In this document: piece by piece, positions 1-45,406 of the stretch | Layout of the letters: each line of letters opens with the position of its first letter | Position numbering within the stretch: the stretch's first letter is position 1 | Source: Bordetella parapertussis | GTDB taxonomy: Bacteria > Pseudomonadota > Gammaproteobacteria > Burkholderiales > Burkholderiaceae_B | Length of the DNA stretch: 45,406 bases | Assembly (NCBI GenBank): GCA_945887835.1 | Contig: CAMCZQ010000006.1 | Coordinates: 1 to 45,406 of the forward strand | Direction of reading: 5' to 3' | Notes under the pieces: model-generated | Seen by the model: the letters and a program-made list of their open reading frames with translations, nothing else | Databases searched by the model: none | What the model was told of the DNA's origin: nothing | Position numbers and translations under genes: made by a program

Positions 1-1
1 A

Positions 2-637
2 AAAACAACTTTAGGGCGCACAATTCTGCGGTTACTGGAACCCACCAGCGGTGAAATCAATATTGACGAACAAAATATCAGTCAAACCTCCCAGTCTCAA
101 CTCACAGACATGCGAAGATGCGCGCAAATTGTTTTCCAAAATCCGGATTCGTCCTTAAATCCTCGAAAAACGGTCAGACAGCTATTGACTCGCCCGATCG
201 AAAGATTTCAACTCATCTCCCAAGATAAGATTCCAGCCAGAATTCACAATTTGCTTGACTTGGTTCGCCTGCCTCAGCACTATGCTGATCGTTACCCTCA
301 CCAAATGAGTGGCGGCGAAAAGCAACGTGTCAGCATCGCGTGCGCGCTTGCTACCGAGCCGCGTTTTATTGTTTGTGACGAACCTGTATCGGCGCTCGAC
401 GTCTCTGTGCAGGCTGCGATCGTCAATCTCTTGAGCGATCTGCGGGATCGCTTGCAAGTCGCCTATTTATTTATATCCCATGATATCTCTGTCGTCGCTC
501 ACTTGGCCGATCGCATTGCTGTGATGAAAAGTGGCCAGATCATTGAGATTGGTGACACGCGAACGATCATCGAGCAGCCGAGTCATCCTTATACTATTAA
601 GCTTCTTTCGGCTGTGCCTAGTCTTGAAAGGCGTTGA
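2..637 (+). CDS. Oligopeptide/dipeptide-type ABC transporter ATP-binding protein (5' truncated by window edge)
   Basis: This is the C-terminal part of a cytoplasmic ATPase that powers peptide or nickel-type ABC import (OppF/DppF family). The reading frame is open to the window start, and its first visible residues, KTTLGRTILRLLEPTSG, are the end of a Walker A motif, so only a short N-terminal part is missing. The Q-loop reads VFQNPDSSLNPRKTV, a hallmark of the Opp/Dpp ATPases. The signature is MSGGEKQRVSIA, Walker B is FIVCDEPVSALDVS, and the switch His lies in YLFISHDISVV. The end, SHPYTIKLLSAVPSLERR, is the start of the oligopeptide-specific C-terminal domain but is unusually short. The stop lies 26 bases before a MmgE/PrpD start, so the two are probably co-transcribed. 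The ATG at base 110 is internal and not the true start. The substrate cannot be told. Confidence 0.9.
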   Translation, partial: KTTLGRTILRLLEPTSGEINIDEQNISQTSQSQLTDMRRCAQIVFQNPDSSLNPRKTVRQLLTRPIERFQLISQDKIPARIHNLLDLVRLPQHYADRYPHQMSGGEKQRVSIACALATEPRFIVCDEPVSALDVSVQAAIVNLLSDLRDRLQVAYLFISHDISVVAHLADRIAVMKSGQIIEIGDTRTIIEQPSHPYTIKLLSAVPSLERR

Positions 638-663
638 TCCGCCTATTAAACGGAGTCATTGCT

Positions 664-2058
664 ATGTCTGAAGACCTTTATGCAACTCAACTCGCAGAAT
701 TTATTACTCGTACTCGCTACATTGATCTCAGTCAGGCTGCAAGTCATAAAGCACTCGTTCATACACTAGATACCTTTGGTGCAGCACTGGCGGGCAGCAC
801 TTCAAATGAGGCAAAGTTAGCGCAGACTACCTTTTGTGCTGCACAAGAGACTGGCGCATCGCTGTGCTGGGGAACTTCGCAACGCCTCTCTGCGCGCAGC
901 GCAGCGCTTGTCAACGGAATAGCCGCACACGCTTTCGAGCTTGATGACACGGGAGGTTGCGATCACTCGGGGGCAGTGGTGTTGCCGGCATTGATGGCCT
1001 TAATACCTACTCTTGAACACCAAGTCACTGGCAAAGAACTTTTGACAGCGATCACGGTCGGCTACGATATTGGGCGCCGAGTGCTCGAGTCGTTTGGTGG
1101 CTATCGGCCGCATAACGAAGCTGGCTGGCATTCAACCGGTACCTGCGGGGTGTTTGGCGCAGCGGCTGCCGCGGCCAATCTGTTGCAACTTACAACTGAA
1201 CAAACAATATCTTGCCTGGGCTTAGCGGGTAGTTTTTCGAGCGGCCTCTGGGGTTTCGTGCACGATGGCACGATGGCAAAAAAAGTTCACGCAGGTCGCG
1301 CTGCAGAGGGCGGCGTGCTTGCCGCGCTTTTAGCCCGAGGCGGCATGACTGGCCCCCGGAAAGTGTTCGAAGATGTATGGGGAGGATTCTTCAATACCTA
1401 CGGCCGTGAATCCATCGACCGACACGCTCTAGTTCAAGCGCTCGGTCAAGACTGGAGGATTATGAACTGTGCGATCAAGCCCTATGCCTCGTGTCGCGAT
1501 ACACACGCGGCCATCGATGCCATCGATCGCTTAGTCAGAGCACACCAGATTATGCCTCAGGAGGTAAAAGAGATTCATATTCGTCTCAGTACTTTTCTAT
1601 CTGGTATGGTGGGTGGGCGTGACGTTTCAACCCTACCTGCAGCGCAAATGAGCTTGCCATACGCCGTGTCAGCGCGCCTCTGTTTGGGCCAGGCGAGTCT
1701 TCAATCGTACTCTGATGAGAACCGTCAATCCGAGCAGCTACGAGCAATGATCGACCGAGTGATCATTGATATTGATGATTCCGTTCAGGCCAGTTTTAGC
1801 AGCGACGTATCGATCGTGACGAGCGATCATAGAATACTGAAGGAGTCAACTAGTGTTGCGTTAGGCGCTCCGACAAACCCCTTGACTCAAGACGCCTTAA
1901 TAGAAAAATTTTTGGTGCTTGCGCGTTATGTTCTTTCAGATGAACAGTCGCTACGTCTAGCTGTCACACTGCAGAGTCTCGATACCCTAGAAGACTCGGC
2001 CCACTTGCTGCGACTACTCGAGCCAACCGACTACTCATTTCACACTCAAGCAATTTAA
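664..2058 (+). CDS. MmgE/PrpD family protein
   Basis: This is a cytoplasmic protein of 464 residues in the MmgE/PrpD family, whose known members include 2-methylcitrate dehydratase, cis-aconitate decarboxylase and an iminodisuccinate epimerase. Family blocks are clear: HAFELDD at about 89-95, GWHSTGTCGVFGAAAA from 154, KKVHAGRAAEGG near 206-217 and KPYASCRDTHAAIDAI at 272-287. I chose ATG 664 because a GGAG sits at 652-655, eight bases upstream; an in-frame TTG at 634 would overlap the previous gene but has no better ribosome site. No prpB, prpC or acnD genes are visible, so a methylcitrate role is not supported. Its neighbours, a peptide-type ABC ATPase and an alpha/beta hydrolase four bases downstream, suggest a small catabolic operon for an imported compound. 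The exact reaction is unknown. Confidence 0.9.
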   Translation: MSEDLYATQLAEFITRTRYIDLSQAASHKALVHTLDTFGAALAGSTSNEAKLAQTTFCAAQETGASLCWGTSQRLSARSAALVNGIAAHAFELDDTGGCDHSGAVVLPALMALIPTLEHQVTGKELLTAITVGYDIGRRVLESFGGYRPHNEAGWHSTGTCGVFGAAAAAANLLQLTTEQTISCLGLAGSFSSGLWGFVHDGTMAKKVHAGRAAEGGVLAALLARGGMTGPRKVFEDVWGGFFNTYGRESIDRHALVQALGQDWRIMNCAIKPYASCRDTHAAIDAIDRLVRAHQIMPQEVKEIHIRLSTFLSGMVGGRDVSTLPAAQMSLPYAVSARLCLGQASLQSYSDENRQSEQLRAMIDRVIIDIDDSVQASFSSDVSIVTSDHRILKESTSVALGAPTNPLTQDALIEKFLVLARYVLSDEQSLRLAVTLQSLDTLEDSAHLLRLLEPTDYSFHTQAI

Positions 2059-2062
2059 AACT

Positions 2063-2854
2063 ATGTCTGCGCGTACTTCTTCGCAATACCCGTTGTCCTT
2101 TAGCACACGCGGCAGGGGCCCCAACCTTTTGCTCATTCATGGCGGTACTGGGTCAAACAAGCATTGGATCCAAAACATCGATCACCTGTCCAAACACTTC
2201 TGCGTTTGGGCGATCGACCTACCGGGATTCGGAGAATCACCGCCACCGAGCGATGGTGTGGACTCAACAAACTACCTTGACCATGTCTTCGATTGCTTGC
2301 AACCATTTCCGTTTATGCATGAACCTCTCTTGATTGGCGCATTTTCTTTTGGCTCGGTTGTGGCGAGCGGCTTGGCGCTAAAACTTGGCTCACAGCTCAA
2401 AAAACTTAGCCTGATTGGCCCGGCGGGTTTCGGGGTCAAGCGTGACATACCTATTGACACCCGTAGTATGCGCAGCGCGGGTGATTCTATCCAAGCGCAA
2501 GAGGCTGTCATCCGCCACAATTTGAGAGCCATCATGCTCTATTACCCCGCGTCGATCACCAAAGAGATGGTAGAGATGCATAGATGGCACATCCAACAAA
2601 CCCGCTTTGATAGTCGCATCTTAAGCCTGACACCGCTCCTGTTGCAGAATTTAAAACAGGTTGCCTGTCCGTTACAGATCATGTGGGGCGAATACGATCA
2701 ATACGCATATCCCACCTTGCAGGCGCGCATGCAAGCAACACAACAAGCGCTGCCTACCGCACACCTAGCGAAGATCGCACGTGCTGGTCACTGGGCCCAG
2801 TATGAAAATGCTGAGGACACCAATCGAGCAATGTTAGATTTCTTTGAAAATTAG
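2063..2854 (+). CDS. Alpha/beta-fold hydrolase
   Basis: This is a 263-residue soluble hydrolase of the alpha/beta fold (MhpC/esterase-like group). The oxyanion-loop motif is HGGTGSNKHW at about 26-35, followed by DLPGFGES at 52-59. The nucleophile elbow is GAFSFGS, giving Ser95; the first position of the usual GxSxG is Ala. The acid is probably Asp212 in WGEYDQ and the base is His243 in RAGHWAQYEN. It starts four bases after the MmgE/PrpD stop with no convincing Shine-Dalgarno sequence, which suggests translation by coupling. There is no signal peptide. It probably cleaves an ester, amide or C-C bond in the same pathway as the PrpD protein; the substrate is not predictable from sequence alone. 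Confidence 0.88.
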   Translation: MSARTSSQYPLSFSTRGRGPNLLLIHGGTGSNKHWIQNIDHLSKHFCVWAIDLPGFGESPPPSDGVDSTNYLDHVFDCLQPFPFMHEPLLIGAFSFGSVVASGLALKLGSQLKKLSLIGPAGFGVKRDIPIDTRSMRSAGDSIQAQEAVIRHNLRAIMLYYPASITKEMVEMHRWHIQQTRFDSRILSLTPLLLQNLKQVACPLQIMWGEYDQYAYPTLQARMQATQQALPTAHLAKIARAGHWAQYENAEDTNRAMLDFFEN

Positions 2855-2885
2855 GATTCGAGCCAGACACCCTTAGCGCCAGCGC

Positions 2886-2902
2886 AACGCTTGCGCAGCG
2901 TT
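2886..2902. terminator. Hairpin between convergent genes (possible terminator)
   Basis: AACGCT and AGCGTT form a perfect six-base stem around a TGCGC loop, between the + strand hydrolase stop and the - strand acyl-CoA dehydrogenase stop, which it overlaps. No T-run follows on either strand, so it is not a classical intrinsic terminator. It may stabilise 3' ends or act weakly in both directions. Confidence 0.3.
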
Positions 2903-4049
2903 AACCGTTCAAAATTACGTGCCGCGCAATTTGCAAACGCTGCATCTCAGACGTGCCTTCACCAATTCGAAACGCCCGGACATCGCGATAGAACCTTTCA
3001 ACGGGTAAGTCTGCCATATACCCCGCCCCACCAAAAATCTGCATCACCTTATCAGCTACGCGCCCTGCCATTTCGCTTGCATATAACTTCGCGCGCGAGG
3101 CTGCAATACGAAACTCAACGCTGCCCTGATCGGCCAAATAGGCGGCCTTTTGCGTCAATAATCGTGCCGCATCCAACTCAACATCGTTGTCGGCCAACAT
3201 AAACTGAATCGCCTGATGTTCTGACAAGGCAGAGCCAAACGTTTTGCGTTGGCGTACGTGGGGCAAGACCAGGTCAGTGAGAGCTTGGGCGATGCCAACG
3301 CACTTGCATGCCACCATCAAGCGATCATTATTAATGGTCGCCATCATGGTTAAAAAACCTTCGCCCGGTTGCCCCAGCACGTGGGTATCCGCAACAAAGC
3401 ATTCATCAAGTGCCAGTTCTGATAACGGGTGACCATGCCAACCCATTTTGCGAAAACGCCTGAGGGTCTTCCAGCCGGGATTGTTGCGCTCGATAATAAA
3501 CGTTGTGAACCGAGACTTAAGCGGTGCCAGCTTGTCAGTGACAGCCAGCACGATTAAATGATCGGCATGCTCGGCTGCTGAAATAAAGTGCTTCGTACCA
3601 TTGAGGCGCCAGCCATCGGGCACTTGCTCAGCGCGCGTGGCAACTGCTGAGAGATCAGAGCCGGCGGCTGGCTCGGTCAAAGCATAGGCAATGGTGGTCT
3701 GGGCTTGCATTAAGGGCTTCACAAGCCATTCACGCTGTTCAGCGTTGGCCGCCCGTAACGATCCCGGCAAGTGCCCAAAGGCCTCAGCCAGAGGCATGGT
3801 GGTATGCCCAAGTGCTTCATCAATGAGGCATTGTGCCTCGACGCTTAAATCGGGTCCGCCTAACGCGGCAGGCATGTTGTAGCCAAACAGGCCCAAGGCG
3901 ATCACCTCTTGTTTTAACGCACGAATCACCAAGGGATCAATCTCATCGGCTGCGTCAATGCCGGCCTCAAGTGGGGCGAGTCGCTCTTTAATAAAGCGTC
4001 GCACCGTATCTGCAACAAGTTTGTTTTCGCTACTGATTTCAAAATTCAT
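2901..4049 (-). CDS. Acyl-CoA dehydrogenase family protein
   Basis: This is a 382-residue FAD flavoenzyme that introduces an alpha-beta double bond into an acyl-CoA. The N-terminal helical domain is followed by the FAD/substrate motif YALTEPAAGSDLSAVATRA and the LNGTKHFISAA strand. The helical C-terminal domain contains QIFGGAGYMADLPVERFYRD and ends in IGEGTSEMQRLQIARHVI, where Glu364 matches the catalytic base of the short/medium-chain and aryl-CoA type enzymes. Length is normal for the family. The start ATG has GTGAGAAAAA upstream. It is transcribed away from the acyl-CoA ligase at 4228, so the two may share a control region. It most likely oxidises the CoA ester produced by the neighbouring ligases; electrons would pass to an ETF not encoded here. 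Confidence 0.93.
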   Translation of the reverse strand: MNFEISSENKLVADTVRRFIKERLAPLEAGIDAADEIDPLVIRALKQEVIALGLFGYNMPAALGGPDLSVEAQCLIDEALGHTTMPLAEAFGHLPGSLRAANAEQREWLVKPLMQAQTTIAYALTEPAAGSDLSAVATRAEQVPDGWRLNGTKHFISAAEHADHLIVLAVTDKLAPLKSRFTTFIIERNNPGWKTLRRFRKMGWHGHPLSELALDECFVADTHVLGQPGEGFLTMMATINNDRLMVACKCVGIAQALTDLVLPHVRQRKTFGSALSEHQAIQFMLADNDVELDAARLLTQKAAYLADQGSVEFRIAASRAKLYASEMAGRVADKVMQIFGGAGYMADLPVERFYRDVRAFRIGEGTSEMQRLQIARHVILNG

Positions 4050-4065
4050 TTTTTTCTCACAAAAA

Positions 4066-4085
4066 CCTCGCGCGTCAATGCGAGG
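4066..4085. promoter_or_regulatory. Inverted repeat in the acyl-CoA dehydrogenase leader
   Basis: CCTCGC and GCGAGG form a six-base stem with an eight-base loop, 17 bases upstream of the acyl-CoA dehydrogenase start in the divergent intergenic region. It could be an operator or an mRNA leader hairpin. No regulator gene is adjacent, so the assignment is weak. Confidence 0.3.
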
Positions 4086-4137
4086 AGGGCCCTGACTGGT
4101 CTTTATTTTTTATCATCGAACCGAAGCACTGACATCT

Positions 4138-4166
4138 TTGTGTAGCCAGCCGGCAAACGGTATCAT
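4138..4166 (+). promoter_or_regulatory. Candidate sigma70 promoter for the ligase/Liv operon
   Basis: TTGTGT at 4138-4143 and TATCAT at 4161-4166 are separated by 17 bases, a good match in form to a sigma70 promoter. It would start RNA about 55 bases before the GTG start of the acyl-CoA ligase gene at 4228. This is a prediction from consensus only. Confidence 0.45.
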
Positions 4167-4227
4167 AAGCTTAGAGTTTCTCGGTTTAACGCAAATGTTT
4201 ACTTCCACACAATAACAAAGGCATCTT

Positions 4228-5787
4228 GTGATCTTAGGCGAAATCTTTGAAAGAAACGCTGCGCTCTTTGGCGATCAGACTGCAATCTACTTCAACGATC
4301 ATGCAGTCACGCATGCGACGCTATTAGCGCGCGCCTATCAACTGGGCAATGCGCTACTGTCATTAGGCTTGCGTCGGCAAGACCGCGTTGCGATCTTGGC
4401 ACAAAATTGTATCGAGACGCTTGAATTGATCGCGGCCGCCGGGCTGACTGGCCTCACCTGCGTTGGGCTCAACTACCGACTCAGTACGCGTGAGCAAGTA
4501 CATATTCTTCAGGATAGCGTCCCAAGCGTATGGCTCTTTGAAGCGCAATACGCCGAGCGCGTGCAAGAGATCTGCGCAAGCCTAACGACGCTTCCAGCTC
4601 TCCTCTGTATTGGTACGCCAACCCCCACGCTGACCAACGCTTACAAAGACTATGGACAGCTGGTCAGCCAGGCTGCATCAACCCGACCCGCCTTAATCGC
4701 ACGCGAGCAGGACACCATCTTTTTGGTCTACACCAGCGGCACGACCGGCCAACCTAAAGGGGTGATGCACAGCCAACGCGGGCAGCTTGAGCAAACCAAG
4801 AGCTGTTCCAATATCTTTGCTGCGAGCCCGCAAGATTGCGCCTTGCTTGTGATGCCTTTCTATCACCTGGGCGCGCTCAGCATTTACTTGTCATATGCCT
4901 GGGCCGGTGGCGCCGTTGCGGTGCACCGCGCCTTTGACGCCAGCCAGGTCTTATTGGCACTTTCGCAGCAACCGATCACGGTAGCGCTCTTGGCCCCAAT
5001 TATGATTCAAACGCTGCTTGACGCACCAAGCGAGCAGCTCAATCAACCGAACCGTTTGCATACCGTAATTTACTCATCCGCACCGATGCCTGTGCCCTTG
5101 CTCAAGCGAGCGATCCAACAATTTGGGCCGATTTTTATGCAAGTCTACGGCATGACTGAAAGCATGCTGGGCACTTGTCTCTATAAGCATCAACACATGC
5201 TAGAGGGTAAACCACACGACATCAAGCGTCTGGCCTCAGCTGGTCAGCCCTACTTTGGTTGTCAGATCGTACTGCGCAAAGAAGATGGCTCACCCTGCAG
5301 CACCAACGAAGTCGGCGAAATCACCATCTTGTCAGACGCCACCATGCAAGGCTACTGGAACAACTCTGTCGCCACACACCAGGCGCTCAGAGACGGTTGG
5401 TGCTACACCGGCGATTTAGGCTACTTTGACGCACAACATTTTCTATTTTTAGTCGATCGAAAAAAAGACATGATCATTTCGGGTGGCGAAAATATTTATT
5501 CGCGTGAAGTCGAAGAGGCGCTTCTGACACACCCCTCAGTGTTTGAGGTCGCCGTCGTGGGTGCGCCTGACAAGACCTGGGGCGAAGCCGTCGTGGCTTT
5601 TATCGTCTGCCGCGGACAGCGACCTGAAGCACAAGAGTTGATCGAGCACTGTCGACAGCAAATCGCAAGTTATAAAAAACCTAAGTCCATTCTTTTTATC
5701 GAGGCTCTGCCCCGTATCGCGAGTACAAATAAAGTCGACAAGAAAAATTTACGTGCGCGCATGCTTCATGCTGCCGCGCAACATTGA
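4228..5787 (+). CDS. AMP-forming acyl-CoA synthetase (ANL superfamily)
   Basis: This 519-residue enzyme adenylates a carboxylic acid with ATP and transfers it to CoA. The phosphate-binding loop is LVYTSGTTGQPKGVMH at about 166-181, the adenine motif is QVYGMTES, and the hinge region has GWCYTGDLGYFD and LVDRKKDMIISGGENIYSREVEE. The catalytic C-terminal lysine is in TNKVDKKNLR. Length and motifs fit fatty-acid or aryl-CoA ligases. The start is GTG 4228, with AAAGG at 4217-4221 as a ribosome site. It lies 171 bases upstream of a Liv-type receptor gene and is probably the first gene of that transport operon, so its substrate is likely to be what the transporter imports. Specificity cannot be read from the sequence. 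Confidence 0.93.
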   Translation: MILGEIFERNAALFGDQTAIYFNDHAVTHATLLARAYQLGNALLSLGLRRQDRVAILAQNCIETLELIAAAGLTGLTCVGLNYRLSTREQVHILQDSVPSVWLFEAQYAERVQEICASLTTLPALLCIGTPTPTLTNAYKDYGQLVSQAASTRPALIAREQDTIFLVYTSGTTGQPKGVMHSQRGQLEQTKSCSNIFAASPQDCALLVMPFYHLGALSIYLSYAWAGGAVAVHRAFDASQVLLALSQQPITVALLAPIMIQTLLDAPSEQLNQPNRLHTVIYSSAPMPVPLLKRAIQQFGPIFMQVYGMTESMLGTCLYKHQHMLEGKPHDIKRLASAGQPYFGCQIVLRKEDGSPCSTNEVGEITILSDATMQGYWNNSVATHQALRDGWCYTGDLGYFDAQHFLFLVDRKKDMIISGGENIYSREVEEALLTHPSVFEVAVVGAPDKTWGEAVVAFIVCRGQRPEAQELIEHCRQQIASYKKPKSILFIEALPRIASTNKVDKKNLRARMLHAAAQH

Positions 5788-5958
5788 ACAGCTAGATAAG
5801 CAATACAGACTAACGCCTATTCATGTCATTGGACAGGGAAGCAAAATCCTGAAAGAATGCGGCGAGTGAATCGTTCGTAGCAAAAACGTAAAATAAAAAC
5901 CGTTGTGATCAGGCTTGCCTCTTGCACGCTTTGCTCACAGCACTTTCGGAGCAATCTC

Positions 5959-7077
5959 ATGAAAAACCTCATCTTAGGGCTTACCCTTATTCAGGCTGTC
6001 TGGGCCCTACCCGCCGCGGCCGCCGACTACAAGATCGGTGCAATTTTTCCGATGAGTGGCGCGAATGCCGAATACGGCCAGGTCTTTGGCACGGGCGTCA
6101 ACTTGGCGATTGAGCACATCAACGCCGACAAAAAATTATCTGGCACCTTGTCGGTGATTTACGAAGATAGCCAGGCGCTGCCCGCGCAAGGCGTGACTGC
6201 GGCCACCAAGCTGGTTAACGTGTCAAAAGTCCCGTACGCCCTGACGGCCTTCACTGGGGTCTCTAAGGCCGTCGCGCCGGTCGGCGCGCGTACAAAAACC
6301 GTGCTGGTCAATGGCGGTGGCGTCGGCCCCGACCTCGCAATGCTGGGCGAATATTTCTGGAACACCATTCCTTTAGCCAACTTTGAAGTGCGCGCCATGG
6401 CCCCTTTCTTGGTCAAAGACAAAGGCTTTAAGCGTGTTGTCATGGTGTATGTCGACGACCCGATCGGCCAGTCACTTCTGACAGAACTCACCAACGAGGT
6501 CAAAGCCGCGGGTGGCGAAATGGTGGGTAACTTTTCGATTCCGCCCGCAGCGCAACAATTTTCAGGAATCGCGGCTCGCGTGCGCGACACCAAGCCTGAT
6601 GTCGTCTATATCGCCTCTTATGGCAACCAACAAGTTCAGTTGATTAAGCAATTGCGCGACAACGGCATCAGCCAGCCGCTTGCAAGCTATTCAGCGTTCT
6701 CAACACCCTCTGTCCTATCTTTACCCGAAGCAAAGGGTGCTTATTTTTCAGCTCAACAGCTGAATCTGACGCGTGATGACCCTCTGACTAAACGCGTAGT
6801 CGCCGATTACAAAGCTAAGTACAACAAAGAGCCGGGCGCCTACGTGGTGAACTATTACAACGCCGTTTTAACGTTTGCTGAGCTGGCCTCGGCTCTCGAG
6901 AAAGCAGGTAAACCCGTCACCGGCGAAAACTTGCTTGCTCAACGCAAAGCCACCAAGACCTTTGAATTTGTTGGCGCAACCGTTTCGTTCGCTGAAGATG
7001 GCACAGTCAAAGCCCCGATCCAAATTAATGAAATCGTTGGCGACGGCAACACCAAAGTGGTCTCGGCAGGCAAATAA
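5959..7077 (+). CDS. Periplasmic substrate-binding protein of a Liv-type ABC transporter
   Basis: This is a 372-residue periplasmic receptor of the type 1 binding-protein fold (LivK/LivJ, Peripla_BP_6). The N-terminus, MKNLILGLTLIQAVWALPAAAADYK, is a signal peptide with a likely cut after AAA. The mature protein starts YKIGAIFPMSGANAEYGQ, the typical ligand-binding opening, and contains YEDSQALPAQGVTAATKLV and VVNYYNAVLTFAELASALEKAG. I placed the start at ATG 5959, not at an upstream in-frame GTG (5905), because the signal peptide begins there and CGGAG lies upstream. Such receptors in Burkholderiales often bind aromatic or short carboxylic acids and not amino acids; the adjacent CoA ligases make that likely here. 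Confidence 0.92.
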   Translation: MKNLILGLTLIQAVWALPAAAADYKIGAIFPMSGANAEYGQVFGTGVNLAIEHINADKKLSGTLSVIYEDSQALPAQGVTAATKLVNVSKVPYALTAFTGVSKAVAPVGARTKTVLVNGGGVGPDLAMLGEYFWNTIPLANFEVRAMAPFLVKDKGFKRVVMVYVDDPIGQSLLTELTNEVKAAGGEMVGNFSIPPAAQQFSGIAARVRDTKPDVVYIASYGNQQVQLIKQLRDNGISQPLASYSAFSTPSVLSLPEAKGAYFSAQQLNLTRDDPLTKRVVADYKAKYNKEPGAYVVNYYNAVLTFAELASALEKAGKPVTGENLLAQRKATKTFEFVGATVSFAEDGTVKAPIQINEIVGDGNTKVVSAGK

Positions 7078-7114
7078 GTTTTCCTCGGTTTGGCTTGCTT
7101 TAGGATATTGCCTC

Positions 7115-7987
7115 ATGCTGTTCACGCAACTTTTTATTAACGGCCTGCAAACCGGCGCGCTCTATGCGCTGATTGCAGCCGGGTTTTCGCTGATTTTTGG
7201 CATGACCCGGATTTTTCACGCGGCGCATGGGGCAACCTTTACGATTGCCGGTTATATTTTTTATGAATGTTATTCAGTCATGCACCTGAGCTGGCCGGTG
7301 GCGGCGCTTGCGGCCACCTTTGCAGCCAGCTTGTTCGGCGTACTGCTTGACCGCTATGTCTACGCAATCATTCAACGCCACGAAGGCTCATTTTTTACCG
7401 TGTTTGTCGCCTCGTTTGGCATGGCCATCATCGTACAAAACCTGATCGGGATGATCTTTGGCCGTGGTGCAGTGACGGTGTCAACCCCCTTGAGCAAAAG
7501 TCTTGAGGTGATGTCTGGGCTGTATATCGCGCCGATTGCTGCCGTGGTCATTGCCTGCGCCTTAATATTTTTTATCGCGCTGCAATGGTTGTTAACGAAA
7601 ACGAGTCTCGGTATTGCCCTGCGCGCGTTGGGTGAAAACCCAAATCTGATTGAAGTCTATGGGCTCACGCCGCGTCTACTATCGCAATACGTCTTTTTAA
7701 TTGGTTCGATTCTGGTTGTACCCGCTGCCATTCTGACGGCCGCCACGTCAGGCCTGAACCCAGCGATGGGCAACCACGTGATGCTCATCAGTATCGCCGC
7801 GACCATTGTCGGGGGCGTGGGCAGCTTACGTGGTGCGGCGCTGGCCGGCCTCATCTTAGGGATGGCCGAAAACCTATGTTTAGCCGTGATTGATCCGCAA
7901 TGGAGCGAAGCCGTCACCTTTGTGATTCTGTTCTTGTTCATCCTGTTCCGCCCCGGTGGTGTGTACGGCCGCGCGGTTATGTCCTAA
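7115..7987 (+). CDS. Liv-type ABC transporter permease (LivH family)
   Basis: This is an inner-membrane permease of 290 residues with about eight hydrophobic helices. The opening, LFINGLQTGALYALIAAGFSLIFG, and GVVGGVGSLRGA-like segment (VGGVGSLRGAALAGL) are family hallmarks, and the end LFILFRPGGVYG is typical of LivH. ATG 7115 is chosen because TAGGA at 7101-7105 is well spaced and the family N-terminus starts there. It follows the receptor gene by 37 bases and precedes the second permease by 13. It would form a heterodimer with the next gene product, with the two ATPases below it on the cytoplasmic side. Confidence 0.93.
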   Translation: MLFTQLFINGLQTGALYALIAAGFSLIFGMTRIFHAAHGATFTIAGYIFYECYSVMHLSWPVAALAATFAASLFGVLLDRYVYAIIQRHEGSFFTVFVASFGMAIIVQNLIGMIFGRGAVTVSTPLSKSLEVMSGLYIAPIAAVVIACALIFFIALQWLLTKTSLGIALRALGENPNLIEVYGLTPRLLSQYVFLIGSILVVPAAILTAATSGLNPAMGNHVMLISIAATIVGGVGSLRGAALAGLILGMAENLCLAVIDPQWSEAVTFVILFLFILFRPGGVYGRAVMS

Positions 7988-8000
7988 AGGAGAACATCAT

Positions 8001-8885
8001 ATGATTGCCTATCTTCAAAATATTGCCGTACTGTTTTGCATCAATGCGATTTTGGCCTTGACCTTGAATTTTATTATGGGCTATGCCGGTATTTTTTCGC
8101 TGGCACACGCCATCTTCTTTGGCGTGGGCGCTTATGCCACGGCCTACATCGCAATGCACGCGTCTGACTCGCTCTTGCTTTGCATGGCAGCTTCAGCTGC
8201 GATCTCGGCTGTGCTCTCAATGGCGCTTGCGCTTCCCGCCTTACGCGTGCGAGGTGAGTATTTTGTAGCGGCCTCGCTGGGTTTACAAGTGATTGGTGTC
8301 ACCATTTTCTCTGAATGGAAATCCATCACAGGTGGCTTGGGAGGCATGATTGGCATCCCGCGCCCAAAGCTTTGGGGGTATACCTTTAACGACGACACGG
8401 CGTTTTTAATTCTTGCTTTGGTCGTGCTCGGCATCGTCATCGGGATCACTGCCCTGTTGGTGCGCGGCAGCTTTGGCCGAAGCCTGATGGCGATTCGTGA
8501 TAGCGAATCAGCCGCACAAACTTATGGCAAGCATGTCAACGCGGTCAAGACTCTGTCAGTGGCAGTTGCCGCTGGGCTGGCGGGCATAGCCGGCTCACTT
8601 TATGCGTTTTACATCAGCTTTATCAACGTCGAAAGCTTCGTGCTCGAGACCTCGATTCTTTTAATGGCAATGGTCATCATTGGCGGCACAGGCACCTTGT
8701 TCGGGCCGATTGTGGGCGCCGCGCTACTGATGTCTTTGCCCGCAGCGCTGACTTACTTGCCCTTTTTGCCTCCGACCGAACTTGGCGCGATTCAGCAAAT
8801 CATTTATGGCTTAGCCATGGTGCTCTTGATGATGTTTCGCCCAGGCGGCCTAGTTGGCGGTCGCAGCAAAGAGAAATCAGCATGA
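8001..8885 (+). CDS. Liv-type ABC transporter permease (LivM family)
   Basis: This is the second inner-membrane permease, 294 residues. Family features are ALTLNFIMGYAGIFSLAHAIFFGVGAYATAY near the N-terminus, the GRSLMAIRDSESAAQTYG cytoplasmic loop that contacts the ATPases, and a GGTGTLFGPIVGAALL segment. The end, LMMFRPGGLVG, is typical of LivM. ATG 8001 has an excellent ribosome site, AAAGGAG at 7986-7992. It overlaps the downstream ATPase gene by four bases (ATGA), so the two are translationally coupled. Confidence 0.93.
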   Translation: MIAYLQNIAVLFCINAILALTLNFIMGYAGIFSLAHAIFFGVGAYATAYIAMHASDSLLLCMAASAAISAVLSMALALPALRVRGEYFVAASLGLQVIGVTIFSEWKSITGGLGGMIGIPRPKLWGYTFNDDTAFLILALVVLGIVIGITALLVRGSFGRSLMAIRDSESAAQTYGKHVNAVKTLSVAVAAGLAGIAGSLYAFYISFINVESFVLETSILLMAMVIIGGTGTLFGPIVGAALLMSLPAALTYLPFLPPTELGAIQQIIYGLAMVLLMMFRPGGLVGGRSKEKSA

Positions 8886-9634
8886 CAACAACAACTTCCT
8901 CGCAAGAGATCTTGCTAGAAATTAAAAACGTCAATAAAAATTTTGGCGGTCTGCAGGCTATTGATGATGTGACGCTTGATTTACCCGCCGGGGTCATCAC
9001 GACGCTAGTCGGGCCAAACGGTGCGGGTAAGACGACCTTATTTAATTTAATTACCGGTCATCTAATGCCAACGAGTGGCACGATACACTGGCTGGGTAAA
9101 TCGCTCAAGGGCGTTGAGCCCTGGCAAGTCGCCCGCTTAGGGATCGCACGTACCTTTCAGGATTTGCGCCTGTACAGTCAAATGACTGTCGAAGAAAACA
9201 TCATGACGGTCATGGAAAGCAGTAGCTGGCTCTGGCAAGGCGGTCGCAAAGCCGCCGAGCAACGCGTCACTGAAATCCTGAACGAGACACAACTACTCGA
9301 TAAACGTCACGACCGCGCAGTTGATCTTGCCTACGCTGAACGAAAATTCTTAAGTCTTGCTCGGATTATGGCAAGTGAGGCAAAACTTTGGCTGCTCGAC
9401 GAGCCTGCCTCGGGTCTTGATCCGCGTTCGTTCGAACGCTTTGTCACCCTGTTGCGCACTTACGCCAAGCGCGGCATCACCATCTGCATCATTGAACATA
9501 ACCTAGATATCGTTATTCAACTCTCAGATCGCGTCGCGTTTTTGGATCAAGGCAAGTTGCTTGCTCAAGGTAGCTCTGAAGATATCTTAAAAGACCCACA
9601 CCTTGCAGCTATCTATTTTGGAGAGCGCGCATGA
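8882..9634 (+). CDS. Liv-type ABC transporter ATP-binding protein (LivG family), signature motif altered
   Basis: This is one of two cytoplasmic ATPases for the transporter, 250 residues. Walker A is GPNGAGKTT at about 44-52, the Q-loop is RTFQDLRLYSQMTVEENI, Walker B is LWLLDEPASGLDP, and the switch His is in IIEHNLDIV. The ABC signature is unusual: where LivG proteins carry LSYGQ or LSYGE, this one reads LAYAE (149-153), changing both the Ser and the second Gly that contact nucleotide. The following KFLSLARIMAS still fits the helix after the signature. The partner LivF has an intact LSGGQ, so one of the two composite ATP sites may be weakened. It overlaps both neighbours by four bases. Confidence 0.92.
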   Translation: MTTTTSSQEILLEIKNVNKNFGGLQAIDDVTLDLPAGVITTLVGPNGAGKTTLFNLITGHLMPTSGTIHWLGKSLKGVEPWQVARLGIARTFQDLRLYSQMTVEENIMTVMESSSWLWQGGRKAAEQRVTEILNETQLLDKRHDRAVDLAYAERKFLSLARIMASEAKLWLLDEPASGLDPRSFERFVTLLRTYAKRGITICIIEHNLDIVIQLSDRVAFLDQGKLLAQGSSEDILKDPHLAAIYFGERA

Positions 9635-10347
9635 CCGCGGCTAATTTTATCGAGGCCAAAAATCTGCGTGTCGGTTATGGCGGCAGACCTGTCCTTGAAA
9701 ACTTTAATGTCAGTTTGGGCTACAACGAGGTGCTGTGCCTGATCGGGCACAACGGTGCGGGCAAATCGACGCTTTTAAAAGCGCTGTTTGGACTTGTGCC
9801 GTTGGCCGAAGGTATTATCACGCTCGAGGGCAAGGTCGTAGACAAACCTGATCCGCGTGGGATGAATGCTGCGAGCATTGCCCTTGTGCCAGAAGGTCGC
9901 GGCGTGTTCCCAGGCTTAACCGTCGCCGAGATCATGCGGCTAGGCTTTTGGGCCAATGGTATCGCCGTGGGCGAACAGGCGGCGCGGCTCGACTGGGTGA
10001 TGAGCGTACTACCGATGATCAAAAAGTTTTATACACAGCGTGCTGGCACACTTTCGGGCGGCCAGCAACAAATGGTATCGCTAGGTCGTGCGCTGTTGGG
10101 TCAACCGCGCTGTCTGCTGCTTGACGAACCCTCAATCGGCTTAGCACCAAAGCTCTTTCAAGACTTAGCCGGGCCCTTGCGGGCGTTACAGCAAGAGCGC
10201 AAGATGTCGATCTTGATCGTTGAGCAAAATATTCGCGAGGCCTTAAAAATTTCAGATCGCGTGATCGTCATGAAGTCTGGCCAGCTGATTCGAGAAGGCA
10301 CCCCCGAAGCCTTTAGCAATAACGCCGACCTCATGGAACTCTATTGA
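9631..10347 (+). CDS. Liv-type ABC transporter ATP-binding protein (LivF family)
   Basis: This is the second ATPase of the transporter, 238 residues. Walker A is GHNGAGKSTLLKAL, the Q-loop is LVPEGRGVFPGLTV, the signature is the intact LSGGQQQMVSLGRAL, and Walker B is CLLLDEPSIGLAPK. The switch His is replaced by Gln in LIVEQNIREAL, as is usual for LivF. It overlaps livG by four bases and ends one base before the next ligase start, so the whole set is one transcription unit. The substrate of the complete transporter is unknown; CoA ligases at both ends argue for a carboxylic acid. Confidence 0.93.
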   Translation: MTAANFIEAKNLRVGYGGRPVLENFNVSLGYNEVLCLIGHNGAGKSTLLKALFGLVPLAEGIITLEGKVVDKPDPRGMNAASIALVPEGRGVFPGLTVAEIMRLGFWANGIAVGEQAARLDWVMSVLPMIKKFYTQRAGTLSGGQQQMVSLGRALLGQPRCLLLDEPSIGLAPKLFQDLAGPLRALQQERKMSILIVEQNIREALKISDRVIVMKSGQLIREGTPEAFSNNADLMELY

Positions 10348-10348
10348 C

Positions 10349-12037
10349 ATGTCGCAGTTGTGCACCTTGCACTCTGTCTATGAACAGCCTTTAAGCCAAA
10401 CACCAGACGCTACGATGTTGATCCAAGAGGATCAGCACATCTCTTATCTTCAGTTTGATCAGCTTGTACAAGACACGCAGGCTTGGCTCGCAGAGCAAGG
10501 CGTCAAGACCGGTACGCACGTCGCCGTATGGTTGATCAATCGCGTCGAATGGCTGGCGATTTTTTTCGCGCTCGCGCGCCTAGGCGCTACGCTTGTTGCG
10601 GTCAACACAAAATATCGTAGTCACGAAGTTCACTATATTTTGACGAACTCGCACGCAAGTTTTTTAATCCTACAACTCAATTTTAGAAAAATTGATTTTG
10701 CTGAAGTGGTTCAAGGTATTGATGCCAGCACGCTGACGAAGCTCAAAAAAATCATAGTCGTCGACCCCGATGACCAGACGCCGATGCGACTACTCGAACG
10801 GCCTGTGCTCCATTTTGTTCCAAGGCTCGCGCAAGGGACCCACGCTGAAAACAGGCAACCAAAACCCGCGAACACGAAAAATACTCAGAGTCCGCGTGCG
10901 CCGTCTGAAACTAAAAAACTGGCCCAACACCAGACGCAATCGCCTGAGCTTGAGGATCTGCCTGTTATTTTTTTTACGACCTCTGGCACCACTAAAGGTC
11001 CTAAGCTCGTGGTGCACACACAAAAAACACTGAGCGAACACGTGCGACACATTGCACAAGGCTATCGCTTTGGCGAGACCGGCGACGCTCTATTGACCGC
11101 CCTACCTTTGTGCGGCGTGTATGGCCTGGACAGTGCCTTAGCCGCCATCGCGGCCAAAATGCCCTTGGTATTGATGGATTTTTTTGATGTCGCCCTGGCT
11201 AGTCAATTAATCAGGCAGCATCAAATTACACATATTTTTGGCAGCGACGAAATGCTTCGGCGCTTTGCCGAACACAACTCTGACGCTGTCTCCTTTCGGT
11301 CACTCAAACTCTTTGGTTTTGCCGCGTTCAGCGCACGTTTTATCGAACTCGCGCAAGAATTGATTCCTCGCGGCTTTCCGATGCACGGGCTCTATGGCTC
11401 AAGTGAGGTGCATTCCTTATTCTCGGCGCAGCGCTCTGACCTTGCGCTTGAAGAACGAGTACTTGGCGGGGGCACTCCTGCAGCGGGGGCGCTGGCGTCG
11501 GTACGGGTACGCGATCCCGACAGTCTGGCACTTTGCACACCAGGCGTTTCGGGCGAAATCGAGATTCACTCGCCCACCCTGTTCAAAGGCTATTACAACA
11601 ACCCCGAGGCCACCGCCCACGCCTTCACAACAGACGGCTACTTTAAAACTGGCGATCTGGGTTACCTGCGGGGCGACGGAAGTTTTGTGTATCAAGCGCG
11701 AATGGGCGACACCATGCGCTTAGGTGGCTTTTTGGTGGACCCCACCGAGATCGAACACGTGTTAGCTGCTCAGCCCGAAATCGAAGGCGCTCAAGTCGTG
11801 GGAATCGAAATCAACGGACAGCCGCGCGCGGTTGCCTTTGCGATCGCAAAAAATAAATGCAAACCTCCTGACGCAGCTGACATTTTAAAGAGCCTCGCAA
11901 AAACACTGGCTGCCTTCAAGATTCCGGCTCATCTTTGGTTTGTCGACGAGTTTCCGACCACCGCCAGCGCCAACGGCCAAAAGTTTCAGCGCGTCAAACT
12001 ACGAGATCTTGCGGCAGACAAGCTTAGCGAGCGCTAA
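10349..12037 (+). CDS. AMP-forming ligase (ANL superfamily) with an internal linker insertion
   Basis: This is a second acid-CoA ligase, 562 residues. The P-loop is FFTTSGTTKGPKLVVHTQ at about 208-225, the adenine motif is LYGSSEVHSLF, and the hinge is GYFKTGDLGYLRGDGSFVYQARMGDTMRLGGFLVDPTEIE. The motif GDTMRLGGF differs from the common KDxIxxGG form. The C-terminal lysine is probably in SANGQKFQRVKLR. Between about 160 and 200, just before the P-loop, is a polar stretch rich in Gln, Lys, Pro, Thr and Asn that looks like a disordered insertion. It starts one base after livF, so it belongs to the transport operon, and its stop directly abuts the convergent stop of the next gene. Substrate unknown. 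Confidence 0.9.
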   Translation: MSQLCTLHSVYEQPLSQTPDATMLIQEDQHISYLQFDQLVQDTQAWLAEQGVKTGTHVAVWLINRVEWLAIFFALARLGATLVAVNTKYRSHEVHYILTNSHASFLILQLNFRKIDFAEVVQGIDASTLTKLKKIIVVDPDDQTPMRLLERPVLHFVPRLAQGTHAENRQPKPANTKNTQSPRAPSETKKLAQHQTQSPELEDLPVIFFTTSGTTKGPKLVVHTQKTLSEHVRHIAQGYRFGETGDALLTALPLCGVYGLDSALAAIAAKMPLVLMDFFDVALASQLIRQHQITHIFGSDEMLRRFAEHNSDAVSFRSLKLFGFAAFSARFIELAQELIPRGFPMHGLYGSSEVHSLFSAQRSDLALEERVLGGGTPAAGALASVRVRDPDSLALCTPGVSGEIEIHSPTLFKGYYNNPEATAHAFTTDGYFKTGDLGYLRGDGSFVYQARMGDTMRLGGFLVDPTEIEHVLAAQPEIEGAQVVGIEINGQPRAVAFAIAKNKCKPPDAADILKSLAKTLAAFKIPAHLWFVDEFPTTASANGQKFQRVKLRDLAADKLSER

Positions 12038-12853
12038 CTACTTAGCTGGACCCGGTTCGTAGCGCGCACCCAGGCGCAGTGCCTCAGCCCGCAAAAACTC
12101 TAGCGCACAAGCAGCTGGCTCAGGGTCGCCCTTTACCCCTAACTCGATATGTGGCACCCCGCCCCCCTCACCGACCGAGGGCAAACTAAACGCCCGCACA
12201 CCAGGCCATTTTTGCTCGAGCGCTTCAAGCGCAGGGGTGATGCGCGACTCGGGCATTCCGTAGACTAAAAACGAGTGCTCGACCTGTTGATTTTTATGAT
12301 GCAAGTGCGCGTAGCGACTATCGAGCGTCGCCTCGAGCATTGGCCAGGCCATCACCGGAAAACCAGGCACGAAAGTGTGCTTTGAAATATAAAAACCAGG
12401 AATTCGATTAAACGGATTGACCACGGCTTCGCAACCCTGCGGAAAATAACCCATCTGCAGACGCTGTTGATTTTCGGGTGCATTGAGATCAGGATTACCT
12501 TGTCCTTTGGCCGCCGTTTCGACCACCCGCAATCCGATTTGTTCAGCCGCAAACGGGTGCAAAGCCAACGGCAGTTTTAACGCTGCAGCTGCAGCCTGGC
12601 GGGTGTGGTCATCAGGGGTTGCGCCAATGCCACCACAACTGAAGACGATGTCACCTGAAGCAAAGCTGCGCTCAAGCGCCGCAATGAGCAACGCGCGGTC
12701 GTCGGACAGGATTTCAACCCAGGACAGTTGCAAACCGCGCGCACTGAGTAGTTCAATCACTTTAGTCATGTGCTTATCTTGCCTGCGGCCCGACAGGATT
12801 TCATCGCCGACAATAATGAGGCCAAACCGCGCGTTGTCTTGAGAGGCAGACAT
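12038..12853 (-). CDS. CinA N-terminal / molybdopterin-binding domain protein
   Basis: This is a 271-residue protein with the MoaB/Mog-like fold found at the N-terminus of CinA (competence/damage-inducible protein A). It begins FGLIIVGDEILSGRRQDKH and has SCGGIGATPDDHTRQAAA, both diagnostic. It lacks the C-terminal PncC deamidase domain of full-length CinA, so it is a stand-alone domain, a common form in betaproteobacteria. It may hydrolyse a nucleotide such as ADP-ribose or act on pterin-like ligands; the role is not established. Its stop TAG lies immediately beside the convergent ligase stop with no base between. GGAAA lies upstream of the ATG as a weak ribosome site. Confidence 0.88.
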   Translation of the reverse strand: MSASQDNARFGLIIVGDEILSGRRQDKHMTKVIELLSARGLQLSWVEILSDDRALLIAALERSFASGDIVFSCGGIGATPDDHTRQAAAAALKLPLALHPFAAEQIGLRVVETAAKGQGNPDLNAPENQQRLQMGYFPQGCEAVVNPFNRIPGFYISKHTFVPGFPVMAWPMLEATLDSRYAHLHHKNQQVEHSFLVYGMPESRITPALEALEQKWPGVRAFSLPSVGEGGGVPHIELGVKGDPEPAACALEFLRAEALRLGARYEPGPAK

Positions 12854-12998
12854 GTTGTTTCCAGAAAAATGGGGTCAATCAAAAATAAGGATGTTCGATA
12901 TTTCAGCACAAATGCAAGAGCTCTGAACAGCAGCGCAGGTGTTACCCGATTCAGACGTAAGCAGCTTCGTAAAAATTATGACCATTTAGAGCAAAATC

Positions 12999-13787
12999 TC
13001 ACATCTCAAGGGTTTTTTCGCTGCGCAATCGTCGTAAGGCCTCTAGTCCATAGTTGGTGTAAACCAAACCCGAGAACACGGGCAAAAATACCCAGGCAGG
13101 GGGCAATAGATTCAAAAGCGCGCAGAAAAAACCAATCAGCCAAAAGCCCTTACCGTGGCGTTCTAACAAGATTTTTCGTTCGATCGCATTGGCGTGCTCG
13201 ACAATTGAGTCAATTCGCATCATGCGCGAAAAGGCGAAGGTCCACCACAAAAGCGAGACCAACAGGCCAAGAGGCGGAAACAGCCAGAAAGGCAAGGTCA
13301 AGATCCAGCCCAGCAAAAAGACCACACTGACCCAGAGCGCGTTCCAGACACTGACCACAAACGCGTGTTCGCCTTTGAGTGCAATATCGGGGAAGCGGTG
13401 ACGCGACAAATGCGAGACAACGATAGGCATGACAAACACCGCAGCTACGGCCAGACCGAGGATGCCCGAGGCCGGCAATAACACCAACACTGCCGCCATC
13501 GTCAGTAACCAAGTTTTGGCAGAAAGCAAAGAGAACAAGCCCAGCGACACCAGCCATTCGTTGGCTGTGAGTAGCCAGTTTGAGTCGGTGATCTGCCGAT
13601 TGAGCCAGTCGGTGAGTGGGCCAAGCGCAACAAAAAGCAGCACCACTGCGGCGCCCAACACAATTAAAAACGGCATCAACAAAGCGAAGAGCATTCGCGG
13701 ATGAAATTGCGACACGATGGCCCGACCAAAGGCCTCGCCGACACCAGACAAACCGACCGAGTGCGCTGCAGGCGAAAGTGTAGTCAA
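12999..13787 (-). CDS. EI24 domain membrane protein (CysZ-like)
   Basis: This is a 262-residue inner-membrane protein with six or so hydrophobic segments and the EI24/CysZ family layout. A long N-terminal membrane pair is followed by a polar stretch (RHRFPDIALKGEHAF), then paired helices WVSVVFLLGWILTLPFWLFPPLG and FWLIGFFCALLNLLPPAWVFLPVF. E. coli CysZ is a sulfate channel, but most betaproteobacterial EI24 proteins are uncharacterised and no cysteine-biosynthesis gene is adjacent. It is upstream of the CinA-like gene on the same strand with a 145-base gap, and divergent from the thioredoxin-like gene. Confidence 0.82.
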   Translation of the reverse strand: MTTLSPAAHSVGLSGVGEAFGRAIVSQFHPRMLFALLMPFLIVLGAAVVLLFVALGPLTDWLNRQITDSNWLLTANEWLVSLGLFSLLSAKTWLLTMAAVLVLLPASGILGLAVAAVFVMPIVVSHLSRHRFPDIALKGEHAFVVSVWNALWVSVVFLLGWILTLPFWLFPPLGLLVSLLWWTFAFSRMMRIDSIVEHANAIERKILLERHGKGFWLIGFFCALLNLLPPAWVFLPVFSGLVYTNYGLEALRRLRSEKTLEM

Positions 13788-13844
13788 GGCGAGAGTTTCC
13801 TGGTGAGCGATGACACGACCGAAAAGCGTTTGAAAGGAGTCTTT

Positions 13845-13873
13845 TCTTGAAATCGCGTAAACGAGGCTATCAT
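13845..13873 (+). promoter_or_regulatory. Candidate promoter for the thioredoxin-like gene
   Basis: TCTTGA (13845-13850) and TATCAT (13868-13873) are spaced by 17 bases in the divergent region upstream of the thioredoxin-like gene. RNA would begin around 13880, which is after the possible GTG start at 13876 and therefore favours the ATG at 13915. This rests on consensus matching only. Confidence 0.3.
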
Positions 13874-13914
13874 AGGTGAATAGACCGTTGCTAGCCCTGA
13901 TATTTTATGTCGAA

Positions 13915-14307
13915 ATGAGCGTTTATTTTCCAAACTCGCCAACTCTGGCCAAGGTCCTCGAGACGCCCGACCTTTTGGTCGTGCTATGTTTCTGCGCGGC
14001 GTGGTGCGATGCCTGTAAAGCCTATCAAACAAAGTTTGAGTCGCTGGCTCAACAACACCCACAGGCCTGCCTGATTTGGGTCGACATCGAAGACTACCCC
14101 GAGCTGCTGGGCGATGAGGATGTTGAGAATTTTCCGACGCTTGGCATTATGCAAAACGGCGAGATCCGTTTTATGGGAACGCTGCTGCCACACATCGAAC
14201 ACTTAAACCGCTTGATCCAGACCATGCAGGTCGCAGGGCCGTCGCAAAAATCAGGTTTGCCAGAAGATTTACTGGCACAACTTCAAAACCTAAGCCTGCA
14301 GTCTTAA
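13915..14307 (+). CDS. Thioredoxin-family protein
   Basis: This is a 130-residue cytoplasmic protein with a thioredoxin fold. The active site is WCDACKAY, with the redox cysteines at 31 and 34, replacing the classical CGPC. The cis-proline region is probably ENFPTLGIMQNGEIRFMG. No signal peptide is visible. The start is ambiguous: an in-frame GTG at 13876 has CGAGG eight bases upstream, whereas ATG 13915 has no ribosome site but gives the expected N-terminus and fits the candidate promoter. It is likely to be a small thiol-disulfide oxidoreductase with unknown partners. It converges on the helicase gene. Confidence 0.82.
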   Translation: MSVYFPNSPTLAKVLETPDLLVVLCFCAAWCDACKAYQTKFESLAQQHPQACLIWVDIEDYPELLGDEDVENFPTLGIMQNGEIRFMGTLLPHIEHLNRLIQTMQVAGPSQKSGLPEDLLAQLQNLSLQS

Positions 14308-14361
14308 CCCGCGCAGCCAAGCGCAAAGTCTTTGACGCCGCTTAAGGCAAACCGCAACGTT

Positions 14362-15894
14362 TTAGTCAGACTTTTTTTGTGCCGCGCCCAACAACAGTCC
14401 CACCGGGCGTTTAGCGAGCAAAGCGGACTTTTTGGCGAGCACCGCGGGCGTTTGCGCAGCGACGGTTGCTGCCGCGACCGAAGCAGCCGAGGGCTGATAA
14501 GGTTTTGTAAAGAAATCATCAAGCGGTTTGGCAGGCGCACCGTAGCGGGCGGGCCGCGCGCTTCTGTCAGAGCGCTCGGTAGCATGAGTGCCATGACTGG
14601 CCCGAGGACTGTGACTGCGCCCCGCGGCAGAACCACCCGCAGCGCGCTCAGCGCCGTGGCTCGAGCGCCCTGGACGTGACTCGTCTGACGAAGAACGCTG
14701 CGCCAGCAAACCACCCGGGATCTCGAGGGTGCCGCGCACGATCGTCGTTTTGATCAGCTTTTCAATATCAAGCAAATACTTTTCTTCGGCAGGCGCGAAC
14801 AGCGAAATAGCCTCACCCGACGCACCCGCCCGACCCGTGCGGCCAATGCGATGTACGTAGTCTTCGGCGCTACGAGGCAAATCGTAATTAATCACGCAAG
14901 GCACGCCCGCAACGTCTAGGCCGCGCGCAGCAACATCGGTCGCAACCAAGACCTCAAGCTCGCCTGCCTTGAAAGCCTCTAGTGCCTTCATACGATCGGC
15001 CTGCGTTTTGTCGCCATGAATCGATTCGGCGCGCACGCCGTCAAGTTCAAGCTGTCGCGCTAAACGTCCCGTGCCAATTTTGGTATTCGAAAACACGATC
15101 ACTTGCTTCAGGCCGCGCGACTTTACCAAATGAACCACCGCAGCGCGTTTAGCATCGCCCGGCATCGGGTAGGCAATTTGCGTGACCGTATCAGCGGTCG
15201 CGTTACGCCCTGCCACTTCGATTTCAATCGGATTATTGAGGTAGGTGCGGCCGAGTTTGCGGATATCGTTACTAAACGTCGCCGAAAACAACAGTGTTTG
15301 CCGCGGCGTTGGCAACAAGCGAAGAATGCGCTCGAGGTCGGGTAAAAAACCCATGTCAAGCATTCGGTCGGCCTCGTCTAACACAAGGATACTGACCTGT
15401 CCTAAGTTGACATTGCGTTGCTCGACGTGATCAAGCAGGCGCCCAGGCGTTGCGATCAGCACTTCACAACCGTTACGCAAGGCCTCTTTTTGTGGGTTGA
15501 TATCTACACCGCCAAAGACCACCGTTGAACGCAAAGGCGTCAGTTTGCCGTAGCGTCTCACGCTGTCGGCGACCTGATCCGCAAGTTCGCGGGTCGGCGT
15601 CAAAATCAGTGCTCGGACAGGGTGGCGCGCGGGCGAGGCGCTACTGTTGGCTGAAGGCATCAAGCGATGCAAAATCGGCAACGTGAACGCCGCGGTTTTA
15701 CCCGTGCCCGTTTGCGCCGCTCCCATGACATCTTGTCCCGCCATCGCCAGCGGAACGGCCTGAGCCTGAATGGGGGTAGGGATCGTGTAGCCCGTGTCGA
15801 TCACGGCTTGCAGCAAAGACGGGTGCAACCCGATTTCGGCAAAAGTTGGCGTTGCCACGGCGGGCGTATCAGTTGGTTGTGTAGTGGAAGTCAA
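14362..15894 (-). CDS. rhlE: DEAD-box RNA helicase, RhlE type
   Basis: This is an ATP-dependent RNA helicase of 510 residues. The Q motif is TFAEIGLHPSLLQAV...PTPIQAQAVPLA, motif I is AQTGTGKT at 60-67, Ia is TPTRELADQV, II is VLDEADRMLDMGF (DEAD 173-176), III is LLFSATFS and VI is YVHRIGRTGRAG. The C-terminal tail from about 400 is low-complexity, rich in Ser, Arg, Gly, Ala and His, and probably binds RNA. There is no ATG at the N-terminus: the frame begins at TTG 15894, a GTG at 15858 is the only good alternative, and neither has a clear ribosome site. RhlE acts in ribosome maturation and RNA turnover. The gene stands alone. Confidence 0.9.
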   Translation of the reverse strand: MTSTTQPTDTPAVATPTFAEIGLHPSLLQAVIDTGYTIPTPIQAQAVPLAMAGQDVMGAAQTGTGKTAAFTLPILHRLMPSANSSASPARHPVRALILTPTRELADQVADSVRRYGKLTPLRSTVVFGGVDINPQKEALRNGCEVLIATPGRLLDHVEQRNVNLGQVSILVLDEADRMLDMGFLPDLERILRLLPTPRQTLLFSATFSNDIRKLGRTYLNNPIEIEVAGRNATADTVTQIAYPMPGDAKRAAVVHLVKSRGLKQVIVFSNTKIGTGRLARQLELDGVRAESIHGDKTQADRMKALEAFKAGELEVLVATDVAARGLDVAGVPCVINYDLPRSAEDYVHRIGRTGRAGASGEAISLFAPAEEKYLLDIEKLIKTTIVRGTLEIPGGLLAQRSSSDESRPGRSSHGAERAAGGSAAGRSHSPRASHGTHATERSDRSARPARYGAPAKPLDDFFTKPYQPSAASVAAATVAAQTPAVLAKKSALLAKRPVGLLLGAAQKKSD

Positions 15895-16002
15895 GTCGTT
15901 TGAAAGATTGAAGTCATTGAATTAATTAAGGAAACACCCATAATTGTACTCTAGTCAGCCCCCTCAACTCGGGATTGGTCTTCAGGCGGTCAGAAAAGCA
16001 GG

Positions 16003-16021
16003 CCTAGCCGCTTGGGCTAGG
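16003..16021. other. Hairpin in the rhlE-zinc finger intergenic region
   Basis: CCTAGCC and GGCTAGG form a perfect seven-base stem around GCTTG in the 247-base divergent gap between the helicase and the small zinc-finger gene. Reading on the - strand it is followed by a short T-run (GCTTTTC), but no - strand gene precedes it there, so a terminator role is hard to explain. The rest of this gap holds no gene that I can support. Confidence 0.35.
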
Positions 16022-16101
16022 GTTGTGCGAGCCACACCACCCGCCCAAGCGCAAGCACACGCAACCCCAGAAAAAATGGCAATTATTGTAGACTGTGGGC
16101 T

Positions 16102-16110
16102 TGCTACACT
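16102..16110 (+). promoter_or_regulatory. Possible extended -10 element
   Basis: TGCTACACT matches an extended -10 (TGn plus TACACT) 32 bases upstream of the zinc-finger protein start. No good -35 box is seen at the right distance, which an extended -10 can tolerate. Low confidence. Confidence 0.25.
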
Positions 16111-16141
16111 ATGAACGATTGACTATTTTTTGAGATTCACG

Positions 16142-16351
16142 ATGACGCAAGCTTCTGCCTCTGGCAAAGAACAAACGCCGACGCAAGTCGGTGCCGCCGA
16201 CCTCCCCCTGCATTGCCCCAGTCCGCGTGCGCCGCTCTGGAGCATGCACCCGCGCGTGTTTCTGGATGTGACCAAAACCGGCTCGGTGAACTGTCCGTAT
16301 TGCGGCACCCATTACCAACTGGCGGCCGGTACCGTTGTGCACGGCCACTAA
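16142..16351 (+). CDS. Zinc-finger CHCC domain protein
   Basis: This is a small protein of 69 residues with the CHCC zinc-binding pattern of the NDUFS6-like bacterial family: Cys25, His36, Cys51 and Cys54 in the context LHCPSP, WSMHPRVFLDV and VNCPYCGTHYQL. The fold is known from the mitochondrial complex I subunit NDUFS6; the bacterial proteins are small and their partner is not established. ATG 16142 is the first start in the conserved frame; no strong ribosome site is visible. It is 11 bases upstream of the NTF2-like gene, and the order with the YheT hydrolase suggests one transcript. Confidence 0.85.
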   Translation: MTQASASGKEQTPTQVGAADLPLHCPSPRAPLWSMHPRVFLDVTKTGSVNCPYCGTHYQLAAGTVVHGH

Positions 16352-16362
16352 AGGTCACACTG

Positions 16363-16794
16363 ATGCCTGTGATGTTCGCCACGCCCGAAGAAGCCGAACT
16401 GGCTTTTTATGAGGCGCTTGAACGCGCTGATCTCAATCGGCTGATGCAAGTATGGTCCGAAGATGAAGACATCGTCTGCGTCCACCCAGGCGGCTTACGC
16501 ATTGTGGGCTTGCCTGCGGTCAAAGAATCCTGGCAAGAGATTCTGTCTAACGGCCCCTTGCATATTCGGCCCGCCAAAATGATCAGTACACAAAGCATGA
16601 TGAGCACTGTGCATTCGCTGATTGAACAAGTCACCATGCGCGGGCAAGACCACACCGAGGTCGTCCACTGCTACGCCACCAATGTTTATCATAAAGGAGC
16701 GACAGGTTGGCGCTTAGTCATGCATCACGCCTCTGCCGCGCCTGAGCAAAGTGGGTTACTTGAACAACACGACTCGCCCGGACTTTTGCACTAA
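16363..16794 (+). CDS. NTF2-like / SnoaL-type protein
   Basis: This is a 143-residue cytoplasmic protein with an NTF2-like cone fold (calcium/calmodulin kinase II association or SnoaL type). Typical features are the opening helix EEAELAFYEALERADLNRLMQVW followed by SEDEDIVCVHPGG, and the strand GWRLVMHHAS near the end. ATG 16363 has AAAGG at 16350-16354, just overlapping the previous stop. Homologues are widespread in betaproteobacteria next to the CHCC zinc-finger gene and have no assigned function. A catalytic role is not clear. Confidence 0.82.
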   Translation: MPVMFATPEEAELAFYEALERADLNRLMQVWSEDEDIVCVHPGGLRIVGLPAVKESWQEILSNGPLHIRPAKMISTQSMMSTVHSLIEQVTMRGQDHTEVVHCYATNVYHKGATGWRLVMHHASAAPEQSGLLEQHDSPGLLH

Positions 16795-16806
16795 GCCTAT
16801 GTCAAA

Positions 16807-17895
16807 GTGACGGCCTCTCTTGATCTGACCCCATGCCCAGCTCCGCGTTGGCTGCCCGAACGGCAAAGCCAAACATTGTTTGGCGCGTGCGTGGCGCCAA
16901 CCAACAAACTTAAGTTCTTGCGGGCGCGCTACGACACGCCCGACGGCGATTTTATCGATTTAGACTGGGCTGTTCCAGGCTTGCCGTTGCCTGCCAGGCA
17001 CGGCCAAGACGTGGCCTTAAGCCATACGGCGGCGGCTCGCTGGCTCACGCCAGCCGAACAACAACAACTGGCCAGTCGCGAATGCACACCGGCCCTACTC
17101 GTTTTTCATGGTCTCGAGGGCAGCAGCCAGAGCCGCTATGCGCAAGCGGTTGCAAGCTATTTCAAAGCCCAAGGTTGGATCGTGGTGATCGCGCATTTTC
17201 GTGGCTGCTCTGGCTTTGCCAACCGTCTGGCGCGCGCTTATCATTCGGGCGACTCGGCCGAGATGCATTTTATTTTTGAGACAGTGCGCCAGCAGGTCCC
17301 TGGCGCACGCTGGCACGCGATGGGTGTGTCACTCGGGGGCAACGCCTTACTTAAATATTTGGGCGAATATGCGGCTCAAGCAATATGGCTGTCGGCCGCG
17401 GCGGCGGTTTCGGCCCCTCTGGATTTAGTCGCTGCGGGCAACCACCTGTCCGACAACCTCTTCAATCGTGAAATCTATTCGCGCTACTTTTTGCGCTCAC
17501 TGAAGCCAAAAGTTCTCGAGAAGGCGCGCAGGTATCCAGGCGTGATCGATGTCTTGAGGGTGAGTCAAGCGCGCGACTTACGCGAATTTGATCACGCTTA
17601 CACCGCGCCCATGCATGGCTTTAAAGACGCCCTAGACTATTGGACACAAGCCGCCAGCAAGCCGTGGCTAAAAAAAATAACCGTGCCGACGCTCGTATTG
17701 AACGCGCGCAACGACCCCTTCTTGCCCGAGCATACGTTGACCGGGCCAAACGACTGCAGCGACGCGATCACTTTGCATCAGCCCGCACTCGGCGGACACG
17801 TGGGCTTTGTCAGCGGCGCCTGGCCTGGCCACCTGAACTGGCTGCCCACCCGGATTACAAGTTTTTTTGAAACTGTGGTGCCACTCACGCCCTGA
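16807..17895 (+). CDS. YheT-family alpha/beta hydrolase
   Basis: This is a 362-residue hydrolase of the YheT/ABHD1-3 family. The N-terminus PAPRWLPERQSQTLFGA is typical. The oxyanion region is LLVFHGLEGSSQSRYAQA, followed by AHFRGCSG and the nucleophile motif GVSLGGNALLKYLGE with Ser175. The acid is in LNARNDPFLPE and the base in LGGHVGFVSG. The start is GTG 16807, since the nearby ATG at 16799 runs straight into a stop. It follows the NTF2-like gene by 12 bases. Family members are esterases of uncertain substrate. Confidence 0.88.
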   Translation: MTASLDLTPCPAPRWLPERQSQTLFGACVAPTNKLKFLRARYDTPDGDFIDLDWAVPGLPLPARHGQDVALSHTAAARWLTPAEQQQLASRECTPALLVFHGLEGSSQSRYAQAVASYFKAQGWIVVIAHFRGCSGFANRLARAYHSGDSAEMHFIFETVRQQVPGARWHAMGVSLGGNALLKYLGEYAAQAIWLSAAAAVSAPLDLVAAGNHLSDNLFNREIYSRYFLRSLKPKVLEKARRYPGVIDVLRVSQARDLREFDHAYTAPMHGFKDALDYWTQAASKPWLKKITVPTLVLNARNDPFLPEHTLTGPNDCSDAITLHQPALGGHVGFVSGAWPGHLNWLPTRITSFFETVVPLTP

Positions 17896-17931
17896 AGTTG
17901 CGGGGCGAAGGAGACCGATCTGCTGTGCCGG

Positions 17932-19470
17932 CTAAGACTTGAAACGTTCGAGCAGGCGACGGTCTTCGGCGATTTTTGCGCTGAGCGTGCGAATTTGCAC
18001 ATCGATTTGCGACTGGACATAAAAATCTTGCGATAAGGTGCGAGCCTGCTGCAATTGGGACACTGCGGCGGGCAAGGCTCCCACCTGCTCGTAATACGCC
18101 GCCATCGCCTGACGTGCAGCGACGGGGTTATTTGAACGGTCTTGGCTGTTACCAAGCATCTTATAAAAATCCGGCTCGCTTTGAGGCCAGCGCTTGAGCT
18201 GCTCTTGCAGGTAGGCGATGGCCTCTTTGTCTTTGCCTTGCAGCTGCAAGCATTCTGCAACTTTGAGCGCGAAGACGCGTCGTTCAGGCCAGCGCTTTTG
18301 CCCGGCTTGCGCGCTTGTTAAGGCCGTAGCGATCTGCCGGTTAGCGAGCTCTAACTCGACACGCTGTAAGTCTAGATAAGGCGAGTTTGCCATGGCGGTC
18401 TGCGCTTGTTGCAAGGCGCTGGCTGCCGTTTTTAAATCTTTGCGGGTTAAGGCGGCAAACGACAAGCCATACCAAGCCGCTGTGCGCCTAGTGGCACTGA
18501 AATTTGCGCTCTGGTCACTTTTGGCGTCGATGCGAGTCTCTTCTTGCAGTTGCTCAACCGCTTGCACTAAAGCCCGCGAATCAGTCGCCTGTAAAACACG
18601 CGCCTTGGCCCGAACAAACCAAAACTCATCCGAAGCTTGATAAGTTTTGGCCGGTAACTGGCGAATCCGGTTTTGCATGTCGGTCATACGCGAAATGCTC
18701 AGTGGGTGGGTCGTAACATACACCCCACCGCCCCGCCCTTCGTTTAAGTTTGAGGCCTGCATCAGACGTCCAAACATCACAGCCATTCCGTTGGGGTCGT
18801 AACCAGCTTTGCGCAAAATCTCAAAGCCAGTGCGATCAGCCTCTTGCTCGGCGTCGCGAGAAAAGCCAAGTTGCTGCTCGATGGCCGCGGCCTGACCGAA
18901 GGCAGCGATACCCATTGCAGCTTGTCCGCCGCCAGGCGTGAGTGCGGCTAAGATCGAGGCCGCTATTGTCGCAAGTGCCAGATAACCACTTTGCTGCTGC
19001 TGGGTCAGGCCTCGCGCGATGTGACGCTGCGTCACATGAGCGATTTCATGGGCAAGCACCCCGGCAAGCTCAGCCTCGGCCCCTGAGGTCACAATCAGGC
19101 CCGTGTGCACGCCAATGTAACCGCCGGGCATCGCGAACGCGTTGATGACGGCATCACGCACCCCAAAGACATCAATATCCGGTGCACCACCGGGCGCCTG
19201 AGCCGCGAGCCTTTTGCCCATAGCATTCAGATACTGGCTTAAATCAGGGTCTTTGAGGTAATCGGCATCGAGCCTGCCCTGAACCATGATCGCTTCGCCC
19301 AGACGTCGCTCAAGCGCCGGCGATAGATCCGCGCTTGAGGCAGGCCCCAAACTTGGGGCCGAGGAGGGCTGCGCCCAAGCGCTTTGCCAGCCCAGCGTCA
19401 GCACTAAGAGCGCCGCGATGCACTTTTGGGATCTCGATTGCAGAGAATTCATTAAACTGTCATGACTCAT
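17932..19470 (-). CDS. bepA: M48 zinc metalloprotease with TPR repeats, BepA-like
   Basis: This is a periplasmic protein of 512 residues. A signal peptide (LLVLTLGWQSAWA) precedes an M48 peptidase domain with HEIAH at 141-145 and the downstream ligand Glu in EQEADRTG (about 210). From about 290 onwards the sequence is helical with TPR-like repeats (for instance WYGLSFAALTRKDLKTAASALQQA and KEAIAYLQEQLKRWPQ). This architecture matches BepA (YfgC), which assists or degrades outer-membrane proteins during assembly of LptD. The end is about the usual length for the family. Two possible starts exist, Met1 and Met7; neither has a strong ribosome site. It is divergent from galU. Confidence 0.9.
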   Translation of the reverse strand: MSHDSLMNSLQSRSQKCIAALLVLTLGWQSAWAQPSSAPSLGPASSADLSPALERRLGEAIMVQGRLDADYLKDPDLSQYLNAMGKRLAAQAPGGAPDIDVFGVRDAVINAFAMPGGYIGVHTGLIVTSGAEAELAGVLAHEIAHVTQRHIARGLTQQQQSGYLALATIAASILAALTPGGGQAAMGIAAFGQAAAIEQQLGFSRDAEQEADRTGFEILRKAGYDPNGMAVMFGRLMQASNLNEGRGGGVYVTTHPLSISRMTDMQNRIRQLPAKTYQASDEFWFVRAKARVLQATDSRALVQAVEQLQEETRIDAKSDQSANFSATRRTAAWYGLSFAALTRKDLKTAASALQQAQTAMANSPYLDLQRVELELANRQIATALTSAQAGQKRWPERRVFALKVAECLQLQGKDKEAIAYLQEQLKRWPQSEPDFYKMLGNSQDRSNNPVAARQAMAAYYEQVGALPAAVSQLQQARTLSQDFYVQSQIDVQIRTLSAKIAEDRRLLERFKS

Positions 19471-19536
19471 GCGCTTATGATAGCGGCAGTTTAATTAAGT
19501 TCCGCAGCCATGCGGTCTTTCCTTCAGGAATTAATG

Positions 19537-20373
19537 ATGCGTCCCGTTCGCAAAGCAGTGTTCCCCGTCGCCGGCTTAGGCACTCGATTTTTACCTGCCA
19601 CCAAGGCAATGCCCAAAGAAATGTTACCCGTTATTGACAAGCCCTTGATTCAATATGCGGTCGAAGAAGCGGTTGCGGCGGGCATTACAGACTTGATTTT
19701 TGTGACAGGTCGCAACAAGCGCGCCATCGAAGATCATTTTGACTCTGCGCCCGAGATGGAAGCCGAACTGGCCCGCAAAGGTAAGGCCGAACTCCTGGCA
19801 ATTGTGCAAGGTATCTTGCCCTCGCATGTCAGTTGTATCTATATCCGCCAATCTGCCCCTCTGGGCTTAGGTCACGCCGTGCTCACCGCGGCCCCCATCG
19901 TCGGAGACGAGCCTTTTGCGGTGCTGCTTGCGGACGACCTGCTGGACGCCGATCGCCCGGTCATCGGGCAACTGATTGACGCGGCCCTGACCTACCAAGG
20001 CAGTATTTTGGGCGTACAAGAAGTTCCGTTAAGCGACACCGACAAGTATGGCATTGTGGCGACCGATCCCGTCAGCGCGCGCACCGAACGTGTGCGCCAT
20101 ATCGTTGAAAAACCAAAACCCGCTGTCGCGCCATCTACCTTGGCTGTTGTGGGACGCTACGTGCTCGATGCCCGAATTTTTGCGCACCTTCGACAGACAC
20201 AGGCTGGCGCCGGCGGCGAGATTCAACTGACGGACGGCATTGCCTCACTCATGAAAGAAAAAGCCGTGTTCGCACATCGTTACGAGGGTGTGCGTTACGA
20301 CTGTGGCAACAAAGAAGGCTGGTTCAGAGCCAACGTCGCGCTTGGGCGCAAGTATCACAACTTGGTACCCTGA
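19537..20373 (+). CDS. galU: UTP-glucose-1-phosphate uridylyltransferase
   Basis: This 278-residue enzyme makes UDP-glucose from UTP and glucose-1-phosphate, feeding envelope polysaccharide synthesis. The nucleotide-binding motif is [21 protein letters not shown] at 11-31, and further family motifs are [24 protein letters not shown] and [14 protein letters not shown] chose ATG 19537 because AGGAA at 19526-19530 is best spaced for it; ATG 19534 and an upstream ATG at 19510 are less likely. Its 3' end overlaps the convergent ctaG-like gene by 19 bases. Confidence 0.94.
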
Positions 20374-21203
20374 GCGTCCTGTTGGCGCGGCGACTGACCC
20401 CAACGCCCCTTGGCGGACAAACGCATCAAAGTGCGTAATGCCACCATTAAACCAATCACCTCGGTCATTGCGGCGGGTATCCACATTGTCAAACCGCCAA
20501 TCATTTGGTCGGTTTGCGCATCCATGGGGATGGCCCTGCCGCACAGATCAAACAAGGGATACAGGTCGCGTTCAGTAAAGGCGATGATGGCGCCCGCCAC
20601 CATTTGTGGGGCCATCGTCACAATCGGCGAAAGCACCCGACCACCAGGCGACATCGCCGAAGGCGGGCATACGCGCCGATCGAGAATCAGATTCCAGTAC
20701 ATAAACCCGGTTATCACCACCGACCAATTCATCAAACGATACAGGCGCCAATCCAGCATCGAATAAAACTGTACCGAAGGAATCAACCACACGACGACCA
20801 AAAAGATAAAAAGCGCCGGCACAATAATGGGGTTGGTCAACAGGGCGACTACGCTGCGCCCCGCCAAGGTTTGATTAAACCGCCGCAAGCCCCGACGCCA
20901 CGCAAGCGGCAAACCCGCACGCAACACTTGACCCGGATAGGCCGCCATCACGACTAAAGGCCCCAGGTGATGCAACACCAAGTGCTGAATGCGGTGCATA
21001 AAAAACATACGCTCAGCGTAGTAATCGAGCATCGTGTGCAGCGACAGGTACAGCAGTGTCAGACCAAACCAAAAAAAACACTGACGGCTGCGGCTGACGC
21101 GATGCACCCGTTGGCCACGCACAAAGAGAATCCCGCAGGTGATGAAACACAGCAGCAGCGTAGGAGAGAGCTCCCAGGGTTCGAGCCAGCCAATCCAATC
21201 CAT
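20355..21203 (-). CDS. Cytochrome c oxidase assembly factor CtaG-like membrane protein
   Basis: This is a 282-residue integral membrane protein of the caa3_CtaG family with about seven hydrophobic helices. Family marks are [34 protein letters not shown] and the C-terminal [20 protein letters not shown]-like segment ([15 protein letters not shown]). These proteins assist maturation of copper-containing haem oxidases in some bacteria. ATG 21203 has AAGG seven bases upstream; the adjacent GTG is not needed. Several histidines in the second and third helices may bind metal. It converges on galU with a small overlap. No oxidase subunit is nearby. Confidence 0.87.
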
Positions 21204-21294
21204 CACAAAACCTTATCGAGTGAGGCTTTCTCAGACAGAAGCCACGCAGAGATTGTAGTATGTCGATAGTTCAACAGACTCTTGCGATACCCCT

Positions 21295-22647
21295 ATGCTT
21301 GCTGCAACCCCTCACCCTGAATGCTTTAACCTGCGTCGTCAGCAAGTACTGGCCTGGATGCACAGCCAGGGCGGGGGCATCGCGATCGTACCGACTGCAC
21401 CAGAGCGCACGCGCAATCGCGACAACCATTACAGCTATCGCTACGACAGCGATTTTTATTACTTGAGCGGGTTCATCGAGGCGCAGGCTTGGTTGGTACT
21501 GATCGCGGGTGACACCGACCAAAGCATTCTCTTTTGCGAGGACAAAAATCCTGAGGTCGAAATCTGGACTGGGGTGCGCTGGGGCCCCGCGGCTGCCGCC
21601 GACCATTTTGGTTTTAATCAAGCTCACGCGCTCGACGACCTCAATACGCGTGTGACGGATTTATTGATTGGTCAGCGCAACTTGTTTAGCACCTTATCGC
21701 GCCCCGCGCACCCCGAACTTCTCAAGCAACTCACTGACTGGCTGACCGCGGCCCGGGGCAGCGTGCGCGATACCCGCGCCTTGCCGCAGCAGTGGCACGA
21801 TCTGAGCGAAGTCTTGGCCGAGCTGCGTTTGCTTAAAGATGCCTCTGAGCTCGCGACGATGCGAGCAGCTGCCAAGATTTCTGCGCAAGGCCATGTGCTC
21901 GCGATGCAGGCCGCGCGCCCAGGCTGTCGCGAATACGAGCTCGAAGCCGAGTTGCTCTATCACTTTCGTAAACACGGCGCCCAGGCTGTGGCGTATGACA
22001 GCATTGTGGCAGGCGGCGCCAATGCCTGCGTGTTGCATCACCGTGCAGGCAACTCGGTGCTGCAAGACGGCGAGCTGGTCTTGATCGATGCGGGCTGTGA
22101 ACTGGATGGCTACGCCTCTGACATCACTCGGACGTTTCCGGCAAATGGTCGGTTTTCAGGCCCTCAACGCGCCTTATATGACCTCGTCTTGGCGGCGCAA
22201 CGCGCGGCCTCTGAAAAAACCTCGCCACAATATCACTTCAATGTGGGACACGAGGCGGCTGTAAACGTTTTGACACAGGGTTTGCTCGACGAGGGCTTGC
22301 TGCAAGGCACGCTTGAGCAAGCCCTCGAAACCGCTGCCTACCGACGTTTTTATATGCACCGCACCGGCCACTGGCTCGGAATGGACGTGCACGACGTTGG
22401 AAGCTATCGCAGTCCGCCGGCGTCCGATCAAGAACGGCCGTGGCGCCAACTACGCGCGGGAATGGTACTCACCATCGAGCCCGGCCTTTATGTCAGACCT
22501 GCGCCAGATATCGCAGAAAAATTTTGGAACATCGGGATCAGAATTGAAGACGATGCGGTCGTGACCGAAACGGGTTGCGAGTTGATCTCGCGCGGAGTCC
22601 CTGTTGCGCCAGACGAGATCGAAGCGCTGATGCGTGCGCGTTCATAA
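21295..22647 (+). CDS. pepP: Xaa-Pro aminopeptidase (aminopeptidase P)
   Basis: This is a 450-residue cytoplasmic metallopeptidase that removes N-terminal residues before proline. The N-terminal creatinase-like domain includes FYYLSGF. The metal ligands of the pita-bread domain are Asp265 and Asp276 (LIDAGCELDGYASDITRTFP), His359 (TGHWLGMDVHDVG), Glu395 (TIEPGLY) and Glu418 (IRIEDD). All are intact, and the length is close to E. coli PepP. No strong ribosome site precedes the ATG. In many proteobacteria pepP lies upstream of ubiH, as it does here with one small gene between on the other strand. Confidence 0.94.
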   Translation: MLAATPHPECFNLRRQQVLAWMHSQGGGIAIVPTAPERTRNRDNHYSYRYDSDFYYLSGFIEAQAWLVLIAGDTDQSILFCEDKNPEVEIWTGVRWGPAAAADHFGFNQAHALDDLNTRVTDLLIGQRNLFSTLSRPAHPELLKQLTDWLTAARGSVRDTRALPQQWHDLSEVLAELRLLKDASELATMRAAAKISAQGHVLAMQAARPGCREYELEAELLYHFRKHGAQAVAYDSIVAGGANACVLHHRAGNSVLQDGELVLIDAGCELDGYASDITRTFPANGRFSGPQRALYDLVLAAQRAASEKTSPQYHFNVGHEAAVNVLTQGLLDEGLLQGTLEQALETAAYRRFYMHRTGHWLGMDVHDVGSYRSPPASDQERPWRQLRAGMVLTIEPGLYVRPAPDIAEKFWNIGIRIEDDAVVTETGCELISRGVPVAPDEIEALMRARS

Positions 22648-22672
22648 ATGCCAGGCTGACCCAGCCGCGCGA

Positions 22673-23134
22673 CTAATCCGAATTCAGGTCAAACCCTTCA
22701 AGCCACCCCAACGCTGTCCAAACATAAATCACGATCATCGCAATGCCAAACATCAAGGCCACGGTACCGATCAAGAGCGTAAAAATCGCGATCAAAATGG
22801 CGCCCCAACCGCTGGGGTGCTCACGCACCAAGCCTGGGTTATAAAATCCGTCAAACCGGACATCGCTCATCAGGCACAGCACGATCGCTTCGATGAAGCC
22901 GTCGAGAATTGGGATAAACAACAAGAAAAAAGCTGGATTCTCGTACCAGATGTCAGAAAAAGCGCTGGCGATCATGAGCGCCACGCCCGTCACACTGACC
23001 AGCCAAGCCTGACGGCGCCCCAAGTACCACCAATGCGCGCCCACACAGCCAAACAACGCCGCGAGCAAGCCAACCGTCGTTTTATTGCGAAACCGCGCGG
23101 CGGGTGCTGAAGTGGATAAGTTTGAAGCAGTCAT
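22673..23134 (-). CDS. TM2-domain membrane protein
   Basis: This is a 153-residue membrane protein. It has the TM2 domain pattern KTTVGLLAALFGCVGAHWWYLGRRQAW, followed by a short charged turn and several further hydrophobic segments, including AFFLLFIPILDGFIEAIVLCLM and an unusually long hydrophobic end, AILIAIFTLLIGTVALMFGIAMIVIYVW. The usual YLGR motif is present. The function of bacterial TM2 proteins is not established. It sits on the - strand between pepP and ubiH, its stop 25 bases from the pepP stop. Confidence 0.78.
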   Translation of the reverse strand: MTASNLSTSAPAARFRNKTTVGLLAALFGCVGAHWWYLGRRQAWLVSVTGVALMIASAFSDIWYENPAFFLLFIPILDGFIEAIVLCLMSDVRFDGFYNPGLVREHPSGWGAILIAIFTLLIGTVALMFGIAMIVIYVWTALGWLEGFDLNSD

Positions 23135-23254
23135 TAAGATCCGTCAGATTTGAACGCCAGAACGAAAGGCACAACGAACTCAAGATTTTTATCTGGTCGT
23201 TTTCGCTCAGAACTTTAGCACCAATCACTCGGACCATTTTTAATCCCTTTGCGG

Positions 23255-23272
23255 CTGAGTCAGTCTGCTCAG
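23255..23272. other. Inverted repeat in the TM2-ubiH intergenic region
   Basis: CTGAG and CTCAG flank an eight-base spacer. The surrounding 183-base gap upstream of ubiH holds no gene I can support. A GGTTCGAGCC-like string at about 23284-23295 (reading - strand) resembles a tRNA T-loop, but no acceptor or anticodon stem can be built around it. Confidence 0.25.
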
Positions 23273-23317
23273 AGGGGCAAGACGGCTCGAACCCTCGCGA
23301 TGCCATAAAATGGAGAC

Positions 23318-24478
23318 ATGCAAGCTCAAGAAGTCGATGTCGCAATCTTAGGGGGTGGCCCGACCGGCAGTGCGCTGGCGCTGCTACTTGCCCGTTTGAC
23401 TGCGCATCCTGAAAGGATTGCGCTGTTACAGGCCGACAGCGCCTCGCAGTACGGGCACACACCCGAGCTTGACCCCCGTGTCTTGGCCGTGAATCACGGC
23501 AGCCGGGTGTTACTCGAGAGCTTAAAAGCCTGGCCACAACAGGCCGCCCTGATACAGACGATTCATGTGTCGCAGCGCGGCCGCCTGGGGCGCACTGTGA
23601 TCAGACACAGCGACTTTGACGTCTCTGAACTGGGCTGCGTGGTGCGCTATGGTCAGCTTCACGCTCAGCTCACACAGGCGGTACAACGCAGCGGCGTACT
23701 GGTTTTAAAAGGCGCAAGTGCGCACGTGCTCGGGCAAGACCTCTCGGGGGTCAGTCTCGCGCAAGGATCCTTGCAACTCCGCGCAAAACTCGCGATTCAC
23801 GCCGATGGCATGCCTGGCACTCAAGCAAACCGTCAATATTCGCAAATTGCCTTACTGACCCGCGCCCGCGCGAGTCTGCCGCGGGCAGGCTGGGCGTTTG
23901 AACGCTTTACAAACGAAGGCCCGTTAGCCGTTTTGCCTCACCCCGACGCCTTGGGCGAACAGTCGATCGTTTGGTGCTGTACGCCCGAGCGCGCCAAAGC
24001 CCTGCAAGCCCTCACGCGCGAAGATTTTTCTCAGGCGCTGACTGAGATGTTTGGCTCAAGGCTGGGCACACTCACGGTACAGGGCCCGGTGGCAAGCGTC
24101 CCACTAGGCATGACTTTGCGCCCACACACCCTTGACGGACGCTGCGTGGCAATTGGTAACGCCGCACAAACCTTACACCCTGTCGCCGGCCAAGGCCTGA
24201 ACCTCGGGCTGCGTGATGCCGCAACGCTTGCGCTTGCTTGTCGCGACTGGCTGGTCACGCCAGAGCAGACACCCATGGCCGCTTTGCAGCGCTTCGAACG
24301 ACTGCGCGCGCCCGATCGCCAGCTAACGGTTCGTTTAACCGATCTGCTCTCACGTGTGTTCACCACAAAATTGCCTCTGATTGAACATGCTGCCGGCCTG
24401 GCTTTGCTAGGCATGGATCTTGTGCCTGCCCTGCGTGCCCCGCTTGCACGCCACTTGCTGCAGGGCCTGCGGCTATAG
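23318..24478 (+). CDS. ubiH: UbiH-type FAD-dependent ubiquinone-biosynthesis hydroxylase
   Basis: This is a 386-residue flavoprotein mono-oxygenase of the UbiH/COQ6 family, which hydroxylates the ring in ubiquinone synthesis. The FAD-binding motif is AILGGGPTGSALALLLARL at about 9-27; the second FAD motif is CVAIGNAAQTLHPVAGQGLNLGLRDA. The form GNAAQT, and not GDAAHT, is that of UbiH. The internal motif IHADGMPG corresponds to the DG motif. The start is ATG 23318 with GGAGA only two bases upstream, and an upstream ATG at 23300 hits a stop. It lies 38 bases upstream of dusB and is probably the first gene of the dusB-fis-purH-ruvC-ruvA run. Confidence 0.88.
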   Translation: MQAQEVDVAILGGGPTGSALALLLARLTAHPERIALLQADSASQYGHTPELDPRVLAVNHGSRVLLESLKAWPQQAALIQTIHVSQRGRLGRTVIRHSDFDVSELGCVVRYGQLHAQLTQAVQRSGVLVLKGASAHVLGQDLSGVSLAQGSLQLRAKLAIHADGMPGTQANRQYSQIALLTRARASLPRAGWAFERFTNEGPLAVLPHPDALGEQSIVWCCTPERAKALQALTREDFSQALTEMFGSRLGTLTVQGPVASVPLGMTLRPHTLDGRCVAIGNAAQTLHPVAGQGLNLGLRDAATLALACRDWLVTPEQTPMAALQRFERLRAPDRQLTVRLTDLLSRVFTTKLPLIEHAAGLALLGMDLVPALRAPLARHLLQGLRL

Positions 24479-24516
24479 CGCCAGCTCACCCTGGCGCGAA
24501 GCGTTTACAATTTGGC

Positions 24517-25563
24517 ATGAACATCGGTCCTTGGTCTTTAAGTAACAACGTTTTTGTCGCTCCGATGGCTGGGGTGACCGATCGGCCGTTTCGTCAATTG
24601 TGCAAGCGCCTCGGCGCAGGCTACGCCGTCTCTGAAATGGCAGCTAGTAACCCACAGTTATGGCAAACCGTTAAATCGTCGCGACGTCTGAATCACGAGG
24701 GCGAAAACGAACCCGTTTCGGTACAAATTGCCGGTGCTGATCCCGAAATGATGGCGCAAGCGGCCGTGTTCAATATCAACAAAGGCGCCCGAGTCATCGA
24801 CATTAATATGGGGTGTCCCGTTAAGAAGGTCTGTAACGTCGCCTCGGGCTCAGCACTGCTGCGCCACGAGGACTTAGTCGCCCGGATTCTCGATACCGTC
24901 GTCAAGGCGTGCGCGCCTTTTGGTATACCCGTCACGCTAAAAACACGTACCGGCTGGGATCGCGAACACCGCAATGCCCTGCGCATTGCCCGCCTGGCGC
25001 AAGACACCGGCATCGCCGCGCTCACACTACACGGACGCACCCGCGCCGACCTGTATTTAGGGCAGGCCGAATACGACACCATTCGCGAGGTGAAGGCCAG
25101 CATCTCAATTCCGGTTGTGGCAAATGGCGATATCGACAGTCCACAAAAAGCGCGCGCCGTGCTGGACTACACCGGTGCCGATGCCGTCATGATCGGTCGC
25201 GCCGCGCAAGGCCGTCCGTGGATCTTCCGAGAGATCGACCATTTTCTGCGTACCGGCCAAACTCTCGAGGCACCCAGCTGGTCAGAGATGCGCGATTTAC
25301 TGCTGCATCACTTAGCCGATCATTATCAGTTTTATGGCGAGGGTGTCGGCGTCAAAACTGCACGTAAACACATTGGGTGGTACGTCAGCGGCTTGCCGGG
25401 CGGCAAGCTTTTTGCAGACCACATTAACCGCCTCGAGACCACCACCGAACAATTTGCGGCAGTCGATCAATGGTTTTTAGCTCAGGCTGCGGCTGGTGCA
25501 GACAGTGGGGCCACAACCTGCGACAATCACGGTCTACATCCGTCATACCTGCGCGCCGCCTGA
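24517..25563 (+). CDS. dusB: tRNA-dihydrouridine synthase B
   Basis: This 348-residue FMN enzyme reduces uridine to dihydrouridine in the D-loop of tRNA. The start of the barrel has FVAPMAGVTDRPFRQLCK, the catalytic Cys100 is in NMGCPVKKV, and the FMN-phosphate site includes VANGDIDSPQKA and DAVMIGRAAQGRPWIF. The C-terminal helical domain has RKHIGWY, a Dus hallmark. The pair with fis directly downstream (11 bases) matches the known dusB-fis operon of gammaproteobacteria and betaproteobacteria and supports DusB over other Dus types. Confidence 0.94.
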   Translation: MNIGPWSLSNNVFVAPMAGVTDRPFRQLCKRLGAGYAVSEMAASNPQLWQTVKSSRRLNHEGENEPVSVQIAGADPEMMAQAAVFNINKGARVIDINMGCPVKKVCNVASGSALLRHEDLVARILDTVVKACAPFGIPVTLKTRTGWDREHRNALRIARLAQDTGIAALTLHGRTRADLYLGQAEYDTIREVKASISIPVVANGDIDSPQKARAVLDYTGADAVMIGRAAQGRPWIFREIDHFLRTGQTLEAPSWSEMRDLLLHHLADHYQFYGEGVGVKTARKHIGWYVSGLPGGKLFADHINRLETTTEQFAAVDQWFLAQAAAGADSGATTCDNHGLHPSYLRAA

Positions 25564-25574
25564 GGATCGTTCTC

Positions 25575-25811
25575 ATGAAAATAAACAATGTCCTGGATCA
25601 AGCTGTTCGCCTCAGTCTTGAGAACTATTTTGCCGACCTAGGAGACACCGAGCCCACCGACCTGTATGACATGGTCGTGGGCTGCGTCGAACGTCCGCTA
25701 CTCGCGGTTGCCATGCAACGCGCCAACAACAACCAATCGCGTGCTGCCCTGATGCTAGGTGTGACGCGCAACACGCTCAGAAAAAAGCTACTCGCTCACA
25801 AACTGATATGA
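25575..25811 (+). CDS. fis: DNA-binding protein Fis
   Basis: This is a 78-residue nucleoid-associated DNA-bending protein of the Fis family. The C-terminal helix-turn-helix, [22 protein letters not shown], is nearly the E. coli Fis sequence in form. The N-terminal beta-hairpin segment is shorter than in E. coli (98 residues), which is usual for betaproteobacteria. ATG 25575 has GAGGA at 25562-25566. It overlaps purH by four bases (ATGA), so the two are translationally coupled. Confidence 0.94.
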
Positions 25812-27397
25812 CCATTCAAACTGCACTGCTTTCCGTTTCAGATAAAGCCGGTATCCTCGAATTTGCCAAGGCACTCGCCAAGCGTGGCGTGCGTCTGCTT
25901 TCCACTGGCGGCACAGCCAAACTATTGGCCGAAGCAGGCTTAACAGTCACCGAGGTTGCCACGCACACTGGCTCACCCGAAATTCTCGACGGTCGCGTCA
26001 AAACCTTGCACCCAAAAATTCACGGTGGCCTGTTAGCACGGCGCGATAGCGCTGAACACTTGCAGACACTCAAAGAACATAGCATTGAACAGATCGATCT
26101 GCTGGTCGTCAATCTTTATCCGTTTCGCGCCGCCGTGGCAAAGCCAGACTGCACCTTTGCCGACGCCGTCGAAAACATCGATATCGGGGGGCCCGCCATG
26201 TTACGCGCGGCTGCTAAAAATCACGGTACACAGTCCGGGGGGGTGACGGTTGTGATTGACCCTGCTGATTACCCGCGTGTTTTACAAGAGATAGACGCCC
26301 AGGGGGGTACCTCTTACGCACTACGCTTAGCGCTTGCCACCAAGGTCTACGCGCATACCAGCGCCTATGATGGGGCCATCGCGGCTTACCTCAGTAGCCT
26401 GATCGAGCCCGAACCTGCACAAGAGACTGTTCCCGCGCGCAGCACCTGGCCCAACACCCTGACACTGCAAGTCCATCAACAACAAGTGTTGCGCTATGGC
26501 GAAAACGCTCAGCAACGTTCGGCGTTTTACGTCGACCCGAGCTGCCCGGCAGGCTTGCTGGGTAACTTTGTACAGCTGCAAGGCAAAGAGCTTTCCTACA
26601 ACAACATCGCCGATTCCGATGCGGCCTGGGATTGCGTTCGCGGCTTTGCCGAACCGGCCTGCGTCATCGTCAAACATGCCAACCCCTGCGGCGTGGCCGT
26701 GGCAGACAACGCGGTCCACGCTTATCTGAAAGCGTTTAAAACAGATCCCACCTCAGCGTTTGGCGGCATCATCGCCTTTAATCGCACCGTCAACCTGGCC
26801 TGCGCCGAGGCGCTCACCGCGCAGTTCGTTGAGGTGTTGCTCGCCCCAGAATACGACGCGGCTGCGCTTGAATTTTTAACTGTCAAGAAAAACGTTCGGG
26901 TCCTGCAGGTGCCAATGGGCGTGGGACAAAATGACATCGACGTTAAACGCGTAGGCGGTGGCTGGCTAGTGCAAACCCCTGATTCAAGCACCGTTCAGTC
27001 AAGCGATTTAAAAGTGGCCAGCCGCAAACAACCGACCCCCGCGCAACTCAGCGATCTGCTGTTTGCCTGGAAAGTCGCAAAATTCGTTAAATCAAACGCC
27101 ATTGTTTTCTGTGGCGAGGGCATGACCTTAGGCGTGGGGGCTGGCCAAATGAGCCGAATTGATTCAGCGCGTATCGCTTCGATTAAAGCCGAAAATGCTG
27201 GTCTCAGCCTGAAGGGCTCGGCGGTTGCCTCAGATGCATTTTTTCCGTTTCGCGACGGCTTAGATGTCGTGATTGACGCTGGGGCGACTTGCGTGATTCA
27301 ACCGGGCGGCAGCATGCGCGACGACGAAGTGATCGCTGCGGCCAATGAACGCGGAATTGTGATGGTGCTGACCGGCATGCGTCATTTCAGACATTGA
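25808..27397 (+). CDS. purH: Bifunctional AICAR transformylase / IMP cyclohydrolase
   Basis: This 529-residue enzyme carries out the last two steps of IMP synthesis. The N-terminal cyclohydrolase domain begins [19 protein letters not shown] and has STGGTAKLL and [12 protein letters not shown]. The transformylase domain has [12 protein letters not shown] with the catalytic Lys-His, and ends in [35 protein letters not shown]. Three G-runs (6, 7 and 6 bases) fall within 26186-26307, and a few residues (TQSGG) at the middle run look inserted compared with other PurH proteins as I recall them. The gene is co-translated with fis and followed by ruvC after 42 bases. Confidence 0.95.
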
Positions 27398-27439
27398 GCC
27401 CCTTCTGGAAACGCTTAAATACCTGACGAACTTAACCCG

Positions 27440-27991
27440 ATGCGAATCCTAGGTGTCGACCCAGGTTTGCGCCGCACAGGGTTCGGCGTGATTGATTTAA
27501 ACGGCTCAACTCTGACCTACGTCGCAAGCGGTACGATCGTCGTCCCCACCAACATTACCCTGCCATTGCGGCTCAAAGTGATTTTGGATAACTTGCGGCA
27601 AGTGGTTGAAGACACCCAACCCGATGTGGCAGCCCTTGAAATCGTCTTCATGAACACCAACCCAGCCACAACCTTGCTGCTCGGCCAGGCGCGCGGTGCA
27701 GCGCTCTGCGCGCTGGCTGACCGAGATCTCGCCGTACACGAGTACAGCGCGCTGCAAATCAAAAAATCCGTCGTGGGGGCTGGGCGTGCAGCAAAAGAGC
27801 AAGTGCAGCTGATGGTGCAGCGTCTGTTATCGTTAGACGGCGTTCCCGCGCCTGATTCTGCCGATGCGCTGGCCTGTGCGATCTGTCACGCGCACGTGAG
27901 TCCTTTAGCCGAAAAACTCGGCATCACAAGCTATCAACAACGTACGGCCAGGGGTCGTACCCGCGTACGTGGTGGGCGCTTGCTCGGTTAA
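27440..27991 (+). CDS. ruvC: Holliday-junction endonuclease RuvC
   Basis: This 183-residue nuclease resolves Holliday junctions with the RuvAB motor. The start [18 protein letters not shown] carries catalytic Asp7; Glu67 is in ALEIVF, and Asp139 and Asp142 are in [13 protein letters not shown], so the four acidic residues are intact. ruvA follows after 18 bases, but ruvB lies about 5 kb away, beyond five genes on the other strand. It is probably transcribed together with dusB, fis and purH. Confidence 0.95.
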
Positions 27992-28009
27992 CTTTTAGGA
28001 ACCGCCAAA

Positions 28010-28582
28010 ATGATTGGTCGCTTAACAGGTACGCTCTACGAAAAAATGCCGCCGCGTATTGGTCTGGATGTTCAAGGTGTCGGCTACGAAATCGATGTCT
28101 CGATGACTACCTTTTATGCGCTGCCTGAACTCGGCGCTCAGGTCACGATCTTGACGCATTTGACTGTGCGTGAAGACGCGCATATTTTGTTTGGTTTTTC
28201 TACCATGCAAGAACGCGCCGCCTTTCGAGAACTCGTCAAAGTCAGCGGTATTGGCGTACGGACAGCACTTGCAGTGTTATCAGGTATGTCGGTGTCGGAC
28301 CTTGCGCAGGCAATCACGCTACAAGAGCCGGCGCGCCTGACGCGCATCCCTGGCATTGGCACTAAAACCGCGCAACGCCTGTTGCTCGAGATGAAGGGCA
28401 AACTTGGCGCAGACTTAGGGGCAAGCCCCAGCGTGTCTGCCGGCAACCAAACCGATGTCCTGCACGCCCTCACCGCCTTGGGCTATTCAGAGCGCGAATC
28501 GCTGACCGCGCTCAAAACCTTACCCGAGGGCGTGAGTATTTCGGATGGTATTCGGCTTGCACTCAAGAGCTTGTCGCGCTAA
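28010..28582 (+). CDS. ruvA: Holliday-junction branch-migration protein RuvA
   Basis: This is the 190-residue DNA-binding subunit of the RuvAB branch-migration complex. It begins [28 protein letters not shown], the OB-fold hallmark. Two helix-hairpin-helix motifs are visible, [16 protein letters not shown] and [19 protein letters not shown]. The C-terminal domain that binds RuvB is present ([16 protein letters not shown]). A TAGGA ribosome site precedes the ATG. It converges on the first TctC gene with a short gap. Confidence 0.95.
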
Positions 28583-28593
28583 GTTCGCTGCGC

Positions 28594-28615
28594 CACGCGT
28601 TTTAGTCCACGCGTG
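28594..28615. terminator. Hairpin between convergent ruvA and TctC genes
   Basis: CACGCG and CGCGTG form a six-base stem around a ten-base loop that includes the stop codon of the - strand TctC gene. No strong T-run follows on either side. It is a candidate bidirectional transcription stop or an RNA-end stabiliser. Confidence 0.3.
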
Positions 28616-29615
28616 CGCCTGATAACTTTACGGCCTGCGCCCAATTTTTAACCTCGGTATCGATCACTTTTTGAAAGGCCTCGGGCGAGCTGTTATTGAT
28701 CTCACCCCCCATCTCAAGCAAGCGTTGCTGCATCCCCGGGTCGGCCACAATCCGCTGCACATCTTGGTAAATTTTTTGACGTAAGGCCTGCGGCATTGAC
28801 CCCGGGCCAAATAAGCCAAACCAGGTGGCTGCGTTAAAGTCCGCGATTCCGGCCTCGGTCATGGTGGGAACCTTGTCAAGCGCTAGTGCACGGGTGGGAT
28901 GCGCCAGTGCAAGCGCCCGTAGTTTTCCGGATTTAATGTAAGGCAGCGCCGCAGAGAGCGTCACAAACGCCACCTGCACTTGACCACCGATTAAATCCGT
29001 CAACATCGGCGCATCGCCCTTGTATGGCACGTGTACGAAGGGCACGTCCGTTTTGGCCTTAAACAGTTCGCCCGTCAAATGCTGGGGCGTGCCGTTTCCG
29101 GTGGACGCCATGGACAAACCATTTTTTTGCGCCTTCGCGTACGCAACCAAAGCAGACACCGTATCAACCGGCAAGGTCGCAGTCGTGACCAACACCAGAG
29201 GGATCGTCGAGATCAAAGCAATCGGGGCAAAATCTTTAAGAGGATCGTAGTTCAACTTGGCGTACAGACTTGCGCTAATCGTGTGCGCCGCGGTGGTCAT
29301 ATACAGCAGATAACCGTCGCCAGGCGCGCGTGCAATCGCCTCTGCGGCAACCGTAGTGCCCGCACCGGGACGATTACTCACAACCACCTGTTGCCCCCAG
29401 ACCGCAGGCAGTTTCTCAGCAAGCAGTCGCGCAATCACATCCGTCGCCCCACCCGCCGGGTAGGGCACCACCAAGGTCACTGCTTTTTGAGGAAACTCTG
29501 CTGCCAGCGCTTGGGGCGCAAGCACACTCGCGCAAAGTGCCAGCGCCGCCAGAGCGGCCAAAGACACCAAGCTCAGGCAGTTGATTGTTTGAGCGAACCA
29601 ACGATTCATTTTCAT
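28602..29615 (-). CDS. TctC/Bug-family periplasmic receptor, copy 1
   Basis: This is a 337-residue periplasmic solute receptor of the tripartite tricarboxylate transporter type (Bug family). The signal peptide is long, with ALAALALCASVLAPQALAAE and a likely cut after LAA. The typical opening is VTLVVPYPAGGATDVIARLLAEKL, followed by VVVSNRPGAGTTVAAEAIA and HVPYKGDAPMLTDLIGGQV. ATG 29615 has AGGATG upstream. No TctA or TctB membrane subunit is nearby, so it is an orphan receptor, as is common in Bordetella and its relatives. It lies 27 bases behind another TctC gene with which it was probably not recently duplicated, since the two sequences differ widely. Confidence 0.92.
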   Translation of the reverse strand: MKMNRWFAQTINCLSLVSLAALAALALCASVLAPQALAAEFPQKAVTLVVPYPAGGATDVIARLLAEKLPAVWGQQVVVSNRPGAGTTVAAEAIARAPGDGYLLYMTTAAHTISASLYAKLNYDPLKDFAPIALISTIPLVLVTTATLPVDTVSALVAYAKAQKNGLSMASTGNGTPQHLTGELFKAKTDVPFVHVPYKGDAPMLTDLIGGQVQVAFVTLSAALPYIKSGKLRALALAHPTRALALDKVPTMTEAGIADFNAATWFGLFGPGSMPQALRQKIYQDVQRIVADPGMQQRLLEMGGEINNSSPEAFQKVIDTEVKNWAQAVKLSGARVD

Positions 29616-29642
29616 GTGATCATCCTGTTACCTATTCATAAA

Positions 29643-30599
29643 TTATTCAGCCCAGCGTTGCGTTTGCCAAAGCGCACGAAACTCTGCATCCGCCTTTTTT
29701 AGTCGGGCTTGCCAGGGTCCACTCGCCAGATAATCGATCTCTGTAAATTGAGTTTTCATTTGCTGGCGAAACTCTGGGTTTTGTACAATTTTGGCCAAGG
29801 CTTGTTCGAGTTTATTCTGTATGTCTGCAGGCAAGCCTTTGGGCGCCACCAAGCCTCTTTCAGACGCGAAGACTAAATCCACTCCTTGCTCTTTGAACGT
29901 CGGCACAGCCGGTGCGAGTCCTGAGCGGCCGTCGCTGGCCTGAGCCAGAATTCTCAAATTCACACCGTTATAAGGCATCGCCTCGCCCACATTCATGCCG
30001 CCCACCACCGTATGACCGCCCATCACAGAGTTGCGCTGGGGTGCAGAACCAGTGAACGGCACATGATTTAACTTGGTGCCAGTCAGCTTTTCAAACAGAA
30101 CCATTTGTAAGTGATCGTCTGTGCCAATTCCCGCAGTCCCCACGCTGATCTTTCCGGGGTTTGCCCGCGCGGCAACTAACAGATCTGCAAGCGTTTGGTA
30201 AGGCGAGTTGACACTGACGCTGAACGCGCACGGGTCTCTAACCAAGTTCGCCAGATACGTAAAATCAGCGGGAGTATAGCCTGCTGCTCGCTCGATCGGT
30301 ATCGTCAAGAGGCCCGGCATATTGGTCATGCCAAGCGTATGCCCATCGGGCTTTGCGCGCGCCACATAGGTCAAAGCGATTGCCCCAGAGGCACCCGACT
30401 TATTCACGATCACCACCGAGCCACCGAGTTCTTTTTCAAGATGCGTCGCAAGCGTTCTTGCGGTGATATCTGTCCCCCCGCCCGGAGCAAAACCGACCAC
30501 GATTTCAATCGGTCGGTCGGGCCAGGCCGCCGCAACACTCGCGAACAGCCCTAAACAACCCAGTACTAGTGCCCTGCAATATTTTAGATAGTGTTGCAT
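29643..30599 (-). CDS. TctC/Bug-family periplasmic receptor, copy 2
   Basis: This is a second receptor of the same family, 318 residues. The signal peptide ends near ASVAAAWPDRP, and the ligand-loop motifs are EIVVGFAPGGGTDITARTLATHL and VNKSGASGAIALTYVARAKPDGHTL. The loop NHVPFTGSAPQRNSVMGGH replaces the usual VPYKG form, suggesting a different ligand. The ATG has GGAGA well placed upstream. It lies 32 bases behind the epimerase gene, so the three genes are probably one transcript. No membrane partner is encoded here. Confidence 0.9.
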   Translation of the reverse strand: MQHYLKYCRALVLGCLGLFASVAAAWPDRPIEIVVGFAPGGGTDITARTLATHLEKELGGSVVIVNKSGASGAIALTYVARAKPDGHTLGMTNMPGLLTIPIERAAGYTPADFTYLANLVRDPCAFSVSVNSPYQTLADLLVAARANPGKISVGTAGIGTDDHLQMVLFEKLTGTKLNHVPFTGSAPQRNSVMGGHTVVGGMNVGEAMPYNGVNLRILAQASDGRSGLAPAVPTFKEQGVDLVFASERGLVAPKGLPADIQNKLEQALAKIVQNPEFRQQMKTQFTEIDYLASGPWQARLKKADAEFRALWQTQRWAE

Positions 30600-30631
30600 C
30601 AGTCGTCTCCGTTAATTGAACGTTAAACACG

Positions 30632-31660
30632 TCATTGTATTTTTTTGTGCTGCTCTTCTAGCCAGGCGAGTAGGCGGGCGACACCTTCTTTCATGGGGAC
30701 GATTGGTTTCCAGCCAATGACCTCGCCCGCCTTGTCATGGGGGATGTGAAACGCACCGCCCGAGGTCAGGCGGACTTTGCCAGGTGGGTCGGGACGAATC
30801 TCTGGTTTGAGTGAACTTTTGCAATACTCAAGGACCAACTGAACGAGTTCGCCTGTCGTGATGGATGCCGGACCTGAGACATTGACGGCCACATCGGTCG
30901 CGGCACTTTTTAAAGCGGCCACATTCGCGCGTGCCACATCCGAGACGTGCACAAAATGTTTCGTGTCGGTACCATCGCCCGGCAAAACAGGCGCCAGCCC
31001 TTTTCGAACCAGATCGTAGGTTTCCATGATGTAAAGCGAGTTCGCGGCCCGATAATGCTGACGCTCTCCGTATACCGTTGAATACCGCAAGACCACATAA
31101 TCCTGACCGGCGCTTTGATGATAATGGCGGCATAACTGCTCGCCCATGATCTTTGACGCACCATACAAAATCGCGGCGGGTGGCGCGCCCACTGAATAAA
31201 AAGGTGTTTCTTCGTGCAAAGCGCCTTTGATGCCAGTGCCGTAACCGTAGACCGCATTCGACGAGGCGAAGATAAATTTTTTAACCTGATTGACGCGGCA
31301 AGCTTCGAGCATGTTTTGCGCGCCACGAATATTCACATCGACCGCCTGCCAGGGCGTTTGCGAAAATCCCAAAGTCATATATGCAGCCAGGTGCACGACG
31401 CCATCAACGCCTTTCGTGGCGTCTAAAAGTTCTGGCAGTCGCATTAAGTCTGCGCGTACGATCTTGACGCGTGGATCGTTTTGCAAATGCGCGATCGCCT
31501 CCATCGAGCCGAACGAAAAGTTATCGAGCAGCAAGACTTCACGCGCACCTTCTTTTAATAATAAATCCGCCGTGTGCGAGCCCACCAAGCTCGCTGCGCC
31601 TGCAATTAAAATGCGCGAGTCTTGAATATTAAGAGCCTTACCTTGTTTAACGTTTGCCAT
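30632..31660 (-). CDS. NAD-dependent epimerase/dehydratase (extended SDR)
   Basis: This is a 342-residue extended short-chain dehydrogenase resembling UDP-sugar epimerases. The nucleotide-binding turn reads IAGAASLVGSH at about 19-29, with Ser in place of the central Gly of GxxGxxG. Further motifs are DLMRLPELLDATKGVDGVVHLAA, FASSNAVYGYG and the catalytic YGASKIMGEQL (YxxxK). I chose ATG 31660 because the family N-terminus begins there; the frame stays open upstream to 31801 but that part has no family similarity. Its leader holds an AACAC pentamer repeat. The substrate is unknown; nucleotide sugar or a small carbonyl are both possible, and the TctC neighbours may point to a catabolic role. 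Confidence 0.87.
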   Translation of the reverse strand: MANVKQGKALNIQDSRILIAGAASLVGSHTADLLLKEGAREVLLLDNFSFGSMEAIAHLQNDPRVKIVRADLMRLPELLDATKGVDGVVHLAAYMTLGFSQTPWQAVDVNIRGAQNMLEACRVNQVKKFIFASSNAVYGYGTGIKGALHEETPFYSVGAPPAAILYGASKIMGEQLCRHYHQSAGQDYVVLRYSTVYGERQHYRAANSLYIMETYDLVRKGLAPVLPGDGTDTKHFVHVSDVARANVAALKSAATDVAVNVSGPASITTGELVQLVLEYCKSSLKPEIRPDPPGKVRLTSGGAFHIPHDKAGEVIGWKPIVPMKEGVARLLAWLEEQHKKIQ

Positions 31661-31674
31661 GATTGACTTGTCTC

Positions 31675-31694
31675 GTGTTGTGTTGTGTTGTGTG
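31675..31694. repeat. Pentanucleotide tandem repeat (GTGTT)3 plus GTGTG
   Basis: Three perfect copies of GTGTT and a fourth with one change lie 14 bases upstream of the epimerase start (AACAC on its coding strand). The array falls in the leader where it could touch the ribosome site or promoter, so copy-number change might alter expression. Only about four copies are present, so this could also be chance. Confidence 0.55.
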
Positions 31695-31793
31695 GGGTAG
31701 CTTTTTGTGCTCAATCTCAAGTAACGGCCTGCTACGTTAGCAGCCCAGAAGATGCGCGTGAACGCTTGCGCATACTCGACCGAGTCGCCTTTT

Positions 31794-32714
31794 TTAGGCA
31801 CCGCCTTTTAAATAAATCGGCGCAACAGATTCGAGCGGCGTCACCACCAGATTTAACTCAGCGTCAACGGGTTCGTTCGTCACATTATCAACCGACAAGG
31901 ACGCCAGATTATCGCGCGACAGCAAGGGCTCGCCTGGCAGGCATTCAAAGATACGTGCTTGCAAACGACCGAGCGAGAGCGGCAAATCGACCACTACCCG
32001 AGGGTGACCACTCCAGAGCGCTGCAAGCTTAACGAGTTCGCCTAGGGTGTAGACGCGCGGGCCCGCCAGGGCATAGGTTTTGTTGGCAGCCGCCGGCAGC
32101 GTCAGCGCGGTCATCACGGCTGTGGCCACATCCCCGACAAAGACTGGTTGCATTTTTGCGTGCGCACCCGCAATGGGCAATACAAACAAAAAACGCGCCA
32201 GCTTGGCGAACATATTCATAAACTTATCTTCAGAACCAAACACCACTGAAGGCCTAAAAATCGTGAAGTCGCCAGAGCCGGGTGCCGCGTAGCTGTCGCG
32301 AATCGCCTGCTCGCCCGCCGCCTTAGAGCGCAAATAGCCGCTTGGCCCTTGCAGGTCAGCACCCAAGGCACTGATGTGGATAAACCGCTTCACCTGGTGC
32401 GTGCGGCACGCCTGGGCGATGCGACGTGGTAGTTGCACATGGGCGCGCTCAAAATCGGCCCCGTAAGGCTGCCCTTCGCGGCTATGCAAAATACCAACAA
32501 AATTCAGGACGATGTCGCAACCCGCCACCAGGCGTTCAAGCGTTGCGTCGTCGTGGATATCGGCTTGCATCACGGTCACCGTAGGATGCACCAAGAGCTC
32601 GCGGCCATGCTGAAACTGGCGCGTTGGCACGTGTACGACATGCCCCTGTGCCACCAGACGACCAATCACCTGGCGACCGATAAACCCTGCCCCGCCAATT
32701 GCCAGAATGCGCAT
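31794..32714 (-). CDS. Complex I NDUFA9-like atypical SDR protein
   Basis: This is a 306-residue NAD(P)-binding protein of the atypical SDR group often named after complex I subunit NDUFA9. The nucleotide motif is ILAIGGAGFIGRQVIGRLVAQGH, then DIVLNFVGIL, KRFIHISALGAD and SGYLRSKAAGEQAI, where the usual YxxxK reads YLRSK. These are typical for the family. No NADH-dehydrogenase genes are present. Its start lies 17 bases from the ammonia-lyase stop, so they form an operon. Quinone-linked or lipid functions have been suggested for relatives, but none is proved here. Confidence 0.88.
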   Translation of the reverse strand: MRILAIGGAGFIGRQVIGRLVAQGHVVHVPTRQFQHGRELLVHPTVTVMQADIHDDATLERLVAGCDIVLNFVGILHSREGQPYGADFERAHVQLPRRIAQACRTHQVKRFIHISALGADLQGPSGYLRSKAAGEQAIRDSYAAPGSGDFTIFRPSVVFGSEDKFMNMFAKLARFLFVLPIAGAHAKMQPVFVGDVATAVMTALTLPAAANKTYALAGPRVYTLGELVKLAALWSGHPRVVVDLPLSLGRLQARIFECLPGEPLLSRDNLASLSVDNVTNEPVDAELNLVVTPLESVAPIYLKGGA

Positions 32715-32731
32715 ACCGCCCCCTAAAAAAC

Positions 32732-33703
32732 TTAAGCCTGCGTGATAAAACTCGCATAAGATTTTAAGTCTACATTACCACCGCTCAAGATCACGCCCAC
32801 GCGCGCGCCAGCAGGCACCGACAAGACGCCGTGCATGACCGCAGCGGCCCCTAGGCAGCCGGTTGGCTCGACAACGATCTTCATGCGCTCACCAAAGAAT
32901 TTCATGGTGGCAACGAGTTGCGAATCGCTAACGGTCAAAATGTCGGTCACCGTTTGTTTGATGACACCAAAGGTCAATTTGCCCAGATACAGCGTCAGAG
33001 CGCCATCGGCAATCGACCTGGGAGGCTCAATGCGTACGACCTCGCCTCTGCGTAAAGACTGTTGACCATCGTTGCCGGCCTCGGGCTCGACGCCATACAC
33101 CCGACAGGTTGGGCTCAGTGCTTGCGCTGACAAGGCGCTGCCAGCCAGCAAACCGCCACCGCCCAAGCACACCAATAAATAATCTAACTCGCCTACGTCT
33201 TCGAACAACTCTTTTGCTGCGGTGCCTTGACCTGCGATTACATGAAAATGGTCATACGGAGGAATAATTACCATGCCGGTTTTTTGCTGCAGCGCGCGTG
33301 CCACATCTTCGCGATCTTCTTTGTAACGATCGTAGGAGACCACGGTGGCACCGTAGCCCTCAGTCGCGGCTTTTTTAGCGACGGGTGCGTCATGCGGCAT
33401 GATGATTGTGGTGGCCACGCCCAATAGTTTGCCCGACAGAGCGATCGCCTGCGCATGGTTACCAGACGAATAGGTTAGAACGCCGGCGCGACGCTGCTCT
33501 GGCGACAAATTCGCGATGGCGTTGTAGCCACCCCTAAACTTAAAGGCTCCCATGCGCTGCAGGTTTTCGCACTTAAAAAATAGCTTGGCGCCGGTCGCGC
33601 GATCGGCGGTCTCTGAGGTCATGACAGGAGTGCGGTGCGCGACACCCTTAAGCGTGGCCGCGGCATGAACAACGTCAGCGTAAGTTGGCAAAATAATTGA
33701 CAT
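32732..33703 (-). CDS. PLP-dependent threonine/serine dehydratase family (threo-3-hydroxyaspartate ammonia-lyase-like)
   Basis: This is a 323-residue fold-type II PLP enzyme. The PLP-lysine motif is FFKCENLQRMGAFKFRGGYNAI with Lys55, and the phosphate-binding loop is LVCLGGGGLLAGSA. The form KCENLQRMGAFKFRG recalls threo-3-hydroxyaspartate ammonia-lyase and serine racemase; classical IlvA has a different opening and an extra regulatory domain absent here. I chose ATG 33703 (GAGAAAAT upstream) because the family begins SIILPTYADVVHAAATL; the longer open frame up to 34072 would run through the ruvB region. It is divergent from ruvB. The reaction is probably water elimination and deamination of a hydroxy-amino acid. 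Confidence 0.87.
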   Translation of the reverse strand: MSIILPTYADVVHAAATLKGVAHRTPVMTSETADRATGAKLFFKCENLQRMGAFKFRGGYNAIANLSPEQRRAGVLTYSSGNHAQAIALSGKLLGVATTIIMPHDAPVAKKAATEGYGATVVSYDRYKEDREDVARALQQKTGMVIIPPYDHFHVIAGQGTAAKELFEDVGELDYLLVCLGGGGLLAGSALSAQALSPTCRVYGVEPEAGNDGQQSLRRGEVVRIEPPRSIADGALTLYLGKLTFGVIKQTVTDILTVSDSQLVATMKFFGERMKIVVEPTGCLGAAAVMHGVLSVPAGARVGVILSGGNVDLKSYASFITQA

Positions 33704-33815
33704 GAATTTTCTCGAAATCGGGTCTTTGAATAAGGGATAGTGTACGATTGTCTGAACGCTTTTGCGTGGCCCAAACCCCTTACACAGCATCACAAAGAGT
33801 AAAGACCTCGATTTC

Positions 33816-34883
33816 ATGGCGATACAGTCCGATTCTTTAAGCTCCCGCCCCGAACCCACGCGTTTGGTGGCCCCGCAAGCCACTTCACCCAACGAGGAGT
33901 CAGTCGAGCGCGCCCTGCGCCCCCGTGCACTTGAAGAATATGTCGGCCAGCAACGGGTACGCGAGCAACTGCAAATCTTTATTGCCGCCGCACGCAACCG
34001 GCAAGAATCGCTCGACCATGTACTGCTCTTTGGGCCACCAGGTCTAGGAAAAACCACGCTTGCACACATCATCGCCCACGAAATGGGCGTGAATCTGCGT
34101 CAAACCTCTGGACCGGTGCTTGAACGTCCGGGCGATCTGGCAGCGTTACTGACCAATCTTGAGCGCAACGACGTATTATTCATCGATGAAATCCATCGCT
34201 TATCCCCCGTCGTCGAAGAAATCCTCTACCCAGCGCTAGAAGATTTTCAGATTGATATTCTCATCGGCGAAGGGCCGGCAGCACGAAGCGTCAAGCTTGA
34301 CTTGCAACCCTTTACGCTGGTGGGCGCCACCACGCGCGCGGGGATGCTCACGAACCCTTTGCGAGACCGGTTTGGCATTGTCTCAAGGCTCGAGTTTTAC
34401 ACCCCCGAAGAACTCACCCGTATCGCCACACGCAGCGCTGGCTTATTACAAGTCCCCATTACCCCTGAAGGGGCCTCGGAAGTCGCCCGGCGTGCGCGCG
34501 GCACTCCGCGTATCGCCAATCGTTTGCTGCGCCGCGTGCGTGACTACGCGCAGGTCAAGGCTGACGGCACCATTGATGCCACAGTGGCCAAGGCCGCGCT
34601 CTCGATGCTTGAGGTCGATCCGCAAGGGCTTGATTTAATGGATCGTAAACTTCTAGAGGCCATCATCCATAAATTTGATGGTGGGCCAGTGGGGGTCGAC
34701 AGTCTGGCCGCCGCCATTGGCGAAGAGCGCGACACAATCGAAGACGTAATCGAACCTTATTTAATTCAGCACGGTTACCTGCAGCGCACCTCACGCGGAC
34801 GCATGGCCACGCAAACCACCTGGCGTCATCTGGGCTTAAAACCGCCAAGCACCGCAACCGGCGGCGAACAACTATTTGACTGA
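33816..34883 (+). CDS. ruvB: Holliday-junction branch-migration helicase RuvB
   Basis: This is the 355-residue hexameric AAA+ motor that drives branch migration with RuvA. Walker A is [11 protein letters not shown] at 71-81, Walker B is [10 protein letters not shown] with DEIH at 124-127, sensor 1 is [11 protein letters not shown] and the arginine motif is [16 protein letters not shown]. The winged-helix domain at the end is complete ([20 protein letters not shown]). ATG 33816 is the best start, although its ribosome site is weak; the first 30 residues form a divergent, disordered-looking extension. The gene is separated from ruvC-ruvA by five - strand genes. Confidence 0.95.
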
Positions 34884-34897
34884 GCCCAGAGGGCTCA
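34881..34897. terminator. Hairpin at the ruvB stop codon
   Basis: TGAGCCC and GGGCTCA form a perfect seven-base stem around AGA, starting exactly at the ruvB stop codon and lying between convergent ruvB and recQ. No T-run follows. It is a strong hairpin but not a textbook terminator. Confidence 0.4.
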
Positions 34898-34923
34898 CGC
34901 TTGCACAAACTGAGTGGCTTAAC

Positions 34924-36783
34924 TCACATTTGTTCAAACTCTGCAATGCAAGCCAAAATCGAGTCGCCATACGACTCGAGTTTTTTGATGCCTACACCGT
35001 TCACGTGCGACAAGGCTTCAAGGCTAGCAGGCCTGGCGCGGGCGATCTCGCCTAAAGTCGCATTTTGAAAAATGACGTAGGCGGGCACGCCATGGCTACG
35101 GGCGATCTCGGCGCGCCAACTGCGCAAGGCTTCAAAGACAGGCAGGGCTGCCAGCGGCAGGTCGGGCGGCAGCGACTTGGCACGCGGCGCGGCCGGGCTT
35201 CGCCCTGCACGTTCAGTTAGGCGTGCGGCCTCGCGTCGCAGCAGCAGCGTGCGTTCGCCCTTCAAGACTGCGCGACTTTGATCGGTCAGGGCGAGCGTGC
35301 CATAGCCCTCTTGATCGACCATCAGCAAGCTATGCGCGAGCAGTTGTCGCAACACACTGCGCCAGGCTTGCTCAGACAAGTCTTGGCCGATTCCAAAGAC
35401 CGTCAACGCACTGTGCCCGTGCTCTAGGACGCGAGGCGTTTGCTTGCCTCGCAAAATATCAATTAAGTGACCAGCGCCATAGCGCTGTCCGCGCTCTTTC
35501 CAGAGTCGGTAAATCGTCGACAGCATTTTTTGAGCGGCGACCGTGCCGTCCCACGCCTGAGGCGGCGTCAGGCAATTATCGCAATTCCCGCAAGCCGACA
35601 TTGACTGACCAAAGTATTGCAGCAGACGCTCGCGCCGACACGTAATGGTTTCGCATAAGCCCAACATGGCATCGAGTTGTGAACCCAGTCGACGCCTGAA
35701 GGCGTCATCACCGCTCGACTCGTCGATCATGCGGCGTTGTTGCACGACGTCTTGCAAACCGTAAGCCAGCCAGGCAGTCGCGGGTAAACCATCACGCCCG
35801 GCCCGCCCGGTTTCTTGGTAATAGCCTTCGACCGACTTGGGCAGATCGATGTGGGCCACAAAGCGTACATCAGGCTTATCGATTCCCATGCCAAACGCGA
35901 TCGTCGCCACCATCACAATGCCGTCTTCACGCAGAAACCGAGACTGGTTTTTGGCCCGAAGCGCCGCGCCCAACCCGGCGTGATAGGGCAAGGCCTCGAT
36001 GCCTTGTTCGCACAAAAAGGCGGCGGTCTCGTCAACTTTGTTGCGCGACAAACAATAGACAATCCCCGCATCGCCGGCATGCTCTTGGCGCAACAGTTGT
36101 AAGAGTTGCTTGCGCACCTCTTGTTTTTCGACAATGTGATAGCGAATATTGGGCCGATCAAAACTTGCGACAAAGTGCTGCGCGTCGTGTAAAGCCAAGC
36201 GTTCGGCGATCTCGCTGCGGGTCACATCGGTGGCAGTGGCCGTGAGTGCTAGGCGCGGCACTTCGGGCCAGCGTTCGTGCAACATCGACAAGCCCAGGTA
36301 TTCGGGTCTAAAGTCGTGCCCCCACTGTGACACGCAATGGGCCTCGTCGATCGCGAACAACGCCAGCTTGCCACGCGAAAGCAGTTGCAGGCAACGCTCG
36401 GTCAACAACCGCTCGGGCGCCACGTAAAGTAAGTCGAGTTCACCGGCTAAAAAAGCCTGCTCGACCTCGCGCGAATCCGGCCAGTCTTGGGTTGAGTTTA
36501 AAAAAGCGGCCCGCACGCCCAGTTCGGTCAACGCGTCGACTTGATCTTGCATCAAAGCAATCAAAGGCGACACGACAATGCCGACACCTGCACGAACAAG
36601 CGCAGGGACTTGATAACAAAGGGATTTTCCACCGCCCGTGGGCATCAGAACGAGGGCATCGCCCCCACCAATCACGTGCTCAATAATTGCCTGCTGATCA
36701 CCCCGAAAGGCTTCATAGCCAAACACGCGAGCCAACACCCTGGCGGCACCACTTTTGGCTTTTGAATCAGTCAGCATTGTCAT
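34924..36783 (-). CDS. recQ: ATP-dependent DNA helicase RecQ
   Basis: This is a 619-residue 3'-5' DNA helicase. Motif I is [17 protein letters not shown] (about 47-63), motif II is [20 protein letters not shown] (DEAH 146-149), and the aromatic-rich loop is intact within that stretch. Motif VI is [12 protein letters not shown]. The zinc-binding cysteines follow in [24 protein letters not shown], then the winged-helix domain and a C-terminal HRDC domain with [18 protein letters not shown]. This is the full bacterial RecQ layout. The start is probably ATG 36783 (or 36777); an in-frame start at 36840 adds non-conserved residues. It is divergent from the response-regulator gene. Confidence 0.94.
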
Positions 36784-36890
36784 GCCGGTATTGTAGGGGA
36801 TTGCGAAGTGTCTACAGGCAAGCGCACAAGATCGTTTCAATTGATTTCAAGACGCTTGCCCAAACCCGCGCCACGTTGCACACTCTGAGG

Positions 36891-37607
36891 ATGGACTCAC
36901 GAACTAGCCTTGAAGCGCGCGTAAAAATTTTAGTGGTCGACGACGATCCCGCACTGCGTCAGTTGCTGGCAGACTATCTGAACAAGCACGGGTTTGATAC
37001 GCTGGTTGCGCCCGACGCGACCGATTTGCCTGCCCGTATTTTGCGTTTTGCCCCCGAACTCCTTGTGCTTGATCGCATGATGCCAGGCATCGATGGCGCC
37101 GAAGCGTGTCGAGCCTTGCGCGCGCAGGGCGAAGATATCCCGGTCATTCTTCTCACCGCGCGCGATGAGGCCGTTGACCGTATCATCGGCCTCGAAGCAG
37201 GTGCCGACGATTATGTTGGCAAACCTTTTGATCCGCGCGAATTGCTCGCCCGTATTCAAGCTGTACTGCGCCGCAAGCGTGGCGCGTCGGCCTTAACCAA
37301 AAATGCACCTGTGCAATTTGGTGCGTTCACGTTTGATCCCGTTATGCGTCAACTCACGCGCGACGCTGAGGTGGTCAAACTGACCGGTGGCGAAATCAAT
37401 TTGCTCGAAGCCTTGATTCGCAATCCCGGCAAGCCCTTATCGCGAGAAAAACTGCTCACCCTTGCGCGCGATGACGAGTCGGGCGAGCGTAACGACCGCG
37501 CCATTGATATCGCGATTTTGCGCCTGCGTCGCGCGCTTGAAGACGACCCTAAACAGCCACGCTGGATTCAAACCGTCTGGGGCACCGGCTATCGTTTTTC
37601 GCCGTGA
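36891..37607 (+). CDS. OmpR-family response regulator
   Basis: This is a 238-residue transcription regulator. The receiver domain has the acidic pocket VVDDDPALRQ at 15-24, the phospho-acceptor Asp61 in LLVLDRMMPGIDG, and the conserved Lys111 in VGKPFDPREL. The C-terminal winged-helix domain has LTGGEINLLEALIRNPGKPLSRE and ends GTGYRFSP, as in OmpR. The ATG is immediately preceded by GAGG with no spacing, so translation initiation may be inefficient. It overlaps the kinase gene by four bases and is its cognate partner. The similarity is to OmpR, but the regulated genes are unknown. Confidence 0.9.
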   Translation: MDSRTSLEARVKILVVDDDPALRQLLADYLNKHGFDTLVAPDATDLPARILRFAPELLVLDRMMPGIDGAEACRALRAQGEDIPVILLTARDEAVDRIIGLEAGADDYVGKPFDPRELLARIQAVLRRKRGASALTKNAPVQFGAFTFDPVMRQLTRDAEVVKLTGGEINLLEALIRNPGKPLSREKLLTLARDDESGERNDRAIDIAILRLRRALEDDPKQPRWIQTVWGTGYRFSP

Positions 37608-39115
37608 ACATGCTTACGTTTTTTCTGCCGCAATCGTTTCGCTCACGGTTGGTGTTATTGGTGCTGGCGACCGTGCTGGCGGGGCAGGCGGCCACCCTTT
37701 ACCTTGTCTCGGTGTATCAACGCGATCATGCCCAAACGGTTGCTTTGGATTTATTAGCAACAACCATACGCACGTTGCAATATTCGATGGAACACGTGCC
37801 GCCACCCGAACGGGCCGAGTTTGTTCGCCAGGCGTCACAAGGCCAATGGCGCCTGTGGGCCAAGCCTTTGCCCAACGAGGCCAGATTGCAGCGCCGGGCC
37901 ATACGCCCCGACCAGGCCGCGACCCGGATGCCCCAGCCTAAAGACGGTCAAACACCACGCCCCCCGCCTCCCGCGTCCACGGCGAATCCAAACCGAGCTT
38001 TACCGTTTGAAGCGCCCTCGGGCTTGGCGCCTGCCAAACCATTGTCACGCGAAACAGTCGCCAGCGACGACGTCAGGCGCGGCCTGGCCAGACTGATTGG
38101 CCGCCTGAACAATCGCTTAAGCGGTGACAGTCGCGTGGCACTCTCACGTGGGCCTACCCCAGAAATTTTTATTTCACTTACCCGCAGCACTGAAGAACAA
38201 ACGCCTCGTCAACGCGAATGGCTGGTGATTCCACTTGATCGCATCGACCCCCCTGTGGCGACGTCGCTGATTATTTGGTGGCTCAGCGGACTTGCTCTGG
38301 TGTTGCTGATTGCCGCCTGGTTCTCTTGGCACATCACACGCCCGATCACCCGACTGGTTGATGCGACAGACCGCCTCGCCGCAGGCAAGCCCGCACGTGT
38401 TGAGCCCGCGGGCCCCGCCGAAATCAAACGTCTGGGCGAACGCTTTAACGCCATGCTTGAGGCGCTCAGCCAGTCAGAGGCGACGCGACGCACCTTATTG
38501 GCAGGGCTGCCGCACGATCTCAAAGCGCCGTTATCGCGAATGTGGCTACGCATTGAGATGACCGATGACGTATCTTTGAAAGATGGCATGCGTAAAGACC
38601 TGAAAGATATGCAACACATGGTCGATCAGTTTATTCAATATGTCAGAGGTTCAGATTCCGCCACGTATCACTTTACGACGTTTGCACTCAACGAGTGGGT
38701 GCTTGAACGAGTCGCAAACTGGCATGGCGCTCGCAGCGCAGTGGTGCTGGTCGGCGTGCCTGAGGCGGTTCGGGTCAACGCGGATAGTGTGGCACTTTCG
38801 CGCCTGCTAGACAATTTAATCAGCAACGCCTTGCATCACGGCGCGCCTCCGGTCGAGATCACACTGACCACACTGGACCACTGGGCGGTCATGACTGTAA
38901 GCGATCACGGCGCAGGAATCGCTCCAGAACAGCGCGCCGAGGCGCTCAAGCCTTTTGTGCGACTCGACCAGGCCCGCACGCGAACCGGCAACGTCGGCTT
39001 AGGCCTCGCGCTAACAGAGGCAATCGCTCAGGCTCACGGCGGCACACTCACCCTCGATCGGGCAGAGCATGGTGGCCTGAGCGTCGAGATTCGTCTACCC
39101 AGAGCCCCAACGTAG
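37604..39115 (+). CDS. EnvZ-like sensor histidine kinase
   Basis: This is a 503-residue inner-membrane kinase. Two membrane helices (about 14-37 and 218-241) bound a periplasmic domain of about 180 residues. HAMP follows (WHITRPITRLVDATDRLAAGKPARV), then the H-box LPHDLKAPLSRMWLRIEM with His304, the N-box LLDNLISNALHHG, the G1 box DHGAGIAPEQ and the G2 box NVGLGLALTEAIAQAHGG. The periplasmic part contains a Pro- and Ala-rich stretch (about 86-148) not seen in E. coli EnvZ as I recall it. The start is GTG 37604, overlapping the regulator stop; ATG 37610 is an alternative. It converges on cydB with nine bases between. Confidence 0.9.
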   Translation: MNMLTFFLPQSFRSRLVLLVLATVLAGQAATLYLVSVYQRDHAQTVALDLLATTIRTLQYSMEHVPPPERAEFVRQASQGQWRLWAKPLPNEARLQRRAIRPDQAATRMPQPKDGQTPRPPPPASTANPNRALPFEAPSGLAPAKPLSRETVASDDVRRGLARLIGRLNNRLSGDSRVALSRGPTPEIFISLTRSTEEQTPRQREWLVIPLDRIDPPVATSLIIWWLSGLALVLLIAAWFSWHITRPITRLVDATDRLAAGKPARVEPAGPAEIKRLGERFNAMLEALSQSEATRRTLLAGLPHDLKAPLSRMWLRIEMTDDVSLKDGMRKDLKDMQHMVDQFIQYVRGSDSATYHFTTFALNEWVLERVANWHGARSAVVLVGVPEAVRVNADSVALSRLLDNLISNALHHGAPPVEITLTTLDHWAVMTVSDHGAGIAPEQRAEALKPFVRLDQARTRTGNVGLGLALTEAIAQAHGGTLTLDRAEHGGLSVEIRLPRAPT

Positions 39116-39124
39116 TCTCGCACG

Positions 39125-40150
39125 TTAAGGCGCCCGACCGAACAGGCCCCGATAGGTCATCAAATTAAAAATTACCATGATGGGCAAGACCACGATCGTG
39201 GCCGCTAGCACAAGTTGTAACGAACCCAGTGCTGACGCGGCATCCCATAAGGTGAGTGTATCCAGAACGAAGAACGGAAACATGCTGTAAGTCAACCCGC
39301 CCAGCATCGCGACAAACAAAAGCCAACAGAGCGTAAACGGTAACCAGACTAACGAGCGATAACGAGACTGCGTCACGCGGGTCAGACTCATATCAATTCC
39401 GACAAAACACCCAAGCATCAGCAGCCAAATCGGAGCGGCCAGCACAAGGTTGGTCGCACTACTCCATTTATAAAAAATAGCAGGGTTCGCAAGACCCAAA
39501 GCGATTGAGAGCGCAACCATGCCTGCAGCCGCCCAACGAATCGCGTGCCGAGCCCAACGGGCTGCAAAAAGCTGCAGGTCGCCCTGCAGTCGCATCACAA
39601 GCCAGCAGGCGCCCAACAGGGCATAGGCCGTCACGGTGCAAAGGGCAATAAAAACAGTGACCCAGCGTTCGGGGGTATCTTGTTTGAGACCCAACACCAA
39701 CTGGGCTAACACGCCCCCATGCCCCAAGGCCGTCAGCAGCGAGCCGAGCCAGAACAAGGCGATCCAGCGGTCTCGCTTTTCGGTGGCGGCGCGAATCCTA
39801 AACTCAAACGCGACGCTGCGCAGCATCACCCCCAGCACCGTCAGTGACATGGGCACATAAAGCGCTCCCAAGACTGCTCCCCACGCTAAAGGAAACGCGG
39901 CCAAAAATAAGCCCACGGCCAGCAGCCACCAAAACCCATTGGCATCGCGCCAGGGGCTCAAAGCGACCATCAATTGCGAACGCGCGTGTCTGGGTGCCAA
40001 CAGCACCAGCACACCAACGCCAATATCAAACCCGTCGAACAACGCGCCGCCTAGAATCAGTACAAAAAGTAACGCCATCATGAGCAAAGGCATCCAGAAA
40101 GACGGCGCACTCGCGCTTAAGCCCAGCGAAGCTGCCAGTGCGTCGATCAT
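39125..40150 (-). CDS. cydB: Cytochrome bd-like subunit II (CydB/CioB family)
   Basis: This is a 341-residue membrane protein with about eight or nine hydrophobic helices. It has the CydB marks GGALFDGFDIGVGVLVLLAP near the N-terminus, SPWRDANGFWWLLAVGLFLAAFPLAW where cytochrome bd has the conserved Asp, and a C-terminal LTLWDAASALGSLQLVLAATIVVLP. ATG 40150 overlaps the upstream subunit I gene by four bases. It is somewhat shorter than E. coli CydB. It pairs with the divergent subunit I described next; no CydX-like small gene and no cydDC genes are nearby. The longer reading frame up to 40324 is overlap with cydA and is not used. Confidence 0.88.
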   Translation of the reverse strand: MIDALAASLGLSASAPSFWMPLLMMALLFVLILGGALFDGFDIGVGVLVLLAPRHARSQLMVALSPWRDANGFWWLLAVGLFLAAFPLAWGAVLGALYVPMSLTVLGVMLRSVAFEFRIRAATEKRDRWIALFWLGSLLTALGHGGVLAQLVLGLKQDTPERWVTVFIALCTVTAYALLGACWLVMRLQGDLQLFAARWARHAIRWAAAGMVALSIALGLANPAIFYKWSSATNLVLAAPIWLLMLGCFVGIDMSLTRVTQSRYRSLVWLPFTLCWLLFVAMLGGLTYSMFPFFVLDTLTLWDAASALGSLQLVLAATIVVLPIMVIFNLMTYRGLFGRAP

Positions 40151-41487
40151 GGTCGCATCCCGGGTTTGCGCACGGGCACCACGCCAAAGCGCGCAGCATG
40201 CCACAAAAGCTGAATAAAGCCCGTCACCATCAATGCATAACAAGCAAGGGCTGCGGCCAGCACCCACGCAAGTGTCGCGGGCGGGGCCTGGACGACCGCG
40301 TCTTGCTGAAGCAGACTGCCCCACACCAAGTAAGGTGCACGCCCTAGATCAGAAAGGTTCCAGTTCAAGAGCCAGGTCAAGGCACCCAAGCCGCCCGACC
40401 ACACCAGAGTGCGCAACAGCCATTTTGGATAACGCGCGGGCTCCAAGCCTTTTCGCAGCATGACAACCAGGGCGAACAACATGAGCGCGCTTGACAAGGC
40501 CCCGGCGAGTAACGCTGCACGCAAGAGCCAAAACAAGAGCACCACGGGGGGAAGCACCTCGCCGGTCAGGTCTAACCCCAGAAGGCTTTCGTTGGCCTGC
40601 CTGCCTAGCCATCTCTGCGCACTTAAGTCAGAGGCCAAAAAAACCGCAGTCGAGCGGGTTTTGACGTTGGGCGAACCCAGCCAGACCCACGCAGGTGAGG
40701 CCGAGCTATACCAATAGCCCACCTGCGCGGCGGCGACCGCCGGTTGATAGCGCGCCACCATTCGCGCATTGCCATCAAGCGCCGCCCAATAAAGTATCAA
40801 GGCGCACGAGGACACCAACACCCCTGCACGAAACGATAAGTGCTCACCCGCATCAAGCGGACGGCGCAGGGCTTGCCAGGCCGTGATGCTCAATAACAAG
40901 AAACCCGCAAACAAAAACGCCCCCGCCACGAAGCCCAACGAGCGCCACAAGACAAACGGCGTCAAAATCACCTCGCTCCATTCATACACCTGATAGCGAC
41001 CGTCGATCGGCGCGGCCCCGACTGGCGCCTGCGCCCACGTGTGCAGCACGACCACCCAAAACAAGGTCAGTGTCAAGCCAAGTGCCACCATTAGCACCGC
41101 AAAAAAATGAACTTTTGCAGACACGCGGCGCTGACCAAACAGCACGATGCCCATGAACAACGCTTTCGTAATAAAAAACGTGGCTAGCCCAAACGCCAAC
41201 AGCGGACCTGCGACGTTACCCGTGCGTTCAATCAGCGCGGGCCAGAGCGTGCCAAACTCAATCAACACGGGCAAAGCCGTCGCCAACGCCAAAAAAAACG
41301 ATAGCGCGAACGTTCTGACCCAAAAACGGTAGGCCGCTGTCCACCCCGACTCGGGGGCTTGCCAGGCCTGATAGCGAAACACACAAAGAATCCACCCCAA
41401 TGCCATCGCAAGCGCCGCGAACAAAACGTGCGCATTCAGACTGAGGGCGAACTGAATCCGTGCGAGAAAAAGTGTTGAAATTTCCAT
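40147..41487 (-). CDS. cydA: Cytochrome bd-like subunit I (CydA family), divergent, ligand residues missing
   Basis: This is a 446-residue multi-pass membrane protein of the CydA family. Landmarks are LARIQFALSLNAHVLF with His20 (matching the E. coli haem b595 ligand His19), the EFGTLWPALIERTGNVAGPLLAFG helix, VVLHTWAQAPVG (E. coli NGWMQNP), SEVILTPF, ITAW, and the C-terminal NLSDLGRAPY in place of the GRQPW block. By ungapped alignment to remembered E. coli CydA, the b558 ligands His186 and Met393, the helix acids Glu99 and Glu107, and the quinol-loop Lys252/Glu257 are all absent. E. coli CydA has 522 residues, so the quinol loop is also shortened. ATG 41487 is chosen on homology; there is no good ribosome site. 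It is likely to form a complex with cydB, but classical quinol oxidase activity is doubtful. Confidence 0.85.
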   Translation of the reverse strand: MEISTLFLARIQFALSLNAHVLFAALAMALGWILCVFRYQAWQAPESGWTAAYRFWVRTFALSFFLALATALPVLIEFGTLWPALIERTGNVAGPLLAFGLATFFITKALFMGIVLFGQRRVSAKVHFFAVLMVALGLTLTLFWVVVLHTWAQAPVGAAPIDGRYQVYEWSEVILTPFVLWRSLGFVAGAFLFAGFLLLSITAWQALRRPLDAGEHLSFRAGVLVSSCALILYWAALDGNARMVARYQPAVAAAQVGYWYSSASPAWVWLGSPNVKTRSTAVFLASDLSAQRWLGRQANESLLGLDLTGEVLPPVVLLFWLLRAALLAGALSSALMLFALVVMLRKGLEPARYPKWLLRTLVWSGGLGALTWLLNWNLSDLGRAPYLVWGSLLQQDAVVQAPPATLAWVLAAALACYALMVTGFIQLLWHAARFGVVPVRKPGMRP

Positions 41488-41558
41488 GATTCGGGCTAGT
41501 GTAGACCGGTCGTGGCAAAATGATCCTTTTAATACGGCTTCAATACTCAAAATCCTGT

Positions 41559-43325
41559 ATGTCCACTGACTCTGTTTCACCGGTAACCACTAATTTTTTA
41601 CGTAATATTATTGAAGCTGATCTGGCCGCCCAGCGCTTTGAGGGCAAGCGGTGGGCCGGCCATCCTGGGCCCGCGTCTGTGCAAGCAAACGGCTCGCCCG
41701 ATCCCGCCAAGATCCGCACGCGGTTTCCGCCCGAGCCCAACGGCTATCTGCATATTGGTCATGCCAAGAGCATCTGTCTGAACTTTGGCTTAGCGCGCGA
41801 CTATGGCGGCGTGTGTCATCTGCGTTTTGACGACACCAACCCCGAAAAAGAAGAGCAAGAGTATGTCGATGGCATCATTGATGCGGTCAAGTGGCTGGGT
41901 TTTAACTGGCAGGCAAACGACACCGAGCACCTGTTTTTTGCCAGCGATTATTTTGGTGTGATGTATGACTGCGCCTTGACGTTAATCCAAGCCGGCCACG
42001 CCTATGTTGACGAGCAAAGCCCAGAGCAAATGCGTGCCATGCGCGGCACACTTACTGAAGCGGGTCAAAATTCGCCCTGGCGCGAACGCCCTGCCGCTGA
42101 CTCGACCCGTTTACTGAACGAAATGCGCGACGGCAAGCACGCTGACGGCAGTATGGCATTACGCGCAAAAATTGAGATGGCGTCGCCCAATATCAATCTG
42201 CGCGACCCCGTCTTGTACCGGATCCGGCATGCCACCCACCACCGCACAGGCGACCAGTGGTGCGTCTACCCGATGTACGCCTTTGCCCATCCGATCGAAG
42301 ACGCGCTCGAAGGCATCACTCACAGCATCTGCACGCTCGAGTTTGAAGATCAGCGGCCGTTTTACGACTGGACCCTGAACCGTCTAAACGAGCTTGGTAA
42401 GTTGGCAGCCCCCCTGCCCCATCAGTACGAATTTGCGCGGCTCAACATGAGCTATATCGTGACTAGCAAACGCAAACTGCTTCAGCTCGTCAAAGAGGGC
42501 CACGTCACGGGTTGGGATGACCCCCGCATGCCAACCATTGTGGGCTTGCGTCGTCGCGGCTACACACCCGAAGCGTTGCGTCTGTTCTGTGACCGCACCG
42601 GAGTGTCTAAAAATAACGCCCGTATTGACTACAGCTTATTGGATCAGGCATTGCGCGAAGTGCAAGACCCGGTTGCCCCACGTTCAGTCGCGATTCTTGA
42701 TCCTTTAAAACTTGTCATTACCAATTTTCCAGCGGGTCAGGTCGAGCCTTGTCAGGCACCGCGCAACCCGCACGACCCTCAAGCGGGTCAGCGCCAGTTT
42801 GGCTTTACGCGTGAACTCTGGATTGAACAAGAAGACTTCGCCGAGGTGCCGCCTCCAAAATACTTTAGATTATTTGTCGGCAACTCGGTACGCTTGAAGT
42901 ACGGTTACGTGGTGACATGCACCGGCTTTGTTAAGGATGCCTCAGGAAACATCACTGAAGTGCATGCCGAATACAACCCAGACACAAAAAGTGGCACGGC
43001 AGGCTCAAATGCAGTCAAGGTGAAAGGCACTGTCACTTGGATCAGTGCGGCGCAGGCGATCCCCGCTGAGATTCGGCTGTATGACCGTCTGTTTTCAGAG
43101 CCCTTTCCGGATGCGGGCGATAACGACTTTTTGACCTGCTTAAATCCCAATTCGGTGCAAAGCGTGATGGCGTGGCTTGAGCCAGGTACGGTTGCCATCC
43201 ATGGCGTAGTCTCTCAGTTTGAGCGCCTCGGGTACTTCGCTGTCGACTCGGTTGACTCGGCCCCCGAGCGGCCCGTTTTTAATCGTGTCACAACGCTAAA
43301 AGACACATGGGCCGCTGGCGTCTGA
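41559..43325 (+). CDS. glnS: Glutaminyl-tRNA synthetase
   Basis: This is a 588-residue class I aminoacyl-tRNA synthetase that charges tRNA-Gln. The HIGH motif is PPEPNGYLHIGHAKSI (HIGH 65-68) and the KMSKS-type motif is YIVTSKRKLLQLV (TSKRK 302-306), followed by GWDDPRMPTIVGLRRRGYTPEALR. The anticodon-binding beta-barrels are complete. ATG 41559 is chosen because the family N-terminus (NFLRNIIEADLA) follows directly; an in-frame ATG at 41520 adds a hydrophobic run that is not conserved. It is divergent from cydA and 16 bases upstream of minC. Confidence 0.95.
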   Translation: MSTDSVSPVTTNFLRNIIEADLAAQRFEGKRWAGHPGPASVQANGSPDPAKIRTRFPPEPNGYLHIGHAKSICLNFGLARDYGGVCHLRFDDTNPEKEEQEYVDGIIDAVKWLGFNWQANDTEHLFFASDYFGVMYDCALTLIQAGHAYVDEQSPEQMRAMRGTLTEAGQNSPWRERPAADSTRLLNEMRDGKHADGSMALRAKIEMASPNINLRDPVLYRIRHATHHRTGDQWCVYPMYAFAHPIEDALEGITHSICTLEFEDQRPFYDWTLNRLNELGKLAAPLPHQYEFARLNMSYIVTSKRKLLQLVKEGHVTGWDDPRMPTIVGLRRRGYTPEALRLFCDRTGVSKNNARIDYSLLDQALREVQDPVAPRSVAILDPLKLVITNFPAGQVEPCQAPRNPHDPQAGQRQFGFTRELWIEQEDFAEVPPPKYFRLFVGNSVRLKYGYVVTCTGFVKDASGNITEVHAEYNPDTKSGTAGSNAVKVKGTVTWISAAQAIPAEIRLYDRLFSEPFPDAGDNDFLTCLNPNSVQSVMAWLEPGTVAIHGVVSQFERLGYFAVDSVDSAPERPVFNRVTTLKDTWAAGV

Positions 43326-43341
43326 GGTATGATTCTTAGCC

Positions 43342-44199
43342 ATGACGACCGATATTTCAGCCCTCGATTTTAAAAGCGCCACCCTCTACGCGATTCGTGT
43401 CGTGCTTCAGCACGCCGACACCCAAGCGCTGGTAAAAGCGCTAAAAAAACGCATGACTGACGCCGGTGCTTTTTATGAAAACGAACCGGTTGTGATTGAT
43501 GCGGGCGCAGTCGACGCAGTGATTGACTGGGCACCGTTGCTTAAGGCCTTTGCCGACCACCGCCTGCCTGTGATTGGTGTGGTGGCGCAAGGCGATAACC
43601 TGGTCGCGGCTAAAGCCTGCGGGCTGACCGCAGTTGATTTATCAACGAGCCCTGTGCGCAATGCCTCAGATACACAATCAGCGGCTTCGGTGGCCGAGCC
43701 GGTTACCGCACTCGTACCGACGCCTACGGCGGCTGATGCTGTGTCAGGCGCGAAAGATGGCGCTGCCGACACGGCAGACAACGCCGCAAGTCACGCAACC
43801 GCATCGGCTTCGGACGCAGCGGCTGAAGCCAGCACGTCGCCCAACCCTGACGCCCCAGCAGCAGCAGCCACCATGGTCGTGCGTGGCCCCCTACGCTCGG
43901 GCCAACGGGTTTATGCCCGCCAGAGTGATTTGATCGTGATGGGTGTGGTGAGTCGCGGCGCCGAAGTGATCGCTGACGGCAATATTCACGTTTACGGTCC
44001 TCTGCGTGGCAAAGCCATGGCAGGCGCACGCGGTGACACGGCTGCCCGCATTTTTACAACGGGGCTTGACGCCGAGCTAGTCGCCATCGCTGGCGTTTAC
44101 CGCGTAATTGATTCTAAATTGCCGGCCGAGCTGCATCAACGCCCCGCCGTGATTCATCTGCAAAAAGACGCGTTACATCTAAAGCCTCTCGAAAAATAG
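43342..44199 (+). CDS. minC: Septum-site determining protein MinC
   Basis: This is a 285-residue inhibitor of FtsZ polymerisation. The N-terminal FtsZ-binding domain (ALDFKSATLYAIRVVL...PVIGVVAQG) is joined to the C-terminal beta-helix domain (VVRGPLRSGQRVYARQSDLIVMGVV, GNIHVYGPLRGKAMAGARGD) by a long Ala-, Thr-, Ser- and Pro-rich linker of about 70 residues. It is longer than E. coli MinC (231 residues) because of that linker. It is the first gene of the minCDE unit. A GAGG is 14 bases upstream, too far to be sure. Confidence 0.95.
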   Translation: MTTDISALDFKSATLYAIRVVLQHADTQALVKALKKRMTDAGAFYENEPVVIDAGAVDAVIDWAPLLKAFADHRLPVIGVVAQGDNLVAAKACGLTAVDLSTSPVRNASDTQSAASVAEPVTALVPTPTAADAVSGAKDGAADTADNAASHATASASDAAAEASTSPNPDAPAAAATMVVRGPLRSGQRVYARQSDLIVMGVVSRGAEVIADGNIHVYGPLRGKAMAGARGDTAARIFTTGLDAELVAIAGVYRVIDSKLPAELHQRPAVIHLQKDALHLKPLEK

Positions 44200-44264
44200 C
44201 GATTTTATTTTTTAACGCTTCGATTTTTATTGTTCTTGCAGTCTTATATAAGGGTTAGTCAGTC

Positions 44265-45080
44265 ATGACACGTATCGTAGTGGTGACCTCAGGTAAAGGT
44301 GGCGTCGGCAAAACAACCACCAGCGCCAGTTTTTCATCGGGCTTGGCCCTGCGCGGTTTTAAAACCGCCGTGATCGATTTTGATGTGGGTCTGCGAAATC
44401 TTGATCTGATCATGGGCTGCGAACGACGCGTGGTCTATGACTTTGTCAATGTGATTCAAGGCGAAGCCACACTCAATCAGGCGCTCATAAAAGATAAAAA
44501 CTGCGACAACCTGTTTGTCTTGCCCGCTTCGCAAACGCGCGATAAAGACGCCCTGTCTAAAGAGGGTGTCGAGAAAGTCATCAACGACCTCAAAGAGATG
44601 GGCTTTGATTACATTGTGTGCGATTCACCAGCGGGTATTGAAACAGGCGCCCTGTTAGCGGCATATTTTGCCGATGACGCGCTGGTTGTCACAAACCCAG
44701 AGGTCTCTTCGGTGCGCGACTCGGATCGTATCTTGGGTATTTTGGCTTCAAAATCGCGCCGCGCCATCGAAGCCGATGAACCGATCAAAGAATACCTGCT
44801 GCTCACCCGCTATAACCCCAAGCGCGTTGAGGACGGCGAGATGTTATCGCTCAAAGACATCGAAGATATCTTACGCATCAAACTGATTGGCGTGATCCCC
44901 GAGTCTGAGTCTGTTTTGCAGGCCTCCAATCAGGGCTTGCCAGCGATTCACCTCAAAGATACCGACGTCTCTGAAGCGTATCTCGACGTGGTCGCACGCT
45001 ATCTGGGCGAAGAAAAACCCTTGCGCTTTGTTGACTACGAAAAGCCAGGCCTCTTTAAGCGCCTGTTTGGAGGCAAATGA
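44265..45080 (+). CDS. minD: Septum-site determining ATPase MinD
   Basis: This is a 271-residue membrane-binding ATPase that carries MinC and oscillates with MinE. The deviant Walker A motif is [15 protein letters not shown] (about 9-23), and the switch regions are [16 protein letters not shown] and [13 protein letters not shown]. The C-terminal amphipathic membrane anchor is [14 protein letters not shown] 44265 has AAGGG at 44250-44254. The 65-base gap after minC contains an AT-rich TTATATAA stretch that could hold an internal promoter. It overlaps minE by four bases. Confidence 0.96.
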
Positions 45081-45334
45081 TGTCTTTTCTGTCTTTTTTG
45101 CTTGGCGAGAAAAAAAAGACCGCCAGCGTTGCTAAAGAGCGTCTGCAGATTATTTTGGCCCACGAACGTGGCGGGCATAGTGCAACACCTGATTACCTAC
45201 CCGCACTACAACGCGAACTCATCGCGGTGATTTCGAAGTACGTCAAAATCAATCCTGAAGACATCAAGGTCAGTCTCGAACGACAAGATAGCCTTGAAGT
45301 CCTCGAAGTCAAAATCGAGATGCCGCAACGCTGA
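45077..45334 (+). CDS. minE: Cell-division topological specificity factor MinE
   Basis: This 85-residue protein displaces MinD from the membrane and sets the division-plane oscillation. The N-terminal membrane-targeting segment [14 protein letters not shown], the anti-MinCD helix [12 protein letters not shown] and the beta-rich dimer domain ([18 protein letters not shown]) are all as in the family. It starts inside the end of minD (ATGATG), so the two are translationally coupled. Confidence 0.95.
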
Positions 45335-45352
45335 AGCCAAAGCAAACGCCAA

Positions 45353-45368
45353 AAAGCGGAAGCGCTTT
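45353..45368 (+). terminator. Small hairpin after minE
   Basis: AAAGCG and CGCTTT form a six-base stem with a GAAG loop, 19 bases after the minE stop. The base after the stem is G and not a T-run, so it is a weak candidate for the end of the min transcript. Confidence 0.3.
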
Positions 45369-45379
45369 GAAGAGCCCCA

Positions 45380-45406
45380 AAACGTTGAATACCCATTCAA
45401 TTGTTT
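45380..45406 (+). terminator. Second hairpin at the window edge
   Basis: AAAC-G-TTGAAT and ATTCAA-TT-GTTT form an interrupted stem of 6 plus 4 base pairs around ACCC, ending in a T-rich GTTT at the last base of the window. It could be the transcription terminator of minCDE, but the following sequence is not available. Confidence 0.35.

Follow-up and report, generated by a model that had tools for sequence, protein, structure and literature searches.

A gene pair of the cytochrome bd superfamily in the window (the whole stretch of DNA that was analysed, 45,406 nucleotides), which we call cydA*B*, probably encodes a maintained non-oxidase paralogue, or pseudo-oxidase, of short-loop cytochrome bd, and it is very unlikely that CydA*B* functions as a bd oxidase. 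The complex is probably no longer an oxidase because most or all of the points at which its iron cofactors would attach are gone, and ligand-depleted orthologues are present in at least 95 of the 151 sampled genomes of the family, drawn from 33 of 43 genera. If true, this conserved pseudo-oxidase would show that the bd fold can serve something other than O2 reduction, and the graded losses among its members offer a natural series for establishing which residues hold which haem.

Reading frame, strand and coordinates of CydA* were verified in the window (446 amino acids, positions 40147 to 41487, minus strand), as were the intact cydB* gene for the partner subunit (341 amino acids, 39125 to 40150, minus strand) and the four-base ATGA overlap in which the cydA* stop meets the cydB* start (40147 to 40150, minus strand). 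CydA* matches the Pfam profile Cyt_bd_oxida_I (PF01654) with 260.8 bits over residues 8-434 and CydB* matches Cyt_bd_oxida_II (PF02322) with 175.6 bits; with full-length matches to both profiles and a CydA fold, the pair belongs by descent to the cytochrome bd superfamily. An AlphaFold2 model of window CydA*, computed as a single, haem-free chain from a 48-row alignment and so silent on haem binding, has a pLDDT of 89.8 and a pTM of 0.90. In a fold search, where rows with Z below 13 were disregarded, this model matched E. coli cytochrome bd-I and bd-II at Z 43.5-47.6 (bd-II CydA, 7ose_A: Z 47.6 with 430 residues aligned), the next-best fold being that of alternative complex III subunits at Z 18.5-20.4. 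We infer that CydA* keeps the bd fold and sits as a heterodimer with CydB*. Another contig of the same genome carries a second, canonical CydA (L001) with all ligands present.

Residues are numbered here after E. coli CydA (K-12 record). In cytochrome bd a conserved His and a conserved Met bind haem b558, a conserved Glu sits on the orthogonal haem and a conserved His on the other, and Glu107, more than 90% conserved, is the proposed terminal proton donor, as set out in the relevant passages of PMC8951039 and PMC13189123; a passage in PMC5322542 terms the haem ligands of bd invariant and names Glu99, His186 and Met393. Aligned to E. coli CydA, window CydA* has neither b558 ligand, with G185 in place of His186 (codon at 40933 to 40935; this and all following codons are on the minus strand) and A325 in place of Met393 (40513 to 40515). 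Neither of the O2-side and proton acids is present, Glu99 corresponding to G100 (41188 to 41190) and Glu107 to K108 (41164 to 41166), and by both translation and alignment the quinol loop reads QPAVAAAQVG (40717 to 40746), so that Lys252 and Glu257 are both Val (V251 and V256). Arg391 is present as R323. As for the high-spin haem ligands, His19 is present as H20 (41428 to 41430) and Glu445 is replaced by D380, which together with R383 at the Arg448 position (40339 to 40350) may be the remnant of a high-spin haem site. A possible new ligand is H149 (41041 to 41043), at the position of Asn148; an alignment of the closest relatives has it in the window and all six of them, and His is found there in 10 of 131 clade sequences.

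These alignments bear out what a sequence-only reading had claimed about the loss of Glu99, Glu107, His186 and Met393 and about the altered quinol loop. That reading had also taken His20 to be the only ligand left, and here it was slightly off: H20 is present, but so are D380 and R383. Ligands supplied from elsewhere in the chain, which it had named as the case against itself, were not found at Glu99, Glu107 or His186 in the window alignment. For the window, H149 and D380 apart, we rejected misalignment or relocated ligands as an explanation after aligning 63, 112 and 172 sequences in turn and scanning for nearby His and acidic residues.

To place the window protein among its relatives we searched the 151 family genomes with it and then read the loci. 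Note that the tally of 95 genomes is a minimum, with some weak matches (for example in G088 and G145) left unread, and that it includes one fragment at a contig edge and one truncated copy. Named records come from Bordetella, Achromobacter, Alcaligenes, Pusillimonas, Candidimonas, Sheuella, Jezberella and others and, among the best 80 of 179 confirmed loci, six MAGs are 78-80% identical to window CydA*. The window's branch is a freshwater one, judging by record names.

Across 131 distinct clade sequences, Glu99, Glu107, His186 and Glu257 are each retained in none, and at position 107 there is Lys in 128 of them and Arg in the remaining 3. Retention elsewhere is graded: Met393 is found in 11 sequences, His19 in 14, Arg448 in 13 and an acid at 445 in 15 (Glu in 7, Asp in 8), Lys252 in 98 (Lys or Arg in 115, the window not among them) and Arg391 in 130. 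When the six ligand and acid residues are counted together, 106 sequences retain none, 19 retain one, five retain two and one retains three. His19, the acid at 445 and Arg448 behave as a unit, all present in 12 of 131, all absent in 115 and mixed in only 4; the 12 with the whole trio belong either to the window's branch or to the deep branch L037 (genome G008), which retains His19, Met393, Glu445 and Arg448. At Glu99 and Glu107, none of the 131 sequences has an acid up to 4 columns to either side. Around His186, four sequences (the window not among them) have a His no more than 7 columns away, and 57 (the window has none) have a His, a Met or a Cys no more than 3 columns away, most commonly a Met at 184 (34 of 131). 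In principle such a Met, or another Met, Cys or His close to 186, might do the job in some members.

Is this simply what a fast-evolving protein looks like? We took the 118 positions whose conservation in 31 intact sequences is 96% or higher. In 103 clade members, the six ligand and acid positions among them average 5.2% retention, versus 63.7% for the other 112 (permutation p about 1e-4). The released constraint falls on haem sites. At the same time new residues have become near-fixed: position 72 is Pro (window P73) in 129 of 131, position 57 is Arg (window R58) in 131 of 131 as well as in 3 of 41 intact sequences, and in CydB, among 103 clade members, Trp57 has given way to Arg in 99%, Asp105 to Glu in 100% and Lys109 to Arg in 100% (window R68, E116 and R120).

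The sequence-only reading had looked to an orthologous clade with the same losses and conserved cydB pairing for support, and such a clade exists: its 131 sequences have cydB adjoining, and in a CydA tree of 66 sequences (46 from the clade, 19 intact, and E. coli), made from an alignment that took in the ligand columns themselves, the clade is one branch with support 100/100 and a stem of 0.92 changes per column. A CydB* tree of 60 loci, obtained by a quick search, gives the same split (SH-aLRT 100). On the CydA tree a single change each is needed at residues 99, 107 and 186, compared with three at 19, two at 445, four at 448 and five at 393; L037, the window's branch, the main lineage and the long-branched L073 meet at a poorly supported base. 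Profile searches of 300 genomes of the order and 369 of the class, which as a rule scored at most five (order) or four (class) candidates per genome, gave no non-family match above 433 bits, versus 556 for the window. The best-scoring non-family sequences, those that were read, have every ligand (24 of 24 and 10 of 10).

The gene had been judged not to be decaying, and dN/dS values of 0.06-0.16 in 13 CydA* pairs agree. For CydB*, dN/dS is 0.04-0.13 in the 11 of 13 pairs where it is computable. Synonymous saturation is reached or nearly reached in the other two pairs, as it partly is in the six pairs that involve the window. CydA* is 443-448 amino acids long in 122 of 131 distinct copies, and the four-base overlap with cydB* recurs in 80 of 80 named loci and in 99 of 109 others (these with some duplicates), the ten exceptions being G008 twice (a gap of 2), L063 and L199-L203 (a gap of 10), the truncated L191 and the out-of-frame L011. 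In the clade conservation is stronger in CydB than in CydA, whereas intact oxidases show the opposite: mean pair identity is 0.530 for CydA and 0.612 for CydB in the clade, with CydA the lower in 94.9% of pairs among 103 members, compared with 0.641 and 0.578 in intact oxidases, where CydA is lower in 7.9% of pairs among 29 sequences. Three genomes each rated 99% complete (G042, G128 and G006) have CydA* as the sole CydA-family gene found in a Pfam search.

At the window locus, cydA* is divided from the divergent glnS by a gap of 71 bases (41488 to 41558, taking the glnS start as 41559). A histidine kinase gene (37604 to 39115, plus strand) converges on cydB* at a distance of 9 bases and is adjoined by an OmpR-type response regulator gene (36687 to 37607, plus strand, start uncertain), an arrangement that matches Bordetella ompR-risK. 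Divergent glnS lies beside cydA* in 35 of 36 loci, the remaining one (L067) stopping at a contig end; minD is nearby in 33 of the 36, a convergent response regulator in 25 and a histidine kinase in 23. The two-component system is no more than a candidate partner, the kinase being convergent and undetected by clustering in 13 of the 36 loci (some of them cut by a contig end), and the RisK-type kinase is only a lead. In twelve family genomes no intact copy had been seen. In five of these (G144, G127, G107, G126 and G023) the kinase stops some 70-175 bases short of glnS and cydAB is absent from the interval, G040 has a broken cydAB remnant at this place, and the other six (G108, G060, G022, G014, G012 and G034) gave no kinase or cydAB match within the roughly 1.5 kb examined. 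The kinase-glnS junctions that lack cydAB, two of them (G127 and G144) in the window's own genus, indicate that a clean loss of cydA*B*, or a failure to gain it, has occurred at least twice.

How did such a protein come about? By their sequences, Glu99, Glu107 (replaced by Lys), His186 and Glu257 were lost on the stem of the clade, so that the first to go were one b558 ligand, residues on the quinol and O2 sides and the terminal proton donor. In the main lineage His19, Glu445 and Arg448 then followed, and with them the known haem iron ligands, while the window's branch retained the trio as H20, D380 and R383. Such a CydA*B* would neither oxidise quinol at b558 nor reduce O2, and would instead work through features that are still selected, namely CydB*, a charged network between CydA and CydB, and a degenerate quinone loop. 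The network (CydA R54, R58 and K108; CydB D69, E116 and R120) would lie where the proton wire of E. coli runs. There the channel is made up of Lys53A, Lys57A, Asp105B, Asp58B, Glu107A and Glu74A, according to the relevant passage of PMC13189123. At these six positions the clade mostly has R, R, E, D, K and L (most intact relatives, too, lack Glu at position 74 and have Ser there), that is, the charges are mostly retained but end on a Lys, and we therefore read them as a salt-bridge cluster rather than a wire.

On balance we lean towards a family-wide branch of the bd superfamily that has turned into a membrane complex devoid of haem. Its new task would not depend on haem and would centre on CydB, together with a charged interface that has been rebuilt (Glu107 to Lys; in CydB, Trp57 to Arg). 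The window's branch and L037 would be living intermediates in a stripping of the cofactors in two steps. Judged by its residues, the main lineage is likely to be haem-free. The window's branch may hold one or two high-spin haems at most, in a remnant site; with H20, D380, R383 and the branch-specific H149 present, window CydA* could bind haem. As to what the complex does, our preference, a tentative one, is for a membrane regulator or scaffold that responds to quinone or proton-motive force, favoured by the slower evolution of CydB and by the Lys or Arg at 252 in 115 of 131 sequences (not the window). Our analysis turned up no partner, ligand or signal for this function. Of the three options offered by the sequence-only reading, then, the non-oxidase paralogue is the one we retain. 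Fewer haems is possible for the window, where H20, D380 and R383 are present, with no haem a better fit to the main lineage, and a different donor is the least likely, since the loss of both Glu99 and Glu107 in all 131 goes beyond the quinol-side residues.

Other explanations deserve consideration. The window's branch might be a reduced-haem complex responsive to gas or redox state, with one or two high-spin haems but without b558 (held by His20, Asp380 in place of Glu, Arg383 and perhaps His149), that senses or scavenges O2, NO or peroxide. This is an unlikely reading, although retention of the trio as a unit in 12 of 131 sequences, all of the window's branch or L037, and the invariance of H149 in the window and its six nearest relatives speak for it. 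Yet Glu99 and Glu107 are absent even from this branch and 115 of 131 sequences lack the whole trio, so that no function shared by the clade can need it. Much less probable is that CydA*B* has remained a terminal oxidase, one whose ligands are unusual or whose donor differs; Bordetella CydAB3 has been predicted to be an oxidase. Its bd fold and CydB partner, the Arg391 in 130 of 131, the Lys or Arg at 252 and the Met near position 186 in some relatives would fit an oxidase. Against it, none of the 131 has retained the O2-side acids or the b558 His, no acid stands near 99 or 107, and cyd3 could not be made to serve as sole oxidase, a result shared with four other loci in the passages of PMC11257404.

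Slightly less credible still is slow decay, a redundant oxidase drifting towards loss. It would account for the genomes in which the gene is missing (G060, G108, G127 and G144), the remnant in G040, the frameshifted cydB in G092 and the truncated L191. However, a drifting gene would be hard to reconcile with the low dN/dS, the uniform length of 122 of 131 copies, the new near-fixed residues (K108, P73 and, in CydB, R68, E116 and R120) and an occurrence across 33 genera, with glnS as neighbour at 35 of the 36 loci that were examined. Least plausible of all, in our estimation, is an accessory or regulatory subunit that joins canonical CydAB in a hetero-complex: the window's genome does have a canonical CydA to join, but by Pfam search CydA* is alone of its family in G042, G128 and G006, and CydA* copies bring their own cydB.

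Passages of PMC11257404 present B. bronchiseptica cydAB3 (BB4012-BB4011) as a predicted high-affinity bd oxidase, and call CydAB3 an oxidase with no mention, in those passages, of haem-ligand loss. They report that cydAB3 is intact in half of 14 B. pertussis strains, with a premature stop in cydB3 of strain 18323, that cyd3 transcription is low, that a single cyd3 deletion equals wild type in growth and mouse persistence, and that a strain with cyd3 alone was unobtainable, as were strains with cco, cio, ctaD2 or cyo2 alone. In the passages concerned, BB4011 is BP3224, that is cydB3 (PMC1891110), and the ompR-risK operon is BP3222-BP3223 (PMC5020355); the order of the locus numbers BP3222-BP3224 is the arrangement at the window locus. 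By simple arithmetic, the 2373-base cyd3 deletion stated in the source is off by no more than one base from what a cydA of 1341 bases and an overlap of 4 bases would give. Lastly, G092 has a ligand-depleted CydA* (L011) whose cydB*, given its usual start, is out of frame, resembling the defect reported for cydB3 of strain 18323. From locus order beside ompR-risK, deletion size and the G092 defect, Bordetella CydAB3 is very probably the same gene as CydA*B*, a member of the clade, and probably not an oxidase. The failure of cyd3 as sole oxidase is weak evidence here because four other loci failed too and cyd3 is poorly transcribed. The absence of cydA* from 4 of 7 genomes of the window's own genus, along with the broken cydB3 reported in some B. 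pertussis, indicates that cydA*B* is dispensable. If correct, the identification would mean recounting the terminal oxidases of Bordetella and probably those of its relatives.

How does CydA*B* compare with known systems? The best-scoring intact relatives are short-loop CydA proteins of the same order (L061 and L160-L183), mostly about 445-463 amino acids long like the window's and likewise encoded in a cydAB pair, which by length alone we take to be CIO-type. All ligands and Glu99, Glu107 and Glu257 are present in 24 of 24, and CydA is their more conserved subunit, opposite to the clade. E. coli bd-I and bd-II share fold and cydA-cydB gene order with CydA*B* but have the ligands, proton donor and quinol-loop residues that CydA* has mostly lost. 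In the classification of Murali et al. 2021, OR-C, OR-N and archaeal CydAA' are reportedly a precedent for members of the bd superfamily that can lack the quinol site, and, unlike CydA*, they are said to keep their active-site haems. In archaeal CydAA' a CydA paralogue replaces CydB, unlike CydA*, whose partner is a CydB (PF02322). The OR-C and OR-N families are also named within the superfamily in a passage of PMC13189123. The membrane subunits of alternative complex III, whose fold comes next to that of CydA*, are only 8-10% identical to it, and no Fe-S partner was seen beside the cydA*B* pair. These subunits are haem-free and lie on the quinone side. Among the literature matches listed, and the Murali 2021 classification aside, we found no description of a CydA without haem ligands, and a gene of the CydA* type is apparently listed as an oxidase in at least one published survey (PMC11257404). 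Haem-ligand-depleted CydA*B* is a variant within the known bd superfamily.

Two observations concern the ligand positions of the ligand-depleted CydA-like protein (CydA*). A deep-branching copy (L037, in genome G008) retains His19, Met393, Glu445 and Arg448, by E. coli CydA numbering, and has lost Glu99, Glu107 and His186; on its residues, it is a possible intermediate in ligand loss. In the window's own CydA*, codon 41041-41043 encodes His149, which aligns with E. coli Asn148 and is invariant in the window and its six nearest relatives among the matches listed, and which, judging from the alignment, could serve as a new ligand.

Some copies are damaged or shortened. In L011 (G092), the reading frame of cydB* (around 2801-3895) breaks off when followed from the usual overlap start, which fits the defect in cydB3, very probably the same gene, that has been reported for B. 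pertussis 18323 (PMC11257404). At the usual site upstream of glnS, G040 carries a cydA*B* remnant (L238), with matches covering only parts of both genes. The ligand-depleted CydA* of G143 (L191) is truncated to 384 aa; the genomes sampled from this genus (g24) yielded no other copy.

As for glnS itself, within the window's genus, genome G108 (contig C22) carries a pair of genes resembling glutaminyl-tRNA synthetase, one sharing 82% and the other 63% identity with the window's, and the glnS match at G060:C3:128890-130650 (L237) is reported to contain one internal TAA stop.

The neighbouring response regulator and kinase genes (window 36687-39115) look like the Bordetella ompR-risK operon and might have some link with the adjacent cydA*B* pair; in Bordetella, according to PMC5020355, RisA, the target of RisK, controls many Bvg-repressed genes.
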